Below are positions 1 to 64,000 of a DNA stretch of 64,000 nucleotides, one piece after another; the first letter of the stretch is position 1; each line of letters begins with the position of its first letter. This DNA comes from Marinospirillum alkaliphilum DSM 21637. Its GTDB lineage: Bacteria > Pseudomonadota > Gammaproteobacteria > Pseudomonadales > Halomonadaceae. The DNA lies in the NCBI RefSeq assembly GCF_900119735.1, contig NZ_FPJW01000004.1, positions 62,001-126,000 of the forward strand, in the 5' to 3' direction. Both the position numbers and the translations under genes were made by a program. The notes beneath the pieces are model-generated. The model saw only the letters and a list, made by a program, of their open reading frames with translations. It did not search any database and had not been told where the DNA came from.

Positions 1-1
1 C

Positions 2-280
2 AGCCGCCAGCCGCTGTTGCTGGAACGCAACATGAAAGAGTTTGGCCAGCCGCTGCCAGAGCTGGACAAAACCCCGGACAATCTGGAGCGTGAACAACTC
101 CAGGCCAACATGGACCTGATGCAGTCACTGGGCATCAACGGCACTCCCGGCTGGGTCTGGCAGGATGCTGACGGCAAGCTGCACACCCACGCCGGTATGC
201 TGCGCCTGCCACGCCTGCCGGATGTGACCGGTCTGCCAGCACAGCAGCACCCGGAACCGGCACTGATGCGTTTCCGCTGA
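2..280 (+). CDS. DsbG/DsbC-like thiol:disulfide interchange protein, C-terminal part
   Basis: Open from the left edge, so only the last 92 residues are seen. The end of the protein has the helix and cis-proline pattern of the thioredoxin-fold part of DsbC/DsbG: a run near NMDLMQSLGINGTPGWVW aligns with the region after the catalytic helix in DsbG, where the TP dipeptide is the cis-proline loop next to the active site. The CxxC motif itself lies upstream of the window. Family members are periplasmic isomerases or thiol protectors. The stop is 13 nt before the start of a TlpA-like thioredoxin gene, so the two form one disulfide-management operon, an arrangement I also recall for dsbG in Pseudomonas. 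DsbG versus DsbC cannot be settled without the N-terminal dimerisation domain. Confidence 0.75.
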   Translation, partial: SRQPLLLERNMKEFGQPLPELDKTPDNLEREQLQANMDLMQSLGINGTPGWVWQDADGKLHTHAGMLRLPRLPDVTGLPAQQHPEPALMRFR

Positions 281-293
281 GGCACACCCAACC

Positions 294-1109
294 ATGGAAG
301 CCCTGACCCTCGGTCCACTGTTGCTACCTGTCAGTCGCCTGCCCGGACTGGCAGCCCTGCTGGTGCTGTTGATCAGTACCGAACTGCTGGACAAACGTCA
401 TCCCGGATTGGCGCGCTGGGGCTGGCTGACCCTGCTGGTGGCGGCACTGGCCGGACGCCTGATCTACGCTGCCGGAGCACCCGGCGCTTACCTGAGCGCC
501 CCCTGGACACTGCTCTACTTCTGGCAGCCGGGTTACAGCTGGTGGGGCGCGCTGCTGGGTGGTCTGATCTTCACCGGTATTTACCTCCACCGCCACGCGC
601 CCTTGCGTAAAATCGGCGGACTCAGCTTTGCCGCCACTGCGGCCACCGGCCTGCTGGTGCTGGCACTGCTGCCGGGCACCCAGGGCAAGGGCGATGCCAT
701 CCCGGATTTGCGGGTATTCAATCTGGATGGTGAAGAACTGCGCCTGAATCAACTGGCGGATGGACGCCCGCTGGTGGTCAACCTCTGGGCCACCTGGTGC
801 CCGCCCTGTCGGCGTGAAATGCCAATGCTGATGGACTTTGAAAATGACCCACGAGTACAGATTCTGCTGATCAACCAGGGAGAAAGTCTGCTGGCAGTGG
901 AACGTTACCTGGACGACCAGCGACTGCGCTTCACCCTGCCACTGCTCGACCCGGAACAGAACGCCATGCGCCGCTTTGAAGCTCCCGGACTACCCGCCAC
1001 CCTGTTCTATTCTGCAGAAGGACAACTGGTCGATCGGCACTTCGGAGAACTCAGCCGCGCCCAGATCGAACAGTTCATCCGCCGCCAGGGTAGAAGTCTG
1101 GACAAATAG
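294..1109 (+). CDS. Membrane-anchored TlpA/DsbE-like thioredoxin with Lgt-like N-terminus
   Basis: 271 residues. The first ~130 form about four hydrophobic segments with small loops, resembling a shortened prolipoprotein diacylglyceryl transferase (Lgt) membrane domain. The rest is a TlpA-like redoxin domain with WATWCPPC, cysteines at 169 and 172, and a cis-proline in the GLPATLF stretch near the C-terminus. The redoxin domain should face the periplasm and pass electrons to substrates such as the DsbG-like protein encoded just upstream. The Lgt-like half is much shorter than the ~260-residue enzyme and is probably a membrane anchor or electron conduit rather than a lipid transferase; that is inference. 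The start is the ATG at 294, with GAGG overlapping the upstream stop as a ribosome-binding site. Confidence 0.85.
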
Positions 1110-1142
1110 GGACCAGCCCCCTACAATTCCCGACCTCTTCAC

Positions 1143-1219
1143 GCGCTCGTAGCTCAGCTGGATAGAGTACTGCCCTCCGAAGGCAGGGGTCGTGGGTTCG
1201 AATCCCGCCGAGCGCGCCA
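1143..1219 (+). tRNA. tRNA-Arg (anticodon CCG)
   Basis: A 77-nt cloverleaf with a perfect 7-bp acceptor stem (GCGCTCG at 1143-1149 with CGAGCGC at 1209-1215), discriminator G and an encoded CCA end at 1217-1219. The anticodon stem CTGCC/GGCAG closes a seven-base loop CTCCGAA, giving anticodon CCG, which reads CGG arginine codons. The T loop GGTTCGAATCC is standard. No integrase gene lies next to it, so there is no sign of use as an attachment site. Confidence 0.97.
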
Positions 1220-1555
1220 AAACTTTTTCGATGCTTTCCTCTAAGCCAAGTCTTCCTTGATTCTCGTCAAACCCTTGCAAATCAAGGCTTACAGGCTGCT
1301 TTCCAAAATACCTTCCTGCTGAAAAACTGCTTCATCGCCTGTGTTTTCGATCGGCTGAAAATCAGGCAAATTTCAAAGGAAACTGACAGCATCCAGCCAC
1401 CTCTCAGGCCTTCTTGCAGCAGGCCACAAAAGCCAGACTGGCGTATGAAAAGGATGACGTGTATTTTGCCACACTGGATGGCGAACAACTCAGTGCCCAG
1501 AATTGTACCGGGCGACACAAGGCTTAAATCCTCGGCCGGAAAACCTGTAAATACC
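1220..1555. other. 336-nt gap with no convincing gene
   Basis: The stretch between tRNA-Arg and the ATP-grasp gene has no ORF with a good ribosome-binding site. It holds an 8-bp inverted repeat, CCTTGATT at 1255-1262 and AATCAAGG at 1280-1287, without a T tract. A short plus-strand reading frame ends at the TAA around 1525 and reads like real protein (it includes YEKDDVYFATLDGEQLSAQN) but has no start of its own. It may be the decayed end of a lost gene, or chance. Confidence 0.4.
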
Positions 1556-2842
1556 ATGACCCACCCCACCCTGCTTTCTCCCGAACGCTTTAACGATGAA
1601 TGTTTCTGCCTCAGTCTGGATGAGGCAGTGTTGCGTCACGCGCTGGAGGAGGAACTAGGTAGTCCGGGGCTGGCTGATCTGGTTCAATCCCGCTGCCCTT
1701 ACCTGTTCTCCGCCCAGCCGGTGTTTTTGCCACAGCGCCAGCAACAACGTATGGCAGCGGTGATTACTGCGGTGGAGCAAGTCGTGACGCTGCCATCCTG
1801 GCAGGAGCGGGTGCTGCACGGATGTGACGAGGTGGTGCACCATACGCCTGGGCGTGCCAGCGGGGTATTCATGGGGTTTGATTTCCACCTGCGCGGTGAA
1901 CAGCTGGGGCTGATCGAAATCAATACCAATGCCGGTGGAGCGATGCTGAATACCGTACTGGGTCGCGCCCAGCGTGCTTGCTGCCCGGAAATGGCAAATC
2001 TCTGGCCGATGCCGGTTTCAGCCCAGCGGCTGGAGCAGGACATCATTCGTATGTTCAGACAGGAATGGGCGCTGGCTGGGCGTGATCGATCCCTAAGCAG
2101 CATTGCGCTGGTGGATGAAAACCCTGAACAGCAGTACCTCTATCCGGAATTCATCCTGTTCCGGCGTTTGTTCGAGAAACACGGCATCCAGGCAGTGATT
2201 GCAGATCCACAACAGCTGGAATTGCGTGATGGTCACCTCTGGTGTGGTGATCTAATGATTGATCTGGTCTACAACCGTCTGACAGATTTTACTCTGGAAC
2301 AGCCACGCAGCGCCTTGATACGCCAGGCATTGCTGGACGATGCAGCACTGGTGACACCTCATCCTCGTGCTTATGCCTTGTATGCTGACAAGTTCAATCT
2401 GACGCTGCTGACTGATCCACAGGCATTGCAGGAGCTGGGTGTACCAGGGGCTATACAACAGGTGTTACTGCAAGGTATCCCACATACCGAGCGAGTCACA
2501 CCGGAGCAAGCCGAGCGCCTGTGGCAGCAGAGGAAGCAACTCTTCTTCAAACCAGCCAGCGGGTACGGTAGCAAAGCTGCTTACAGGGGTGACAAGTTAA
2601 CCCGCGGTGTCTGGGCAGAGATTCTGAAAGGACGTTATGTGGCACAAACACTGGTGCCACCGGGAGAGCGCAAGTGTTCCCCGGATAATCCCGCTGCCCC
2701 GCTGAAGTTCGACCTGCGCAACTATGTTTATCAAGGGCAGGTACAATGGCTGGCCGCACGCTTGTATCAGGGACAGACCACCAATTTTCGTACCCCCGGC
2801 GGCGGTTTTGCCCCGGTTTATGCCTGGCCTGAGTCATGCTGA
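1556..2842 (+). CDS. ATP-grasp-like protein of unknown substrate
   Basis: 428 residues from the ATG at 1556; an upstream in-frame ATG at 1445 adds 37 residues of unlikely composition. The C-terminal third carries ATP-grasp features: FFKPASGYGSKAAYRG (lysine plus glycine-rich loop), then YVAQTLVPPGER, then a segment with conserved Asp and Asn ending QGQTTNFRTPGGGFAPV. The middle has EINTNAGG, like a substrate or metal site of a peptide-ligase-like fold. The order of elements suggests a relative of the circularly permuted ATP-grasp ligases (glutathionylspermidine synthase-like), but the substrate is unknown. It stands alone, with no ribosome-binding site beyond a weak GGAAAA and no neighbouring gene that hints at its pathway. 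Confidence 0.7.
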   Translation: MTHPTLLSPERFNDECFCLSLDEAVLRHALEEELGSPGLADLVQSRCPYLFSAQPVFLPQRQQQRMAAVITAVEQVVTLPSWQERVLHGCDEVVHHTPGRASGVFMGFDFHLRGEQLGLIEINTNAGGAMLNTVLGRAQRACCPEMANLWPMPVSAQRLEQDIIRMFRQEWALAGRDRSLSSIALVDENPEQQYLYPEFILFRRLFEKHGIQAVIADPQQLELRDGHLWCGDLMIDLVYNRLTDFTLEQPRSALIRQALLDDAALVTPHPRAYALYADKFNLTLLTDPQALQELGVPGAIQQVLLQGIPHTERVTPEQAERLWQQRKQLFFKPASGYGSKAAYRGDKLTRGVWAEILKGRYVAQTLVPPGERKCSPDNPAAPLKFDLRNYVYQGQVQWLAARLYQGQTTNFRTPGGGFAPVYAWPESC

Positions 2843-2926
2843 CCCTATCACCCCGATAGCTGGCCGTCAGCGATGGGATGCAATACCCTTGCATCAATTG
2901 ATGAATTGATTAGGAGTTGACCCCCG

Positions 2927-3496
2927 ATGGTGAATGAGGCTGGTTTTCGTACGGTGCAGTCTTCGCAGGTGATTCTGAAAGAGCTGATGGTGCCGTCTTA
3001 TGCCAATTTCGGTGGCAAGGTGCACGGTGGTGTGTTGCTGTCGCTGATGGACAAGATTGCTTATACCTGTGCGGCCACTCACGCCAAGGCATATTGTGTG
3101 ACGGCTTCAGTCGATTCGGTGGATTTTGTGAATCCGGTGGAAGTCGGTGAGCTGGTGACCTTGTTTGCTTCGGTGAACTATGTCGGCAAGAGTTCAATGG
3201 AAGTGGGCATCAAGGTGATTTCCGAAGATTTTCGCAAGGAGATCGTGAAACACACCAACACCAGTTATTTCACCATGGTGGCAGTGGATGAAGAAACCCG
3301 CAAGCCCACCTCAGTGCCGGGGTTGATCCTGCAGACGGATCAGGAAATCCGTCGCTTTGTGATGGGCAAGTTGCGCAAGCAACTGCGAGCCGGGCATCGA
3401 CGTGATATTGCCGACCTGCGCAAGACGCTGGACAGGGTGCGGGAGCTGCAGGAACTGGACGGGGAAAACTGTCAACTTGGCAAGCACCGCAACTGA
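2927..3496 (+). CDS. Acyl-CoA thioesterase, hotdog fold (YciA/BFIT-like)
   Basis: 189 residues. The N-terminal ~130 residues are a hotdog-fold thioesterase: a conserved N-F-G-G-x-V-H-G-G segment near residue 26 (ANFGGKVHGGVLLSLMDK) with the aspartate of the LMD helix, and VDSVDFVNPVEVGELV typical of YciA-type acyl-CoA hydrolases. It should hydrolyse acyl-CoA to free CoA and fatty acid in the cytoplasm. The last ~50 residues are charged and helical (KLRKQLRAGHRRDIADLRKT), longer than YciA, and may be an oligomerisation tail. AGGAG at 2912-2916 supports the ATG at 2927. It ends six bases before the end of a convergent GGDEF gene. Confidence 0.85.
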   Translation: MVNEAGFRTVQSSQVILKELMVPSYANFGGKVHGGVLLSLMDKIAYTCAATHAKAYCVTASVDSVDFVNPVEVGELVTLFASVNYVGKSSMEVGIKVISEDFRKEIVKHTNTSYFTMVAVDEETRKPTSVPGLILQTDQEIRRFVMGKLRKQLRAGHRRDIADLRKTLDRVRELQELDGENCQLGKHRN

Positions 3497-3501
3497 TCCA
3501 C

Positions 3502-4443
3502 TCAACGGTCGACAATACTGACGCGATTGCGCCCGGCACCCTTGGCTTTAAACATGGCCTTGTCTGCCTGGGCCAGCAGTGCATCCAGTGACGCCTCGCC
3601 ACTGGATGCTGTACTGACACCAAAACTGCCGGTGCATTGCAGCTGCTTGCCTTCAAAACTGATGACACAGGCGGCCAGGGCCTGACACAGTCGCTCAGAT
3701 AGTTTTTCAGCCTGTTGCAAGGTGGTTTGAGGCATCAGGATGGCAAACTCCTCACCGCCCAACCTTGCCAGAATGTCTGTCGCCCGCACCTGTCCGGCTG
3801 CGGCTGTGGCCATCGCCTTGAGTACTTCGTCTCCGGCAGCATGGCCATACTCATCATTGATTTGCTTGAAGTGGTCCAGATCAAACATCACCAGACTCAC
3901 TGGTGTAGCACTTGACTGGGCCTGACGCAGCACCTGGCGGCCCAGATTAAAGAAGGCACGGCGATTGTTCAGATCGGTCAGGGCATCCGTGTCCGCCCGG
4001 ATTTCTGCTTCTCGCCGGGCCGCTTCCAGCTGTTGCTCCATTTGCTTGCGGTCGGTAATATCGGTGGCAATTTCAATCCGTACCAAACGACCATCCGGCC
4101 AACGAATGGCCTGATCCCGGCACTGATACCAATGACCATTTACCGTATTCTGGAACTCCCACACCAGCACACCGGTGGGCTGGCCTTGTTCATCAAGCAG
4201 CTGGTTGTTGGTGCAGAAGGTGCAAGGACCGGATTGATCCGCCTGCAGTACCTGCCAGCATTTACGCCCTCCTGCCTCACCCCACTTGCTGCGACCATAT
4301 TCGTTCATGAACAGCAACTCATGGCTATCCATAGCCGCAACATAAACCAAGGCATCCAGGCTATCGAGGATGGTGGAAACCGCCTGAAAACCATCTACAG
4401 CTGGTGAGTTTTGCTTTCCTTTCATGGCCCTGACACATTCCAT
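3502..4443 (-). CDS. PAS-GGDEF diguanylate cyclase
   Basis: 313 residues, no transmembrane segment. An N-terminal PAS-like sensor (about residues 20-135) contains a cysteine cluster, KCWQVLQ then GPCTFCTN, seen in a subgroup of PAS domains. It ends in the ITDRKQ motif and a short coiled coil leading to a GGDEF domain (about 155-310). The signature is GGEEF, an active variant, preceded five residues earlier by RATD, which fits the RxxD product-inhibition site. It should make cyclic di-GMP in the cytoplasm in response to an unknown signal; the cysteines could bind metal or sense redox state (inference). It faces the peroxiredoxin genes divergently. The ATG at 4443 is the first in frame; a second at 4425 is possible. 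Confidence 0.9.
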   Translation of the reverse strand: MECVRAMKGKQNSPAVDGFQAVSTILDSLDALVYVAAMDSHELLFMNEYGRSKWGEAGGRKCWQVLQADQSGPCTFCTNNQLLDEQGQPTGVLVWEFQNTVNGHWYQCRDQAIRWPDGRLVRIEIATDITDRKQMEQQLEAARREAEIRADTDALTDLNNRRAFFNLGRQVLRQAQSSATPVSLVMFDLDHFKQINDEYGHAAGDEVLKAMATAAAGQVRATDILARLGGEEFAILMPQTTLQQAEKLSERLCQALAACVISFEGKQLQCTGSFGVSTASSGEASLDALLAQADKAMFKAKGAGRNRVSIVDR

Positions 4444-4497
4444 TCACGTGTTTCTGCTGTATATTGGAATCAGCTTATCATTCTGACCCTACAGATG

Positions 4498-4534
4498 ATA
4501 GGCGTTTCCAATCGCACTGTTAAAGTTAATCAAT
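4498..4534 (+). promoter_or_regulatory. Possible OxyR site in the ahpC promoter
   Basis: Four tetranucleotides spaced exactly seven bases apart, ATAG (4498), CAAT (4509), TTAA (4520) and CAAT (4531), match 12 of 16 bases of the OxyR pattern ATAG-N7-CTAT-N7-ATAG-N7-CTAT. The site sits directly upstream of a possible -35 TTGAAA (4536-4541) and -10 TAATAT (4558-4563), where OxyR activates. OxyR control of ahpC is known in gammaproteobacteria; the site here is inferred from a partial match. Confidence 0.4.
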
Positions 4535-4616
4535 TTTGAAATACCAATAGACAGCGATAATATGAGCCTGTCTTGAGGATTCAACCTTTTTTTACCAACC
4601 AGGAGATGTAAAAGTC

Positions 4617-5180
4617 ATGGGTATTGTTAACTCTGAAATCAAACCTTTTAAAGCCACCGCTTTCAAGCAGGGCAAGTTTGTAGACATCACCGAAGCCGAC
4701 GTTAAAGGCAAGTGGGCGGTATTCTTCTTCTACCCAGCCGACTTCACTTTTGTTTGCCCAACCGAGCTGGGTGACGTAGCTGACAAGTACGCTGAACTGC
4801 AGAAAATGGGCGTTGAAGTCTTCTCCGTGTCCACTGACACCCACTTCACCCACAAAGCCTGGCACGATGCTTCTGAAACCATCGGCAAGATCCAGTACTT
4901 CATGGTTGGCGACCAGACCGGCACCATCACCAACAACTTTGGTGTGATGCGTGAAGGCCAGGGCCTGGCTGATCGCGCCACTTTCATCATCGACCCGCAG
5001 GGTGTGATTCAGGCTGTTGAAATCACTGCTGAAGGCATTGGCCGTGATGCTGATGACCTGCTGCGCAAGATTAAGGCTGCTCAGTACGTTGCTTCCCACC
5101 CCGGCGAAGTTTGCCCTGCCAAGTGGAAAGAAGGTGCTGCCACCCTGAAGCCGTCTCTGGATCTGGTCGGCAAGATCTAA
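4617..5180 (+). CDS. ahpC: Alkyl hydroperoxide reductase peroxiredoxin subunit AhpC
   Basis: 187 residues, the usual AhpC length. This typical 2-Cys peroxiredoxin has its peroxidatic cysteine at 47 in FTFVCPTE and its resolving cysteine at 166 in GEVCPAKW. It reduces hydrogen peroxide and organic hydroperoxides in the cytoplasm and is re-reduced by AhpF, encoded 120 nt downstream. AGGAG in the leader (about 4601-4605) supports the ATG. A hairpin with weak T tract separates it from ahpF, so ahpC is probably transcribed in excess of ahpF, as in enteric bacteria. Codon use is strongly biased towards preferred codons, as expected for an abundant protein. Confidence 0.98.
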
Positions 5181-5203
5181 GTAAACCCCGCGTTTACTGA
5201 TCT

Positions 5204-5236
5204 GACCCGCCGGTGTCCCCTGCCGGCGGGGTCTTT
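5204..5236 (+). terminator. Attenuating hairpin between ahpC and ahpF
   Basis: GACCCGCCGG at 5204-5213 pairs with CCGGCGGGGTC at 5223-5233 (one bulged base), followed by a short TTT. The stem is strong but the T tract is poor, consistent with partial termination between ahpC and ahpF. Confidence 0.6.
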
Positions 5237-5300
5237 ACCCCCTGCTTTGCCTTTATTGTATCAAGCGTTTTTCTCTTTCTGTTATCAAAGGACACGCACC

Positions 5301-6875
5301 ATGTTGGACGCTACTCTGAAACAACAGCTGGACGCCTACCTGCAGCACATCGTGAATCCGATCGAGCTGAGCGTGTCCACTGACGAACAGGCCTCATCTA
5401 AAGAACTGCTGGAACTGGCAACTGAACTGGCCGAAATGTCCGGCAAGATCAGCCTCAAGCAAGTGGCGGCCGAGCGCACGCCCAGTATGGCTGTAGGCCC
5501 AGTCGGCGAAACACCGCGCGTGAGTTTTGCCGGTATTCCGATGGGTCACGAATTCACCTCCCTGGTGCTGGCACTGTTGCAGGCCGGTGGTCATCCGTCC
5601 AAGGCTGACCCCGAAGTCCTGGAGCAGATCCGCAATCTCCAGGGTGAATACCACTTTGTTACCTATATTTCACTGTCCTGCCAGAACTGCCCGGACGTGG
5701 TGCAGGCGCTGAACCTGATGGCGACCCTGAACCCCGGCATCACTCACGTGATGGTGGATGGCGCACTGTTCCAGCCGGAAGTGGAAGCCAAACAGATCAT
5801 GGCAGTGCCTTCGGTTTACCTGAACGATGAACCCTTCGGCCAGGGCCGCATGACGCTGAATGAAATTGTCAGCAAGCTGGATACCGGTGCTGCCAAACGC
5901 AAGGCAGCTGCCCTGAATGACAAGGCACCCTATGAAGTACTGGTGATCGGCGGTGGTCCTGCGGGTGCTTCTGCAGCCATCTATGCGGCCCGCAAAGGCA
6001 TTCGCACCGGTGTGGTGGCTGAGCGTTTTGGTGGCCAGGTGATGGACACCGTAGGCATCGAGAACTTCATTTCCGTGCCCTACACCGAAGGCCCGAAACT
6101 GGTGGCCAGCCTGGAACAGCACGTGAAGGAATATGAAGTGGACCTGATCACCGAGCAGAAAGCCGCAGCGGTGAAAAAAGGCGATTACATCGAAGTGACG
6201 CTGGAAAGTGGTGCCACCCTGAAGAGCCGCAGTGTGATTCTGGCCACCGGTGCCCGCTGGCGCGAAATGAATGTGCCCGGTGAGAAGGAATACCGTGGCA
6301 AGGGTGTGGCCTACTGCCCCCACTGTGATGGCCCGCTGTTCAAAGGCAAGCGTGTGGCAGTGATTGGCGGTGGCAACTCCGGTATTGAGGCCGCCATTGA
6401 TCTGGCCGGTATTGTTGAGCACGTCACGGTGCTGGAATACGGTGACACCCTGCGGGCTGATGCTGTGCTGGTGCGCAAGGCTGAGTCCATGGCCAACATC
6501 ACCATCATCAAGGAGGCCATGACCACCGAGGTGCTGGGTGATGACAACAAGGTGATCGGTCTGAAATACAAGGATCGCAAGCATGATGAAATGCACGTGC
6601 TGGATGTGGCCGGTATTTTTGTGCAGATCGGCCTGGTGCCCAACAGTGAATTCCTGCGCGACACCCTGGAGCTGACTGAGCGCGGTGAAATTGTGGTGGA
6701 TAGCCACGGCCGTACCTCTATGGCGGGTGTATTTGCTGCCGGTGATGTGACCAGCACACCTTACAAGCAGATCATCATTTCCATGGGTTCCGGTGCCACT
6801 GCAGCGCTGGGTGCCTTTGATCACCTGATCCGCACACCGGCCCCTGTTGCTGCCCAGGCCACTGAAACGGTCTGA
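5301..6875 (+). CDS. ahpF: Alkyl hydroperoxide reductase flavoprotein subunit AhpF
   Basis: 524 residues from the ATG at 5301, with AAAGGA eight bases upstream; the in-frame upstream extension is not typical of the family. The N-terminal ~200 residues are the tandem thioredoxin-like module with CxxC at 127-130 (SCQNCPD). The rest is a thioredoxin-reductase-like FAD/NADH domain with [10 protein letters not shown], the redox pair CPHC at 339-342, a second dinucleotide motif GGGNSG, and a C-terminal FAD motif (GVFAAGDV). It transfers electrons from NADH to AhpC. All redox cysteines are present. Confidence 0.98.
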
Positions 6876-6921
6876 AGCTGAACCTGCTTCGTTTTGTTGT
6901 TGTAGTCATAGCTGTGCTTTT

Positions 6922-6947
6922 CACCGCTCCTTCGGGGCGGTTTTTTA
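6922..6947 (+). terminator. Rho-independent terminator after ahpF
   Basis: ACCGCTCC and GGGGCGGT form an 8-bp stem with one G:T pair around a TTC loop, followed by six Ts at 6941-6946. Confidence 0.9.
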
Positions 6948-6993
6948 TTGGCAGATCGGTTAGACTATCAAGTCCATTTTTAGGACATCCGGC

Positions 6994-8190
6994 ATGAAGA
7001 TTCCCGCCACCTCGTTTCAAAGCCTGACCTGGATGCTGGCCGGTCTGATTTCCATCGGACCGCTGGCGATTGATGCCTACCTGCCGGCCATGCCGCAAAT
7101 TGCCACCAGCCTGGACACCTCCATTCATCATGTGGAGCTGACCCTGAGTGTCTTTCTGATCGGTTTTGCGCTGGGGCAGTTGTTCGGCGGGCCTTTTTCC
7201 GACCAGTACGGTCGCCGCCTGACCATCCTTTCCGGGCTGGGTATTTTTGCACTGGGTAGCCTGCTGGCAGCACTGACACCTTCGATTGAAATCCTGTGGC
7301 TGGCTCGTGTGCTGCAAGCCTTTGGTGGCGGCATCGGGGTGGTCAACACCATGGCAGTGGTGCGGGATCTTTACAGTGGCCGTGACAGTGCCCGTGCCTT
7401 GTCGCGCATCGTGTCGATCATGCTGGCGGCACCCCTGCTGGCTCCTTTTATCGGCAGTGGTATTCTGCTGTTCAGCAACTGGCGCGGCATTTTTGCGCTA
7501 CTGATGCTTTATGCCCTCGCTTTATTACTGGTGCTGCTGCGCACCCTGCCGGAAACCCGTCAGGCCAGTGTTCAGGTATCCATGCATCCGCTGCGGCGTT
7601 ACTGGTCGGTGATCCGCCATCGCCCAACACTGGGTTTTCTGAGCGCCACTGCATTCAGTCACGCCGGGATGTTTGCTTTCATCACCGGCTCGGCGCTGGT
7701 GTACATGGAATATTACGGTGCCAGCCCGCAACTGTTTCCGGTGCTGTTTGGCATGAACATCCTCACCCTGGTGGCCTGCAATCGGCTGAATGTGCTGTTC
7801 CTCAATCACACCTCGCCGCTGCGATTGTTAAAAATCGGGCAGGCTGTACAACTGCTGTTTGGCCTGGTCCTGCTGCTGAGTTACCTGTTGTTTGAACTGC
7901 CCCTCTGGGGACTGGTGCTGATGATCATGCTGTTCATGGGGCAGCACGGTTTCATCATGGCCAATGGCATTTCCAGTGCAGTGGATTATTTCCCGCAGAG
8001 TGCTGCCACTGCCAGTGCCGTGATCACCGCCACCGGTTTTATGGTCGGGGCCGCCAGCGGCACTCTGGTTGGCTTGTTAGGTGATGGTTCACCCATCCCG
8101 ATGCTGGCAGTGATGGCCGCCTGCCCCATGCTCGGCATCCTGCTGCGCACCCTGCTGCACCGAGATTTACAAATCCCGCCCGAGCAGTGA
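6994..8190 (+). CDS. MFS drug-resistance transporter, Bcr/CflA family
   Basis: 398 residues with about 12 hydrophobic segments. The first helix runs into the Bcr/CflA signature around residues 20-35 (PLAIDAYLPAMPQIA), and the loop between helices 2 and 3 has the MFS motif GPFSDQYGRR. Members export drugs such as bicyclomycin, or small metabolites such as cysteine, by proton antiport across the inner membrane; the substrate here cannot be told. It is separated from ahpF by a terminator, so it has its own promoter. Its position after the peroxide genes gives no firm functional link. Confidence 0.9.
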   Translation: MKIPATSFQSLTWMLAGLISIGPLAIDAYLPAMPQIATSLDTSIHHVELTLSVFLIGFALGQLFGGPFSDQYGRRLTILSGLGIFALGSLLAALTPSIEILWLARVLQAFGGGIGVVNTMAVVRDLYSGRDSARALSRIVSIMLAAPLLAPFIGSGILLFSNWRGIFALLMLYALALLLVLLRTLPETRQASVQVSMHPLRRYWSVIRHRPTLGFLSATAFSHAGMFAFITGSALVYMEYYGASPQLFPVLFGMNILTLVACNRLNVLFLNHTSPLRLLKIGQAVQLLFGLVLLLSYLLFELPLWGLVLMIMLFMGQHGFIMANGISSAVDYFPQSAATASAVITATGFMVGAASGTLVGLLGDGSPIPMLAVMAACPMLGILLRTLLHRDLQIPPEQ

Positions 8191-8211
8191 ACTTCCAAAA
8201 CGGGAGCGCAG

Positions 8212-8266
8212 CACTTTTACGCGCTTAAAAGTGTGCATACTTGCATTTTTATGCGCCATAAAGTGT
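8212..8266 (+). promoter_or_regulatory. Two tandem palindromes upstream of the AAA/DUF4143 gene
   Basis: Copy 1 (8212-8234) is a perfect palindrome with arms CACTTTTA (8212-8219) and TAAAAGTG (8226-8233) around CGCGCT. Copy 2 (8244-8266) matches copy 1 at 18 of 23 positions and is an imperfect palindrome. The start-to-start distance is 32 bp, about three helical turns. The pair ends 38 bp before the ATG of the ATPase, so it overlaps the likely promoter. This is the layout of a double operator bound by a dimeric regulator; no regulator gene is adjacent. Confidence 0.6.
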
Positions 8267-8303
8267 AATGATCGGTGACTTGCCTGCTCACCGAGGATCA
8301 AGC

Positions 8304-9644
8304 ATGCAGCGGCTACTTCTTGAACAACTACTGGCATGGAAAAACAAACCAACACGAAAGCCGCTGTTGATCGATGGTGCTCGCCAGACTGGAAAAACCT
8401 ACCTGCTGCAGACCCTGCTCGGCCAGCAATTCCAACAGGTATTACGCATTGATTTCCTGGAATCACCAGACATGGCTGCTGCCTTTGAAGGCTCGCTGAC
8501 TCCAGAAGATGTGATCAAAAACCTTGAGCTACTGACCGGCCAACCATTCAACCCAGACAAAGACCTGCTGATTCTGGATGAAATTGGTGAGTCACCGCGA
8601 GCTGTCACTGGCTTGAAGTATTTCGCTGAAAAAGCTCCCCAGATGTATGTTGCAGCCAGTGGCTCCAATATTGGCCTGTTGAACACCTTTCCTGTTGGCA
8701 AGGTTGAACAGCACAATCTGCGCCCACTTACTTTTCGCGAGTTTCTTATTGCATCAGGCGACAAACCACTGTTTCAGGCTTTTGACTCCCAGATGAATTC
8801 AGCTGCGGCCCACAACAAGCTCTTCGACAAGCTCACAGATTATTATTTCACCGGCGGTATGCCTGAAGCTGTTCACACCTGGTTTGAACTGGAAAAAAGC
8901 AGCATCCTTGAGCGCATACAAGCTGTCTCGGATATCCATACCAACCTGGTTTCAGGTTATATGCGGGATTTTGGAAAATATGCCGGCAAGGTGGATGCAA
9001 CTCTGATTGAGGCCGTGTTTCGTAACATACCATCACAGCTGTCCAGTGTTATGGATGAGTCCGTGAAACGCTTCAAGTTCAAAGAGGTGCATGAGCGCAA
9101 ATCACGTTATGGTGAGTTTGAAAGTGCCATCAGCTGGCTGGAAAAATGCCGCTTGATTCTGAAAAACCACCCCCTTTCAGGCACACCCCGCAGCCCACTG
9201 GCAGCCTACCGCAAAGACAACCTGGTCAAGCTCTTCCTGTTTGATGTTGGACTGCTCAACCACATGCTTGGCGTCAGTTATCGGGAAATCAAACAGCAGG
9301 GTTACGAATACAAGGGTTATGTTGCTGAAAACTTTGTCCAGCAGGAGTTTGCCGCCCAGGGTATGGATACGACTTACTCATGGAATGATGCCAGAGCAGA
9401 AATTGAATTCATTGCCGCAGACGATCAGGGCCGGGTTGTTCCAATCGAAGTGAAAAGCGGCAAACGTACCCGCGCTAAGTCACTTCTGTCTTACATCAGC
9501 AAGTGTACGCCCCACAAAAGCATCAAGCTCACTGGCACACAAGGCTCTTCCTTGCTTGAACAGCAACCCCATGTGATGCCGCTGTATTACAGTGAATACG
9601 TCATCAGCAAACATCTGAAAACTGCACCGGACGCTGGCGACTGA
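8304..9644 (+). CDS. AAA ATPase with DUF4143 nuclease-like domain
   Basis: 446 residues from the ATG at 8304, supported by GAGGA at 8293-8297. The N-terminal AAA domain has Walker A GARQTGKT near residue 25 and Walker B LLILDEIGE near residue 90. The C-terminal DUF4143 region carries a PD-(D/E)xK-like pattern, AEIEFIAADD followed by PIEVKSGK (about residues 372-395). Such proteins are common, patchily distributed and of unsettled function; links to toxin-antitoxin or defence islands have been suggested. It stands alone between an MFS pump and the guanidine operon. Codon use is more relaxed (more AAA and TTG) than its neighbours, which fits horizontal gain. Confidence 0.85.
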   Translation: MQRLLLEQLLAWKNKPTRKPLLIDGARQTGKTYLLQTLLGQQFQQVLRIDFLESPDMAAAFEGSLTPEDVIKNLELLTGQPFNPDKDLLILDEIGESPRAVTGLKYFAEKAPQMYVAASGSNIGLLNTFPVGKVEQHNLRPLTFREFLIASGDKPLFQAFDSQMNSAAAHNKLFDKLTDYYFTGGMPEAVHTWFELEKSSILERIQAVSDIHTNLVSGYMRDFGKYAGKVDATLIEAVFRNIPSQLSSVMDESVKRFKFKEVHERKSRYGEFESAISWLEKCRLILKNHPLSGTPRSPLAAYRKDNLVKLFLFDVGLLNHMLGVSYREIKQQGYEYKGYVAENFVQQEFAAQGMDTTYSWNDARAEIEFIAADDQGRVVPIEVKSGKRTRAKSLLSYISKCTPHKSIKLTGTQGSSLLEQQPHVMPLYYSEYVISKHLKTAPDAGD

Positions 9645-9655
9645 TCCGGTGCAGT
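9621..9655. terminator. Stem-loop across the end of the AAA/DUF4143 gene
   Basis: ACTGCACCGGA (9621-9631) and TCCGGTGCAGT (9645-9655) form a perfect 11-bp stem around a 13-nt loop that contains the stop codon. It lies between two convergent genes. There is no good T tract on either strand, so it may block readthrough or decay rather than act as a classic terminator. Confidence 0.5.
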
Positions 9656-9677
9656 GATGTTCAGAAAAGGCGCGCCA

Positions 9678-12600
9678 TCAGGTTTCAGCCGCTGACATGA
9701 CCACCAGCGGTTGTCCGGCGGTGACACGCCCACCGGCATTCACCAGCAGTTGTTCCACCACACCGGGAGCGCTTGCCAGCACCGGGATTTCCATTTTCAT
9801 GGATTCCAGCACCAGCAGGGTCTGACCGGCCTGCACCAGATCCCCCACCGCAACCTGCAATTGCCAGACACTGCCCGAAACCGGGCTGTCGGCCAGCAGG
9901 CTGCCTTCCGGCCAGTCCAGCTGCTGTTCGGTCTGTTCTACTTCTTCGTGGGTGAAGTTGAATTGACCGCTGGCATGCCAATGCGCCAGCTCAGCCTCAA
10001 AGGCGGCTTCCCGTTGTTGCACAAAAGCCTGGATATCGGCCTGTTCCCGGTCCAGAAACGCCTGATACTCAGCCAGACTGAAATGCCCCTCTTCAATCTT
10101 TAACGGATAGTCACCCAGGGGAAAATCCCGGCGAATCTGCTGCAGTTCTTCAGCCGACACTTCATAAAAACGTATCTGGTCAAAAAAGCGCAGCAACCAG
10201 GGGCGCGTGAATTCACGAGTGGTGCGTTCACGGTTCCACATCTGCAGGGTGCGACCGACAAACTGGTAACCACCGGGGCCTTCCATGCCGTACACACAGA
10301 GGTAAGAACCACCGATACCCACCGAGTTTTCCGCTGTCCAGGTGCGTGCCGGATTGTATTTGGTGGTCACCAACCGATGGCGCGGGTCCAGGGGGGTTGC
10401 CAGCGGAGCACCCAGATACACATCACCGAGCCCCATCACCAGATAGGCCGCCTCAAAAACGATGCGCTTCACTTCATCCAGGCTATCCAGGCCGTTAATG
10501 CGGCGAATGAATTCCAGATTGCTGGGGCACCAGGGTGCATCCTTGCGCACCGATTGCATGTATTTTCTGATCGCCAGCTGACAGGCTTCATCATCCCAGG
10601 ACAAGGGCAACCAGACGGTGCGTGATGGCACCGTCAGCTGGTTAAGCTGACGCGCCAGTTGCTGCTCCGCACGGCGCAGGTGTTGCAATAAATGCTGGTG
10701 ACTGAGCTGCTGGCTGTCAAAGTGCAACTGCAATGAACGCACCCCCGGCGTCAGCTCTTTTAATCCCGGCAGTGGGTGCTGCTGTAACCACTGCATCAAG
10801 GCATGGGCGCGAAAACGCAGGCGCAGATCCAGCTGTTGTTCACCGTATTCAACCAGCAGGAAATGATCACCGGCAGCACGTATCAGGATGTCATCACCAA
10901 ATTCCGATGCCGGCAGGTGTTCCAGAATCGGGCTGCTCGGCCGCACCGGCTGCCAGTCACAAGGTACACTTTGCAGGTTTTGCAGGGACTGCTGCTGAGC
11001 CGCTTCCAGTGCCACGGCGTCGGCCAGACTGACCGGCACAAAACGAATGCGATCTCCGGCCCGTAACTGGCCCAGTTTCCACAGATCGGCCGTGATCACC
11101 GTGGCCGGACAGACAAAACCACCCAGTGACGGGCCATCCGGTCCCAGGATCACTGGCATGTCACCGGTGAAATCCACCGTGCCGAAGGCATAGGCATTGT
11201 CATGGATGTTGGACGGGTGCATACCGGCTTCACCACCATCCCGTCTGGCCCAGTCAGGTTTCGGGCCGATCAGCCGAATGCCGGTGCGACTGGAGTTGTA
11301 GTGCACCTCCCAGTCAGCGGCAAAAAAGCGCTCGATATCTGGCCCGGTGAAATAGTCCGGGGCACCGTGTGGCCCGTAAATCACCCGCAACTGCCAGTGG
11401 TTGCTGATGTCCGGCAGCAATGCGGCATCCAGCGGCGGCGACTGTACCGGTGACGTATCAACGGCCAGCTGCAATACATCACCGCTGCGCAGGGCGCGGC
11501 CATTGTGACCCCCAAACTGACCCAGCGTGAAGGTGCTGGTGGAGCCCAGATAAGCCGGGCACTGAATACCTCCACGCACACAAAGATAGGCCCTGGCACC
11601 CTGTTGAATACGCCCGATCTGCAAACGATCCCCCGGCTGAATGGCCAGCAGCTGCCAGTGGCTCACTGCCACCCCATTCAGCAAGACTTCTGCCGGTGCA
11701 CCGGCCAGCAACACCTGAGTGGCACAACTGAATTCCAGCAGCGGGCCTTGCAGGGTGATTTCCAGTGCCGTGGCACCTGCTTCATTGCCGAGCAGACGAT
11801 TGCCCAACCGGAAGGAATAACTGTCAAACGGACCAGAAGGTGGCACCCCGACATCCCAGTGTCCCTGACGTCCCGGCCAGTCCTGCAGGGTGGTCTGGGT
11901 ACCGGGCTGCAGCACATCAATGCGCGCCGACTGGTAACGGAAATGATTCAGGTAGGCGGTGGTGACCTGCCCGGCCTGCAACACCGGATCAACACACAAG
12001 GCCTGCAGGTAATCCAGATTGGTCTGGGTGCCGTAGAGCTGAATCTGCTGCAGGGCTGACTGGAGCTGCTGCAGGGCGGTGGCACGATCTGAACCATGCA
12101 CAATCACCTTGGCCAGCATCGGGTCAAACAGGGCAGGCACTTCAATACCCGTTTCAATCCAGTGATCAATGCGTACCCCCGGCAACTCCGGCAGCAGCAC
12201 CTGACTCAACAGGCCGGGGCTGGGTTGAAAATTGCGCCAGGGATCTTCTGCATAAATCCGCACCTGCACGGCATGCCCTTGTGGTTGCAGTGCCTGTCGC
12301 TGCTGTTGCAGGTCCAGCGGCTCAGCGGCAGCCAGTTGCAGCATCCACGCCACCAGATCAATATCAAAAACTTCTTCAGTAACGCCGTGCTCCACCTGCA
12401 GACGGGTATTCACTTCCAGAAAATAAAAATCATCCCGGTCCGCGTCATAAATGAATTCCACCGTACCGGCATTGCGGTAGTGAACGGATGCCAGCAGGCG
12501 CTCCGCCGTGGCATGCAGTTGTTGCCGCTGCGCCTCATTCAGGCCGGGGGCCGGACACTCCTCAACCACCTTCTGGTTGCGCCGCTGGCTGGAGCAATCC

Positions 12601-13277
12601 CGCTCACCCAGCGACAGTGCCTGGCCCTGACCATCACCGAACACCTGCACTTCAATGTGACGGGCCCTGGCCACAAACTTCTCCAGAAACACCCCGTCAT
12701 CCGCAAAGTTGTTGCTGCCCAGCCGTTTGACCCGCTCAAAACCTTCACGCAAGGCGGTTTCATCAGCACACACCTGCATGCCGATACCACCGCCACCGGC
12801 GGTGCTTTTCAACATCACCGGATAACCGATTGCTGCCGCCACCTGACAGGCAGCTTCCAGATCCTGCAACAGCTCTGACCCCGGCAACAACGGCACACCG
12901 GCAGCCTGTGCCAGCTCACGTGCCCGATGTTTCAGGCCGAACATCTCCATCTGCTCTGCAGTCGGACCGATGAACACCAGCCCGGCCGCTTCACAACGGC
13001 GTACAAATTCAGGTTTTTCACTGAGAAAACCATAACCGGGATGGATGGCTTCAGCACCGGACTGACGGGCAATATCCAGCAGCAGGTCCATGTTCAGGTA
13101 GGTTTCTGCTGCACTGCCATCACCCAGCGGCCAGGCTTCATCCGCCAGTTGCACATGCAGGCTGCGGGCATCACTGGCGTGGTACACCACCACCGAAGTG
13201 ATGCCAAGTTTTTTCAGGGTGCGCAACAAACGCACGGCAATGGCACCCCGGTTGGCAATCAGAACTTTGGAAAACAT
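9678..13277 (-). CDS. Biotin-dependent guanidine/urea carboxylase
   Basis: 1199 residues from the ATG at 13277 (AGGA about six bases upstream; an ATG three bases earlier is equally in frame). Domain order is biotin carboxylase (about 1-450; MFSKVLIANRG start, ATP loop TAGGGGIGM near 159-167), the two AHS carboxyltransferase domains (about 480-1050), and a C-terminal biotinyl domain with the ESMKM lysine at about 1161. Classic annotation is urea carboxylase, making allophanate. Here the operon has a guanidine-I riboswitch and the two DUF1989 partners, and enzymes in that setting prefer guanidine and make carboxyguanidine (published work on bacterial guanidine use). Last gene of the operon; no allophanate hydrolase gene follows. 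I cannot place the residue said to separate the two specificities. Confidence 0.92.
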   Translation of the reverse strand: MFSKVLIANRGAIAVRLLRTLKKLGITSVVVYHASDARSLHVQLADEAWPLGDGSAAETYLNMDLLLDIARQSGAEAIHPGYGFLSEKPEFVRRCEAAGLVFIGPTAEQMEMFGLKHRARELAQAAGVPLLPGSELLQDLEAACQVAAAIGYPVMLKSTAGGGGIGMQVCADETALREGFERVKRLGSNNFADDGVFLEKFVARARHIEVQVFGDGQGQALSLGERDCSSQRRNQKVVEECPAPGLNEAQRQQLHATAERLLASVHYRNAGTVEFIYDADRDDFYFLEVNTRLQVEHGVTEEVFDIDLVAWMLQLAAAEPLDLQQQRQALQPQGHAVQVRIYAEDPWRNFQPSPGLLSQVLLPELPGVRIDHWIETGIEVPALFDPMLAKVIVHGSDRATALQQLQSALQQIQLYGTQTNLDYLQALCVDPVLQAGQVTTAYLNHFRYQSARIDVLQPGTQTTLQDWPGRQGHWDVGVPPSGPFDSYSFRLGNRLLGNEAGATALEITLQGPLLEFSCATQVLLAGAPAEVLLNGVAVSHWQLLAIQPGDRLQIGRIQQGARAYLCVRGGIQCPAYLGSTSTFTLGQFGGHNGRALRSGDVLQLAVDTSPVQSPPLDAALLPDISNHWQLRVIYGPHGAPDYFTGPDIERFFAADWEVHYNSSRTGIRLIGPKPDWARRDGGEAGMHPSNIHDNAYAFGTVDFTGDMPVILGPDGPSLGGFVCPATVITADLWKLGQLRAGDRIRFVPVSLADAVALEAAQQQSLQNLQSVPCDWQPVRPSSPILEHLPASEFGDDILIRAAGDHFLLVEYGEQQLDLRLRFRAHALMQWLQQHPLPGLKELTPGVRSLQLHFDSQQLSHQHLLQHLRRAEQQLARQLNQLTVPSRTVWLPLSWDDEACQLAIRKYMQSVRKDAPWCPSNLEFIRRINGLDSLDEVKRIVFEAAYLVMGLGDVYLGAPLATPLDPRHRLVTTKYNPARTWTAENSVGIGGSYLCVYGMEGPGGYQFVGRTLQMWNRERTTREFTRPWLLRFFDQIRFYEVSAEELQQIRRDFPLGDYPLKIEEGHFSLAEYQAFLDREQADIQAFVQQREAAFEAELAHWHASGQFNFTHEEVEQTEQQLDWPEGSLLADSPVSGSVWQLQVAVGDLVQAGQTLLVLESMKMEIPVLASAPGVVEQLLVNAGGRVTAGQPLVVMSAAET

Positions 13278-13364
13278 CATCAATCCTGGCGGGTCGTCCC
13301 GAAGAGAATACGACAGTGGTCGTCCACTGAAGTCTTGATGGTCTTCACGACTGCGCTTGATCAT

Positions 13365-13415
13365 ACTGCGTTGAAATTGCCCTAAAAATACTCATTTACT
13401 GCGTGTAAACTGCGT
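13365..13415 (+). repeat. Three ACTGCGT copies in the gap before the carboxylase gene
   Basis: ACTGCGT occurs at 13365-13371, 13398-13404 and 13409-13415, spaced 33 and 11 bp, both near whole helical turns. They lie in the 210-nt gap between the second DUF1989 gene and the carboxylase, the only sizeable gap in the operon. They could mark an internal promoter, but no clear -10/-35 pair is visible. Confidence 0.35.
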
Positions 13416-13487
13416 TTTTTTCGGTCAATTTCGCCTTGTTTGATCTGCGCTCGTTACGTGAATCCTTGCTGGATATTACTGCTGTTG

Positions 13488-14129
13488 TTAATTATTCCAA
13501 ACCAATAGCTCAACTGGCGTCGGGTTATACCCATTACACGGGTTGTTCAGCTGCGGGCAGTTGGACAGCAGCACAATCAGGTCCATGCAGGCGGTCATTT
13601 CCACATACTTGCCGGGAGCGGAGATGCCATCAGCAAAGCTCAGGCCGCCATCACTGGTCACCGGCACGTTCATGAAGAAGTTGATGTTGTGGCCGATGTC
13701 ACGTTTGGTCAGGCCGTATTCGGGGTGTTCACCGATGGCGAGCATCCAGCTGTCACGACAGGCATGCATGCAGCGTTTTTCCAGGTCATAACGCACGGTG
13801 TTGCTTTCGGTGGCACAGGCACCGCCGAGGGTGTCATGGCGGCCACAAGTATCAGCCACAATCTCCAGCATCACCCGTTGTTCGTTGGACATCAGGCGGC
13901 TGCCGGTGGTGAGGTAGATCTGCCCCTGAGCACTCAGGGTATCCGTCATGCTGTAGCGTTCCGCCGGGTTGTCCGCGTTGTAAAACAGGGTATCCGCTGC
14001 CTGATTACCTTCCAGATCCAGAATGCGCAGGGTCTGGCCCTTGCTCAGTCGCCCGATGTAATAATCACCGGAATCAACCACGGTTCGAAAGCTGGCCTGC
14101 TCCGGCAGGCGATCACTGGTTTTCAGCAT
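13488..14129 (-). CDS. DUF1989 protein, carboxyguanidine deiminase subunit (UAAP type)
   Basis: 213 residues from the ATG at 14129 with GAGGACAAG upstream. It belongs to the urea carboxylase-associated (UAAP, DUF1989) family: [20 protein letters not shown] near the start, a ...[11 protein letters not shown]... block with conserved His and Cys, and an NINFFMNVP segment. The two family members of such operons form carboxyguanidine deiminase (CgdAB), which turns carboxyguanidine into allophanate and ammonia. Its gene starts 10 nt after the other DUF1989 gene, consistent with a heteromeric complex. Which one is CgdA and which CgdB is not assigned here. Confidence 0.88.
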
Positions 14130-14139
14130 CTTGTCCTCC

Positions 14140-14859
14140 TCAGCGTCCCAGGTGATAGAGTGCGTTGTTCTGGAAGCCGCGCTGGTTTTCCGGACGGAAA
14201 TTGCGGCAGTAGTCATCTTCACTGACTGGCTCGGCCAGTCCCAGCTCCACCTGCACCGGTGCATCCGGGTAATCTGCAGCAGTATTCAGTGGATGCAGGC
14301 AGGCATGCAGCAGCACCAGGGTGTCCATTTCAAACCTTAAGGTCACCTGACGCCCCGGTCTTGTTTCACTGGCATCCAGTTGCAGTTGACCGGCTTCATC
14401 CGCCACCACCTTGCTGAACAGGTTGAGGTTGGCAGCCAGATCCGCCAGCCCCAGACCGTATTTTTCCAGCTCAACCAGGAAGGCATCCTGACCGTTCTGA
14501 TACCAGGCATTACGCTGGTGCTGGTAATCCCGTTTGCCCCAGCACTCTGCCACGCCTCGGGCATTGCTGTTGCCACAAACCGTGTCGTGCCAACCGCAGT
14601 CATCCTGCACCAGCGAGCAGAAAATCCGCCCCATGTCGGAATACAGGCAGTGGCCGCGCGTCAGCCGAAAGGTGTGCTGACACTTGAGAGTGTCCGGGGC
14701 GTTATAACGCTCCAGCAGGTTTTCCGGGTTGTAAAACAGCAGTCCGGCATTGGCACCGCCTTTCAGGTCGGTCAATCGCAGCACCGTGCCACGGGCCATG
14801 CGCAGCGACCAGTGGCCACCAGTCGGCAACTGCGTGGTGTATTCAATTCTGGATATCAT
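14140..14859 (-). CDS. DUF1989 protein, second carboxyguanidine deiminase subunit (UAAP type)
   Basis: 239 residues from the ATG at 14859, with AAGGAGCC eight bases upstream. It is a paralogue of the next gene, with matching blocks: [30 protein letters not shown] with conserved His/Cys residues, and [11 protein letters not shown]. Family knowledge assigns the pair to carboxyguanidine deiminase in guanidine-degrading operons. The start overlaps the end of the ABC ATPase gene by 17 nt, so it is translationally coupled to the transporter. The conserved Cys-Gly-x-His-Asp motif present in both subunits is the likely metal or catalytic site (inference). Confidence 0.88.
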
Positions 14860-15622
14860 GTTGTGGCTCCTTGAGATCGGCCTGTATCGCTTGCAGCGTC
14901 TGGCGATCACTTTTACCCACCGGCAGGTCGTAGGTGATGCCTGCACCATAGGCATCCGGTGCCTGAGGATCGTGGCGCAGCTTGTCAAACACCCACAGGC
15001 GGGTACCGAGATAAAAACCTTCTTTGAGGTCGTGGGTGACCATGAATACGGTCAACTGATGGCTCTGCCAGAGTTCCAGCACCAGTTGATGCATGTCGGC
15101 ACGGATACCGGGGTCCAGTGCACCAAAGGGTTCATCCAGCAGTAGGATGCGGGGTTTTGCCAACAGTGCCTGAGCTATCGCCAGGCGTTGACGCATGCCG
15201 CCGGAAAGCTGGTGTGGATAAAGTTTCAGGGCATGCCCCAGTCCCACCTTGTGCAGCAGCTCCATTGCCGCTCCCTGCGCTTCACGCCTTGCCTGCCCGA
15301 AGAGATAACCAGTCAGGCCACGACGGGCAAAAGCACGGGCCGCCATCACGTTATCCAGCACCGTCATGTGCGGGAACACCGAATACTGCTGAAACACAAT
15401 GCCGCGATCAGAGTCCGGTTCATCCCGCACCGGCTGGCCGTCCAGCAGCAACTGGCCTTCGCTGGCAGTTTCCGTACCCAGCAGCAGTTTCAGAAAGGTG
15501 CTTTTGCCACAGCCGGAGGTGCCCACCAGGGTGACAAACTCCCCCTCCTGCACAGACACACTGATGCGCTCCAGCACCACCTTGTCGCCATAACGCTTCC
15601 ACAAATTGCGGGCTTCAAGCAT
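14843..15622 (-). CDS. ABC transporter ATPase, guanidine/urea operon
   Basis: 259 residues of the nitrate/taurine (NitT/TauT) importer ATPase class. Walker A GTSGCGKST near residue 40, Q-loop FQQYSVF, signature LSGGMRQR and Walker B ILLLDEPFGALD are all present, followed by the switch histidine in VTHDLKEG. A C-terminal extension after residue 225 is typical of the urea-carboxylase-associated subgroup. The start ATG overlaps the stop of the permease gene (TGATG), with GGGAGG upstream. With the permease and binding protein it forms an inner-membrane importer for the operon's substrate, probably guanidine or a related nitrogen compound. Confidence 0.93.
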   Translation of the reverse strand: MLEARNLWKRYGDKVVLERISVSVQEGEFVTLVGTSGCGKSTFLKLLLGTETASEGQLLLDGQPVRDEPDSDRGIVFQQYSVFPHMTVLDNVMAARAFARRGLTGYLFGQARREAQGAAMELLHKVGLGHALKLYPHQLSGGMRQRLAIAQALLAKPRILLLDEPFGALDPGIRADMHQLVLELWQSHQLTVFMVTHDLKEGFYLGTRLWVFDKLRHDPQAPDAYGAGITYDLPVGKSDRQTLQAIQADLKEPQHDIQN

Positions 15623-16440
15623 CACACACCTCCCTTGCCGTGCCAGGGGTACAAACGGCGACTGAACCAGGCCAGCAGTTGATCCAGCACAAAGGCCAGC
15701 AGGGTGATCCAGGCCACATAGGGAATAATCACGTCCATGGCCATGTAACGGCGCACCAGGAAGATGCGGTAACCCAGCCCGTCAGTGGAAGCAATGGCTT
15801 CTGCTGCGATCAGGAACAACCAACCGGCACCCAGCGACAGGCGCACGGCATCCAGCAGGCGCGGCATCAGTTGCGGCAACAGCACCCGAATCATCACCTG
15901 CAGGGTATTGGCGCCCAGCGTCTGAGCCTTGATCAGTTGTTCCACCGGGATTTCCTGCGCCCGCCGCTGAATGTCCCGGGCAATGAACGGGGTGATGCCA
16001 ATGGCAATCAAGGCCACCTTGGACAATTCACCCAGCCCGAACACAATAAACAGCACCGGCAACAGCGCCAGCGGGGGAATCAGTGACAGGATGGTCAGCA
16101 GCGGCGAAAAGCCGGCACCGAACAAGGGCAACGAACCCGTCAACAATCCAATCACCAGCCCCAGTGAAGCGGCAATCAATACCCCCAGCAGCAAGCGTTG
16201 CAGACTGCTGAAGGTATCCACCCAGAAGATGTACTCGCCGGTGCGGCGATTCGGTTCCAGCGCCATGCGGCTGATGGCATCGCCCATCTGCGCCAGTGAC
16301 GGCAGCAGTTTGTCATCCGGGTTGGCTGCCAGCCGCAGGTCTGATGCCACCAGATACACCAGCAGAATCAGTGCCAGCGGCAGCAGTCCCAGCAACACCC
16401 GGCTGAAACGGGAAGGCTGCAGATTGAGCAGGCGTTTCAT
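15622..16440 (-). CDS. ABC transporter permease, guanidine/urea operon
   Basis: 272 residues with about six membrane segments and the BPD_transp_1 fold of NitT/TauT-type permeases. The coupling motif region reads LIKAQTLGANTLQVMIRVLLP, with the EAA-loop glycine, facing the ATPase. Its TGATG junctions with both the upstream binding-protein gene and the downstream ATPase gene show tight translational coupling of the three transporter genes. As a homodimer it should form the channel for the imported nitrogen source. Confidence 0.92.
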   Translation of the reverse strand: MKRLLNLQPSRFSRVLLGLLPLALILLVYLVASDLRLAANPDDKLLPSLAQMGDAISRMALEPNRRTGEYIFWVDTFSSLQRLLLGVLIAASLGLVIGLLTGSLPLFGAGFSPLLTILSLIPPLALLPVLFIVFGLGELSKVALIAIGITPFIARDIQRRAQEIPVEQLIKAQTLGANTLQVMIRVLLPQLMPRLLDAVRLSLGAGWLFLIAAEAIASTDGLGYRIFLVRRYMAMDVIIPYVAWITLLAFVLDQLLAWFSRRLYPWHGKGGV

Positions 16441-17510
16441 CAGAGGCTACCGTCAGCGGCCATCTGCATGAAGTCAGCGGTGAAGCGCAAGCGGATGTTA
16501 CTGGGGTTGCCAACCACACCGGCGGGGGTTTCCACACCAATAAAACCGGCATCCGCTGCACCGTCACCCAGCAGGCCATGCTCAAAGGAAAAGGCAGCAA
16601 CCTTCTGCATGGTGGCGGGTAACTGGGCACTGCGCGTGAAGGCTACAGCCGCTGCCGGGTCGTAGAACATCTCAGTGCTGGCCAGCTGCTGTTCATAACC
16701 GGCCAGATCGGTGCCGGAAGCTTCTGCCATGTAACTGCGGCTGGCACTGGCAGTGCTGGCACCATCCTGCATGCGGCTCATGGTTTCATACCAGGCACCG
16801 GTCAATGCCTTGCCCAGTTCCGGGTGGGCCTTGAGGGTTGCACTGTTCACCACCAGCAGGTCAATGATTTCACCGGGGATCTTTGAGGAATCAAACACCA
16901 GATGAGTGTTGGGCATCGCCAGAATTTCGCTCAGCAGCGGGTTCCAGGTGGTTACTGCAGTCACCGAACGGGTTGCGGCCACAGCCACCAGATCCGCATC
17001 CGAGGTGTTCACCACCCGTACATCCCGCTCACTCATGCCAACACTTTCCAGTGCACGTGCCAGCAGGTAGTGGGACACACTCAGCTCCACCAGATTAACC
17101 CGCTGACCACGAATATCACGCAGGTTGCGCTTGCCCTTCAACACCACACCATCGTTGCCGTTGGAGAAGTCACCGACAATCAGCGCGGTGGAATCCACAC
17201 CACCGGCAGCCGGAATGGTCAGGGCATCCATGTTGGTCATGGTGCAGCCATCAAACTGGCCCACGGTGTACTGGTTGATGGATTCGATGTAGTCGTTGAT
17301 CTGCACCACATCAATGTTGATGCCGTACTTGTCAGCCCATTTTTTCACAATGCCCTGATCCGCGGCATAACCCCAGGGCATCCAGCCGACATAGATCGAC
17401 CAGCAGATGCTGAAGTCAGTGCGTTGGCTGTCGGCAGTGGCATGCGTCGGAGCGGCAATCAGCAGGGCGCTGAGGCCCAGTGCCAGCAGAGAAGAAGTCA
17501 GTCGCTTCAT
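16440..17510 (-). CDS. ABC transporter substrate-binding protein, guanidine/urea operon
   Basis: 356 residues from the ATG at 17510; the in-frame start at 17534 is eight codons longer and lacks a ribosome-binding site. Residues 1-26 form a signal peptide (MKRLTSS, hydrophobic core, then THATA), so the protein is periplasmic. The mature part is a NitT/TauT-type periplasmic binding protein with WSIYVGWMPWGYAADQGI at the start of the first lobe. First gene of the operon, directly behind the guanidine-I riboswitch. GGGG six bases before the ATG is the ribosome-binding site and can be hidden in a hairpin. Databases usually call this the urea-carboxylase-related transporter; guanidine is a better guess for ligand given the riboswitch. 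Confidence 0.9.
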   Translation of the reverse strand: MKRLTSSLLALGLSALLIAAPTHATADSQRTDFSICWSIYVGWMPWGYAADQGIVKKWADKYGINIDVVQINDYIESINQYTVGQFDGCTMTNMDALTIPAAGGVDSTALIVGDFSNGNDGVVLKGKRNLRDIRGQRVNLVELSVSHYLLARALESVGMSERDVRVVNTSDADLVAVAATRSVTAVTTWNPLLSEILAMPNTHLVFDSSKIPGEIIDLLVVNSATLKAHPELGKALTGAWYETMSRMQDGASTASASRSYMAEASGTDLAGYEQQLASTEMFYDPAAAVAFTRSAQLPATMQKVAAFSFEHGLLGDGAADAGFIGVETPAGVVGNPSNIRLRFTADFMQMAADGSL

Positions 17511-17514
17511 GTTG

Positions 17515-17529
17515 AACCCCCATCGGGTT
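17515..17529 (-). promoter_or_regulatory. Hairpin that can mask the ribosome-binding site of the first operon gene
   Basis: On the minus strand AACCC (17529-17525) pairs with GGGTT (17519-17515), enclosing part of the G-rich ribosome-binding site of the binding-protein gene. It lies about 40 nt after the riboswitch aptamer. A terminator-like stem with a T tract is absent, so control may be at translation start. This is a reading of base pairing only. Confidence 0.4.
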
Positions 17530-17567
17530 GTCACAGGTTATTGGAGTATTCCTGGCTGTTGCCAGTG

Positions 17568-17700
17568 ATCTCCCGGGCTTTTATCCCGCCGTGTGACCTT
17601 CCGCCGGGGGCATCAACGGGGATACCAACCAGAAGGTTGAGTGCTCTCGGACCAGTCATTGTCGATGCCTGCGAAGCGGACAATCGGAACCCTAGCGCTC
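17568..17700 (-). ncRNA. Guanidine-I (ykkC) riboswitch
   Basis: The minus strand carries, in order, the conserved blocks of the ykkC class: CTAGGGTTCCG (17695-17685), CTGGTCCGAGAGC (ending at 17643), ACACGGCGGG (17594-17585) and AAAGCCCGGGAG (17581-17570), with variable stems between them. These match the published guanidine-I aptamer consensus nearly base for base. Guanidine binding normally turns expression on. It lies 58 nt upstream of the ABC binding-protein ATG and so controls the whole transporter-deiminase-carboxylase operon. Confidence 0.96.
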
Positions 17701-17763
17701 TATTTTTTCAGTTTTCAGTCGTGCAGCATGACCAGGAACACTGTTCTGTTGCATCAGGTTTCA

Positions 17764-17779
17764 AGCAAGTGATATGCCA
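17764..17779 (-). promoter_or_regulatory. Sigma-54 promoter of the guanidine operon
   Basis: The minus strand reads TGGCATATCACTTGCT, fitting the consensus TGGCAYR-N4-TTGCW at every fixed position, with the required GG-N10-GC spacing. Transcription would start about 12 bp downstream, near 17753, some 55 nt before the riboswitch aptamer. Such promoters need an enhancer-binding activator such as NtrC. Confidence 0.85.
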
Positions 17780-17853
17780 CAAAATATTTTTCCTTGCAAA
17801 TCATTGATGTAAAAGCATCATCGCAAAAAAGCCTTTGACGCAGTGCAAAAAAG

Positions 17854-17900
17854 GCACCATAACAAAGCAAGCGCAGGATAAAAACGCACCAGTTTCAGCC
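17854..17900. promoter_or_regulatory. Possible NtrC half-sites upstream of the sigma-54 promoter
   Basis: GCACCA occurs at 17854-17859 and again at 17886-17891, exactly 32 bp apart. GCACC is the left half of the NtrC palindrome, and 32 bp is three helical turns, the spacing known for tandem NtrC sites. The right halves are poorly conserved. The sites lie 75-120 bp upstream of the -24 element. Confidence 0.35.
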
Positions 17901-17975
17901 TCCTGCCAGAGTCATGCTTCTGTCATCAACAGACTGCAGATTGAAAGCAGCTGATGCAAGGGGAGTGAATGCCTG

Positions 17976-19376
17976 ATGGTCCGACTCGAAAAGAAAGCCA
18001 CCCGCCTGTATGTCCTCGACACCAACGTCCTGCTGCACGACCCCGCCGCCCTGTTCCAGTTTGATGAGCACGACGTGGTTATTCCACTCACGGTGCTGGA
18101 GGAACTCGACAAGCACAAGAATGGCCTGAAGGAAATTGCCCGCACCGCCCGTCAGGTCAGTCGTACCCTGTCCGACCTCACCCGTCAGGCCAGTTTCAGT
18201 GACATCCAGCAGGGCATCACCCTGCCCGGCAAGGGAAAACTCCGCTTCCTGTGTTACACCGACCTGCAACTGCCTTCACACCTGACCGACACCCCGGACA
18301 ATCGCCTGCTGGCAGAAACCTGTCGACTGCGTGATGAGCGTACCGATGCCTCGGTGATTCTGGTCAGCAAGGACATCAACCTGCGGGTGAAGGCTTCAGC
18401 CCTGCAGGTGCCGGTGGAAGACTATCGAACCGATCAGGCCTTTGCTGATTCCGACAGCATGATTGACGGTGTGCGCATCTACCCGGAGCTGGATGGCCAG
18501 CATGACGGCAGCCTGTGGCAGGCATTGCAGATGGATGTACAGACCGAACGGCGCGACGGCCATACCTTTTATTCACTGCAGGGCAGGTTGCCGCATGACT
18601 GGCACCTCAGCCAGTTGATCAGTGACAGTGAGCGGGACGCCGGTTTTGAAGCCATCATTCGTGAACTGGAGCCACAGCGCGCCCGGCTGGAATTGCTGCG
18701 CAACTACCGGCATCAGAAAAGCGTCTGGGGAGTGCATGCCCGTGACAGCCGCCAGAATTTTGCCCTGAACCTGCTGATGGACCCGGACATGGATCTGGTC
18801 ACCCTGTCCGGCAGTGCTGGCACCGGAAAAACCTACATGGCGCTGGCCGCCGCTTTTGAACTGACTTTTGACCAGCGGCGTTTTGAACGCATTGTGTTCA
18901 CCCGTGCGCCCATTTCAATGAGTGAGGACATCGGTTTTCTGCCGGGCACCGAAGAGGAAAAGATGTCACCCTGGATGGGAGCCTTTCACGACAACATGGA
19001 CAACCTGCTGCGCAACGAAGATGGTGAAAACACCTGGAGTGACTCGGCCACCCGCAGCCTGGTCAACAGCCGGGTGCAGATCCGCTCACCGGGATTCATG
19101 CGCGGACGTACCCTCAACGACACCTTTCTGATCATTGATGAAGCGCAGAACTTCGCTCCCAAACAACTGAAATCCCTGATCACCCGCGCCGGACGCAACA
19201 GCAAGATTGTCTGCCTTGGTAATGTCGGCCAGATCGACACCCCCTACCTCACCGCCAACACCTGTGGACTGGCGGCTGTGGTGGAAGGCTTTCGCAACTG
19301 GGCGCATGCCGGGCACGTCACCCTGCGCAGCATCGAACGCTCACGCCTGGCCCTGGCCGGAGAGGAACTGCTTTAG
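17976..19376 (+). CDS. PhoH-like protein with N-terminal PIN domain
   Basis: 466 residues. An N-terminal PIN nuclease domain (about 10-150) opens with YVLDTNVLLHDP, whose aspartate is a metal ligand. A PhoH ATPase domain follows, with Walker A SGSAGTGKT at about 278-286 and Walker B FLIIDEAQNF near 384. This PIN-PhoH fusion (YlaK/PhoH2 type) is known to act as an RNA helicase/nuclease in some bacteria. The ATG at 17976 has AAGGGG about 12 bases upstream; an overlapping ATG at 17969 is out of frame. It is divergent from the guanidine operon across a 465-nt region that holds both sets of control sites. Confidence 0.93.
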   Translation: MVRLEKKATRLYVLDTNVLLHDPAALFQFDEHDVVIPLTVLEELDKHKNGLKEIARTARQVSRTLSDLTRQASFSDIQQGITLPGKGKLRFLCYTDLQLPSHLTDTPDNRLLAETCRLRDERTDASVILVSKDINLRVKASALQVPVEDYRTDQAFADSDSMIDGVRIYPELDGQHDGSLWQALQMDVQTERRDGHTFYSLQGRLPHDWHLSQLISDSERDAGFEAIIRELEPQRARLELLRNYRHQKSVWGVHARDSRQNFALNLLMDPDMDLVTLSGSAGTGKTYMALAAAFELTFDQRRFERIVFTRAPISMSEDIGFLPGTEEEKMSPWMGAFHDNMDNLLRNEDGENTWSDSATRSLVNSRVQIRSPGFMRGRTLNDTFLIIDEAQNFAPKQLKSLITRAGRNSKIVCLGNVGQIDTPYLTANTCGLAAVVEGFRNWAHAGHVTLRSIERSRLALAGEELL

Positions 19377-19396
19377 AAGCATTACGCCGGGGGGGC

Positions 19397-20554
19397 CTAT
19401 TCCTGATTCAGGATGTCAATGTAAGCACTGTAGGCAAAGACGCGATTACGTTTTTGCCCGGTGAGCTCACGCACCAGTGCAAACTCTGGTTGTGCCAGCT
19501 TATCCATCACCTTGCCTGCTGTGGCAGGTGTGATGCCACTGTGTTTTACAAGGGTATTGATATTCACGACGGGGAATTCAAACAACACATCCAACACCTG
19601 CTGAGCAGAAGCAGCCATACGTCCGAGGCTGACTAATTGACTGCGATGCATCTGGCGCAGCTGGTTCAGTTGTTGCGCAGTATTCACGGCCTGATTGGCC
19701 GTTTCAGCAACGGCATCAACAAAAAACAGCAACCAGCTTTCCCAGTCTCCGCTTAAACGAACCTGCTGCAACTTGTCGTAGTAGATCTGGCGATGTTTTT
19801 TGAAGAATACGGATAAATATAACAAGGGTTCACTGAGTATTCTGGCCTCGACCAGAATGAGCGGAATGAGTAAACGCCCCAGCCGGCCATTACCTTCCAT
19901 AAAAGGATGAATGGTTTCAAACTGGACATGAACCAAAGCGGCTTTAATCAGTGGGTCAGTGGCTTCTGGCACATCATTGATGAAGCGCTCCAATTCAGAC
20001 CAACACTGGGCGAGCTCATTGGCAGGTGTTGGCACAAAGATGGCCTCATCTGCTCGATGGCCGCCAAGCCATACCTGATTTTTACGGAACGCTCCCGGAC
20101 CTTTACTGATGCCCCTGCCCGACGTCATCAGGGCTTTATGCAGCTCTGTCAGTAGTCGAAAGGTGATGGGCTCACCTTCCCGGATACGCTGCACCCCAAG
20201 CTCCAATGCATTGACGTAACAAGATACCTCCTGCACGTCATCCATTGGCACACCAGGTACACCCTCCATTTCGTAGAGCATTAAGTCACTTAAAGAAGAT
20301 TGTGTGCCTTCAATTTGTGAGGACATCACCGCTTCTTTACGCACGTAGCTGTATAAAAAGAGTCGGGCATCAGGCAAAAGGGTGCTGATCGCATCCAGTC
20401 GCCCAAGAGCCAGCATGGCTTGATTAATGCGACTCTGTAATTTGTTGTCTAGCTGCAAGGCAGGGTTGGGCGGTAAAGGAGCAGGGATAAACGCCTGACA
20501 GTTCACCCCTCCAGCAATGCTGGGGACATAATATCCGGTAGCTCGTCGCTCCAT
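19397..20554 (-). CDS. Fic-domain protein with inhibitory motif and C-terminal winged helix
   Basis: 385 residues from the ATG at 20554 (AAAGAGGTG upstream). The catalytic loop is HPFMEGNGRLGR with His at 216, so AMP transfer should be intact. Near residues 78-83, SSQIEG fits the inhibitory helix motif (S/T)xxxE(G/N) of self-restrained (class II) Fic enzymes. The last ~70 residues look like a winged-helix DNA-binding domain (NTLVKHSGITPATAGKVMDKL), as in Fic proteins of the SoFic type. It should AMPylate an unknown protein target and may also regulate its own gene. No separate antitoxin gene is adjacent, as expected when the inhibitor is built in. The upstream region is markedly AT-rich. Confidence 0.92.
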   Translation of the reverse strand: MERRATGYYVPSIAGGVNCQAFIPAPLPPNPALQLDNKLQSRINQAMLALGRLDAISTLLPDARLFLYSYVRKEAVMSSQIEGTQSSLSDLMLYEMEGVPGVPMDDVQEVSCYVNALELGVQRIREGEPITFRLLTELHKALMTSGRGISKGPGAFRKNQVWLGGHRADEAIFVPTPANELAQCWSELERFINDVPEATDPLIKAALVHVQFETIHPFMEGNGRLGRLLIPLILVEARILSEPLLYLSVFFKKHRQIYYDKLQQVRLSGDWESWLLFFVDAVAETANQAVNTAQQLNQLRQMHRSQLVSLGRMAASAQQVLDVLFEFPVVNINTLVKHSGITPATAGKVMDKLAQPEFALVRELTGQKRNRVFAYSAYIDILNQE

Positions 20555-20596
20555 AGACACCTCTTTGCTGACTCATCATTAAAATAAATCCTCACG

Positions 20597-20627
20597 TTAT
20601 TTTAACTTAATCGCAAAGATAAAATAA
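20597..20627. promoter_or_regulatory. Inverted repeat in the fic promoter region
   Basis: TTATTTTA (20597-20604) and TAAAATAA (20620-20627) form a perfect 8-bp inverted repeat in the AT-rich leader, about 45 bp before the fic ATG on the minus strand. It could be an operator for the Fic protein's own winged-helix domain, or part of an AT-rich promoter. Confidence 0.4.
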
Positions 20628-20708
20628 CAGGCCGCATTAATTTAAGTTAAGAGCGTTTTTAAGAAGCCACCGATAAGCGTCATGATGCAGGTCAGGCCTC
20701 GACAGGCT

Positions 20709-21572
20709 TCACTCGATGTTCTGCACCTGCTCGCGCATTTGTTCGATCAGGACTTTCAGGTCCACTGAAACCTGGGTCATGTCCATGCTGATGGCCTTGG
20801 AGCCGAGGGTGTTGGCTTCGCGGTTCATTTCCTGCATCAGGAAGTCCAGGCGGCGGCCGATCGGTTCTTTGCTCTTGAGGGCGCGGGTCACTTCACGAAT
20901 GTGTACGGCCAGACGGTCCAGCTCTTCTTCGATGTCCTGCTTCTGCGCCAGCAGCACCACTTCCTGCTCCAGCCGGGCAGGGTCTACATCCACCTGAAGT
21001 TTGGCAGCCCGCTCCAGCAGGTTCTCCCGCCATTTCTGCAAGGCTTCCGGCAGCAGGGTTTTGGCTGTTTTCAGGTGTTTGACCATTTGCTGCAAGCGTT
21101 CGGTGATGGCTTTTGCCAATGCCTCGCCTTCCCGCAATCGGTGCTGCTGCAGCTCGTCCAGTGCCTCATTAAATACCTGCAACGCCACCTGTTTAACAGT
21201 CTCATGATCCGCTTCCTGACTTTGCAGCACACCGGGCCACTGCAGAAGCTTTAATGGGTCCAGCGGCGCTGCGGAGGGCATACGGGCATAAATCTGGTCA
21301 GCGGCTTCGATCACCTGATCCAGCAGCTCGGTATCCAGTTGCAGGCTTTTATCCTGTTGTGCCGGATAAAAGCGCAGGGTCAGATCCAGCTTGCCACGCG
21401 ACAGGCTCTGGCGCAGTTGCTGACGCAGTGCTGGCTCCAGCTCTCTCAGGCTATCGGGTAAACGGAAGCTGGGCTCAAGATAACGCTGGTTGACGGAGCG
21501 GATTTCCCAGCTGAGGCTACCCCAGGGCTGGTGAGTTTCCCGGCGGGCAAATGCGGTCATGCTGGCGGTCAT
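20709..21572 (-). CDS. yicC: YicC-family endoribonuclease
   Basis: 287 residues, full length. It opens [12 protein letters not shown] and carries the YicC N-domain ([19 protein letters not shown]) and the C-terminal DUF1732 block ending [12 protein letters not shown]. coli YicC is a conserved endoribonuclease involved in RNA turnover. AGAGGAG precedes the ATG at 21572. Divergent from rph, the arrangement seen in many gammaproteobacteria. Confidence 0.95.
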
Positions 21573-21635
21573 GTGTGCTCCTCTGGAGTGGTATACTGGT
21601 CGGCCTATCCATTCATCAGGCTTCAGGAAAGATCA

Positions 21636-22355
21636 ATGCGTCCAAGTGGCAGAACACCGGATCAGGCACGAGATGTAAAAATTATCCGTCATTTTACCAG
21701 CCATGCCGAAGGGTCTGTACTGGTTTGTTTCGGCAATACCCAGGTGATCTGCACCGCCACCGTTGAAAAAGGTGTACCACGTTGGCTGAACGGCAAGGGG
21801 CAGGGCTGGATCACGGCAGAATACGGCATGCTGCCACGCTCCACCCACTCCCGGAATGCCCGTGAAGCCACACGCGGCAAACAGGGTGGACGCACACTGG
21901 AAATCCAGCGACTGATCGGCCGCTCGCTGCGCTCGGTGGTGGACCTGAACAAACTGGGCGAATTCACCATCACCCTGGATTGTGATGTAATTCAGGCGGA
22001 TGGCGGCACTCGCACCGCTTCCATCACCGGTGCCTGTGTGGCTTTGGTGGATGCCTTGCGTCATCTGCAGCTGAACAAGCAGATCAAGACGGATCCTTTC
22101 CGTCAGTTCATCAGTTCGGTTTCTGTGGGCATCTACAAGGGTGTACCGGTGCTGGACCTGGATTACCCGGAAGATTCCGGCTGCGAAACCGACATGAATG
22201 TGGTGATGACTGAAGCCGGCCAGTTCATTGAAGTGCAGGGCACTGCAGAAGGCCAGCCCTTCAGTCGTGACGAAATGAACGCGATGCTGGAGCTGGCTGA
22301 AAAGGGTTGCCGTGAGTTGATTGAACTGCAGAAGCAGGCACTGGAACAGCCCTGA
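21636..22355 (+). CDS. rph: Ribonuclease PH
   Basis: 239 residues from the ATG at 21636 (AGGAAA eight bases upstream); the upstream in-frame extension runs back into the yicC leader and is not real. It starts [10 protein letters not shown] and has the RNase PH hallmarks: [19 protein letters not shown], the phosphate-binding RNTREATRGK-like stretch (here [16 protein letters not shown]), and [15 protein letters not shown] near the active site. It trims the 3' ends of tRNA precursors using phosphate. A bidirectional terminator separates it from crc. Confidence 0.97.
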
Positions 22356-22374
22356 TTTTTTACAGGTCAGACGT

Positions 22375-22408
22375 AAAAAAGCCGGGAGCAACGCTACCCG
22401 GCTTTTTT
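22375..22408. terminator. Bidirectional terminator between rph and crc
   Basis: GCCGGG (22381-22386) and CCCGGC (22397-22402) with flanking A6 and T6 make a 12-bp symmetric stem around a 10-nt loop, able to stop transcription of both convergent genes. Confidence 0.95.
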
Positions 22409-22437
22409 ATATCAGCACCAGATTACATCCACACAGG

Positions 22438-23193
22438 TTACAGGTCGTATTCAATATAAACCGGTGCGTGATCAGAAACCTTCACACTGCGATCAATCCA
22501 GGCTTTTTTAACAGCCTTGCGCAGGTTGGGGCCGGTGACCTGATAATCCAGGCGCCAGCCTTCCTGACGATCCCTGTCCCGCTGGCTGTCTGGCCAGAAG
22601 GTGAACTGATCGTTGTCCCGGTTGACTTCACGGTAGGCATCGATGAATCCCAGCGGACCAAATACCTGATCCATCCAGGCGCGCTCTTCCGGACGGAAGC
22701 CGATGCTGAGCTGATTGTCCTGCCAGTTGGCCAGATCCAGCGTCTTGTGGGCAATGTTCCAGGTGCCGCAGATGATGAATTCACGACGCTTGCGACGCAG
22801 CTTGGTGAGGAACTCCAGGTACTGCTCCATGAAAAGTTTCTTTTCCGCCGGGTTGCTGCCGGAAGGCATCAGGAAGCTGGCCACACTGACCTTGTCGAAG
22901 TCAGCCTGCATGAAGCGCCCTTCCCGATCAGCCAGCTCAAAACCCAGGCCGGTCATCACTGCCTTGGGCATCTGGCGGCAATAAATGCCAGTGCCGGCAT
23001 AATCATCCTGCTCGGCGTCAAAGAAGTAACCTTCCCAGCCATCCGGACGCTCGATGGCATCACCGAGCTTCCAGCTTTTGGTACGCACGTCCTGAACACA
23101 GACAACATCTGCATCCTGGTCTTTTAACCAGTCCAGGAACCCCTTTTCAACGGCTTGTTTGATTCCGCCAACATTCAGGCTGATCACTTTCAT
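22438..23193 (-). CDS. crc: Catabolite repression control protein Crc (ExoIII-like)
   Basis: 251 residues from the ATG at 23193. The fold is exonuclease III, but the sequence follows Pseudomonas Crc: DADVVCVQDVRT, a GLGFELADR block, QADFDKVSVAS, RRKRRE, and PERAWMD. In Pseudomonas, Crc works with Hfq to block translation of A-rich target mRNAs when preferred carbon is present. ExoIII catalytic residues are partly lost: the metal-binding Glu is Asp35 and the GDxN aspartate is Thr144 (CGTWN), while Asn146 and the Asp241-His242 pair remain. So nuclease activity is doubtful. It lies between rph and pyrE, as crc does in Pseudomonas. Databases will often label it ExoIII/xthA. Confidence 0.88.
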   Translation of the reverse strand: MKVISLNVGGIKQAVEKGFLDWLKDQDADVVCVQDVRTKSWKLGDAIERPDGWEGYFFDAEQDDYAGTGIYCRQMPKAVMTGLGFELADREGRFMQADFDKVSVASFLMPSGSNPAEKKLFMEQYLEFLTKLRRKRREFIICGTWNIAHKTLDLANWQDNQLSIGFRPEERAWMDQVFGPLGFIDAYREVNRDNDQFTFWPDSQRDRDRQEGWRLDYQVTGPNLRKAVKKAWIDRSVKVSDHAPVYIEYDL

Positions 23194-23369
23194 GCGTGCG
23201 CTGTTCCCATTCCTGCGTGGTGACTCGTTTTGTTTGGGTGTATGATACCTGACCTTCAGACTTTTGGGGAATTGCTGTTTGTATCGGTCGCGAATCGGCG
23301 TCATTTTGCCGCAATACGGTCTTCATACACAATTCAGTTAACCAGTTGCCAGCTCGACCTTATTTGACA

Positions 23370-24014
23370 ATGTTAAATTATCAACAAGATTTCATTGATT
23401 TTGCCCTGCAGCAGCAGGTATTGCGTTTTGGCCAGTTCAAACTGAAATCCGGCCGCGTCAGCCCCTATTTTTTCAATGCCGGCCTGTTTAACTCCGGTGA
23501 AGCACTGGTTCAACTGGGCAAGAGTTATGCCCAGGCCATCATGGCTTCCGGCCTGCATTTTGATGTGCTGTTTGGCCCGGCCTACAAGGGTATTCCGCTG
23601 GCATCAGCCACGGCAAGCATGCTGGCCGAACACCATCAGCGCCCGACACCTTTTGCCTTTAATCGCAAAGAAGCCAAAACGCATGGCGAAGGCGGCCAAC
23701 TGGTGGGCGCTGACCTGCAGGGCAAAAAAGTGCTGATCATTGATGATGTCATCACTGCCGGCACTGCCATTCGCGAAGTGCTGCCGATGATTGAGCAGGC
23801 AGGCGGTGAAGTGGCTGGTGTGGTGATTGCCCTGAACCGCCAGGAGCGTGGCAAGGGTGAACGCTCTGCCATCCAGGAAGTCGAACAGGACTTGCAGATC
23901 CCGGTGATCAGTATCATTTCACTGGACAATGTGCTGGAATTTGCATCCAATCGCCCCGAACTCCAGCAACACGTCGGAGCCATTGAAGATTACCGTCAGA
24001 CTTATGGTGTCTGA
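23370..24014 (+). CDS. pyrE: Orotate phosphoribosyltransferase
   Basis: 214 residues, aligning throughout with E. coli Pyr[47 protein letters not shown] (the catalytic flexible loop) and the PRPP-binding [13 protein letters not shown]. It converts orotate and PRPP to OMP in pyrimidine synthesis. The ATG at 23370 has no strong ribosome-binding site; an upstream TTG at 23346 is in frame but adds unlikely residues. Divergent from crc. Confidence 0.97.
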
Positions 24015-24038
24015 CTTTTTACCCAAGGGAACCTGCTT

Positions 24039-24629
24039 ATGCTGACTCACGTTCTGCGCTCATCTGCTCTGTTACTGCCACTGCTGGTGCTCAGCCTGCC
24101 TGCCGCAGCTTTTGGCTTGTCACCCGGTTCACTGGAAGCCAATATCAATAATGACACCCTGCAGGTGGAATACGACCGACCACTGACGGGTGCCAGCAAT
24201 CTGCACATCAATGGCAGTTTCCTTTATACGGAAGAAGACAGTGACTCTTCCGCAACGGTGGCCACTTTTGGCCTGCAGGGTGTGGAAACCGATAATCGTA
24301 CCTACCGGGCCGCCATCGGTGCCCGCATGTACGGTTACTCCGCCCCCGGCTCCAACTCCGGCCTGGCGATTGCCTTTGGCGGCCTGTTTTATCACGTGGT
24401 GCCGGGCGCACAGCGCCTGTCAGCCGGTGGTTATGCCTGGTATGCACCCAAGGTCACCAGCTTCAATGACACTGAAACCCTTTATGAAGTCGGTGGCCGT
24501 GTTGCCTATCGCGCCATCCAGAACACCGATGTGTTTCTGGGTTACCGTCACATACACCTGAAAACCGATAGGGGTTTTAATGACCCGATCGAAAAGGGCT
24601 TTCATGTCGGTTTCCGCCTTAACTTCTGA
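24039..24629 (+). CDS. YfaZ-like outer-membrane protein
   Basis: 196 residues with a signal peptide (cleavage after about AAAFG) and a mature part of alternating strands ending in an aromatic terminus (GFRLNF), as in small beta-barrels. The pattern of short strands with TYRAAIGARMYGYS and GYRHIHLKTDRGFND matches the YfaZ family. Function is unknown. AAGGGA precedes the ATG. It sits between pyrE and the dNTPase gene with an 11-nt gap to the latter. Confidence 0.75.
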   Translation: MLTHVLRSSALLLPLLVLSLPAAAFGLSPGSLEANINNDTLQVEYDRPLTGASNLHINGSFLYTEEDSDSSATVATFGLQGVETDNRTYRAAIGARMYGYSAPGSNSGLAIAFGGLFYHVVPGAQRLSAGGYAWYAPKVTSFNDTETLYEVGGRVAYRAIQNTDVFLGYRHIHLKTDRGFNDPIEKGFHVGFRLNF

Positions 24630-24640
24630 ATAACCGGATA

Positions 24641-25969
24641 ATGATGGAATGGCAGCGCCTGCTCAGTTCCGGCAGGCTCGGCGCAGTCCGCGGCCCTCGT
24701 GAAGAGCGGGGGCGCAGCCCATTCCACAAGGATCATGACCGGATCATCTTTTCCGGTTCTTTCCGGCGGCTGGGCCGCAAGACCCAGGTGCATCCACTGG
24801 CCAACAATGATCACGTCCACACCCGCCTGACCCACTCTCTGGAAGTTGCCTGTGTCGGTCGCAGCCTGGGCATGCTGGCCGGTGAACTGCTGCGCCCGGC
24901 ACTGCCAGACTGGGCCACCCCGGCAGACCTCGGGGTGATAGTACAGGCAGCTTGCCTGGCCCATGACATCGGCAACCCGCCGTTTGGCCATGCCGGGGAA
25001 TATGCCATCCGTGACTGGTTTCGCCAGGCCGGACAAGCAGGCCTGCTGGAAGGCTTGAGTGAAGCTGAACAGCTGGACCTGCAGACTTTTGAAGGCAATG
25101 CCCAGGGTTTTCGGGTGGTCACCCAGATTGAATACAACCAGTTTGATGGTGGCATGCGCCTGACCCACGCCACCCTGGGGGCCATGCTGAAATACCCCTG
25201 GACAGTGGAACACGCCAGCAACAAGGGCAAATTTTCTGCTTTTCAGACGGAAAAACAGCAACTCAGGGAAGTGGCAGACAATCTTGGACTGATCCAGCTT
25301 GAAGACTGGCGCTGGGTCAGGCATCCGCTGGTTTATCTGGTCGAAGCCGCCGACGACATCTGTTATGCCCTGCTGGACCTGGAAGATGGCCTGGAAATGG
25401 AAATCCTGCAGTTTGCCGAGGTTGCCGAGCTGCTGGAGTCCATCGGTGGTGGCACACCATCCGATTATCAGCGACTGACGGGCGCTTCACGCCGCCGCAA
25501 GGTGGCTGCCTTGCGTGGCCATGCCATGGAAAAGATGGTCACTGCAGTGGTGCAGGCTTTTGTTCAACATCAACCCGATTTGCTGGCCGGGCGCTTTGAT
25601 CAGGACCTGATCGATGTCTGCCCAACGCCAGTTGCGCAGGGTGTGCGCCAGGCCAAAATTCTGGCCCGAGACCGCATTTTCCGCCATCAGCGCAAGGCCA
25701 AGCTGGAAATCGGGGCTTACACCACCCTGGGCACCCTGCTGCAAACCTTTTGTGAGGCCTGTAATGCCCTGCACCGTGACCCATCAGCACCCAGCTTCAA
25801 ACACCAGCGAGTGCTGGCATTGATCGGCGAAAACATGCCGGAAAAAAACTGGCCGCTGTATCAGAGCTACCGTCGGGCGCTGGACTTCATCGGTGGCATG
25901 ACCGACAACTATGCCGTGGACGTAGCACAGGAAATGAGCGGCCGGATCGGTAACCTGCGTGATAGCTGA
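24641..25969 (+). CDS. dgt: dNTP triphosphohydrolase (dGTPase-like)
   Basis: 442 residues of the HD superfamily. The metal site is visible as HTRLTHSLEVA (first His) and CLAHDIGNPPFGHAGE (HD pair), and the rest matches bacterial dGTPase-like proteins. It hydrolyses dNTPs to nucleoside and triphosphate and helps control dNTP pools. The start is one of two adjacent ATGs at 24641/24644; no strong ribosome-binding site. The length is that of the short dNTPase type rather than of E. coli Dgt (about 505). It ends two bases before a convergent ATP-grasp gene. Confidence 0.9.
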   Translation: MMEWQRLLSSGRLGAVRGPREERGRSPFHKDHDRIIFSGSFRRLGRKTQVHPLANNDHVHTRLTHSLEVACVGRSLGMLAGELLRPALPDWATPADLGVIVQAACLAHDIGNPPFGHAGEYAIRDWFRQAGQAGLLEGLSEAEQLDLQTFEGNAQGFRVVTQIEYNQFDGGMRLTHATLGAMLKYPWTVEHASNKGKFSAFQTEKQQLREVADNLGLIQLEDWRWVRHPLVYLVEAADDICYALLDLEDGLEMEILQFAEVAELLESIGGGTPSDYQRLTGASRRRKVAALRGHAMEKMVTAVVQAFVQHQPDLLAGRFDQDLIDVCPTPVAQGVRQAKILARDRIFRHQRKAKLEIGAYTTLGTLLQTFCEACNALHRDPSAPSFKHQRVLALIGENMPEKNWPLYQSYRRALDFIGGMTDNYAVDVAQEMSGRIGNLRDS

Positions 25970-25971
25970 GG

Positions 25972-26733
25972 TTATTGCGAGGACAGGCGCGCCAACACTG
26001 CCTCAGCCCACACCGCAGTACCACCGGCCAAACCCTGATTGCCAAACAGGCGGTTGAACTCAAACAGGTAAGGCCAGTCGTCCACCATCGCTACATCAAA
26101 ACCACCGTGATCGATCTGTAACTGGTTTGCTATCCGGGCCACCAGATCCAGTGCTGCCTGTGGAACATCATCCCGGCTGGTGCTGCCGCCCTGGGAAACA
26201 TTGTTTAAAAAACCACCCTCGGGGGCAATGCGCCAGTAAGCATCCAGGCACCGACCACCCACCCAGACCACTCGCAGATCCCGGTTGATATCCAGCTTTT
26301 CCTGCACATACAACACATCATGGTTGGCGGCCCAGTCAAACAACTCTGCCTCCGTGTTTAACAGTGCCACCCCTTCTCCCCGCGCACTTTTTACCGCCTT
26401 GGCAACCAGCGGCAGGGAAAAGTTTTCCAGCACTGCCTGCAAGGCATAACGTGAGCTGCCGTGAATGGCTGTTTTTGGCAGATGCTCCGGACAAACCGCC
26501 ATGAATGCACGGGTCTGCTCCACCTTGTTGTGCCCCAGATAATAACTGGCCGGGCTGGGAAAAATACGCTTGTTCAGGCCATACAACAGGGTGTTGATCT
26601 GCCAGTACTCAGGAAACAGCAGCCAGTCTGCCGCGCGAATTTCATCGAGATGATCATACATCCGTTCCGGCTTGATATAACGGGCACGCGGAAGCCCCAG
26701 CGTACGCAGGGCATCAAAGGTAATCAGCTTCAC
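25972..26733 (-). CDS. RimK-like ATP-grasp protein of unknown substrate
   Basis: 253 residues. ATP-grasp features: VAKAVKSARGEGVALL (the nucleotide-binding loop with Lys), VLYVQEKLDINRDLRVVWVGG, and the metal-binding end YLFEFNRLFGNQG with the E-x-N pair. The N-terminal part includes YYLGHNKVEQT, as in RimK/GshB-like ligases. Substrate and product are unknown; RimK relatives add amino acids to proteins or cofactors. Stands alone between convergent dNTPase and the truC gene. Confidence 0.75.
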   Translation of the reverse strand: MKLITFDALRTLGLPRARYIKPERMYDHLDEIRAADWLLFPEYWQINTLLYGLNKRIFPSPASYYLGHNKVEQTRAFMAVCPEHLPKTAIHGSSRYALQAVLENFSLPLVAKAVKSARGEGVALLNTEAELFDWAANHDVLYVQEKLDINRDLRVVWVGGRCLDAYWRIAPEGGFLNNVSQGGSTSRDDVPQAALDLVARIANQLQIDHGGFDVAMVDDWPYLFEFNRLFGNQGLAGGTAVWAEAVLARLSSQ

Positions 26734-26842
26734 GCTCAGAACCTCACAGAAAAGGAGAGGGGGTTACTTGCTTTTGCCGGACGGCGATACAGGAAAGTGC
26801 GCGGATATTAAAGCCGCCATCAATAACTTGCCAATAGATTTT

Positions 26843-27592
26843 TCAGGTGGACTGAAGCCATTCCATAGGCAGGCTCTGCTGCCAGTTCCAGCGCCGGATC
26901 ACTTCGGCAAACCGGGGCTCCAGCGGTGCATTCAAGGTCAGTGGTTCACCGGAGTCCGGGTGCGGAAAAGTCATCTGCACACAGGCCAGCAACAGCCCAC
27001 GCCCAAACTCACTTTCAGCATAACGGTTGTGCGGGCCTTTGCCGTGTTTGATGTCACCCAGAATCGGGTGGTCCAACTGCTTCAGGTGGCGTCTGACCTG
27101 ATGTTTGCGCCCCTCATACGGGTGCACGGCCACCAGTGCATAACGGGTCTGGGGGTAACGGTCCACCTGCACCGGCAGCTCCACCCTGGCCAGGCAGGTA
27201 TAATCACTCACTGCGGATTGTACCGGCTGCTCACTGGTATCCCGTTTATCCGCAGGCTCCAGCCGCAAGGGATAATCAATGCTGCCTGCATCCTGCGGCC
27301 AGCCACGCACCACCGCCAGATAGGTTTTCTGCACCTGGCGAGTCATCATCAGTTGCCCCAGTGCTGAAGCCACTTCCGCTGAGCGGGCAAACACCAGCAA
27401 ACCCGAGGTGGGTTTATCCAGCCGGTGCACCGGGTAAACGTGTTCACCGCCATTCAGCTCACGCGCGTACTGCAAGGCAAACTCGGTTTCATGCCGATCA
27501 ATCGGACTGCGGTGCACCAGTAAGCCAGAGGGTTTGTGAACCACCAGCAGGTCGGCATCCCGGTACAGCAGTTGCAGTGGATTTTTGACCAT
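26843..27592 (-). CDS. truC: tRNA pseudouridine(65) synthase TruC-like
   Basis: 249 residues taken from the ATG at 27592, which places the start close to that of E. coli TruC; ATGs at 27625 and 27634 would add 11-14 residues. Catalytic block HRLDKPTSGLLV carries the nucleophilic aspartate. Sequence follows TruC (LLVVHKPSGLLVHRS, YPLRLEPADKRDT, GRKHQVRRHLKQLDHPILGD). It should modify U65 in some tRNAs. Divergent from a hotdog thioesterase gene. Confidence 0.85.
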   Translation of the reverse strand: MVKNPLQLLYRDADLLVVHKPSGLLVHRSPIDRHETEFALQYARELNGGEHVYPVHRLDKPTSGLLVFARSAEVASALGQLMMTRQVQKTYLAVVRGWPQDAGSIDYPLRLEPADKRDTSEQPVQSAVSDYTCLARVELPVQVDRYPQTRYALVAVHPYEGRKHQVRRHLKQLDHPILGDIKHGKGPHNRYAESEFGRGLLLACVQMTFPHPDSGEPLTLNAPLEPRFAEVIRRWNWQQSLPMEWLQST

Positions 27593-27695
27593 TAACAAAA
27601 CCGCCCGGTCACACTCAACCAGCATGGAAGGCATACAAGCTCTGGAAACTGCTGCATAATTTTTTTCACCAACAAGAACAAAGCGAGATAACCGG

Positions 27696-28115
27696 ATGAC
27701 CAGCTCACTGAAAATGACCCGCGAAGAAATGATCACCTTTCTGCAGCAGGAGTTTCCCCAGTATGTGGGCGAAGTCTGTGAAGTGGAAGATCAATACAGT
27801 CTGCTGCGCCTGCCAATCAATGACAGTCATCTGCGCCCCGGCGGTACCGTCTCCGGCCCAACACTGATGGCGCTGGCGGATGTTGCCCTGTATGTGGCCA
27901 TCCTGTCAAAAATTGGCCCGGTAGCACTGGCTGTCACCACCGATTTCACCATTCACTTCCTCAACAAACCCCGTGCTGATCGCGCCATCATGGCTAAAGC
28001 CAGCCTTTTAAAACTGGGAAAACGCCTGGTGATCGGAGAGGTGAACCTCTACAGCGAAGGCGAAGCGGAAAGCGTGGCTCATGTTGTTGCCACCTACTCC
28101 ATCCCTCCACGCTAA
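27696..28115 (+). CDS. PaaI-like hotdog thioesterase
   Basis: 139 residues with the hotdog core of the PaaI type: LRPGGTVSGPTLMALADVALYVA, then VTTDFTIHFLNKPR, with the aspartate of the LMALAD helix where PaaI enzymes place a catalytic acid. It should hydrolyse an acyl-CoA of unknown chain type. No operon partner on this strand within 110 nt. Confidence 0.8.
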   Translation: MTSSLKMTREEMITFLQQEFPQYVGEVCEVEDQYSLLRLPINDSHLRPGGTVSGPTLMALADVALYVAILSKIGPVALAVTTDFTIHFLNKPRADRAIMAKASLLKLGKRLVIGEVNLYSEGEAESVAHVVATYSIPPR

Positions 28116-28226
28116 ATGCAGGTCAGCCACTATCAGCCAAGCTGATTCCACTGGCCACCATCCGGTCAACCACCCTTCAGCAAGACTGAAAATCCGGTAG
28201 AATGTCACCCCTGACCGGAGGTGGAC

Positions 28227-28427
28227 ATGCAGATACGTTTAAACGGGCAACCCCATGCCCTGCCTGAGCAAGCCAGCATTGAAGATCTGCTGCAACAATT
28301 GCAGTTGACCGGCAAACGCCTGGCCGTAGAGGTCAACGAAAACATCATTCCCAAAAGTCGCCATGCCACAACCCTGTTGCAAGCAGAGGATCAGGTGGAA
28401 ATTGTCCACGCCATTGGCGGCGGCTGA
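28227..28427 (+). CDS. thiS: Sulfur carrier protein ThiS
   Basis: 66 residues with the ubiquitin-like fold and C-terminal IGGG, of which the terminal Gly-Gly becomes the thiocarboxylate that donates sulfur to the thiazole of thiamine. GGAGG at 28217-28221 sets the ATG at 28227 as start. First gene of thiS-thiG-trmB. No TPP riboswitch is seen in the 110-nt leader, only a possible -10 TAGAAT at 28198-28203. Confidence 0.95.
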   Translation: MQIRLNGQPHALPEQASIEDLLQQLQLTGKRLAVEVNENIIPKSRHATTLLQAEDQVEIVHAIGGG

Positions 28428-28448
28428 TACCCTGTAAATGCATAACGC

Positions 28449-28474
28449 TGTGTGACCCCATATTGTGTGACCCC
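28449..28474 (+). repeat. Direct repeat between thiS and thiG
   Basis: TGTGTGACCCC occurs at 28449-28459 and 28464-28474, a 15-bp period, inside the 64-nt gap between thiS and thiG. Function unknown; it could be a slippage duplication. Confidence 0.6.
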
Positions 28475-28491
28475 GAATAAAGAGACCCACG

Positions 28492-29280
28492 ATGAATACA
28501 AAAGACAGCTTCCGGATTGGCCAGCGGGAATTCACATCCCGCCTGTTGGTTGGCACTGGCAAATACAAGGATCTGAATGAAACCCGCGAGGCCATTGCAG
28601 CCTCCGGTGCCGAAATTGTCACGGTCGCCGTACGCCGCACCAATATTGGCCAGAACCCGGATGAACCCAACCTGCTGGATGTGATTTCACCGGATCGTTA
28701 CACCATCCTGCCCAATACGGCCGGTTGTTACACCGCCAAGGATGCCGTGCGCACCTGTATGCTGGCTCGTGAACTGCTGGATGGGCACAATCTGGTCAAG
28801 CTGGAAGTACTGGGTGACCAGAAAACCCTTTACCCCAACATGCGTGAAACCCTCACCGCCACGGAAACCCTGATCAAGGAAGGGTTTGAAGTGATGGTGT
28901 ATTGCAGTGATGACCCCATTGCTGCCAAGGAGCTGGAAGCCATGGGTTGTGTTGCCATCATGCCGCTGGGTTCTTTGATTGGCTCCGGGCTGGGCATCCT
29001 GAACCCACACAACATTCGCCTGATCATGGAAGATGCCAGGGTGCCGGTGTTGGTGGATGCCGGGGTGGGTACTGCCTCTGATGCCGCCATTGCCATGGAA
29101 ATGGGTTGTGAAGGCGTATTAATGAACACCGCCATTGCCCATGCCCGCAACCCGGTGCTGATGGCCAGCGCGATGAAAAAAGCCATCGAAGCCGGACGAG
29201 AAGCCTTCCTGGCCGGCCGTATGCCGAAAAAAGCCTATGCCAGCGCCAGCTCACCCCTGGAAGGACTGATCCATTCATGA
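28492..29280 (+). CDS. thiG: Thiazole synthase ThiG
   Basis: 262 residues. The TIM-barrel enzyme joins deoxyxylulose phosphate, dehydroglycine and the ThiS thiocarboxylate into the thiazole phosphate. Key blocks: [22 protein letters not shown] with the Schiff-base lysine, [13 protein letters not shown] and [15 protein letters not shown]. Overlaps trmB by four bases (ATGA), so the two are co-translated. Confidence 0.98.
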
Positions 29281-30014
29281 GCCAGACGTCAGACAAGATG
29301 CCCAGCAATAAACATGACCGTGCTGATGATGCCATCCACGACAAGCGCATCCGCAGTTTTGTACTGCGCCAGGGCCGCATGACTGCAGCCCAACAACGGG
29401 GCATTGATGAATTCCTGCCAAAATATGGCCGCACGCTGGAAGAAGGCCCTTTTGATGCAGCCAGCGTATTTGGCCGCTCAGCACCGCTGGTGGTAGAAGT
29501 GGGGTTTGGCATGGGTGCCTCCCTGCTGGAGCAACTCCAGGCCATGCCGGATCACGACTTTGTTGGCATTGAAGTGCACCTGCCCGGTGTTGGCAAACTG
29601 CTGTGTGAAGCTGGCGATCGGGGTGTGGGTAACTTGCGGGTCTATCGCGCCGATGCCGTGGAAGTGCTGAACCAGTGTTTTGCCGATGAATCCATCGACC
29701 TGTTCCAGCTGTTTTTCCCTGATCCCTGGCCAAAAAAGAAACACCACAAACGCCGTATTGTGCAGCCCCCTTTTGTGGAAACCATCCGCAAAAAACTGAA
29801 AATCGGCGGCCGTTTTCACCTCGCCACCGACTGGGAAGCCTATGCTGAACACATGCGTGACGTAATGAATGCCGCACCGGGTTACCAGAACACCGCAGCA
29901 GCGGGAGAAGACTTTGTACCCCGCCCGGACAGCCGCCCGCTGACCAAGTTTGAACAACGCGGCGAACGCCTCGGGCATGGTGTCTGGGACTTGATTTACC
30001 AGCGTGTGAGTTAA
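29277..30014 (+). CDS. trmB: tRNA (guanine-N7-)-methyltransferase TrmB
   Basis: 245 residues. SAM-binding block [12 protein letters not shown], the family signature [20 protein letters not shown] with its PDPWxKxxHxKRR motif, and a C-terminal [17 protein letters not shown] match TrmB, which makes m7G46 in tRNA. Start overlaps the thiG stop. Same gene order as in Pseudomonas. Confidence 0.97.
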
Positions 30015-30027
30015 GCCACCGGCCTGC

Positions 30028-30033
30028 TATAAT
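30028..30033 (+). promoter_or_regulatory. Likely -10 element of the ahcY transcript
   Basis: TATAAT, a perfect -10 hexamer, lies 33 bp before the SAH riboswitch. No good -35 is visible upstream. It lies just after the trmB stop. Confidence 0.5.
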
Positions 30034-30041
30034 TGATTTTC

Positions 30042-30062
30042 GGGCAGCCATACTGCCCCCTT
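30042..30062 (+). terminator. Hairpin after trmB, possibly a weak terminator
   Basis: GGGCAG (30042-30047) and CTGCCC (30053-30058) around a 5-nt loop, followed by a short CCTTTT. It lies after the TATAAT box at 30028, so it could end thiS-thiG-trmB transcripts or sit at the 5' end of the ahcY leader. Confidence 0.5.
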
Positions 30063-30065
30063 TTC

Positions 30066-30137
30066 CCTGAACTGAGGGGCGCTGCAGCAGCTTTTACTGT
30101 CAGGCTCAGTTCAGGAAACACTGTTCAACGGCGCCCG
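30066..30137 (+). ncRNA. SAH riboswitch upstream of ahcY
   Basis: CCTGAACTGAG (30066-30076) pairs perfectly with CTCAGTTCAGG (30105-30115) as stem P1. Between them stands the conserved GGGCGCTGCAGC start of the aptamer core, and GGCGCCC (from 30130) can pair back with GGGCGC as the pseudoknot. This matches the known S-adenosylhomocysteine riboswitch, which turns on ahcY when SAH builds up. Distance to the ahcY ATG is about 80 nt; no T-tract terminator is seen in it. Confidence 0.95.
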
Positions 30138-30216
30138 TTCAACTTGAAATGATGAGTTTTTCTGCCGCTCAACCGGCGGATTGCTGATCTTTATTGATTA
30201 GTTAAACGGAGTGTTT

Positions 30217-31608
30217 ATGACAGCTTTTAATGATTACAAGGTCGCCGATATCAAGCTGGCTGACTGGGGCCGCAAAGAACTGCGCATTGCCGAAAGTGAA
30301 ATGCCGGCACTGATGGCCATTCGTGCCAAATACCGTGCTCAGCAGCCATTAAAAGGCGCTCGTATTGCTGGTTGCATCCACATGACCATCCAGACTGGTG
30401 TTCTGATTGAAACCCTGGTGGATCTGGGTGCTGAAGTGCGCTGGTCATCCTGCAACATTTTCTCCACCCAGGATCACGCCGCTGCCGCCATTGCCGCTGC
30501 AGGCATTCCGGTGTTTGCCTGGAAGGGCGAAACCGAAGAAGAGTATCTCTGGTGCATCAAGCAGACCATTGAAGGCAAGGATGGCTGGGTGCCCAACATG
30601 GTGCTGGATGACGGCGGTGACCTGACCGAAATCCTGCATCACGAATACCCGGCACTGCTGGATGGCATCCACGGTGTTTCCGAGGAAACCACCACCGGCG
30701 TGCATCGCCTGATCGAAATGATGAAAAAGGGCAGCCTGAAAATCCCGGCCATCAACGTCAACGATGCGGTGACCAAATCCAAGAACGACAACAAGTACGG
30801 CTGCCGTCACAGCCTCAACGATGCCATCAAGCGTGCCACTGACCACCTGCTGTCCGGCAAGCAGGCACTGGTGATCGGTTATGGTGACGTGGGCAAGGGC
30901 TCTGCTGCCTCCCTGCGTCAGGAAGGCATGATTGTCAAAGTCACCGAGGTGGATCCGATCTGTGCCATGCAGGCCTGCATGGACGGTTATGAAGTGGTAT
31001 CCCCCTACCTGAATGGCCGCAACACCGGCAAGGACGACTGCATCGACAAACCCCTGCTGGGCAAAATTGATCTGGTGGTCACCACCACCGGTAACGTCAA
31101 TGTCTGTGATGCCCCGATGATGAAAGCCCTGAAAAAAGGTGCCGTGGTCTGCAACATCGGCCACTTCGACAATGAAATCGACACGGCTTACACCCGCAAC
31201 AACTGGGCCTGGCAGGAAATCAAACCTCAGGTGCACAAGGTATTCCGCGATGGCAAGCCCGGCCAGTTTGATGAAACCAGCGATGACTACCTGATCCTGC
31301 TGTCCGAAGGCCGTCTGGTGAATCTGGGTAATGCCACCGGCCATCCCAGCCGCATCATGGATGGCTCTTTTGCCAACCAGGTGCTGGCACAGATTCACCT
31401 GTATCAGGGTGGTTTTGCCAACCTGCCCGCCGACCAGAAGCCCGGCAAGGTAACTGTTGAAGTGCTGCCCAAACAACTGGATGAAGAAGTGGCGCGTTAC
31501 ATGGTGCAGGGTTTTGGTGGAGTCATTACTCAGCTGACCCCCAAACAGGCCGAGTACCTGGGTGTTCCGCAGGAAGGTCCGTTTAAACCGGAAACCTACC
31601 GCTACTAA
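30217..31608 (+). CDS. ahcY: Adenosylhomocysteinase (SAH hydrolase)
   Basis: 463 residues from the ATG at 30217 (ACGGA seven bases upstream; the in-frame GTG at 30211 is less likely). NAD-dependent cleavage of S-adenosylhomocysteine to adenosine and homocysteine. Key blocks: [43 protein letters not shown]-binding [13 protein letters not shown] and the C-terminal KPETYRY. Controlled by the SAH riboswitch. In Pseudomonas metF lies close by; here metF is 12 kb away. Confidence 0.98.
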
Positions 31609-31627
31609 GAAACAGGGGCGCTCCAGC

Positions 31628-32749
31628 ATGCTGCCGGTGTTACGTCATCTGATCAATCGGATTACGGAAGACCGGCTGCTGCTGGTGTTACTGCTCAGCC
31701 TGCCACCACTGCTCTGGTGGTCACCAGTTGCAGCAGCCGAGCTGCCGCAACTGGTGGAATGGCAAACCCTGGCAGCCCTCACCGGGCTGCTGCTGTTAAG
31801 TCGCGGACTGGAACTGAGCGGCCTGTTATCCCGCCTGGGTGTAATACTGCTGACCCAGCTATCCACTGAACGCAAGCTGGCTGCCATGCTGGTGTTATTT
31901 GCTGCCACCCTGTCGGCACTGATCACCAATGATGTAGCACTTTTTATTGTGATCCCGCTGATGCTGTCCCTGCATCAGATCAGCCCCCTGCCACTGGCGC
32001 GCCTGACCATTTTTATGGCGCTGGCCGTCAATGCAGGCTCCAGTATCAGCCCGATCGGCAATCCACAAAACCTGTTCATCTGGCAGGCTTCCGGCGTGAG
32101 CTTTCTGGCCTTCCTGCAGATGATGTGGCCACTGGCTCTTGGCCTGTTACTGCTGTTGCTGCTGGCTGTGATCCCGGCTTTTTCCAGCCGAACCCTGCAA
32201 GCAGACACCTCACCCCGCCTGCCCACCCTGCATGGGCCGCTGCTGTGGACATCACTACTGTTGTTTGTGCCATTTCTGCTGCTGGCGGATGCGGGTTATG
32301 CGCCCTTGGCGGCACTACTGGTATTGCTGGTGTACCTGCTGCTGCATCCCCGCTTGCTGCTGGGCATTGACTGGCTGTTGCTGGTGATTTTCCTGCTGAT
32401 GTTCATCAATCTGGGACTATTGGCTCGCCTGCCGCTGTTCACTGAGCTGGGGCAACAACTGGATCACTGGCCGGGTGGTGTTTACGGGGCTGGCGTACTG
32501 TTGTCACAAGTTTTGTCCAATGTTCCGGCCACCTTGTTTCTGGCGCATTTCACCGAAGACTGGCAGGCGCTGGCCTGGGGTGTCAGTGTCGGTGGATTTG
32601 GTCTGGCTCTGGGATCCTTGGCCAACCTGATTGCCCTGCGGTTGGTGCGCCTGCCGGGGCTACTGCTGCAGTTCCACTACTGGTCGATCCCGGCGCTGCT
32701 GATCAGCAGCCTGCTCGGTGGCGGGCTGCTGATCTGGCTTAATCCCTGA
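31628..32749 (+). CDS. Ion transporter-like membrane protein (SLC13/ArsB/NhaD superfamily)
   Basis: 373 residues from the ATG at 31628, with about 10-11 membrane segments. The pattern FAATLSALITNDVALFIVIPL, then AVNAGSSISPIGNPQNLFIW, and the second repeat VLLSQVLSNVPATLF, are the two inverted halves of the ion-transporter superfamily (YbiR-like members). The conserved NDV and GNPQN motifs suggest the sodium or anion site. Substrate unknown. It begins 19 nt after ahcY, so it may be in the same transcript and rise with SAH by readthrough (inference). Confidence 0.75.
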   Translation: MLPVLRHLINRITEDRLLLVLLLSLPPLLWWSPVAAAELPQLVEWQTLAALTGLLLLSRGLELSGLLSRLGVILLTQLSTERKLAAMLVLFAATLSALITNDVALFIVIPLMLSLHQISPLPLARLTIFMALAVNAGSSISPIGNPQNLFIWQASGVSFLAFLQMMWPLALGLLLLLLLAVIPAFSSRTLQADTSPRLPTLHGPLLWTSLLLFVPFLLLADAGYAPLAALLVLLVYLLLHPRLLLGIDWLLLVIFLLMFINLGLLARLPLFTELGQQLDHWPGGVYGAGVLLSQVLSNVPATLFLAHFTEDWQALAWGVSVGGFGLALGSLANLIALRLVRLPGLLLQFHYWSIPALLISSLLGGGLLIWLNP

Positions 32750-32758
32750 TCCCTTGCC

Positions 32759-35140
32759 TCATGCTGCTGCAAGATAAGGCGTAATATCGGCCACATCCAT
32801 CTGCTCGGGTGCCAGAAAGCGTTCCGCATAGGTCTGATACACCCCACTGGTCAGGAACAGGTCGAACAACTCCGGGTCCAGGTGCCCATCGTTGCGCATG
32901 AACGCCATGATTTTCAGGGACTCACTGAGGGGTTTGGCCTTTTTGTAAGGGCGATCACTGGCTGTCAGGGCTTCAAACACATCCGCTATCGCCATGATGC
33001 GTGCTGGAATGGATAGCTGCTCCTTCACCAACTGACGCGGATAACCTGTGCCGATCAGGGTTTCATGGTGACTACCGGCATACTCAGGCACCCGTTTCAG
33101 ATTATCAGTGAAAGGAATACGCTCCAGCATCTTGATGGTGGCGATCATGTGCCCCTTGATAATGAAGCGATCCTCTTCCGTCAAGGTGCCACGGCGCACA
33201 CTCAGATTGTATAACTCGCCCAGATTGCGCTCGTATTCCGGTACCTGCATCTTGAAACCCAGCCGCTGATACTCCTTCAGATCAATGGCGCGGCCTCGGG
33301 GAATACGGTGTTCCTGCCGATCCGCCAATAAGGGCTCCGTTACAGGCAAAACACCTGGCTCACCCTGCAAGCGCAGGATTTCATCCTGCCCCAACCCCAG
33401 ACGATCATCAAAATGCCGCTGCCATTGCCAACCCGCAATGGTCTGCAAACGCACCAGGTCTTCATCGGCCATGAACTCACCACCCTGATTGCAACGGGCC
33501 ACAAAAGCAAAAGCCTCCTGCAGCGCCTGATGATGCTGCTGCAAGGTGGTCGCCAGCTGTGCTTCATGCTGTGGTTTTTGCAGTAATTGCTGGTAATAAG
33601 TCAGGGTGGCATCGCGGTGCAGTACCTCAAAACGCATACGAATTTCGTGGATGCGGTTGTAGATGGTTTCCAGCTTGGTGGCCTTGTCTACCACATGCTC
33701 CGGCGTGATGATCTTGCCGCAATCATGCAACCAGGCCGCCACCCGGAACTCCCGCCACTCATCATCATTGTGGAAACGGAAATCGGCCAGTGTGCCCTGC
33801 TGACACTGATCAGCTGCTTCTGCCAGCAACAGCGCCACCTCGGGTACCCGCTCACAGTGGCCACCGGTATAATGGGATTTGTCATCTATGGCTTCGGCCA
33901 GAATACGAATGAAAGAATCAATCAGGTTTTTCTGATCTTCCTGGTACTGGCGAATGGCCCCCGCCATGTTGACCATCGAGCGGGACAGTTGATGAAACTC
34001 GTGGATACGCGTTTCCAGTGGTTCAACCCGGTCATACTCCTGACGGGCAATGGCGTGAGTCATGGCATCCAGCTTTTGTACTGGCCGAATCACATAGCGC
34101 CTCAGCATGGCCTGCAGCGGCACATAGGTCAGCAGAATCACCAGAATCGAAATCAGTACATTCCTGAGCAATTGCTGGCGGATGTCACCAATCACCTCTG
34201 CCTTGTCGAACAAGGCGATCAGATACCAGCGTCGCCCGGCTTCCCCCGGTAGCTCCGAGATAAAAAAGATTTGGGTACGACCAGCTTCATCCATCAGCTC
34301 CCCCCTCGACACCCCAAACCGCTGTTGCTGATGCAACTGCTGCAGCAGGGGTGATCCGGCCTGCGCAACATTCAGCAGGAGTCCGTCCTGCCAGTCCAGT
34401 GGCAGAGTCGTGGCAATCACCTCATCACCGGCACCCAACATCACCAACTGACCACCCAGCTGTGCGGCTTTCTCCTGCAGCAGGCGCTGCATGCCCTGCA
34501 GGGAAAAATCCACGGCTGCCACCTTGGTTTTCTGCCCGTCCGCTGCAAACTGCCCCAGCGCCAGCGTAATGCCCGGCGCCCCAGTGGAAGCAAACAAGTA
34601 AGGATCAGACCAGTAAGCGGGACTCTGGGCAGTCACGGCCTGATACCAGCTGCGGGGGCGTGGATCATAGTCTGCCGCCAGCGACTCCACACGCAAGGTC
34701 TGAAAAGACGGGTCCTTGTAAGTCCAGACATCCTGCGGATTCGGCACGCTGCGGTTGATGGTGCGTAAAGCCAGCTCGGGTTCACGCCTTACCTGGATAA
34801 AACTGCCTTGCTGATCAGCCATAAACAGGCTGGCAATGCTGGCATCACTCCCCAGTTGCTGCCACATCACGCGCTGCAACAGGGTTTCAGAATCACTGAT
34901 ATCCGCTTCCTGATCCAGCGCCTGGAGCACCTGCAGCTGGCGTTGAGCACCATAGAGTGAGCTTCGCAAGCTTTCCGCAACATGCCGGGTGGTTTCTGTA
35001 TTGTTCTGCTGTAGCAGCTCATAAGCCTGGTTCAGGCTGCGTGCATAGAAGTTACTGATCAGAAAGATCGACAAGATCAGTGTCAAGCAACCAAACAGGG
35101 CCAGGATACTGACCATGAAGGTGTAACGTTGTCCTTTCAT
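32759..35140 (-). CDS. Cache-sensor HD-GYP phosphodiesterase
   Basis: 793 residues with GGAGG six bases before the ATG. An N-terminal membrane helix (about 8-30), a large periplasmic Cache-type sensor (about 40-300), a second helix (LISILVILLTYVPLQ), a HAMP-like region, then an HD-GYP domain split by an insertion. The first half has TGGHCERVPEVA and AAWLHDCGKI (HD pair). About 130 residues later follow EEDRFIIKGHM, SHHETLIGTGYP and IMAIADVFEALTASDRPYKK. The GYP motif and metal ligands are present, so cyclic di-GMP hydrolysis is likely. Divergent from a P-type ATPase; the shared region has a nested inverted repeat. Confidence 0.9.
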   Translation of the reverse strand: MKGQRYTFMVSILALFGCLTLILSIFLISNFYARSLNQAYELLQQNNTETTRHVAESLRSSLYGAQRQLQVLQALDQEADISDSETLLQRVMWQQLGSDASIASLFMADQQGSFIQVRREPELALRTINRSVPNPQDVWTYKDPSFQTLRVESLAADYDPRPRSWYQAVTAQSPAYWSDPYLFASTGAPGITLALGQFAADGQKTKVAAVDFSLQGMQRLLQEKAAQLGGQLVMLGAGDEVIATTLPLDWQDGLLLNVAQAGSPLLQQLHQQQRFGVSRGELMDEAGRTQIFFISELPGEAGRRWYLIALFDKAEVIGDIRQQLLRNVLISILVILLTYVPLQAMLRRYVIRPVQKLDAMTHAIARQEYDRVEPLETRIHEFHQLSRSMVNMAGAIRQYQEDQKNLIDSFIRILAEAIDDKSHYTGGHCERVPEVALLLAEAADQCQQGTLADFRFHNDDEWREFRVAAWLHDCGKIITPEHVVDKATKLETIYNRIHEIRMRFEVLHRDATLTYYQQLLQKPQHEAQLATTLQQHHQALQEAFAFVARCNQGGEFMADEDLVRLQTIAGWQWQRHFDDRLGLGQDEILRLQGEPGVLPVTEPLLADRQEHRIPRGRAIDLKEYQRLGFKMQVPEYERNLGELYNLSVRRGTLTEEDRFIIKGHMIATIKMLERIPFTDNLKRVPEYAGSHHETLIGTGYPRQLVKEQLSIPARIMAIADVFEALTASDRPYKKAKPLSESLKIMAFMRNDGHLDPELFDLFLTSGVYQTYAERFLAPEQMDVADITPYLAAA

Positions 35141-35179
35141 GATGACCTCCAGTCAATATGAACTGCTACTGGCTCAGTA

Positions 35180-35220
35180 TGCAGGATAACATTTACACAA
35201 TGTTACTTTTTTATCCTGCA
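35180..35220. promoter_or_regulatory. Nested inverted repeat between the HD-GYP and P-type ATPase genes
   Basis: TGCAGGATAA (35180-35189) and TTATCCTGCA (35211-35220) form a perfect 10-bp outer repeat. Inside, AACATT (35188-35193) and AATGTT (35199-35204) form a 6-bp inner repeat around TACAC. It is 94 bp before the ATPase start and 40 bp before the HD-GYP start. It could be an operator for both genes or a stable hairpin in the ATPase leader. Confidence 0.6.
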
Positions 35221-35313
35221 CCAAATGACTTCTGTCATCCATCCCGCCGGTTTTGCTTTTATGTAATCCCCCCTATTGGTAGTATCTTTGTGCGGCTGCT
35301 AAGGAGGAATCCC

Positions 35314-38085
35314 GTGGAAAACCTACCCAAAGATCTCTGGCATCACCTGGCTGAAGAGGACGTTTTTGAAGCCCTCAAAAGTAATCACCATGAAGGCCTG
35401 ACCAAACAGGAGGTTGAAGAACGCCTGCGGCTGTTTGGCCCCAACGCCATCACGGCTCAAAAACCGGTTCCAGCCTGGAAGCGCTTCCTGCTGCAATTTC
35501 ACAACCCGCTGATTTACATCCTGCTGGTGGCTACGGTGGTGACCTTCTTCCTGAAGGAGTACATCGACTCGGCGGTTATTTTTGGCGTGGTGATCATCAA
35601 CGCCATCATTGGTTACATGCAGGAATCCAAAGCAGAAGAAGCGATCAATTCGCTGAAAAAAATGCTGTCTGCCAATGCCAATGTGGTGCGTGATGGCAAA
35701 CGCATTTCCGTACCGGCTACTGAACTGGTGCCGGGCGACATTGTTTATCTGGCATCCGGCGACAAGGTGCCTGCCGACCTGCGCCTGTTTGAAAACCGCG
35801 ACCTGCAGATTGATGAGTCGGCATTGACCGGTGAATCTGTGGCAGTGCAGAAAGAGCGTGCACAGCTGGAAAAAGACACGGTACTGGCGGATCGCGTCAA
35901 CATGGCTTTTGCCGGCACTCTGGTGACCTATGGTCAGGGCGGCGGCGTGGTGATTGCCACTGGTGATGACACGGAAACCGGCAAGATTGCCCACATGATT
36001 TCCGAAGCTGTCAGTCTGGATACACCACTGACCCAGAAAATCCATGCCTTCAGCAAAATCCTGCTGTATGTGATCCTGGGCCTGGCTGCCGTTACCTTCC
36101 TGGTTGGCCTGTTCCATGGTCAGGACTGGGTCTCCACCTTCATGGCCGCTGTCGCACTGGCGGTAGCCGCCATTCCTGAAGGTCTGCCAGCCGTAGTCAC
36201 CATCACCCTGGCCATTGGTGTACGCCGCATGGCGATGCGTAATGCCATCGTGCGGAAATTGCCTGCAGTGGAAACCCTCGGCTCCACCACCATCATCTGC
36301 TCTGACAAGACCGGTACCCTGACTGAAAACCAGATGACGGTACAGAAGGTGTTTGCCGGGGACCAGGAATATGACCTGTCTGGCAGTGGTTACCAGCCGG
36401 AAGGTGAAGTCAAACCTGTGGATGGCACTGCCTTGACCAGCCTGCCTGTTGCACTGCGTGAGTGCCTGGTGGCTGGTCTGATCAGCAATGACTCCGACCT
36501 GATCCAGAAAGAGGGCTTGTGGCAGGTACAAGGTGACCCCACCGAAGGTGCACTGATCACCTCCGGCCTGAAAGCAGGGCTGGATCGTGATGCGCTGCTG
36601 CAAACCCACAAGCGCCTGGATGTGATTCCGTTTGAGTCCGACCGCCAGTACATGGCCACCCTGCATCACTTTGATGAACAGCAGAATGTCATTTACCTGA
36701 AAGGCTCACTGGAGCGCACCCTGATTCGCTGCAAGGACGCTCAGGATGCCGAGGGCAATCCCCTTGCGCTGGATCGCGACAAGATCACCGCCATGGCTGA
36801 AAAGTTTGCCGCCATGGGTCTGCGGGTGCTGTGCCTGGCCATGCAGCGGGTGCCGAAGAGTGAAACCACCTTTGACCGCTTCCATTCACAGGAAGATGCT
36901 GAACAGCTGACCTTTATTGGTCTGCAGGCCATGATTGATCCACCGCGTGCCGAAGCCATTCGTGCAGTGGCCACCTGTCAGCGTGCCGGTATCTCGGTGA
37001 AAATGATCACCGGTGACCACGCCCTGACGGCTCGCGCCATTGCCGAACAGATCGGCATTGCCCATCCGGAAGGCAAGGAAGAAAAACATCGGGTATTAAC
37101 CGGCCGTGAACTGGCGGAAATGAGTGACCACGAGCTGCTGGCTGAAGTAGAGAAAGTCGCAGTATTTGCCCGTGTTGCCCCGGAGCAGAAGCTGAAACTG
37201 GTGACTGCACTGCAAGCCAAAAAACACGTGGTCGCCATGACCGGTGACGGGGTGAATGATGCACCCGCACTGAAAAAGGCTGATATCGGTGTGGCCATGG
37301 GCATTGCCGGCACGGAAGTATCCAAAGAAGCGGCCGACATGGTGTTGACCGATGACAACTTCGCCACCATTGAGGGTGCGGTGGAAGAAGGTCGTAACGT
37401 GTTCGACAACCTGGTGAAATTCATCACCTGGATTCTGCCCACCAACATGGGTCAGGGCATGGTGATCATGGTGGCCATCCTGATTGGTGCCACCCTGCCG
37501 GTATTGCCGGTGCAGGCCCTGTGGCTGAACATGACCACGGCCGTTTTCCTGGGTTTGATGCTGGCCTTTGAACCCCGCGAACCCGGCATCATGAAGCGCA
37601 TGCCGCGTATTCCTGACTCACCAATTCTCAGTGGTGAAATGATGGGGCGCATTGTGTCCGTCAGTACCCTGCTGTTGATAGGTGCCTTTGGTCTGTTCCA
37701 GTGGGCACTGGCTCAGGGAGAAACAGAGGAAGTGGCACGCACTCTGGCCGTCACCCTGTTTGTGGTGGTGCAGAGCGCCTTCCTGTTCAACTGCCGCTCA
37801 CTGACCATCAGCCTGTTCCGCACCCCCATCTTTTCCAACCCCTGGATCTGGGGTGGTGTTGGTGCCATGCTGCTGGCCCAACTGGCCTTTATCTATACCC
37901 CGCTGATGAACACCCTGTTCCAGAGTGCTCCACTGACCCTGCAGCACTGGGGCCTGATGCTGGCGTACGGGGTGGTGGTGCTGTTGCTGGTTGAAGTGGA
38001 AAAAGCCTTCTGGCGTGCACGTAAAGCCAGAAAAACCAAGACATCAGAAAGGACAGGGAGCAGTGAACAGCAGTCGCTCTCCTGA
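35314..38085 (+). CDS. P-type cation-transporting ATPase (type II)
   Basis: 923 residues from GTG at 35314, chosen because AAGGAGG stands seven bases upstream; the frame is open further up but without that signal. Order: cation-ATPase N-domain (1-70), actuator with ALTGES near 165, PEGLP membrane motif, phosphorylation site SDKTGTLTENQM near 328, nucleotide domain, hinge TGDGVNDAPALKKADIG, and a C-terminal membrane block. This is the calcium-ATPase-like PMR1/CtpF class, which moves Ca2+ or other divalent or alkali cations; the ion is not clear. Its last 42 bp overlap the convergent rluA gene. Confidence 0.95.
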   Translation: MENLPKDLWHHLAEEDVFEALKSNHHEGLTKQEVEERLRLFGPNAITAQKPVPAWKRFLLQFHNPLIYILLVATVVTFFLKEYIDSAVIFGVVIINAIIGYMQESKAEEAINSLKKMLSANANVVRDGKRISVPATELVPGDIVYLASGDKVPADLRLFENRDLQIDESALTGESVAVQKERAQLEKDTVLADRVNMAFAGTLVTYGQGGGVVIATGDDTETGKIAHMISEAVSLDTPLTQKIHAFSKILLYVILGLAAVTFLVGLFHGQDWVSTFMAAVALAVAAIPEGLPAVVTITLAIGVRRMAMRNAIVRKLPAVETLGSTTIICSDKTGTLTENQMTVQKVFAGDQEYDLSGSGYQPEGEVKPVDGTALTSLPVALRECLVAGLISNDSDLIQKEGLWQVQGDPTEGALITSGLKAGLDRDALLQTHKRLDVIPFESDRQYMATLHHFDEQQNVIYLKGSLERTLIRCKDAQDAEGNPLALDRDKITAMAEKFAAMGLRVLCLAMQRVPKSETTFDRFHSQEDAEQLTFIGLQAMIDPPRAEAIRAVATCQRAGISVKMITGDHALTARAIAEQIGIAHPEGKEEKHRVLTGRELAEMSDHELLAEVEKVAVFARVAPEQKLKLVTALQAKKHVVAMTGDGVNDAPALKKADIGVAMGIAGTEVSKEAADMVLTDDNFATIEGAVEEGRNVFDNLVKFITWILPTNMGQGMVIMVAILIGATLPVLPVQALWLNMTTAVFLGLMLAFEPREPGIMKRMPRIPDSPILSGEMMGRIVSVSTLLLIGAFGLFQWALAQGETEEVARTLAVTLFVVVQSAFLFNCRSLTISLFRTPIFSNPWIWGGVGAMLLAQLAFIYTPLMNTLFQSAPLTLQHWGLMLAYGVVVLLLVEVEKAFWRARKARKTKTSERTGSSEQQSLS

Positions 38086-38700
38086 GTAAGGATGACCCAC
38101 CTCCAGCTCCAGTGCATGCAACAGCAGCCTGGAGCTGGCCTCCAAAGCCTCCCCGGAAGCATAAAAGCGATCACCCAGAATCGGGCAACCTACCGATAAC
38201 AGATGCACCCGCAACTGATGAGAGCGACCTGTCAGTGGGTAAAGCTCCAGCAAACTGGTTGGCCCCTCCTGCTTCAGCACCCGGTAGCGGGTTAATGAAG
38301 GCTTGCCGGTTTCAAAGCAGACCTTCTGCAAGGGTCGATTGGGCCAGTCACAAATCAACGGTAGATTGATTTCACCCTCCAGCTCCGGCGGGCAACCCCA
38401 GACCCTGGCGCGATACACCTTACGCGTCTGACGCTCCTGAAACTGGATTTTCAGAGCCCGCTCGGCTTTTTTACGCAGGGTCAGCAGCAATACACCGGAA
38501 GTATCCATATCCAGTCGATGCACCAGCTCAGCATAAGGGTTTAATTCCTTGGCGCGTGATTCAGCACTGTCATGCATGGCTGGGTCACGACCAGGATTGG
38601 ATAACAGGCCAGCCGGTTTGTTGAGCACCAGCAGGTCCTTGTCCTGATAGAGGATATCCAGCCAGGGTTCAACAGGCGGTTGGTAGTCCAGCGGATTCAT
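38044..38700 (-). CDS. rluA: Dual-specificity pseudouridine synthase RluA
   Basis: 218 residues, aligning along the whole length with E. coli RluA: LDILYQDKDLLVLNKPAGLLSNPGR, catalytic HRLDMDTSGV, NLPLICDWPNRP-KQKVC-like block, GRSHQLRVHLLSVGCPILGDRFYA. It makes pseudouridine at 23S U746 and tRNA U32. The ATG overlaps the stop of the upstream DUF2288 gene (ATGA), and its 3' end overlaps the P-type ATPase gene. Confidence 0.97.
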   Translation of the reverse strand: MNPLDYQPPVEPWLDILYQDKDLLVLNKPAGLLSNPGRDPAMHDSAESRAKELNPYAELVHRLDMDTSGVLLLTLRKKAERALKIQFQERQTRKVYRARVWGCPPELEGEINLPLICDWPNRPLQKVCFETGKPSLTRYRVLKQEGPTSLLELYPLTGRSHQLRVHLLSVGCPILGDRFYASGEALEASSRLLLHALELEVGHPYSGERLLFTAPCPF

Positions 38701-39056
38701 TGCAACCGGGCACTGGCTGGTTTACCAGCAGCTTCATTTTCGCCTCGTTGTTGCACCAGTACCCAGGGCGCAACAACCAATGCCCAGACAGCGGCGGACT
38801 CATGGTGCCAGGTATGTGCATCAGCATCAGCCACCGGACCAATTTCACCACTGGCCAACCAGGCTTCAAACTGAGGTTTATTGTCACTGATCAGCTGCAT
38901 GGCAACTTCCACCAGATCCAGTTGGTCAGCAACCTGTACCACCACACCACGGGCATGGTGTGCTTCCAGCTCACGCCAACCAATACGCGCGGTTTCAAGC
39001 GCCAGCTTCTGGCGCAACAGCTGCGGGTCTTTGGGGTCTGGGGCTTGCTGTGACAT
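38697..39056 (-). CDS. DUF2288 family protein
   Basis: 119 residues from ATG at 39056 (the in-frame TTG one codon earlier is less likely). Matches DUF2288: TARIGWRELEAHHARGVVVQV, then WLASGEIGPVADADAHTW. Soluble, function unknown. The C-terminal ~25 residues are variable. Overlap with rluA by four bases shows a two-gene operon, suggesting but not proving a link to RNA modification. Confidence 0.8.
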   Translation of the reverse strand: MSQQAPDPKDPQLLRQKLALETARIGWRELEAHHARGVVVQVADQLDLVEVAMQLISDNKPQFEAWLASGEIGPVADADAHTWHHESAAVWALVVAPWVLVQQRGENEAAGKPASARLQ

Positions 39057-39190
39057 CAATCGCTACCTCGTTGACTTGTTGGATCAATTTTCTTTAATGC
39101 CCGGCGAATTTGCGTGTAGTATTAATTCAGCTGCACGGCAGAGAAGGCATTCTAGTGGATTCAACGCCTGGATGCGAAACCGCAGCTCAA

Positions 39191-39198
39191 AACAAAAA
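39191..39198 (+). promoter_or_regulatory. A-rich AANAANAA motif in the dctP leader (possible Crc/Hfq site)
   Basis: AACAAAAA fits the catabolite-activity motif AANAANAA bound by Hfq with Crc in Pseudomonas. It lies about 17 nt before the ribosome-binding site GGGAG of the TRAP binding-protein gene. A crc gene is in this window. Short A-rich runs occur by chance, so this is tentative. Confidence 0.35.
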
Positions 39199-39228
39199 TA
39201 CCAAAATCGACTTGGGAGCTTTTTGAAC

Positions 39229-40347
39229 ATGAAAGATCAAACCGTTGATCAGGGCAAACGCAGCTTTCTGAAAACTGCTGCTGTTGGTGCCGGTGCCGCT
39301 GCCGCCGCCACAGTTGCTGCCCCCGCCATTGCCCAGCGCAACATCACCTGGCGCATGGTCACCACCTGGCCTCGCAACTTCCCCGGTCTGGGCGTGGGTG
39401 CCCAGCGTCTGGCTGATCGCATTACCGCCATGTCCGGTGGCCGCCTGACTGTTCGTGTATTTGCAGCGGGCGAGCTGGTTCCGGCACTGCAGTCCTTTGA
39501 TGCCGTTATCGAAGGCTCGGCAGAGATGAGCCACGGTGCAGCCTACTACTGGCAGAACAAAAGCCAGGCAACCTCCTTTTTCACCGGTGTTCCTTATGGT
39601 ATGACCTCCCGCGAGCTGTCCGCCTGGGTACGCTTCATGGGCGGTCAGGAAATCTGGGACAAGGTGTATGACCAGTTTGGTGTCAAAGGCTTCCTGTCCG
39701 GTGATACCGGTACTCAGGCCGGTGGCTGGTTCCGCCGTGAAATCAAGAGCCTGGCCGACATTCAGGGCATCAACTTCCGTACCCCCGGTCTGGGTGGTCA
39801 GGTCTGGTCCCGCATGGGTGCCAACGTCACCAACATGGCTGCCGGTGAAATCTATCAGGCACTCCAGTCTGGTGCTCTGGACGCCGCTGAGTTTGTAGGC
39901 CCCTACAACGATCTGGCGCTGGGTTTCCACCAGATCTGCAAGGAATACTACCTGCCCAGCTTCATCGAGCCGGGCCTGGCCACTGAGCTGGTAGTGAACA
40001 AGTCCAAGTTTGCTGCCCTGCCTCAGGATCTGCAGCGCATTGTTGAAATCGCCTGTCAGGCTGAATACGACCAGGTGGCTTCCGACTTCTACGCCAACGA
40101 CCCGGTGGCATTAAAAACCCTGGTGGAGCGTCATGGCGTCAACCTGCGCACCTTCCCGGAAGACCTGCTGGAAGCGGGTGCCAAGGCCTCCATGGACATC
40201 GTTAACGAGCTGCGTCAGCACCGTGATCCACTGACCCGCGAAACAGCAGAAAGCTTCGTCAAGAACTTCAACCTGCTGCGCACGCGTACCGAGCTGGTGG
40301 ATCAGCGTTTTGGTCTGGCCCGCGAGAAGTACATCAAGTACACCTGA
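39229..40347 (+). CDS. TRAP transporter substrate-binding protein (DctP type)
   Basis: 372 residues from ATG at 39229 (GGGAG upstream). A Tat-like signal, GKRSFLKTAAVGAG with KR rather than RR, precedes an Ala-rich core and AIA-Q cleavage region; export may be Tat or Sec. The mature protein has the DctP fold: ITWRMVTTWPRNFPGLGVGA, RVFAAGELVPALQSFDAV, AAYYWQNKS, and RTPGLGGQVWSRMGANVTNM. The sequence resembles the TakP-like group that binds 2-oxo acids, so an organic acid is the likely ligand. The permease genes lie just after it on the opposite strand. Confidence 0.92.
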   Translation: MKDQTVDQGKRSFLKTAAVGAGAAAAATVAAPAIAQRNITWRMVTTWPRNFPGLGVGAQRLADRITAMSGGRLTVRVFAAGELVPALQSFDAVIEGSAEMSHGAAYYWQNKSQATSFFTGVPYGMTSRELSAWVRFMGGQEIWDKVYDQFGVKGFLSGDTGTQAGGWFRREIKSLADIQGINFRTPGLGGQVWSRMGANVTNMAAGEIYQALQSGALDAAEFVGPYNDLALGFHQICKEYYLPSFIEPGLATELVVNKSKFAALPQDLQRIVEIACQAEYDQVASDFYANDPVALKTLVERHGVNLRTFPEDLLEAGAKASMDIVNELRQHRDPLTRETAESFVKNFNLLRTRTELVDQRFGLAREKYIKYT

Positions 40348-40365
40348 TTGCAGGTGCTCTGATGT

Positions 40366-40396
40366 AAAAAAACCCGTCGCATGCGACGGGTTTTTT
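40366..40396. terminator. Bidirectional terminator between dctP and dctM
   Basis: CCCGTCGC and GCGACGGG flanked by A and T runs form a long symmetric palindrome (40366-40396) with T tracts for both strands, separating the convergent genes. Confidence 0.95.
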
Positions 40397-40413
40397 ATTG
40401 GCTGCTGCGCTGA

Positions 40414-41808
40414 TCAACTGCCGTACAACAGATTCGGCAGCCAGGTCACCAGACCGGGGAAGGCGATCAGAATGCCCATCGCAATAATCTGCAACACCAC
40501 AAAGGGCAGTACCCCTTCATAAATCTGGCGAGTGGACACCGAAGAGGGTGCCACACCCCTGAGATAAAAGAGTGAGAAACCAAAAGGCGGCGTCAGGAAG
40601 CTGGTCTGCAGGTTCACTGCCACCATCACACCCAGCCAGATCGGGTCCACACCCATCATCAACAATACCGGTGCCGTGATCGGCAACACAATAAAGATGA
40701 TCTCAAAGGTATCCAGGATGAAACCCAGCAGGAACATCAGCAGCATCACAAACAGGATGGCGCCCAGCTTGCCACCCGGCAGGCTGTTGAGGAAGTCATT
40801 CACCAGCTCCTCACCACCCATCATGCGGAACACCAGCGAGAAAACCGATGCACCCAGCAGAATCACAAAAATCATGGTGGTGGTGTTGGCAGTGGCCAGC
40901 ATCACCTGACGCAGGTTGGTCAGGGTCAGCTTGCGACTCATGGCTGCCAGCAGCATGGCACCCACGGCACCCACCGAGGCTGATTCAGTGGGAGTGGCAA
41001 TACCACTCAGAATCGAGCCAAGCACTGCAAAAATCAGAATCAGCGGGGGGATCAGGCTGGTCAGAATATCCCTTCCCAGATCCTTGCGCTCCTGTTCAGT
41101 CACTTCCAGTGCCGGACAGCTTTCTGGCTGACGCACAGCCTTGAACACCATCCACAGCATATAAAGGACGATCAACATCAAACCCGGTATAAAGGCACCG
41201 GCAAACAGGTCACCGACCGAAACCACGGAAGGTGCAAAGTTACCCTGCGCCATCTGCACCTGGGAGTTGATGCCAGACAGCATGTCCCCCATAAAAATCA
41301 GAACGGTCGACGGCGGAATGATCTGACCCAGGGTGCCGGAAGCACAGATCACACCACAGGCCAGACGTGGGTCATAACCGGCGCGCATCATGGCTGGCAG
41401 GGACAGCAGCCCCATGGTCACCACCGTAGCACCAACAATGCCCGTGGATGCCGCCAACAGTGCACCGACTACAATCACTGACAGACCAAGGCCACCGCGC
41501 AGGGTGCCGAACAGACGCCCCATGGTGATCAGCAGACGTTCTGCAATACCGGATCGCTCCAGCATCATGCCCATGAAAATAAATAGCGGCACAGCCACCA
41601 GCACCTCATTCAGCATCACGCCCATGTAACGGGGGGCAAGACTGTTGAAGTTGGACAGATCAAACACACCGATCAGGTAACCGATACCGGCAAAGAACAG
41701 GGATACACCAGCGAGCGAGAAGGCAACCGGATAACCCAGCATCAACACTGCAATGATGCCGAAAAACATGATGAGTGAAAGAATCTCACCAATCAGCTGA
41801 TAATCCAT
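40414..41808 (-). CDS. TRAP transporter large permease (DctM type)
   Basis: 464 residues with about 12 hydrophobic segments and the DctM family blocks: FSLAGVSLFFAGIG, VAVPLFIFMGMMLERSGIAERLL, ASTGIVGATVVTMGLLSLPAMM and GTLGQIIPPSTVLIFMGD. Sodium-driven import of the ligand delivered by the binding protein. Its start overlaps the stop of dctQ (TAATG). A binding-protein gene on the facing strand completes the set. Confidence 0.96.
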   Translation of the reverse strand: MDYQLIGEILSLIMFFGIIAVLMLGYPVAFSLAGVSLFFAGIGYLIGVFDLSNFNSLAPRYMGVMLNEVLVAVPLFIFMGMMLERSGIAERLLITMGRLFGTLRGGLGLSVIVVGALLAASTGIVGATVVTMGLLSLPAMMRAGYDPRLACGVICASGTLGQIIPPSTVLIFMGDMLSGINSQVQMAQGNFAPSVVSVGDLFAGAFIPGLMLIVLYMLWMVFKAVRQPESCPALEVTEQERKDLGRDILTSLIPPLILIFAVLGSILSGIATPTESASVGAVGAMLLAAMSRKLTLTNLRQVMLATANTTTMIFVILLGASVFSLVFRMMGGEELVNDFLNSLPGGKLGAILFVMLLMFLLGFILDTFEIIFIVLPITAPVLLMMGVDPIWLGVMVAVNLQTSFLTPPFGFSLFYLRGVAPSSVSTRQIYEGVLPFVVLQIIAMGILIAFPGLVTWLPNLLYGS

Positions 41809-42356
41809 TATTTGTCCTCCTGATAACGGTGCATCTCAGGAAGCAGGTCTTCCCTGTCCAGCAATACCAGCAAACCCCGCAGAAACATGGCCAAGGCCTG
41901 CAAGGCAATGACCACTGCAAAAACCAGAATGAAGGTTTTGATCACATACAAGCCCGGCATGCCGCCAAAGTTGGCCGAGCCTTCCATAAAACGCCAGGAG
42001 CGCTGCACATAGGGCAAACCATAACTGAACAACACCCAGACAAAAGGGCCGACAAAAAACACACTGCCAAACATGTCGACCATGGCTTTACGCCTGCGGC
42101 TGGCCGGGCGGTAAAAAATATCCACCCGCACATGGGAGTTGTTGTACAGGGCAAAGCCGGCAATACCCATAAACATCATGGCATTCAGCCAGACGTACAG
42201 GTCCTGCATCCAGACATGCCCCATGGAAAACACGTAGCGCAGCACAACCACCGTAAAACACACGAGCACAATACCCAGCGAAAACCAGGAGAAAAAGTGC
42301 CCGAGCAGGATGTTGAGCCGGCTGATAAAACGAACAATCAGCGCTAAAGCCTGCAC
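41808..42356 (-). CDS. TRAP transporter small permease (DctQ type)
   Basis: 182 residues from the GTG at 42356, preceded by GAGGG; the frame is open upstream without a better start. Four membrane segments with MGHVWMQDLYVWLNAMMFM and SHVRVDIFYRPASRR, typical of DctQ. It forms the membrane complex with DctM. Longer than average for DctQ because of an extended last loop. Confidence 0.9.
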   Translation of the reverse strand: MQALALIVRFISRLNILLGHFFSWFSLGIVLVCFTVVVLRYVFSMGHVWMQDLYVWLNAMMFMGIAGFALYNNSHVRVDIFYRPASRRRKAMVDMFGSVFFVGPFVWVLFSYGLPYVQRSWRFMEGSANFGGMPGLYVIKTFILVFAVVIALQALAMFLRGLLVLLDREDLLPEMHRYQEDK

Positions 42357-42461
42357 GTTGCAGCCCTCTTTTTTGTTATCTGTCGATCTTGAATTTAGTT
42401 GATGCAAAATCCCTGTGCGAAACTTTCACAAGTCACTTCCTGATCTGGAGGGCAAGAATAC

Positions 42462-43466
42462 ATGATATTCTTGACCAAAACACTCAAACCCAGCACCTGG
42501 CAAAGGTTTGATATCTCATCCATCCGGACCATTTCCATGCCTGCAAACACTTCATTCAAGAAACTCGAATGGCTGGCTTATCTGCTGCTGATCCTGACCA
42601 CACTATTCTGGGGTGGGAATTTTGTCGTCGGCCGCGCCGTTCATGCTGAAATACCACCCATTGCCCTGGCCTGGTGGCGCTGGTTATTGGCGCTGGTGAT
42701 CATCCTGCCTTTTGCACTGCGTCCGCTGTGGCAAGCGCGTGGCATCCTTCGCCAGCATTGGAAAAACCTGACTCTGATGTCGCTACTGGGTGTAACCGGC
42801 TTTAATACTCTGGTTTATCTGGGATTACAGACCCTGCCTGCCAGTAACGCCATCCTGTTACTTTCCGCCTGCCCGGTCTTTATTCTGGCCTTTTCCTGGT
42901 GGTTTTTTGGGGATCGGGTTAACCAGCTACAGATCCTGGGCATGCTGGTTTCTTTGGGTGGTATTGCCATTCTGGTCAGCAAGGGTGCACCGCTGGACAT
43001 CCTGAGCCAACTGGGCAGTGGCAATGGTAATTTATGGGTACTTACGGCCGTGATCAGCTGGGCACTTTATTCTGTCATGTTACGACTACGCCCGGCCGGA
43101 TTGGGCGGCCTGGCATTTTTTGGGCTGACCACCCTGATCGGGCTGTTGCTGTTAACACCCTTTTATCTTTATGAAATGCTGGTGCAGGGCAAAAGCCTGA
43201 CTTTTAACACCACCAGTCTGCTGAGCATCAGTTATGTGGCAGTATTTGCCTCAGTGGCTGCGTTCCTGTTCTGGAACAAGGGTGTAGAAATCCTGACTGC
43301 GGCCAGAGCAGGGTATTTCATTCACCTGATTCCCGTTTGGGGCCTGCTGCTGGCCAGCCTGTTCCTTGCTGAACGTTTACAGTTGTTCCATTGGCTGGGT
43401 ATGGCGTTTATCTTCTGTGGTATCTGGTTGGCCACCGTTTTAGGGCGTCGCAAAGCAACAAAATGA
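42462..43466 (+). CDS. EamA-family DMT exporter
   Basis: 334 residues with ten membrane segments in two EamA repeats: FWGGNFVVGRAVHAEIPP at the first helix, LPASNAILLLSACPVFI, and a matching second half with AAFLFWNKGVEILTAARAGYFIHLIPVWG. Such proteins export metabolites such as amino acids; the substrate is unknown. The start at 42462 is supported by GGAGGG ten bases upstream; an ATG at 42537 would give a more usual N-terminus (309 residues) but has no ribosome-binding site. Confidence 0.88.
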   Translation: MIFLTKTLKPSTWQRFDISSIRTISMPANTSFKKLEWLAYLLLILTTLFWGGNFVVGRAVHAEIPPIALAWWRWLLALVIILPFALRPLWQARGILRQHWKNLTLMSLLGVTGFNTLVYLGLQTLPASNAILLLSACPVFILAFSWWFFGDRVNQLQILGMLVSLGGIAILVSKGAPLDILSQLGSGNGNLWVLTAVISWALYSVMLRLRPAGLGGLAFFGLTTLIGLLLLTPFYLYEMLVQGKSLTFNTTSLLSISYVAVFASVAAFLFWNKGVEILTAARAGYFIHLIPVWGLLLASLFLAERLQLFHWLGMAFIFCGIWLATVLGRRKATK

Positions 43467-43520
43467 ATTTGTTTCAGCTTGCCCGCCAAAAAAATTCATT
43501 CCCCCAGCATTTTATTCATG

Positions 43521-43546
43521 ATCCCGGCAAGGTAAGCTGCCGGGAT
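43521..43546 (+). promoter_or_regulatory. 9-bp hairpin just upstream of metF
   Basis: ATCCCGGCA (43521-43529) and TGCCGGGAT (43538-43546) form a perfect stem, 22 nt before the metF ATG. It has no T tract. It could end upstream transcripts or structure the metF leader. Confidence 0.45.
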
Positions 43547-43568
43547 ACCCCCAGCCTTGGAAACGAAC

Positions 43569-44399
43569 ATGTCATCTGCCCCTGTAAGCTTTGAATTCTT
43601 CCCCCCCAAAACACCGGCCGGCCAGGAAAAACTGTTGGCTGTGCGTGACCAGTTAGCTGCCACCAACCCGGATTTTTTTTCAGTGACCTATGGTGCCGGT
43701 GGCTCCACTCAGGATGGCACCCTCAAAACCGTATTGGCTTTGCGTGCGACAGGCATCGATACAGCACCACACTTGTCTTGCATTGGTGCCAGCCGGGATG
43801 AGCTGCGTGAGCTGTTAAGAGACTACCGCGCTCAGGGCATAGGTCGTCTGGTGGCATTGCGTGGAGATCTGCCTTCCGGCATGGGCATGGGTGGTGAACT
43901 GCGTTATGCCAATGAACTGGTTGAGTTCATTCGCAGTGAGTTCGGATCAGATTTTATCATTGAAGTGGCCGCCTACCCGGAAGCTCATCCCCAGGCAGCA
44001 GGACTGGAGGCTGATCTGAAAAACTTCATTCGCAAGTGCCAGGCTGGTGCTGACAGCGCCATCACCCAGTACTTCTTCAATGCGGATGCTTATTTCCACT
44101 TTGTGGAACGGGTGCGCGCTGCGGGTGTTGAGATTCCCATCATTCCGGGCATCATGCCGATCACCAACTACAGCAAGCTGGCCCGTTTTTCAGATGCCTG
44201 TGGCGCGGAGATTCCGCGCTGGATTCGCAAACAGCTGGAGTCTTACGGCGATGACAGCGACAGCATCTGTCGCTTTGGTGAGGAAGTTATAGTCCGGCTC
44301 TGTCAACAGTTGCTGGACGGTGGCGCGCCGGGCCTGCATTTTTATACCCTCAACCAGGCTGAACCCTCACTGGCCATCCTGCACCAGCTGGGCAAATAA
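43569..44399 (+). CDS. metF: 5,10-methylenetetrahydrofolate reductase
   Basis: 276 residues from the ATG at 43569. It has the MetF start (VSFEFFPPKTPAGQEKL), the VTYGAGGSTQDGT FAD-site block, LVALRGDLP and TQYFFNADAYFHFVERVRAAG. It reduces methylene-THF to methyl-THF for methionine synthesis, the same cycle served by ahcY. The ribosome-binding site is weak. Its last 33 bp overlap the convergent haem-GGDEF-EAL gene. Confidence 0.97.
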   Translation: MSSAPVSFEFFPPKTPAGQEKLLAVRDQLAATNPDFFSVTYGAGGSTQDGTLKTVLALRATGIDTAPHLSCIGASRDELRELLRDYRAQGIGRLVALRGDLPSGMGMGGELRYANELVEFIRSEFGSDFIIEVAAYPEAHPQAAGLEADLKNFIRKCQAGADSAITQYFFNADAYFHFVERVRAAGVEIPIIPGIMPITNYSKLARFSDACGAEIPRWIRKQLESYGDDSDSICRFGEEVIVRLCQQLLDGGAPGLHFYTLNQAEPSLAILHQLGK

Positions 44400-46994
44400 A
44401 GCATCCATTTCTGGGTCGTGGCTGATCAGCTGCGGCCCGGGCCTGCCGACAAAATAACCCTGCGCATAATCCACACCCAGCTCACGCACGGCCCGTAACA
44501 CCGCCTCATCTTCCACATATTCAGCAATGGTTTTCATCCCCAGACTTTGTGCCAGGGTGACAATACTCTTCACAAAGGCCATGTATTTTTCATCCACCAG
44601 CATGTTGCGGATGAACTCACCTTCGATCTTGATGACATCAATCGGGAAATGTTTGATGTAGTGGTAGGACGAAAAGCCTGAACCAAAATCATCAATGGCA
44701 AAGTTGAAACCTTCCATTTTCAGATCCAGTACAAACTTTTCCAGCAACGCCATGTTGCTGACGGTTTCCCGCTCGGTCAGCTCAAACACCACCCGCTCAG
44801 TGGATAGCTGATGCTCCATCGCCAGACGATGCACCTTGGCAATGAACTCTCCGATGATCAGTGAGCGGGGCGACAGGTTGATAAACAGCTGTCCCTGATA
44901 CCCCTGCCGTTGTACCTGATCAAAAGCCTTTTCGATCAGTTGGTAATCCATTTTATGAACCACACCAATGGTTTCTGCGACATCAATAAACTCAAAAGCA
45001 GACACCACCTTGTCAGCCAGTTGAATACGCATCAACAGCTCGTGGATCACAATATTGCCATTTTTCAGGTCAATAATAGGCTGGAAATAGGGGACAATTC
45101 TTCGCTCATCCAAAGCACTGAGAATCAGCTGACTTTTTTCACCCACCTCTTTGAATACTTCGGCCACTTCATCTTCAGCCGGGAAGGCAATGGCATTTTT
45201 CCCACTCCGCTTGGCCTTGTACATCATGTTGTCGGCCATCACAAACAGGTCAGTCGGGTTTTTGCCATGTTGTGGATAAACAGCTATGCCGATGGAGCTG
45301 GTGGCCCTTACGTTATTGCCATCCGGCGTGGTCAGCACCAGTTTTTCCAGGTGCTGCATGATGCGCTGAGACACACTGTGTGCCTGCTCTTCCCCTGCAT
45401 CCGGCAGAATGATGGTGAACTCATCACCACCGTAGCGTGCCAGACAGTCACCGGGGCGTACCGACTCTTCCAGCACCTGGGCAAAAGCCTGCAGGAACTG
45501 GTCACCAAAACTGTGGCCATAACGGTCATTAACCGTCTTGAAGTTGTCCAGATCCAGCATCAAAAGTGCAAAGCCAACATTATGCCGATCAGAGCGGCCA
45601 ATCTCATAACCCAGCAGTTCCTTGAACATCCGCTGGTTGTAAAGGCTGGTCAGTGGGTCACGAGTGGCGTAATACTCCAGGTCCCGGGTGTACTTGTAGA
45701 TGGCTTTAACCGAACCCACCAGGTTCAGCAGGGTCGTGAGGATACTGCCAATCACCATATGACGAATCGGATCACGGGCCATTTCCGATTGCACCCCAAT
45801 GCCCACCACGCCACCAATCTTGGGTGTTTCCAGTAACAGTGACTTGGTTTGCAGGTCGATGTCCTTCAAGGTCAGTCCTGCACTTGCAAGGTCTTCATCA
45901 CGGGTAGGATCAGCCACATGATGCACAATATTCAGAATGGGCACCCCTTGATGGAAGTGTGGATGTTTGGATAGTTGTGCCGTCACGACTGCTTCAAACA
46001 TCTGGCGGGTGGCCTCCGGCACGTTGTAGCGCCAGAAGATTTCCAGCTCATAACCCTCATCCTCAACCTGGAACACCGTAACCAGTGAGTGAGCAACCAG
46101 GATGGTGTTGATGTCGATCAACAGGTCTTTAATGAATTCACGCCAGTCACGCACAATATCCGAGGTGATGATGAATTTACCCAGCAGGCGGATTTCAAAC
46201 TCCAGAATGTCCTTGTCCACAGCCACATCTTTAAGCTGTTCCACCAGCAGGTTCACACTTTGAAAGGCATCATTCAGTTCATGGAAATGAAAGTCGTCCT
46301 TGCTAATGTCCAGCTGACGGAAATCCTTGACCGAGTTGACCTGTTCCAACCGGCCTTTAAAACCATCGGTGGAGGCCTGAATACGACGCGCTACATGCCG
46401 GGTCAAAAACACCGCCAGCAAGAGGATCAGCACACCAAAGCCAAGGAACATGGCGATATTGTTGCGGCGCACTTCAGCACTGATCGGTCGCATGTCCTGG
46501 CGAATATCAATCACACCCAGCACATCACCCACCTGCACATTCATGTGACAGGACAGGCATTCAGCACGTGCCTGCATCGGGAATACCCGACGCAGCATGC
46601 CATTGGTTTCTTTTAATAAATCTTCCCCGCTGGCAAATACCTGCAGAATATCCGCATCCTTTTGCGGCTGATCAATGCTGCCAAACAGCGCCTCAACCAG
46701 CTCACCCCGGTAAATCTCGACCTCAAAGGGGCTGGATTCAAAAGAGCTGCGTGTGGCATCCAGAAAATCCTCCAACTGCTGACGGGTCCAGCCCATCCGC
46801 ATGACCTGGAACATCGAGTTGAAGGTTTGTTGCGCAATGCTGCTGGAAGTCTGCTCGGCCTGACGCGCAATGATGTTTTCATAGAGGATCGAAGCCACCA
46901 GCGTGACACCAAAAAATACCGCCAGGGTAACTGCCAGAATTGATGAAAAAACAAACCCCCGAAGGGTTTTTAATACACTTTTGAGTCTGTCCAC
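44367..46994 (-). CDS. Membrane GGDEF-EAL protein with periplasmic c-type haem motif
   Basis: 875 residues. A membrane helix (about 18-38), a periplasmic sensor (40-178) with CLSCH at 146-150, a c-type haem-binding CxxCH, a second helix (about 180-200) and HAMP, then a ~200-residue GAF-like region, GGDEF (about 460-620) and EAL (about 625-870). GGDEF has the intact YGGDEF and an upstream RPGD inhibition site. The EAL motif is ELL, but the acidic pair (FAIDDFGSG), KIEG and AEYVE metal ligands are kept, so phosphodiesterase activity is possible. The sensor looks like the DUF3365/Tll0287 haem family and should respond to redox state or a gas ligand. Confidence 0.92.
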   Translation of the reverse strand: MDRLKSVLKTLRGFVFSSILAVTLAVFFGVTLVASILYENIIARQAEQTSSSIAQQTFNSMFQVMRMGWTRQQLEDFLDATRSSFESSPFEVEIYRGELVEALFGSIDQPQKDADILQVFASGEDLLKETNGMLRRVFPMQARAECLSCHMNVQVGDVLGVIDIRQDMRPISAEVRRNNIAMFLGFGVLILLLAVFLTRHVARRIQASTDGFKGRLEQVNSVKDFRQLDISKDDFHFHELNDAFQSVNLLVEQLKDVAVDKDILEFEIRLLGKFIITSDIVRDWREFIKDLLIDINTILVAHSLVTVFQVEDEGYELEIFWRYNVPEATRQMFEAVVTAQLSKHPHFHQGVPILNIVHHVADPTRDEDLASAGLTLKDIDLQTKSLLLETPKIGGVVGIGVQSEMARDPIRHMVIGSILTTLLNLVGSVKAIYKYTRDLEYYATRDPLTSLYNQRMFKELLGYEIGRSDRHNVGFALLMLDLDNFKTVNDRYGHSFGDQFLQAFAQVLEESVRPGDCLARYGGDEFTIILPDAGEEQAHSVSQRIMQHLEKLVLTTPDGNNVRATSSIGIAVYPQHGKNPTDLFVMADNMMYKAKRSGKNAIAFPAEDEVAEVFKEVGEKSQLILSALDERRIVPYFQPIIDLKNGNIVIHELLMRIQLADKVVSAFEFIDVAETIGVVHKMDYQLIEKAFDQVQRQGYQGQLFINLSPRSLIIGEFIAKVHRLAMEHQLSTERVVFELTERETVSNMALLEKFVLDLKMEGFNFAIDDFGSGFSSYHYIKHFPIDVIKIEGEFIRNMLVDEKYMAFVKSIVTLAQSLGMKTIAEYVEDEAVLRAVRELGVDYAQGYFVGRPGPQLISHDPEMDALFAQLVQDGQ

Positions 46995-47070
46995 TTTATC
47001 AGTTCATCCGGTATTTGATGGCAGCCACTATACCAGCCGTACAACAAAACAACAGAAGTCGGGGCAAGGT

Positions 47071-48564
47071 TCAGAGCGGCAGTTTACGGTATCCCAGTGC
47101 CTCTAGCAGGTGTCTGCGTTCAATATGCTGATCTCCGTCAAGATCTGCCAAAGTTCGAGCCACACGCAGGGTACGATGTGCAGCCCTGGCAGAATGGCCT
47201 TGCTGCTGCATGGCACGCGCCATGAGCTGCTGCAGATCGCCCGAAAGCGGTGCATGCTGCTCCAGCTCATTGGCTGACAAAAGTGCATTCACCTTACCTG
47301 CCCGCTTTAATTGCAAGTCTCGCGCTTTAGCCACTCGCTCTCGCACCGCATTGGTGCACTCGCCATCCGGTGCCTGCCAGAGTAACTCTGGATCCAGCGG
47401 TGGTACATTCAGCTGCAAATCAATGCGATCCAGCAAGGGACCTGAAAGGCGTGATTGATAACGGTTGATCTGGCCAGGCGTGCAGCTGCAATCCTTGCGC
47501 GGGTCACCCAGATGACCACAGGGACAGGGATTCATGGCTGCCACCAACAGGAAGCGTGCAGGGTAGCTGGCGCGCCGGGCAGCCCGGGCCAGATGGATCT
47601 CGCCAGATTCCAGCGGTTCTCTCAATACTTCCAGCACCTGCCGACCAAACTCAGGCAACTCATCCAGAAACAACACACCAGCATGCGCCAGGGAGATTTC
47701 ACCAGGGCGCGGATTACTGCCACCCCCCACCAAAGCCACGGCAGATGCAGTGTGGTGCGGCGCACGAAAAGGCCGCTGTTTCCACTGTGCAGGATCAAAA
47801 CCGCCACTGATCGATTGAACGGCTGCCACCTGTAATGCTTCCTGTTCGTCCGGTTCCGGTAATAAGCCGGGTAAGCAGCGTGACAACAGGGTTTTGCCAC
47901 TTCCCGGCGGACCGCACAACAGCAGGTTATGCTGGCCCGCAGCAGCAACGGTTAATGCACGCCTGGCAGCAGGCTGGCCGCGTACATCACGTAAATCAGG
48001 AAGGTCTGGCGGGGCTGCGACCGGTGTTTGAGGGCCAGCCTTCAGCAACGCTTGCTGACCTTGTAATGCTGCCGTCAGCTGTAACAAATGCTCCGCACCG
48101 CTTGAGTGCAAACCGGCAATCAGCCCAGCCTCTGGCAGATCCACAGCTGGCAGGATCAACTCACGATCACCAGCCATCATTGCCAGTGCGGTAGGTAATA
48201 CACCTCGCACACTGCGCAACTCACCATTTAATGCCAGCTCACCAATAAATTCCCGCCTCTCTAAACAAGCAGCAGGCAGCTGGCCAGAAGCCACCAGGAT
48301 GCCAAGGGCAATCGGCAGGTCATAACGCCCGCCTTCCTTGGGAAGGTCTGCAGGTGACAGGTTGACGGTGATGCGACGGGAAGGAAATTCAAAACCGGCG
48401 GTCAACAGGGCGCTGCGCACCCGATCACGGCTTTCACGTACGGCTGTTTCTGGTAAACCCACCAGATTAAACGCTGGCAGGCCATTGGCCAGGTGCACCT
48501 CCACTCTGACTTCCGGTGCTTCCAACCCCAAGAGTGCACGGCTCTGAACCAGTGCCAGTGACAT
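47071..48564 (-). CDS. comM: ComM/YifB-type AAA ATPase (Mg-chelatase-like)
   Basis: 497 residues with AAGGAGG before the ATG. N-terminal Lon-like domain (GLEAPEVRVEVHLANGLPAFNLVGLP), Walker A LLCGPPGSGKTLLSR near 216, Walker B GVLFLDELPEF, and a zinc-like CPCGHLGDPRKDCSC cluster. ComM is a hexameric helicase that helps integrate transformed DNA by branch migration. Next gene on the same strand upstream is ubiK, 65 nt away. Confidence 0.97.
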   Translation of the reverse strand: MSLALVQSRALLGLEAPEVRVEVHLANGLPAFNLVGLPETAVRESRDRVRSALLTAGFEFPSRRITVNLSPADLPKEGGRYDLPIALGILVASGQLPAACLERREFIGELALNGELRSVRGVLPTALAMMAGDRELILPAVDLPEAGLIAGLHSSGAEHLLQLTAALQGQQALLKAGPQTPVAAPPDLPDLRDVRGQPAARRALTVAAAGQHNLLLCGPPGSGKTLLSRCLPGLLPEPDEQEALQVAAVQSISGGFDPAQWKQRPFRAPHHTASAVALVGGGSNPRPGEISLAHAGVLFLDELPEFGRQVLEVLREPLESGEIHLARAARRASYPARFLLVAAMNPCPCGHLGDPRKDCSCTPGQINRYQSRLSGPLLDRIDLQLNVPPLDPELLWQAPDGECTNAVRERVAKARDLQLKRAGKVNALLSANELEQHAPLSGDLQQLMARAMQQQGHSARAAHRTLRVARTLADLDGDQHIERRHLLEALGYRKLPL

Positions 48565-48629
48565 AACAACCTCCTTGTTGGTTTGCTGTCCTTATCGATT
48601 ACTCCGATGGCTTTATTGCTCCGATCGCT

Positions 48630-48875
48630 TTATTTCTGCGATCCCGGGCCCCGCTCCAGTGCCTCCACCCGACGCGCCAGCTCATCAAGCTTCTGGCGAG
48701 TACGCTGATGGATTTCCAACAGCCTCTCATAATCGTCACGCGTGATCAGATCCAGCTTGGCTACAGCTTCTCGCACCATGCCTTTCAACAACGATGCACC
48801 CGGGGGTTGCGGCATGGCCGACAAGCGCCCGGACAGGTCTTCGGAAATTTTCTGCAATTGTTCAGCATTAATCAT
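48630..48875 (-). CDS. ubiK: Ubiquinone biosynthesis accessory factor UbiK
   Basis: 81 residues from the ATG at 48875 with GGAGG nine bases upstream. MINAEQLQKISEDLSGR, then KGMVREAVAKLDLITRDDYE and a C-terminal coiled coil match UbiK/YqiC, a membrane-associated trimeric helper of the Ubi complex. The divergent region to glnK (272 nt) holds the sigma-54 promoter. Confidence 0.93.
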   Translation of the reverse strand: MINAEQLQKISEDLSGRLSAMPQPPGASLLKGMVREAVAKLDLITRDDYERLLEIHQRTRQKLDELARRVEALERGPGSQK

Positions 48876-48934
48876 GGTGATGTCCTCCGGCGACAGCTTA
48901 ACACAGGCACTCACCCCGCCAAGCAGGCATTTAC

Positions 48935-48971
48935 GCACCAAAATGGAACTATAACAGCTTCATACTGGTGC
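48935..48971. promoter_or_regulatory. Possible NtrC sites upstream of glnK
   Basis: GCACCAAAATGGAAC (48935-48949) matches most of the NtrC consensus GCACCAAAATGGTGC, and GCTTCATACTGGTGC (48957-48971) has a good right half GGTGC. They are 22 bp apart (two helical turns) and about 90-125 bp upstream of the sigma-54 promoter, a normal enhancer distance. Confidence 0.5.
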
Positions 48972-49058
48972 TCTTTAGCCTTCGCAATTGCAACTGCAGC
49001 CACTCAAAAAATCCACAAAAGCACCCAACCCAATGATTTAAAAGCATTTGGTAACTTG

Positions 49059-49074
49059 TGGCACACACACTGCT
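49059..49074 (+). promoter_or_regulatory. Sigma-54 promoter of glnK-amtB
   Basis: TGGCACACACACTGCT has the GG-N10-GC spacing and differs from consensus at one conserved position (CTGC for TTGC). Start site expected near 49085, giving a ~63-nt leader before the glnK ATG. Sigma-54/NtrC control of glnK-amtB is well known. Confidence 0.78.
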
Positions 49075-49135
49075 TTGGGCTGAGTGTGAAAGTTTTACGG
49101 CGTGGCATACCGCTGCGTCACCGAGAAACGGCTGA

Positions 49136-49486
<351 letters not shown>

Positions 49487-49509
49487 TTGACGGACTGACT
49501 GAGGATTAA

Positions 49510-50763
49510 ATGATGGAAGATCTCGTTCATCTTGCGTATGCAATAGACACCTTTTATTTCCTGATCTGTGGTGTGCTGGTCATGTGGATGGCCGCTGGCT
49601 TCTCCATGCTGGAAGCCGGTCTGGTTCGCTCCAAGAACACCACTGAAATTCTGACCAAGAACATTGCACTGTTTGCCATTGCTTGCACCATGTACCTGTT
49701 CCTGGGCTACTACATCATGTACTCCAGCCCTGAAGGTGGCATTCTGCCCAGCCTGGGTTTCCTGATTGGTGAAGAAAACACCCTGGATGCAGCCCTGTCT
49801 GGTGATGAAGATGCACCTTACTACTCCATGCGTTCTGACTTCTTCTTCCAGGTGGTGTTTGTGGCAACAGCCATGTCCATCGTTTCTGGTGCAGTTGCCG
49901 AGCGTATGAAGCTGTGGGCTTTCCTGGCCTTTGCCGTAGTACTGACTGGTGTGATCTATCCTGTGTCCGGCTTCTGGACCTGGGGTGGCGGCTGGCTGGA
50001 CGCAGCAGGTTTCTCCGACTTTGCCGGTTCCGGTATTGTTCACATGGCTGGTGCTTCCGCTGCTCTGGCTGGTGTGCTGGTACTGGGTGCCCGTAAAGGC
50101 AAATATGGCCCGAATGGTGAAGTTTATGCCATCCCCGGTGCCAACATGCCGCTGGCTACCCTGGGTACCTTCATCCTGTGGATGGGCTGGTTCGGTTTCA
50201 ACGGTGGTTCCGAGCTGAAGATGTCTGACTTCGACTCTGCCAATAACGTTGCCCAGGTTTTCGTAAACACCAATGCTGCCGCTGCCGGTGGTGTGATTGC
50301 TGCAATGATTGTTGCCAAGCTGCTGTTCAAGAAAGCGGATCTGACCATGATCCTGAACGGTGCCCTGGCTGGTCTGGTTGCCATTACTGCCGAGCCGCTG
50401 GCGCCTAGCGCTCAGGGTGCTGCGCTGATCGGTGCTGTGGGTGGTGTGATTGTGGTCTTCTCCATCATCCTGCTGGACAAACTGCGCATTGATGACCCGG
50501 TTGGCGCCATCTCTGTACATGGTGTGGTTGGTATCTGGGGCGTGCTGGCTGTTCCGCTCACCAACGCTGATGCCACCTTCGGTGCCCAGATCCTCGGTAT
50601 TGTCGGTATCTTTGTATGGGTCTTTGCAGCCAGCCTGATCGTTTGGCTGATCATCAAAGCCATCATGGGTGTCCGCGTCAGCGAGGAAGAAGAGTACGCC
50701 GGTGTGGATCTGACCGAATGCGGTATGGAAGCCTACCCGGAATTTACCAAATCATCCAAATAA
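49510..50763 (+). CDS. amtB: Ammonium transporter AmtB
   Basis: 417 residues with 11 expected membrane segments. The twin pore histidines are recognisable in GIVHMAGASAALAG and HGVVGIWG, and the N-terminus MEAGLVRSKN is typical of the Amt family. It imports ammonium and is gated by GlnK. The membrane-distal C-terminus contains the GVRVSEEEEYAGVDLTECG segment that couples GlnK binding. Followed by a strong terminator. Confidence 0.97.
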   Translation: MMEDLVHLAYAIDTFYFLICGVLVMWMAAGFSMLEAGLVRSKNTTEILTKNIALFAIACTMYLFLGYYIMYSSPEGGILPSLGFLIGEENTLDAALSGDEDAPYYSMRSDFFFQVVFVATAMSIVSGAVAERMKLWAFLAFAVVLTGVIYPVSGFWTWGGGWLDAAGFSDFAGSGIVHMAGASAALAGVLVLGARKGKYGPNGEVYAIPGANMPLATLGTFILWMGWFGFNGGSELKMSDFDSANNVAQVFVNTNAAAAGGVIAAMIVAKLLFKKADLTMILNGALAGLVAITAEPLAPSAQGAALIGAVGGVIVVFSIILLDKLRIDDPVGAISVHGVVGIWGVLAVPLTNADATFGAQILGIVGIFVWVFAASLIVWLIIKAIMGVRVSEEEEYAGVDLTECGMEAYPEFTKSSK

Positions 50764-50801
50764 GGTGTTGATTGACACTTGACTGGTGAGCATGGAAGTT
50801 T

Positions 50802-50826
50802 GGGCGCCCTCGGGCGCCCTTTTTTT
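50802..50826 (+). terminator. Terminator after amtB
   Basis: GGGCGCCC twice (50802-50809 and 50812-50819) around TC forms a perfect 8-bp stem, followed by seven Ts. Confidence 0.95.
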
Positions 50827-50904
50827 ATCCGGGTTTTTGGTGATTTGTTGCATAAGGCTTTATGCTAAAGGGCAAGGTAACCTTTCTCCCTGACGCTATT
50901 CTGA

Positions 50905-51252
<348 letters not shown>

Positions 51253-51275
51253 TTCAGTCTGAACAGGAGCAGCGG

Positions 51276-53177
51276 GTGAACCAAGCTATCCGATACGACG
51301 CCAACAAGGTTTACAACATCCAGCACTGGGGCAGTGGCTATTTTTTTGCCAATCCAGCCGGCCGGATTGAAGTCCAACCCTCCTCAGACCGTCCGGCACG
51401 CCTGAACCTGACTGACCTGGTCAGCCAGCTGCGTGAAGCAGGTGTCACCCTACCGGTGTTGGTGCGTTTTCCCGATATCCTGCAAGACCGGGTCAATCGG
51501 CTTTGTGCTGCCTTCGACCGAGCCATTGAAAACCATGATTATCAGGGTGGTTACACTGCGGTTTACCCGATCAAGGTGAATCAGCAGCGGCGGGTGGTGG
51601 AAGAGCTGCTGGAAAGTCAGGCACGTGTTGATGCTCGTGTTGGTCTCGAAGCCGGTAGTAAACCTGAATTACTGGCTGTACTGGCACTGGCTGGCACCAA
51701 ACCCACCACACTGGTCTGTAATGGCTACAAGGATCGGGAATACCTGCGCCTGGCCCTGATGGGTGAGCGCTTGGGCCACAAGGTTTACATTGTGGTGGAA
51801 AAACCCTCGGAAGCGGCATTGGCACTGGAAGAAGGTCGTCAGCTGGGAATCCGGCCACGTCTGGGCGTGCGAGCCAGACTATCATCCATCGGCAAGGGCC
51901 ACTGGCAGGATAGTGGCGGTGAAAAGTCCAAGTTCGGCTTGGCTGCCAGCCAGTTGCTGGCCATGGTCGAACAACTGCGCCAGGCGGATGCGCTGGACTG
52001 CCTGCAACTACTGCACTTTCACCTCGGCTCACAGATTGCCAATATCCGTGACATTCAGCGTGGACTGAAAGAATGCGGTCGCTTTTACCAGGAGTTGCTG
52101 GCTCAAGGTGCACCGGTTCAGGTGGTGGATGTTGGTGGTGGTCTGGGCATAGATTATGACGGCACCCGCTCGCGCAACGTCTGCTCCATCAACTACTCCA
52201 TGGCTGAATACGCCAACAACGTGGTGCATGCCCTGCATCAGGTCTGTGAGGCCAACGACCTGCCGCATCCACACCTGATCAGTGAATCGGGGCGCGCCCT
52301 GACTGCTCATCACGCGGTACTGATCACCAACATCATTGATGTTGAGGCGCCGGATCTGACGCCTCCGGCACCTCCGGAGGAAGATGCACCACTGATCCTG
52401 CATGAACTCTGGCGGGTTTATGGTCAGGCCGCTGAAGACATTGATGAGCGTTCGCTGGTAGAAACCTGGCACGATGTGGTCCAGGCACTCTCTGAAGCAC
52501 AGGACATGTACATTCATGGATTACTGGATCTGCCGGGGCGGGCACTGGCTGAGCGCATTTACACCTGTTGTGCGGCTCGCATCCACTTGCAATTGAATCT
52601 ATCCAACCGGGTGCACCGGGAAATCCATGATGAGCTGAATGAAAAACTGGCCGACAAGCTGTTTGTTAATTTTTCACTGTTCCAGTCTTTGCCGGACACC
52701 TGGGGCATTCAGCAAGTCTTTCCGGTGCTGCCCCTGTCCGGTCTGGAAACACCGCCAACCCGTCGTGGTGTGATTCAGGACATCACCTGTGACTCGGATG
52801 GCCGCATTGATGAATATGTGGATGCCCAGGGACTGGAAAGCACCCTACCCATTCCAGACTGGGCCGAGCAGGATGAAAAACTGTTGGGCTTTTTCCTGAC
52901 CGGCGCCTACCAGGAAATTCTCGGTGATCTGCACAACCTGTTTGGTGACACCGACTCAGTGGATGTGGTGCTGGATGATCAGGGCCAGGCTGTGCTGGAA
53001 AACCTGATCAAGGGCGACACAGTGGATCGGGTATTGCGTTATGTGAACTTTGATCCCGATCAGCTGCTGGCTTCACTCAAGGATCAGCTGGCTGCCAGTA
53101 ACCTGGATGCCGCTCAGAAACAGCTTTTTCTGCAGCTGTTTGAAGAGGGCCTGAGTGGTTATACCTATCTGGAGTGA
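51276..53177 (+). CDS. speA: Biosynthetic arginine decarboxylase SpeA
   Basis: 633 residues from GTG at 51276, set by AGGAG eight bases upstream; a TTG at 51249 would overlap the PII stop. Fold type III PLP enzyme: YPIKVNQQRRVVEELL carries the PLP lysine, then LQLLHFHLGSQIANI, VVDVGGGLGIDYDGTRS, and SESGRALTAHHAV. It makes agmatine from arginine for putrescine synthesis. Ends 23 bp before a convergent HD-GYP gene. Confidence 0.97.
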   Translation: MNQAIRYDANKVYNIQHWGSGYFFANPAGRIEVQPSSDRPARLNLTDLVSQLREAGVTLPVLVRFPDILQDRVNRLCAAFDRAIENHDYQGGYTAVYPIKVNQQRRVVEELLESQARVDARVGLEAGSKPELLAVLALAGTKPTTLVCNGYKDREYLRLALMGERLGHKVYIVVEKPSEAALALEEGRQLGIRPRLGVRARLSSIGKGHWQDSGGEKSKFGLAASQLLAMVEQLRQADALDCLQLLHFHLGSQIANIRDIQRGLKECGRFYQELLAQGAPVQVVDVGGGLGIDYDGTRSRNVCSINYSMAEYANNVVHALHQVCEANDLPHPHLISESGRALTAHHAVLITNIIDVEAPDLTPPAPPEEDAPLILHELWRVYGQAAEDIDERSLVETWHDVVQALSEAQDMYIHGLLDLPGRALAERIYTCCAARIHLQLNLSNRVHREIHDELNEKLADKLFVNFSLFQSLPDTWGIQQVFPVLPLSGLETPPTRRGVIQDITCDSDGRIDEYVDAQGLESTLPIPDWAEQDEKLLGFFLTGAYQEILGDLHNLFGDTDSVDVVLDDQGQAVLENLIKGDTVDRVLRYVNFDPDQLLASLKDQLAASNLDAAQKQLFLQLFEEGLSGYTYLE

Positions 53178-53200
53178 AGCCGTTATTGGCGTGAGGTCGC

Positions 53201-54343
53201 TCAGGCCTCCACCACATCGGATTGCAGCTGCTCCAGAATAAAGCTAGCCTCAAGGTGATGCTGCACCAGAGCATCCACGCAATCCGGATCCAGGTGAGTG
53301 CCAGCCATATGCTGTAACTCACTGAGCGCCCGTTCTACAGGCCAGGGCTTTTTATAGGGGCGTTCGCTGGTCAGGGCATCAAATACATCCGCTACTGCAA
53401 TAATGCGTGCTTCAATCGGGATGTGCTCGCCTTGCAGACCTTCCGGGTAACCCGTGCCATCCATCTTTTCATGGTGGTACAACACGATGTTTTTTAACAT
53501 CTGCACATCCGGCAGGTACTCCAGGCCATGATTTTCGATCACCCGATCCAGCAGCACGACCCCTTGCAGGGTATGCTGTTTCATCTCACTGAATTCTTCC
53601 GGTGTCAGCTTGCCCTGTTTCAGCAGGATGCGATCAGGTGTGGCCAGCTTGCCCAGATCATGCAAAGGCGCAAACAGCAGCAGGTGCTGCAGTTGCCGGT
53701 CACTGAAACTCCATTTCGGCTCGAGGTGTCTGGCAATCAGCAAAGCATACTGGGCCATCCGCTCCAGATGACCACCCGTTTCCGGATCACGGCCCGCACA
53801 CAGAGACATGGTGGAGCGAACTGCAGCGGTTAAGGTGCGTACCGCAGCATGCTCCTGATGGATCAATTGAGCAATCAGCTGGCTGTACAGCTCCAGCTCA
53901 TTGAGCAGATCACCCTTGAACGTGAATGGACTGTGAGAGTTGAAAAACACAAAACCCAGCAGCTCATCGCTGCACAGCAAGGGTGCAGTGAAACTGGCCC
54001 GCCAGCCCTGCTGCACCAGCTGCAGGGTGTGAGGATTGATGCGCCCCGTCTGACGTGGTGGCACCAGCTCGGTCAGGTCATTAATGACTCGCGGGTGACG
54101 ATTGAGTGCAATCTGGCGCAAAGACCAGGCATCTTTCAGACGAAAATCATAACCAGTGATGGCTTCACTGATATCGCTGGTGGTGAAAAAAGTGCGAACC
54201 TGATCCGTCGTCGGGTGATAAAGCGCCACTGAAAAGCGCTCAACCGTTGAGTGGCGGGTACGCAGCTGCATACCCAGATGCCGAAGCTTCTCCGGCAAGG
54301 AGTGGAAACGATTCAGTTCTCTGACCAGACTGGTGTTTTGCAT
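53201..54343 (-). CDS. GAF-HD-GYP phosphodiesterase, cytoplasmic
   Basis: 380 residues from ATG at 54343 (AAGGAG nine bases upstream). N-terminal GAF-like sensor (about 20-190) with no membrane helix, then a complete HD-GYP domain: GRDPETGGHLERMAQYA, APLHDLGKLATPDRILLK, NIVLYHHEKMDGTGYPEGL and RIIAVADVFDALTSERPYKK. All metal ligands and GYP are present, so cyclic di-GMP hydrolysis is likely. Signal unknown. Confidence 0.93.
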   Translation of the reverse strand: MQNTSLVRELNRFHSLPEKLRHLGMQLRTRHSTVERFSVALYHPTTDQVRTFFTTSDISEAITGYDFRLKDAWSLRQIALNRHPRVINDLTELVPPRQTGRINPHTLQLVQQGWRASFTAPLLCSDELLGFVFFNSHSPFTFKGDLLNELELYSQLIAQLIHQEHAAVRTLTAAVRSTMSLCAGRDPETGGHLERMAQYALLIARHLEPKWSFSDRQLQHLLLFAPLHDLGKLATPDRILLKQGKLTPEEFSEMKQHTLQGVVLLDRVIENHGLEYLPDVQMLKNIVLYHHEKMDGTGYPEGLQGEHIPIEARIIAVADVFDALTSERPYKKPWPVERALSELQHMAGTHLDPDCVDALVQHHLEASFILEQLQSDVVEA

Positions 54344-54466
54344 CGGACCAACTCCTTCAGACCATGACCTCAGACTAGGCCCGTTAATGGCATGTATTCC
54401 ACAGGATTTATGCATCCCTGCCGTAACATTCCGTTAAGAAGAAGTTTTAAGCAATTTTCCTGCCAG

Positions 54467-55138
54467 TCAGATCACTGTCGTTTCAACCTCCAGCAACCCT
54501 TGCAAACTTAACTGCAACTGATCACCGGATGCCAGCACACCTACACCGGCCGGTGTTCCGGTGATCACAACATCGCCGGGTAAAAGCGTGAAGGTTTCGC
54601 TGATGTGGCTTAACAGTTGTGCGATGGGTGTCAGCATCTGTGCAGCACTACCCTGCTGGCGCAGTTCGCCATTGATGGACAGGCTCAGAGCCAGTGCAGA
54701 CCAGTCATCCACCCGGCTTGCCGGAACAAATTCGGACAAAGGGCAGGCACCATCCCAGGCCTTGGCTCTTTCCCAGGGATGGCCCTGTTTTTTCAGCTCC
54801 GATTGCAGGCCTCGCAAGGTCAGGTCCAGCGCCAGCCCGACTCCGGCAAGAGCCTCCATGGCCTGTTCAGCAGCGGCCTGTTGCAATGGCTGTCCGATCA
54901 GCAGGGCAATCTCGGTTTCATAGTGCACTTCACCTCGCCCCTGTGGCAGTTGCAGCGGCTGACCCATCGGCACTGCACAGGTCACCGGTTTGATGAACAA
55001 CAGGGGTTGTTCCGGCACCGGGTTATTCAGCTCGGCAGCATGTTCAGCGTAATTGCGGCCAACACAAACAATTTTGCCCAGTGAATGCGCCCAGTTCTGG
55101 CCCTGCAGGGTGGGTACAAAAGCCCGAGTTGAAATCAT
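54467..55138 (-). CDS. Fumarylacetoacetate hydrolase-family protein
   Basis: 223 residues from the ATG at 55138 (GGAG seven bases upstream; the in-frame GTG at 55150 is less likely). FAH fold: KIVCVGRNYAEHAAELNN, metal ligands in VHYETEIALLIG (E-x-E), DLTLRGLQSELK and the C-terminal DVVITGTPAGVG. Likely an acylpyruvate hydrolase or oxaloacetate decarboxylase/tautomerase; the exact reaction is uncertain. It follows pyrC' by 12 nt on the same strand. Confidence 0.88.
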   Translation of the reverse strand: MISTRAFVPTLQGQNWAHSLGKIVCVGRNYAEHAAELNNPVPEQPLLFIKPVTCAVPMGQPLQLPQGRGEVHYETEIALLIGQPLQQAAAEQAMEALAGVGLALDLTLRGLQSELKKQGHPWERAKAWDGACPLSEFVPASRVDDWSALALSLSINGELRQQGSAAQMLTPIAQLLSHISETFTLLPGDVVITGTPAGVGVLASGDQLQLSLQGLLEVETTVI

Positions 55139-55150
55139 TGGATGCTCCAC

Positions 55151-56443
55151 TTAGTGGTTTTGTTGTTCTCTTGTTGTGTATCTGACATCACCATCAACCA
55201 GCGTAGCCACTACCCGACCTTTCAAGGGTTGCTGCCAGAAAGGTGTATTGTGGCCCGCTGAGCAGCAGCTCTGTTCATCCAACTGCCAACTTGCCTCAGG
55301 GTCGATCAGGGTGATGTCTGCTGCATAACCCGGCAACAGGGCTCCGGACTCCAGCCCCAGCAGCTCGGCCGGGCCCAGTGCCAGGCGATCAACCAGCACA
55401 TCCAGCCCGAACCAGCCATCCGCAACCAGTTGCAACAGCTGCGGTACCACCACTTCCAGGCTGCTCATGCCCGGCTCGGCTGCAGCAAAAGGTGCCATTT
55501 TGGCCGCCTTTTCGTGCGGCAGGTGACCACTGGATACCGCCGTTAATACACCTTCCTTCAGCCCACGTAACAGCCCCATACGATCCGCTTCACTGCGCAG
55601 TGGCGGCTGCACCTGGTAGTTGCTGTCAAAAGCTTCCAGTGTCGCATCAGTAAACAACAGGTGACTCAAGGCCACATCAGCAGTGACCGGCAAACCACGC
55701 AACTGGGCTTCACGCACCAGTTCCACGGCACGAGCAGTGGACAAATGACTGAAGTGAGCCCGAATGCCGGTTTGTTCAATCAACAAAAGGTCCCGGCTGA
55801 CCGCCAGGGTTTCTGCCGTTTCCGGAATACCGGTCAGGCCCAGTTGGGAAGCCAGTGCACCTTCATGGGCGCAGCCACCGGCTGCCAGCGAGGGGTCTTC
55901 GGGATAAAAAATAACCAGCAGATCAAAGGTCGCTGCATACTCCAGGCAACGACGCAGAATCAGGTTGTCCTGCACCGGGCGGCGCACATTGGTCACCGCC
56001 ACACAACCAGCCCCCTGCAGCGCTGCCATGTTGGCCAGCAACTGGCCTTCCAGATTCTGGGTCAGCGCACCCAGCGGCAACACTCTGGCCTGACCGGCAG
56101 TCTGTGCCTTCTCACGCACCACCCGTAAAACCGCCGCTGAATCCAGCGGTGGCTGGGTATCCGGGCGGGCACAAACACTGGTGAAACCACCGGCCAGTGC
56201 GGCACGGGTTTCACTGACAATGTTGCCCTTGTAACTGGGGCCAGGCTCACGCAGGTGACAGGAAAGATCGATGAAACCAGGACACACCAGCAAGCCTTCC
56301 GCCTGCAGCGTCTGCTCGGCATGAAAACCGGCCGGAGCCTTGCCCAGTGCCAGAATACGACCCTCTTCCACATGCAGATCCAGCACCTCATCCAGATGCT
56401 GGGCGGGATCAATCACGCGTCCACCAAGAATTGAAAGTCTCAT
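55151..56443 (-). CDS. pyrC': Dihydroorotase-like protein PyrC' (catalytically degenerate)
   Basis: 430 residues of the dihydroorotase fold, but active-site residues are lost: [10 protein letters not shown] has Ser61 where the first His of DxHxH should be, and the catalytic aspartate of the usual TDHAPH is Gly (SSGHLPHEK). In Pseudomonas a similar inactive PyrC' is needed to build the PyrB dodecamer. Its ATG overlaps pyrB by four bases (ATGA), consistent with that complex. A true dihydroorotase must be elsewhere in the genome. Confidence 0.9.
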
Positions 56444-57444
56444 TGTATCTGTGCCCTTTCCTGCATCTGTCCACTCATTGCCATGCTCATCACCGCCATG
56501 CGGGTCGCAATGCCGTAACCTACCTGCTGCAGGATCACCGAACGGGAACCATCGGCTACTGCGGATTCAATTTCCACACCCCGATTGATCGGGCCCGGGT
56601 GCATCACGATGGCTTCCGGGTGGGCATAAGCCAGCTTTTCAGTGGTCAGGCCATAGAGGCGGTAAAACTCCGATTCTGATGGCAACAAGGCACCACTCAT
56701 GCGCTCCTTCTGCAGGCGCAGCATGATCACCACATCCACATCACGGATGCCCTCTTCCATGCGGGTGAAGAGTTTGACACCCAGGTCTTCCACACCAATA
56801 GGCAGCAGGGTTTTAGGGGCGACCAGGCGCACCTCTTCGACGCCCAGGGTATGCAGGGCACGAATTTGTGAGCGCGCCACGCGGGAATGCAGGATGTCAC
56901 CCACAATGGCCACCTTCAGTCCCTCAAAACCGCCCTTGTGACGACGGATGGTGAACATGTCCAGCATCGCCTGGGTGGGGTGCGCATGGCGACCATCACC
57001 GGCATTGATGATGGCAACCCTGGGGGTTACCTGGCTGGCAATAAAATGCGCAGCACCCGAGTCGGCATGGCGCACCACAAACATGTCGGCATGCATGGCT
57101 TCGATGTTCTGCAGGGTGTCCATCAGGGTTTCACCCTTGGCGGCAGATGAGGTCTTGATGTCCAGATTCAGCACATCAGCCGACAGGCGCTTGGCAGCCA
57201 GTTCAAAGGTGGCTCGCGTGCGGGTGGAGTTTTCAAAAAACAGGTTAACAATGGTTTTGCCACGCAGCAGCGGCACCTTCTTGACCGCCTGCTCGCCCAT
57301 GTTGGCAAAGGATTCAGCAGTATCCAGAATTTCCGTCAACAACGCCCGTGACAGGCCATTGATACTGAGGAAGTGTTTCAGACGACCATCAGCCGTCAAC
57401 TGGACATTGCGTGGATGGGCCGGATTGTTCTGTGCACTGCTCAT
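56440..57444 (-). CDS. pyrB: Aspartate carbamoyltransferase
   Basis: 334 residues. Carbamoyl-phosphate site [20 protein letters not shown], the [15 protein letters not shown] block, [28 protein letters not shown] and the [10 protein letters not shown] end. First committed step of pyrimidine synthesis. It overlaps pyrR upstream and pyrC' downstream by four bases each, so the three are one translational unit. Confidence 0.98.
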
Positions 57445-58001
57445 GCCTGCTCCCCGTTATGCGGTGGTGTGTCCAGTGGCCGAGTCACCCGGTTGAGTTG
57501 CAAGGGAGAAGGGCCAGATAACTTGATGCGCTGATCTTCCGGCAGCTCCAGATACTGACCACAACAATCCGGCTGAATCGGCAACTCCCGTCCCGGCAAG
57601 GCCAGCAAGGTCACCAGCGTGACAGAAGCCGGGCGACCAAAATCAAAAATCTCGTTGAGGGCTGCACGGATGGTGCGACCGGACATCAGCACATCATCCA
57701 CCAGCACCAGATGGCGGTCTTCGGTGGCAAAAGGCAGATTGGAGGGTTTAACACTGGGGTTTAAACCGTTATGGCTGTAATCATCACGGTAAAAAGAAAT
57801 ATCCAGGCTGCCCAGCGGCCAGTTCACCTGCATCTTCTGGCGCAGAGCTTCTGCCACCCACACCCCACCGGTGTGAATACCCACCAGCAGAGGCTCTTTG
57901 ATGCCACGTGCGGCCAGATGCTGCTCCAGCTGTGCAGCCAGCTGTTCCAGCAGCGGAGCAACATCCGGCAGCTGGTGATGGGTGATGCCTTGCTGATTCA
58001 T
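57441..58001 (-). CDS. pyrR: PyrR-like phosphoribosyltransferase / pyrimidine regulator
   Basis: 186 residues with the type I PRTase PRPP motif [18 protein letters not shown] and the PyrR pattern [15 protein letters not shown] and [14 protein letters not shown]. In Gram-positives PyrR binds pyr mRNA; in Pseudomonas it regulates pyrimidine genes and may have weak UPRTase activity. First gene of the pyrR-pyrB-pyrC' unit. A longer C-terminal tail than in Bacillus (about 10 residues). Confidence 0.95.
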
Positions 58002-58031
58002 GTGCTGTGTTGCTCCACAAAAGAAAAGGGT

Positions 58032-58514
58032 TTATTGACGGACAAAATCAGGTCCGGCAATGGATTGCAAAAACGGACTGGCAGTCGACGGCTCCAGCGC
58101 CAGCCAACCTTCCAGAATCATGGCAGCAGCCAGGCTGTCCACCGGATCTTCCCGGTAGTTGCCGCGATGCCCCTGCTGTTTCACCACTGCTTTGGCCATG
58201 CGGGTGGTGCCATGTTCATCCATGCCATAACAGGCCTTGCCATAACGCCCGAACAGGCGGCGGGCAAACTTGCGCGCACGCTGACTGAGGGGTGTTTCAC
58301 TGCCATCTTCAGCCAGTGGCAGACCAACCACAAACAGGTCCGGCTGCCATTCCCGGATCAATGCATCCAGCAGCTCCCAGGAGGGTATGCCATCCTTTGC
58401 CGGAATCACACCCAGCGGGTTGGCCGTGCGGGTCAGTTCATTACCCATCGCCACTCCATGACGCTTGCTGCCAAAATCAAAAGCCATCACCCGCCTGGCC
58501 ACCGGATCAGGCAT
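58032..58514 (-). CDS. ruvX: RuvX/YqgF RNase H-fold nuclease
   Basis: 160 residues. VMAFDFGSKRHGVAMGNELT holds the first catalytic Asp, FVVGLPLAEDGSETPLSQRARKFA follows, and the end has EDPVDSLAAAMILEG with conserved acidic residues. RuvX acts in pre-16S rRNA 5' end maturation and was earlier proposed as a Holliday junction resolvase. Overlaps the yqgE gene upstream by eight bases. Confidence 0.95.
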   Translation of the reverse strand: MPDPVARRVMAFDFGSKRHGVAMGNELTRTANPLGVIPAKDGIPSWELLDALIREWQPDLFVVGLPLAEDGSETPLSQRARKFARRLFGRYGKACYGMDEHGTTRMAKAVVKQQGHRGNYREDPVDSLAAAMILEGWLALEPSTASPFLQSIAGPDFVRQ

Positions 58515-59061
58515 GACCAGCCTGCCCGCTCAGCAGTTCCAGCTGGATGCCAAGACTGGCAGCGGCAGCGGCAAGACGGGCCTCCGGTGCAATGTCATAC
58601 AGCAGCTGTTCACTGGCCGGGCAGGTCAGCCAGGCATTGTCGAGCAGTTCCTGCTCCAGCTGACCGGCTTCCCAGCCGGCACAACCCAGCGCTATCAGAA
58701 AGTGCTGCGGACCTTCTCCGGCGGCCAGGGCTTCCAGAATATCCAGTGAGGTGGTCAGGCTGAGTTGTTCACTGACCGGCAGACTGGCTTTCCAGCCTGC
58801 CTTGCCGGTATGCAATACAAATCCCCGGTCACCATGCACCGGTCCACCGCGATAAACCGGCGCGTCAGCATGGCGCAGGTCCGACATGGTCAGCTGCATC
58901 TGTTCCAGTAATTCCTGAAAGCTTAATGGCAAGGGTTTGTTCACGATCAGACCCAGTGCACCCTGCTCATTCTGTTCACACAGATAAGTCAAAGTGCCAC
59001 TGAAGTGAGGGTCTTCCAGCTGTGGCATGGCCAGAAGAAAATGATCCCGCAAAGTATTCAC
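58507..59061 (-). CDS. yqgE: YqgE/AlgH family protein
   Basis: 184 residues from GTG at 59061; a family start MxxLxDHFLLAMPQLEDPHF is visible. Further blocks: GALGLIVNKPL and VYRGGPVHGDRGFVLHT. Function uncertain; AlgH was linked to alginate regulation in Pseudomonas. Conserved neighbour of ruvX. The ribosome-binding site is weak. Confidence 0.93.
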   Translation of the reverse strand: MNTLRDHFLLAMPQLEDPHFSGTLTYLCEQNEQGALGLIVNKPLPLSFQELLEQMQLTMSDLRHADAPVYRGGPVHGDRGFVLHTGKAGWKASLPVSEQLSLTTSLDILEALAAGEGPQHFLIALGCAGWEAGQLEQELLDNAWLTCPASEQLLYDIAPEARLAAAAASLGIQLELLSGQAGHA

Positions 59062-59145
59062 TAGGCAACTCGTTGTTCAGGTCGATACAAACGGATTCTG
59101 GCGAAATTATACCGGGAAAGGAAGGGGCTGACTGCCCCTGACTCT

Positions 59146-59961
59146 TCAGTTGGCTTGCCAGCCATCACCAAACTGCCAGGTGCGGATGATTTCCAGCACA
59201 TCAGCTTCAGCCCTGACCGATTCCGGCAGCGGCGCAAAGGGTGCCGCAAGATTGAGAATGCGGATAGCGGCATCATCCAGCAGCCGATGGCCTGAGCTGG
59301 TTAAAAGCTGGGCTTCACGGATACTGCCATCAGCATTGATCACCACCAGCAGGCGCAAACGACCGCCCAGATTCTGGCGGCGCGCCTCCTCGGGGTAGTT
59401 GAGGTTACCGATGCGCTCCACCCGTGCTTCCCACTGGCGTAAATAAAGCGCTTCTTCAGTGCTCATCTGGGCACCGGAAGTGATCCGGCGCACCCTGGGA
59501 CGCTCACTCAACAAGGATTCGCGCGACTGCAGCTCGGCCTCCAGTCTTGCCACTTCCAGGCTGCGTGAAACCAGACTGCCGGAACGCACCGACTGCTCGA
59601 TGGGTTCAGTGATGACAGAGGGTTGCTGATCCACAGGATCAGGCAAAAGCTCAGGCTGCGGCAAAGACGGAGAATGAGACTGGGGCAGAGACAAGGGCGG
59701 CTCAGGGTCAACGGCTGCCGGGTGGCCGGGTTCTTGTGCAGCATCCTGAGGCATGGTTGCAATGCCAGGTGCTGTGGCCTGGCCATCAACACTGGCTCCA
59801 TCTGTTTGCGGCAGATCATCCAGCATTACCTGAGTGGTTTGCAGCCTTGAGGGTTCAGGCATACGGAAAGGTTCAGCAGGCCAGAACACCAGTCCAGCAT
59901 GCGCCAGCAGGGCCAGCAGCAATGCCCACAGAAAAGCGGGACGCTGCAACTTCAGCGGCAT
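59146..59961 (-). CDS. TonB-family energy transducer
   Basis: 271 residues from ATG at 59961 (a GTG at 59970 is also in frame). A single N-terminal membrane helix (LWALLLALLAHAGLVFW), a long proline/acidic periplasmic linker with many P-E and P-S repeats, and a C-terminal TonB domain (about 175-271) starting YLRQWEARVERIGNLNYPEEARRQ and containing LGGRLRLLVVINADGSI. It should link ExbBD energy to outer-membrane receptors; no exbBD genes are adjacent. The position next to gshB matches tonB3 of Pseudomonas aeruginosa, which is tied to twitching motility. Confidence 0.9.
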   Translation of the reverse strand: MPLKLQRPAFLWALLLALLAHAGLVFWPAEPFRMPEPSRLQTTQVMLDDLPQTDGASVDGQATAPGIATMPQDAAQEPGHPAAVDPEPPLSLPQSHSPSLPQPELLPDPVDQQPSVITEPIEQSVRSGSLVSRSLEVARLEAELQSRESLLSERPRVRRITSGAQMSTEEALYLRQWEARVERIGNLNYPEEARRQNLGGRLRLLVVINADGSIREAQLLTSSGHRLLDDAAIRILNLAAPFAPLPESVRAEADVLEIIRTWQFGDGWQAN

Positions 59962-59977
59962 CCCGATCACCAGCGAC

Positions 59978-60937
59978 TCAGCCGCGCCCCAGACGCTCGG
60001 CCAGATGCGCCATTAACTGACCGCCGATGTCCAGGCCACATTGCTGATCCAGTTCACGCACACAGGTGGGGCTGGTGACATTGATTTCAGTGAGGTAGTC
60101 ACCAATCACATCCAGACCCACAAAAATCAAACCTTTTTCTTTCAGTGCCGGGGCCACCTGGCTGACCAGCCAGTAATCCCGATCGGTCAGCTCGCGTGCC
60201 ACACCACTGCCACCAGCAGCCAGATTGCCGCGGGTTTCACCGGCCATGGGAATGCGGGCCAGCCCGTAGGGTACCGGCTCACCGTTGATGACCAGAATGC
60301 GGGTATCGCCGTGGACAATTTCCGGCAGGTATTTCTGCACCATGATCTGGCGCTGACCATTATCCGTCAGCTGTTCGATGATGGCCCCCAGGTTCATGCC
60401 CTCCGCGGTGACACGAAACACTCCCATGCCACCCATGCCATCCAGCGGCTTGAGGATGATGTCCTGGTGTTCGCGATGAAACTCACGGATCAGTTCACTG
60501 CGGCTGGCCACCAGGGTTGGCGGGCAACACTGGGGAAACTGCTGGGCAAAGAGTTTTTCGTTGCAATCGCGCAGGCTCTGCGGCTTGTTGACCACCAACA
60601 CCCCTTCCTGCTCGGCTGCTTCCAGCAACCAGGTGGAGGTTAAAAAGGCATGATCAAAGGGTGGGTCCTTGCGCATCAGCAGCACATCCAGCTCGGCCAG
60701 AGGTGCCAACTCAGCTTCACCCAGACGGAACCAGCCATCCGGGTCAGCAAACACATCCAGATCCGCCATGCGTGCCCAGGCTTTACCCTGACGCAGGTGC
60801 AGGTCACCCAGTTCCATGTATTTCAGTTGCCAGCCTCGCTTTCTGGCTGCCAGCAACAAGGCCAGGGTGGTGTCTTTTTTGTAAGTGATGTCAGCAATGG
60901 GGTCCATCACCACACCCAGAACAACCGGCTTATTCAT
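59978..60937 (-). CDS. gshB: Glutathione synthetase
   Basis: 319 residues from the ATG at 60937 (GAGGTGG upstream). Glu-Cys plus glycine ligase of the ATP-grasp fold: VVMDPIADITYKKDTTLALLL at the start, KPLDGMGGMGVFRV nucleotide loop, LPEIVHGDTRILVING and DVIGDYLTEINVTSPTC with its E-x-N metal pair. Downstream partner of rsmE and upstream of tonB. Confidence 0.98.
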   Translation of the reverse strand: MNKPVVLGVVMDPIADITYKKDTTLALLLAARKRGWQLKYMELGDLHLRQGKAWARMADLDVFADPDGWFRLGEAELAPLAELDVLLMRKDPPFDHAFLTSTWLLEAAEQEGVLVVNKPQSLRDCNEKLFAQQFPQCCPPTLVASRSELIREFHREHQDIILKPLDGMGGMGVFRVTAEGMNLGAIIEQLTDNGQRQIMVQKYLPEIVHGDTRILVINGEPVPYGLARIPMAGETRGNLAAGGSGVARELTDRDYWLVSQVAPALKEKGLIFVGLDVIGDYLTEINVTSPTCVRELDQQCGLDIGGQLMAHLAERLGRG

Positions 60938-60959
60938 CAACACCACCTCATGCAGGAAT

Positions 60960-61679
60960 TCAAGTAAAGTCGCCCCACCAATGCTGCACCAACGTCAGTG
61001 CCGCCAGGGGTGCCGTTTCAGTGCGCAGAATGCGTGGTCCCAGCCGCAAACCGGCAAAACCCATCTGGCGGGCCTGTGTCACCTCTTCATCCTGCAGACC
61101 ACCCTCCGGGCCAATCAACAGCGCCACTGACTGCACCGACTGGCGCGCCAGTGCATCACTCTGACCATGCGGATGCAGCAGCAGTTTCAATTGTTCATCA
61201 CGGTGTTGCAGCCATTCGGCCAGTTGCAGCGGGGGATGGATTACAGGCAGGTCATTGCGACCACACTGCTCGCAGGCACTGATGGCCACCTGCTGCCAAT
61301 GCTCCAGCTTCTTCTGCTCACGCTCACCCTTCAGGCGCACATCCCCGTAACGGGTATAAAGCGGGGTGATTTCACTCACTCCCAGCTCGGTGGCCTTCTG
61401 GATGATCCAGTCCATCTTGTCACCCTTGGAAATGGCCTGACCCAGATGACTGCGTAACGGTGAAGGTGGTGCTGTATCCAGCAGCTGCAGCAGTTGCAGC
61501 AGAGCACGGTTTTTGTTGCCTTCCAGCAGCTCGGCCAGATAACAGCACTGACCATCAAACAACTGCACCTGCTCACCAGGCTGCAGGCGCAACACCTGAA
61601 TCATGTGGCGCACCACCTGACCATCCAGCTCCAACTGCTGCTGACCGGCCAGGGCGCGAGGTGAAAAGAAGCGGCGCAC
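60960..61679 (-). CDS. rsmE: 16S rRNA m3U1498 methyltransferase
   Basis: 239 residues, starting at GTG 61679. Blocks of the SPOUT-class RsmE family: GQAISKGDKMDWIIQKATELGVSEI, ACEQCGRNDLPVI, VALLIGPEGGLQDEEV and LGPRILRTETAPLAALT, which form the knot and SAM site. The ribosome-binding site is poor. Confidence 0.96.
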   Translation of the reverse strand: MRRFFSPRALAGQQQLELDGQVVRHMIQVLRLQPGEQVQLFDGQCCYLAELLEGNKNRALLQLLQLLDTAPPSPLRSHLGQAISKGDKMDWIIQKATELGVSEITPLYTRYGDVRLKGEREQKKLEHWQQVAISACEQCGRNDLPVIHPPLQLAEWLQHRDEQLKLLLHPHGQSDALARQSVQSVALLIGPEGGLQDEEVTQARQMGFAGLRLGPRILRTETAPLAALTLVQHWWGDFT

Positions 61680-61697
61680 GCTGCAGCGTCTGCTGAC

Positions 61698-62150
61698 TTA
61701 CTGGGTTTGCTGAGCCGGCTGAGCCTGGCGCTGCTTGCGCTCGGCAAAAATGGCTTCAAAGTTAACCGGTGCAATCATCAGCGGAGGGAAACCACCCTTC
61801 ACCACCAGATTGTCCACCGCTTCACGCGCATAGGGGAACAGGATGTTCGGGCAGAAAGCACCCAGGGTGTGCTCCAGTCCTTCACCTTCAATACCAACCA
61901 CACGGAAGGCACCACTCTGCTGCACTTCTGCCAGGAACGCGGTTTTTTCACCGAAAGTCACCTGCGCCGTGATCTTGACGGTCACTTCATACAGCTCATC
62001 ATTGACCTTGCGGTTGCTGGTGTCCAGCTTGACGTCCACGTGGGGCTTTTCAGAGCCCATGAACACTTCCGGGCTGTTCGGTGCTTCAAAAGAAACATCC
62101 CGCAGGTAAATGCGCTGCAGGGCAAACTGGGGCTGTTGTGCTTCGCTCAT
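61698..62150 (-). CDS. secB: Protein-export chaperone SecB
   Basis: 150 residues with AAGGAAAA before the ATG. FALQRIYLRDVSFEAPNSPEVF, then LEHTLGAFCPNILFPYAREAV and the GGFPPLMIAPVNFEAIF end are SecB. It holds preproteins unfolded for SecA. In E. coli it is preceded by yibN and grxC; here the rhodanese gene is adjacent and no grxC lies between. Confidence 0.98.
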   Translation of the reverse strand: MSEAQQPQFALQRIYLRDVSFEAPNSPEVFMGSEKPHVDVKLDTSNRKVNDELYEVTVKITAQVTFGEKTAFLAEVQQSGAFRVVGIEGEGLEHTLGAFCPNILFPYAREAVDNLVVKGGFPPLMIAPVNFEAIFAERKQRQAQPAQQTQ

Positions 62151-62210
62151 GAGGTTTTCCTTGAGTCTTTTCTAAAAGTCTTTGATCAACAAAATAGTCT
62201 GGAGCCAGGC

Positions 62211-62630
62211 TTACTTTTTCACCACTGGCATGGAATCTGTCTGCCACTGCATCATGCCGCCCTTCAGGCGCAGCGCACCCTTGTAACCGGCCTTTTGCAG
62301 CTTGGCGACAGCCAGGGTGGCGGAATTGCCCATACGGCAAACCACCAGCACCTTTTTGTCCTTGTACTTGTCCAGCTCATCCATGCGCTTGTCCAGATTG
62401 GCCAGCGGAATATTGATGGCGCCGGTGATGTGTCCGGCAGCAAAGTCCTTGCGATCACGAATGTCCACAGCAATGGCTTCGTCCCGGTTCATCAGACGCA
62501 CAGCTTCAGAAGTGGTCACTCCGGTTGTGGCACCACGGGTCTCATTGAAAATCACCAGCACCAGCAGAATGACAAAGGCACTGACCAGCAGGGGATGGTT
62601 CAGACTGAATTCGATAATTTGCTCAAACAT
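62211..62630 (-). CDS. Membrane-anchored rhodanese (YibN-like)
   Basis: 139 residues from the ATG at 62630. An N-terminal membrane helix (PLLVSAFVILLVLVIFN), then a single rhodanese domain with VDIRDRKDFAAGHITGAINIP and the active-site loop VCRMGNSA, cysteine present. It should transfer sulfane sulfur at the inner membrane's cytoplasmic face. Next to secB as in many proteobacteria. Confidence 0.92.
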   Translation of the reverse strand: MFEQIIEFSLNHPLLVSAFVILLVLVIFNETRGATTGVTTSEAVRLMNRDEAIAVDIRDRKDFAAGHITGAINIPLANLDKRMDELDKYKDKKVLVVCRMGNSATLAVAKLQKAGYKGALRLKGGMMQWQTDSMPVVKK

Positions 62631-62848
62631 CTCAGCTCTCTTTACATGGCAAACATTGCATGGGTTGTGCCGCAGACATGGATTGCAACTATTTCCGGTC
62701 CGGATCAAAAAATTTGGCGTTCAAGGATACACCAGAGTGACACTCATGGCATCAGCAGGATGGCGATTTCAGGCTGCTGCCGCTATCATGGTCATGTTTT
62801 GTTCAACAGTGCAAAGTCCTTCCCATTCAAGAGTGACCCGATATTCCC

Positions 62849-64000
62849 ATGAGTTCCCGACGCACCCCGACAGCCCTGATCATCCTGGACGGTTACGGCG
62901 ACAACCCTTCTCCGGACAACAATGCCATCTTCCATGCCCGCACACCGGTGATGGATCGACTGCGTGCCGAGTTGCCGACCAGCCAGATCAATACCGATGG
63001 CATGCACGTTGGACTACCGGATGGCCAGATGGGTAACTCCGAAGTGGGTCACATGAACCTGGGCGCCGGGCGGGTGGTTTATCAGGATTTCACCCGCGTC
63101 ACCCAGGCCATTCGTGACGGCAGCTTTTATGACAACGCCGCCCTCTGTGAAGCCGTCGATCAGGCCACCAGCCACAAGGGTGCGGTGCACCTGATGGGAC
63201 TCCTGTCTCCGGGCGGAGTACACAGCCACGAAGAACACCTGTTTGCCATGGCCGAGCTGGCCGTTAAACGTGGTGCCAGCCAGGTATACCTGCATGCCTT
63301 CCTGGATGGTCGTGACATGCCACCGCGCAGCGCCGAAGCTTCCTTGCTGGCCGCTGACGAAGCATTTCGCAAGCTGGGCACCGGACGGGTAGCCAGTCTG
63401 GTCGGGCGTTATTACGCTATGGACCGTGACAACCGCTGGGATCGGGTTGAAAAGGCTTATAACCTGTTGACCCTGGGCCAGGCTGAGTTTTCTGCCGAGT
63501 CGGCTGTTGCCGGCTTGCAAGCCGCCTATGCACGTGATGAAAATGATGAATTTGTGCAGCCCACAGTGATTGGTCAGCCGGTGCAGATCGAAGATGGCGA
63601 TGCCGTCATTTTCATGAACTTCCGTGCTGATCGTGCCCGTGAAATCAGCCGTGCCTTTGTTGAACCGGAATTCAAGGGGTTTGCCCGCCGTGCCTGGCCA
63701 CGCCTGAGTCGTTTTGTGATGCTGACCCAGTATGCTGACGACATTCCTGCGGCGGCTGCCTTTCCGCCGGAAAACCTCAGCAACACCTTTGGTGAATACC
63801 TGGCCAGTCTTGGCAAAACCCAGCTGCGCATTGCCGAAACCGAAAAATACGCCCACGTCACCTTCTTTTTTTCCGGTGGCCGTGAGCAGCCCTTTGAAGG
63901 GGAAACCCGCATTCTGGTGCAATCCCCACAGGTTGCCACCTACGACCTGCAGCCGGAAATGAGTGCGCCGGAAGTGACCGAGCGCCTGGTGCAGGCCATC
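62849..64000 (+). CDS. gpmI: 2,3-bisphosphoglycerate-independent phosphoglycerate mutase, N-terminal part
   Basis: Partial at the right edge; 384 codons are seen of about 510. The ATG at 62849 begins [19 protein letters not shown], with the metal-binding DGYG, and [17 protein letters not shown] carries the catalytic serine. [17 protein letters not shown] and [11 protein letters not shown] also match GpmI. Glycolytic enzyme converting 3- to 2-phosphoglycerate using manganese. Divergent from the rhodanese gene. Confidence 0.97.

Follow-up and report, generated by a model that had tools for sequence, protein, structure and literature searches.

The window, the whole 64-kb stretch of DNA analysed here, contains a gene for a 446-amino-acid ATPase, preceded by two palindromic repeats, the proximal of which overlaps its predicted promoter. 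The gene is flanked by an MFS transporter gene and a large biotin-dependent carboxylase-like gene, in line with the original prediction that no repressor gene is adjacent. The features of the locus are:

8211–8234, no strand: distal copy of the putative operator, GCACTTTTACGCGCTTAAAAGTGT, matching the family consensus ACACTTTTATGCGCATAAAAGTGT at 21 of 24 positions
8241–8246, plus strand: putative −35 box TTGCAT, which runs into the start of the proximal copy
8243–8266, no strand: proximal copy of the putative operator, GCATTTTTATGCGCCATAAAGTGT, matching ACACTTTTATGCGCATAAAAGTGT at 19 of 24 positions
8264–8269, plus strand: putative −10 box TGTAAT, sharing its first bases with the end of the proximal copy
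8304–9644, plus strand: PDC-S01 ATPase gene, 446 amino acids (AAA_14, winged helix and DUF4143/PD-(D/E)XK)
8376–8399, plus strand: Walker A motif GARQTGKT, residues 25–32, conserved in both alignments (A1 and A5)
8568–8582, plus strand: Walker B motif LILDE, residues 89–93
8997–9239, plus strand: predicted winged-helix domain, residues 232–312, from the AlphaFold2 model; candidate DNA-binding part
9315–9533, plus strand: PD-(D/E)XK-like nuclease region, with E342, E366, E382 and K384 unchanged throughout 34 diverse members

The protein combines the Pfam domains AAA_14 and DUF4143 and matches the PADLOC profile PDLC04786 (PDC-S01) over residues 1–432 of 446 (E value 2.9e-117); by sequence, it is PDC-S01, a single-gene anti-phage defence candidate. 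A published account ranks PDC-S01 as the fourth commonest defence (candidate) of prokaryotes and gives it as an ATPase fused to PD-(D/E)XK for which validation is pending (PMC12988326). The double-palindrome layout had originally been likened to that of toxin–antitoxin or defence genes, of which the second description suits PDC-S01 and the first fails for want of a small adjacent partner. A toxin–antitoxin module was rejected on that ground, the neighbours also varying between loci. An AlphaFold2 model based on the alignment of 34 diverse members (pLDDT 90.2, pTM 0.90; residues 250–253 below 50) replaced a poor one obtained with 24 close homologues (pLDDT 57.6), and its secondary structure is consistent with AAA, helical, winged-helix and PD-(D/E)XK parts. 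The winged helix present in this model comprises helices 232–247 and 269–281 and strands 285–288 and 309–312, and is a candidate for the DNA-binding part. Like the four residues of the nuclease region, G30 and K31 as well as D92 and E93 are invariant in the 34 members. Three gammaproteobacterial genomes of 1.5–1.7 Mb (G016, G037 and G073) each contain four to seven PDC-S01-type ATPase matches.

The distal copy is a perfect 8+8 palindrome, CACTTTTA-CGCGCT-TAAAAGTG, at 8212–8233. A single palindrome of this kind is not unusual, with 20 observed in the 64-kb window against 8–21 in Markov shuffles. A palindrome with a second copy at most 60 bp away is found once in the window and in 0 of 10 shuffles, and a pattern scan of the window returned 4 matches where 0.58 were expected. 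The second copy, CATTTTTATGCGCCATAAAGTG at 8244–8265, agrees with the first at 17 of 22 positions, and the distal and proximal copies are separated by 32 bp from start to start. The pair had been predicted at this distance, with 18 of 23 matching positions; the arrangement is borne out and unique in the window, and the count was about right. The two window palindromes are members of a repeat array spaced 32–33 bp.

The original placement of the palindromes in the promoter also agrees with the sequence, the proximal copy lying within an inferred TTGCAT-17-TGTAAT promoter, so that the proximal operator would fill the 17-bp spacer between the two boxes. These putative boxes set the proximal copy apart: TTG occupies the −35 place in 21 of 41 proximal and 0 of 73 distal copies, and TGTAAT the −10 place in 24 of 41 and 3 of 73, respectively. 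A consensus promoter scanner made no call at the window promoter because it demands A at position 2 of the −10 box, which is G here. The start codon given in the list of open reading frames (ATG at 8268) was rejected, as it overlaps the −10 box and homologues put the start at 8304, in agreement with their MQRLLLxxLL beginning. With the start at 8304, the predicted transcription start falls after both palindromes. Elsewhere in the window, a Fic-domain gene (19397–20560, minus strand) is preceded, within 20560–20660, by TAAAATAAATCCTCACGTTATTTTA and an inverted TTTTAACTTAAT/ATTTAAGTTAAG pair, which may be an operator of its own.

A homologue search yielded 44 loci, and the motif set comprised 41 loci, the window among them, that bore the motif or could be tested for it, with ATPases 66–79% identical, plus L074 at 35% identity. 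At least two copies of ACACTTTTATGCGCATAAAAGTGT precede the gene in 40 of the 41 loci (L069 has one scored copy), as expected of a palindrome conserved ahead of homologues; the motif is absent upstream of the more distant L074. Within 300 bp upstream of the gene we counted 101 motif copies, two to four per locus, whose GCGC core hardly varies and whose neighbouring copies are 32 bp apart in nearly every pair, against 10 motif matches in 406,339 background positions of those loci. Neighbouring genes are seldom shared between loci, and no PDC-S01 gene turned up in seven congeners. The gene was found on Vibrio and Acinetobacter plasmids, the latter with the same array, and in an Escherichia coli defence island, where it carries the same two operators beside type I restriction, MADS and HipA genes. 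This island is present in four near-identical strains only. Retention of the array amid unrelated neighbours, hosts and plasmids indicates that the putative operator travels with the gene. The mobility of the gene, the PD-(D/E)XK domain of its product and a fold similar to origin-binding AAA proteins would also suit an array that, instead of being an operator, serves a mobile unit as a target for recombination, replication or a nuclease. We regard this as very improbable, given that the copies are one-sided and at promoter distance, that the proximal copy is matched to −35 and −10 boxes, and that a background scan found no second array beyond the other end of the gene.

In the host genomes scanned, the tandem arrangement appears restricted to the gene. 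Against the possibility that the palindrome is scattered at random, the core pattern with up to two mismatches gave 33 matches in the window's own genome, compared with 27 for the reversed pattern, and a true pair occurs only at this locus. Among 369 gammaproteobacterial genomes, five were positive for the motif with up to two mismatches: that of the window, two others with the motif beside a homologue and two with single sites. Across 29 homologue genomes the tandem matches, among the matches listed, lie at the gene; the one additional tandem, in Shewanella colwelliana (G371), stands before another PDC-S01 copy. A genome-wide host regulon was rejected, with only one pair above background and a motif that is rare in the 369 genomes. 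The second S. colwelliana copy (L111, 911–2227), which has its own tandem operator, sits beside a large integrase-like gene.

Distant members of the family (26–49% identity), which span several phyla and come from Fusobacterium, Collinsella, Parabacteroides, Glaesserella, phage contigs and other gammaproteobacteria, mostly lack the window motif but have repeats of their own at the same place. We computed upstream autocorrelation for 53 non-redundant members with less than 60% identity to each other. The strongest lag was 32 or 33 in 36 of the 53, versus 10 of 353 control windows taken elsewhere in these loci and 9 of 530 shuffles, with a mean Z of 2.8 at lag 33 and 1.7 at lag 32; nine members showed no clear array. 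In remoter DUF4143 ATPases, mostly 375–450 amino acids long with poor profile scores, the 32/33-bp period was found in 6 of 37. The array is typical of branches of about 430–460 amino acids and rare in those of 375–420. Shorter DUF4143 genes (380–410 amino acids; L260, L261, L264, L271, L274 and others) seem to have upstream palindromes with a 19–23-bp period, seen in 11 of 37 members of shorter branches versus 8% in 80-bp windows, over a lag range picked after seeing the data.

AAAArTGT recurs as a half-site among the repeat units of the family. The start of the second winged-helix helix varies with array class: the TGCGCA type goes with RKSRY, several A/T-rich types with GARAKEY or similar and the TTGCAA...CG type with GIDRY, a correspondence that we treat as a lead and not a test. 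The subfamily of the window and a few others have plainly palindromic units, and many distant arrays are direct repeats. This bears on whether the repeats act in RNA, as leader hairpins, instead of as DNA sites. The self-complementarity of the 24-mer would allow for hairpins, yet we find the idea barely credible, as transcription is predicted to start downstream of both window copies, the closed GCGC palindrome of the core leaves no loop, and direct repeats have no such symmetry.

The window-type array also occurs in phage DNA. An exact search of IMG/VR with CAYTTTTATGCGCATAAAARTG retrieved three contigs, with arrays at positions 869 (L281), 2904 (L283) and 2448 (L282) and a second copy or half-site 33 bp further on. 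Each of the three arrays precedes a gene for a T4-like DNA polymerase, which is annotated in L282 and L283. L281 and L283 represent one region read in opposite directions, leaving two different phages. In L282, TATAAT directly follows the second copy. A looser pattern matched 15 contigs, compared with 0 for a scrambled-core control, and a second copy (at least 13 of 24 positions) was present at 32–33 bp in 12 of the 15, versus 2% at other lags, corresponding to six of nine lineages in our own grouping. Genes close to the phage sites encode DNA polymerase, DnaB-like helicase, MazG and exonuclease, and one single site precedes thymidylate synthase. Contigs L284, L287–L292, L294 and L295 have an array, or one copy and a degenerate second, near helicase, MazG, exonuclease or small unknown genes; Vibrio phage VnaP (ON212104.1, position 70974) likewise has an array or a single copy with a degenerate second. 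No PDC-S01 gene was found beside the arrays in the phage stretches or records searched. The Bacteroidota-type motif CACTTTTTCGATGGAAAA had 0 matches in IMG/VR, so that phage carriage is documented for the window-type motif alone.

About six phage lineages in which no PDC-S01 gene was detected have tandems at 32–33 bp near replication genes, which raises the question of whether the motif is of phage origin, the defence gene having copied a phage promoter so that a phage factor turns it on during infection. We think this distinctly unlikely. VnaP and contig G648, the two phage genomes scanned, each have one strong site, which argues against a phage regulon, and a regulon of this kind was rejected. 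The phages, moreover, look unrelated and would nonetheless need the same factor, and other PDC-S01 branches have other motifs at the same spacing. The sites are best read as a binding site of the ATPase that phage DNA carries as a decoy, a borrowed promoter or a target, which suggests that phage DNA may compete for the protein.

In the manner of an autoregulated operator, the array overlaps the core promoter of its own gene, as judged from the sequence, is conserved with that gene and is private to it in host genomes. We consider it probable that the palindromes form a self-operator array of the PDC-S01 ATPase. Counting against this reading are the many distant arrays built of direct repeats, the nine of 53 members in which no array stands out and the lack of the motif at L074. 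The original prediction had left a choice between binding by the ATPase itself and control by a regulator coded elsewhere. We favour the former because gene and operator appear to move together between host genera and among unrelated neighbours, because the host tandem copies listed elsewhere lie at a second copy of the gene, because the protein model includes a winged helix, and because distant members have putative operators of their own at the same spacing. The latter alternative, a separate host transcription factor controlling the ATPase gene from the palindromes, would account for a layout like that of ordinary dimeric repressor sites, and a widespread host factor would also yield conserved linkage between site and gene; defence regulators such as RptR are indeed separate proteins (PMC12255303). 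Such a factor is nevertheless unlikely, being difficult to reconcile with the restriction of host tandem sites to copies of the gene and with the recurrence of the same array among unrelated neighbours in many genera and on plasmids. Moreover, PDC-S01 branches differ in their repeats and keep the 32/33-bp period, which would call for a different factor per class, and the RptR site (TAGCTA in 9-bp repeats) is unlike the window motif.

For the favoured self-operator, we propose that a dimer or larger oligomer of the ATPase would bind the repeats through its winged helix, with adjacent units aligned along a single face of the DNA, 32 bp amounting to three helical turns. Bound ATPase would block RNA polymerase and keep its own level low, and infection, competing phage sites or a changed nucleotide state could release the promoter. 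Repression is the sign of regulation that we infer, and activation could apply instead. More tentatively, the ATPase might use the operator as an infection sensor, with the arrays at phage replication genes either drawing the protein off, which would induce the gene or make them decoys, or being silenced or cut, and with each branch having its own array ‘address’; this extension is possible and, in our judgement, rather doubtful.

PDC-S01 is among the most abundant reported defence candidates of bacteria and archaea, and the array offers a first handle on its mechanism, in the form of a candidate DNA ligand per branch, a predicted mode of control and a shortlist of phages that carry the site. 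We found no report of upstream operator arrays of PDC-S01 in the literature searched, and such reports may exist elsewhere. Among known folds, the closest in the PDB to our model is 2QEN, the archaeal Walker-type ATPase PAB2304, at a TM-score of only 0.44, followed by ORC/Cdc6 subunits, many of them DNA-bound, at about 0.3 or less. ORC/Cdc6 proteins bind DNA repeats through their AAA and winged-helix domains. PDC-S01 differs from 2QEN and ORC/Cdc6 in having an additional PD-(D/E)XK domain and repeats at its own promoter.

Among known operators, NrdR boxes are palindrome pairs about three helical turns apart, with ACAC...GTGT ends, at replication-related promoters, and consist of 16-bp units with an A/T core. 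The window array shares the paired palindromes, their approximate spacing and the ACAC...GTGT ends, and differs in its 24-bp unit, its almost invariant GCGC core and its confinement to the ATPase gene in hosts. A parallel may also be drawn with defence islands controlled by RptR, which represses its own promoter and whose tandem palindromic repeats overlap the −10 box of a defence promoter (PMC12255303). The likeness lies in such repeats overlapping the −10 box. Membership of the RptR regulon was rejected, with no TAGCTA found in 8190–8304 and no adjacent rptR. RptR is a separate regulator that recognizes the 6-bp TAGCTA in 9-bp repeats, whereas the PDC-S01 array has 24-bp units at 32–33 bp and no adjacent regulator gene, its presumed binder being the effector. 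Unlike the separate repressors of defence islands, PDC-S01 would thus be an effector that acts as its own repressor.
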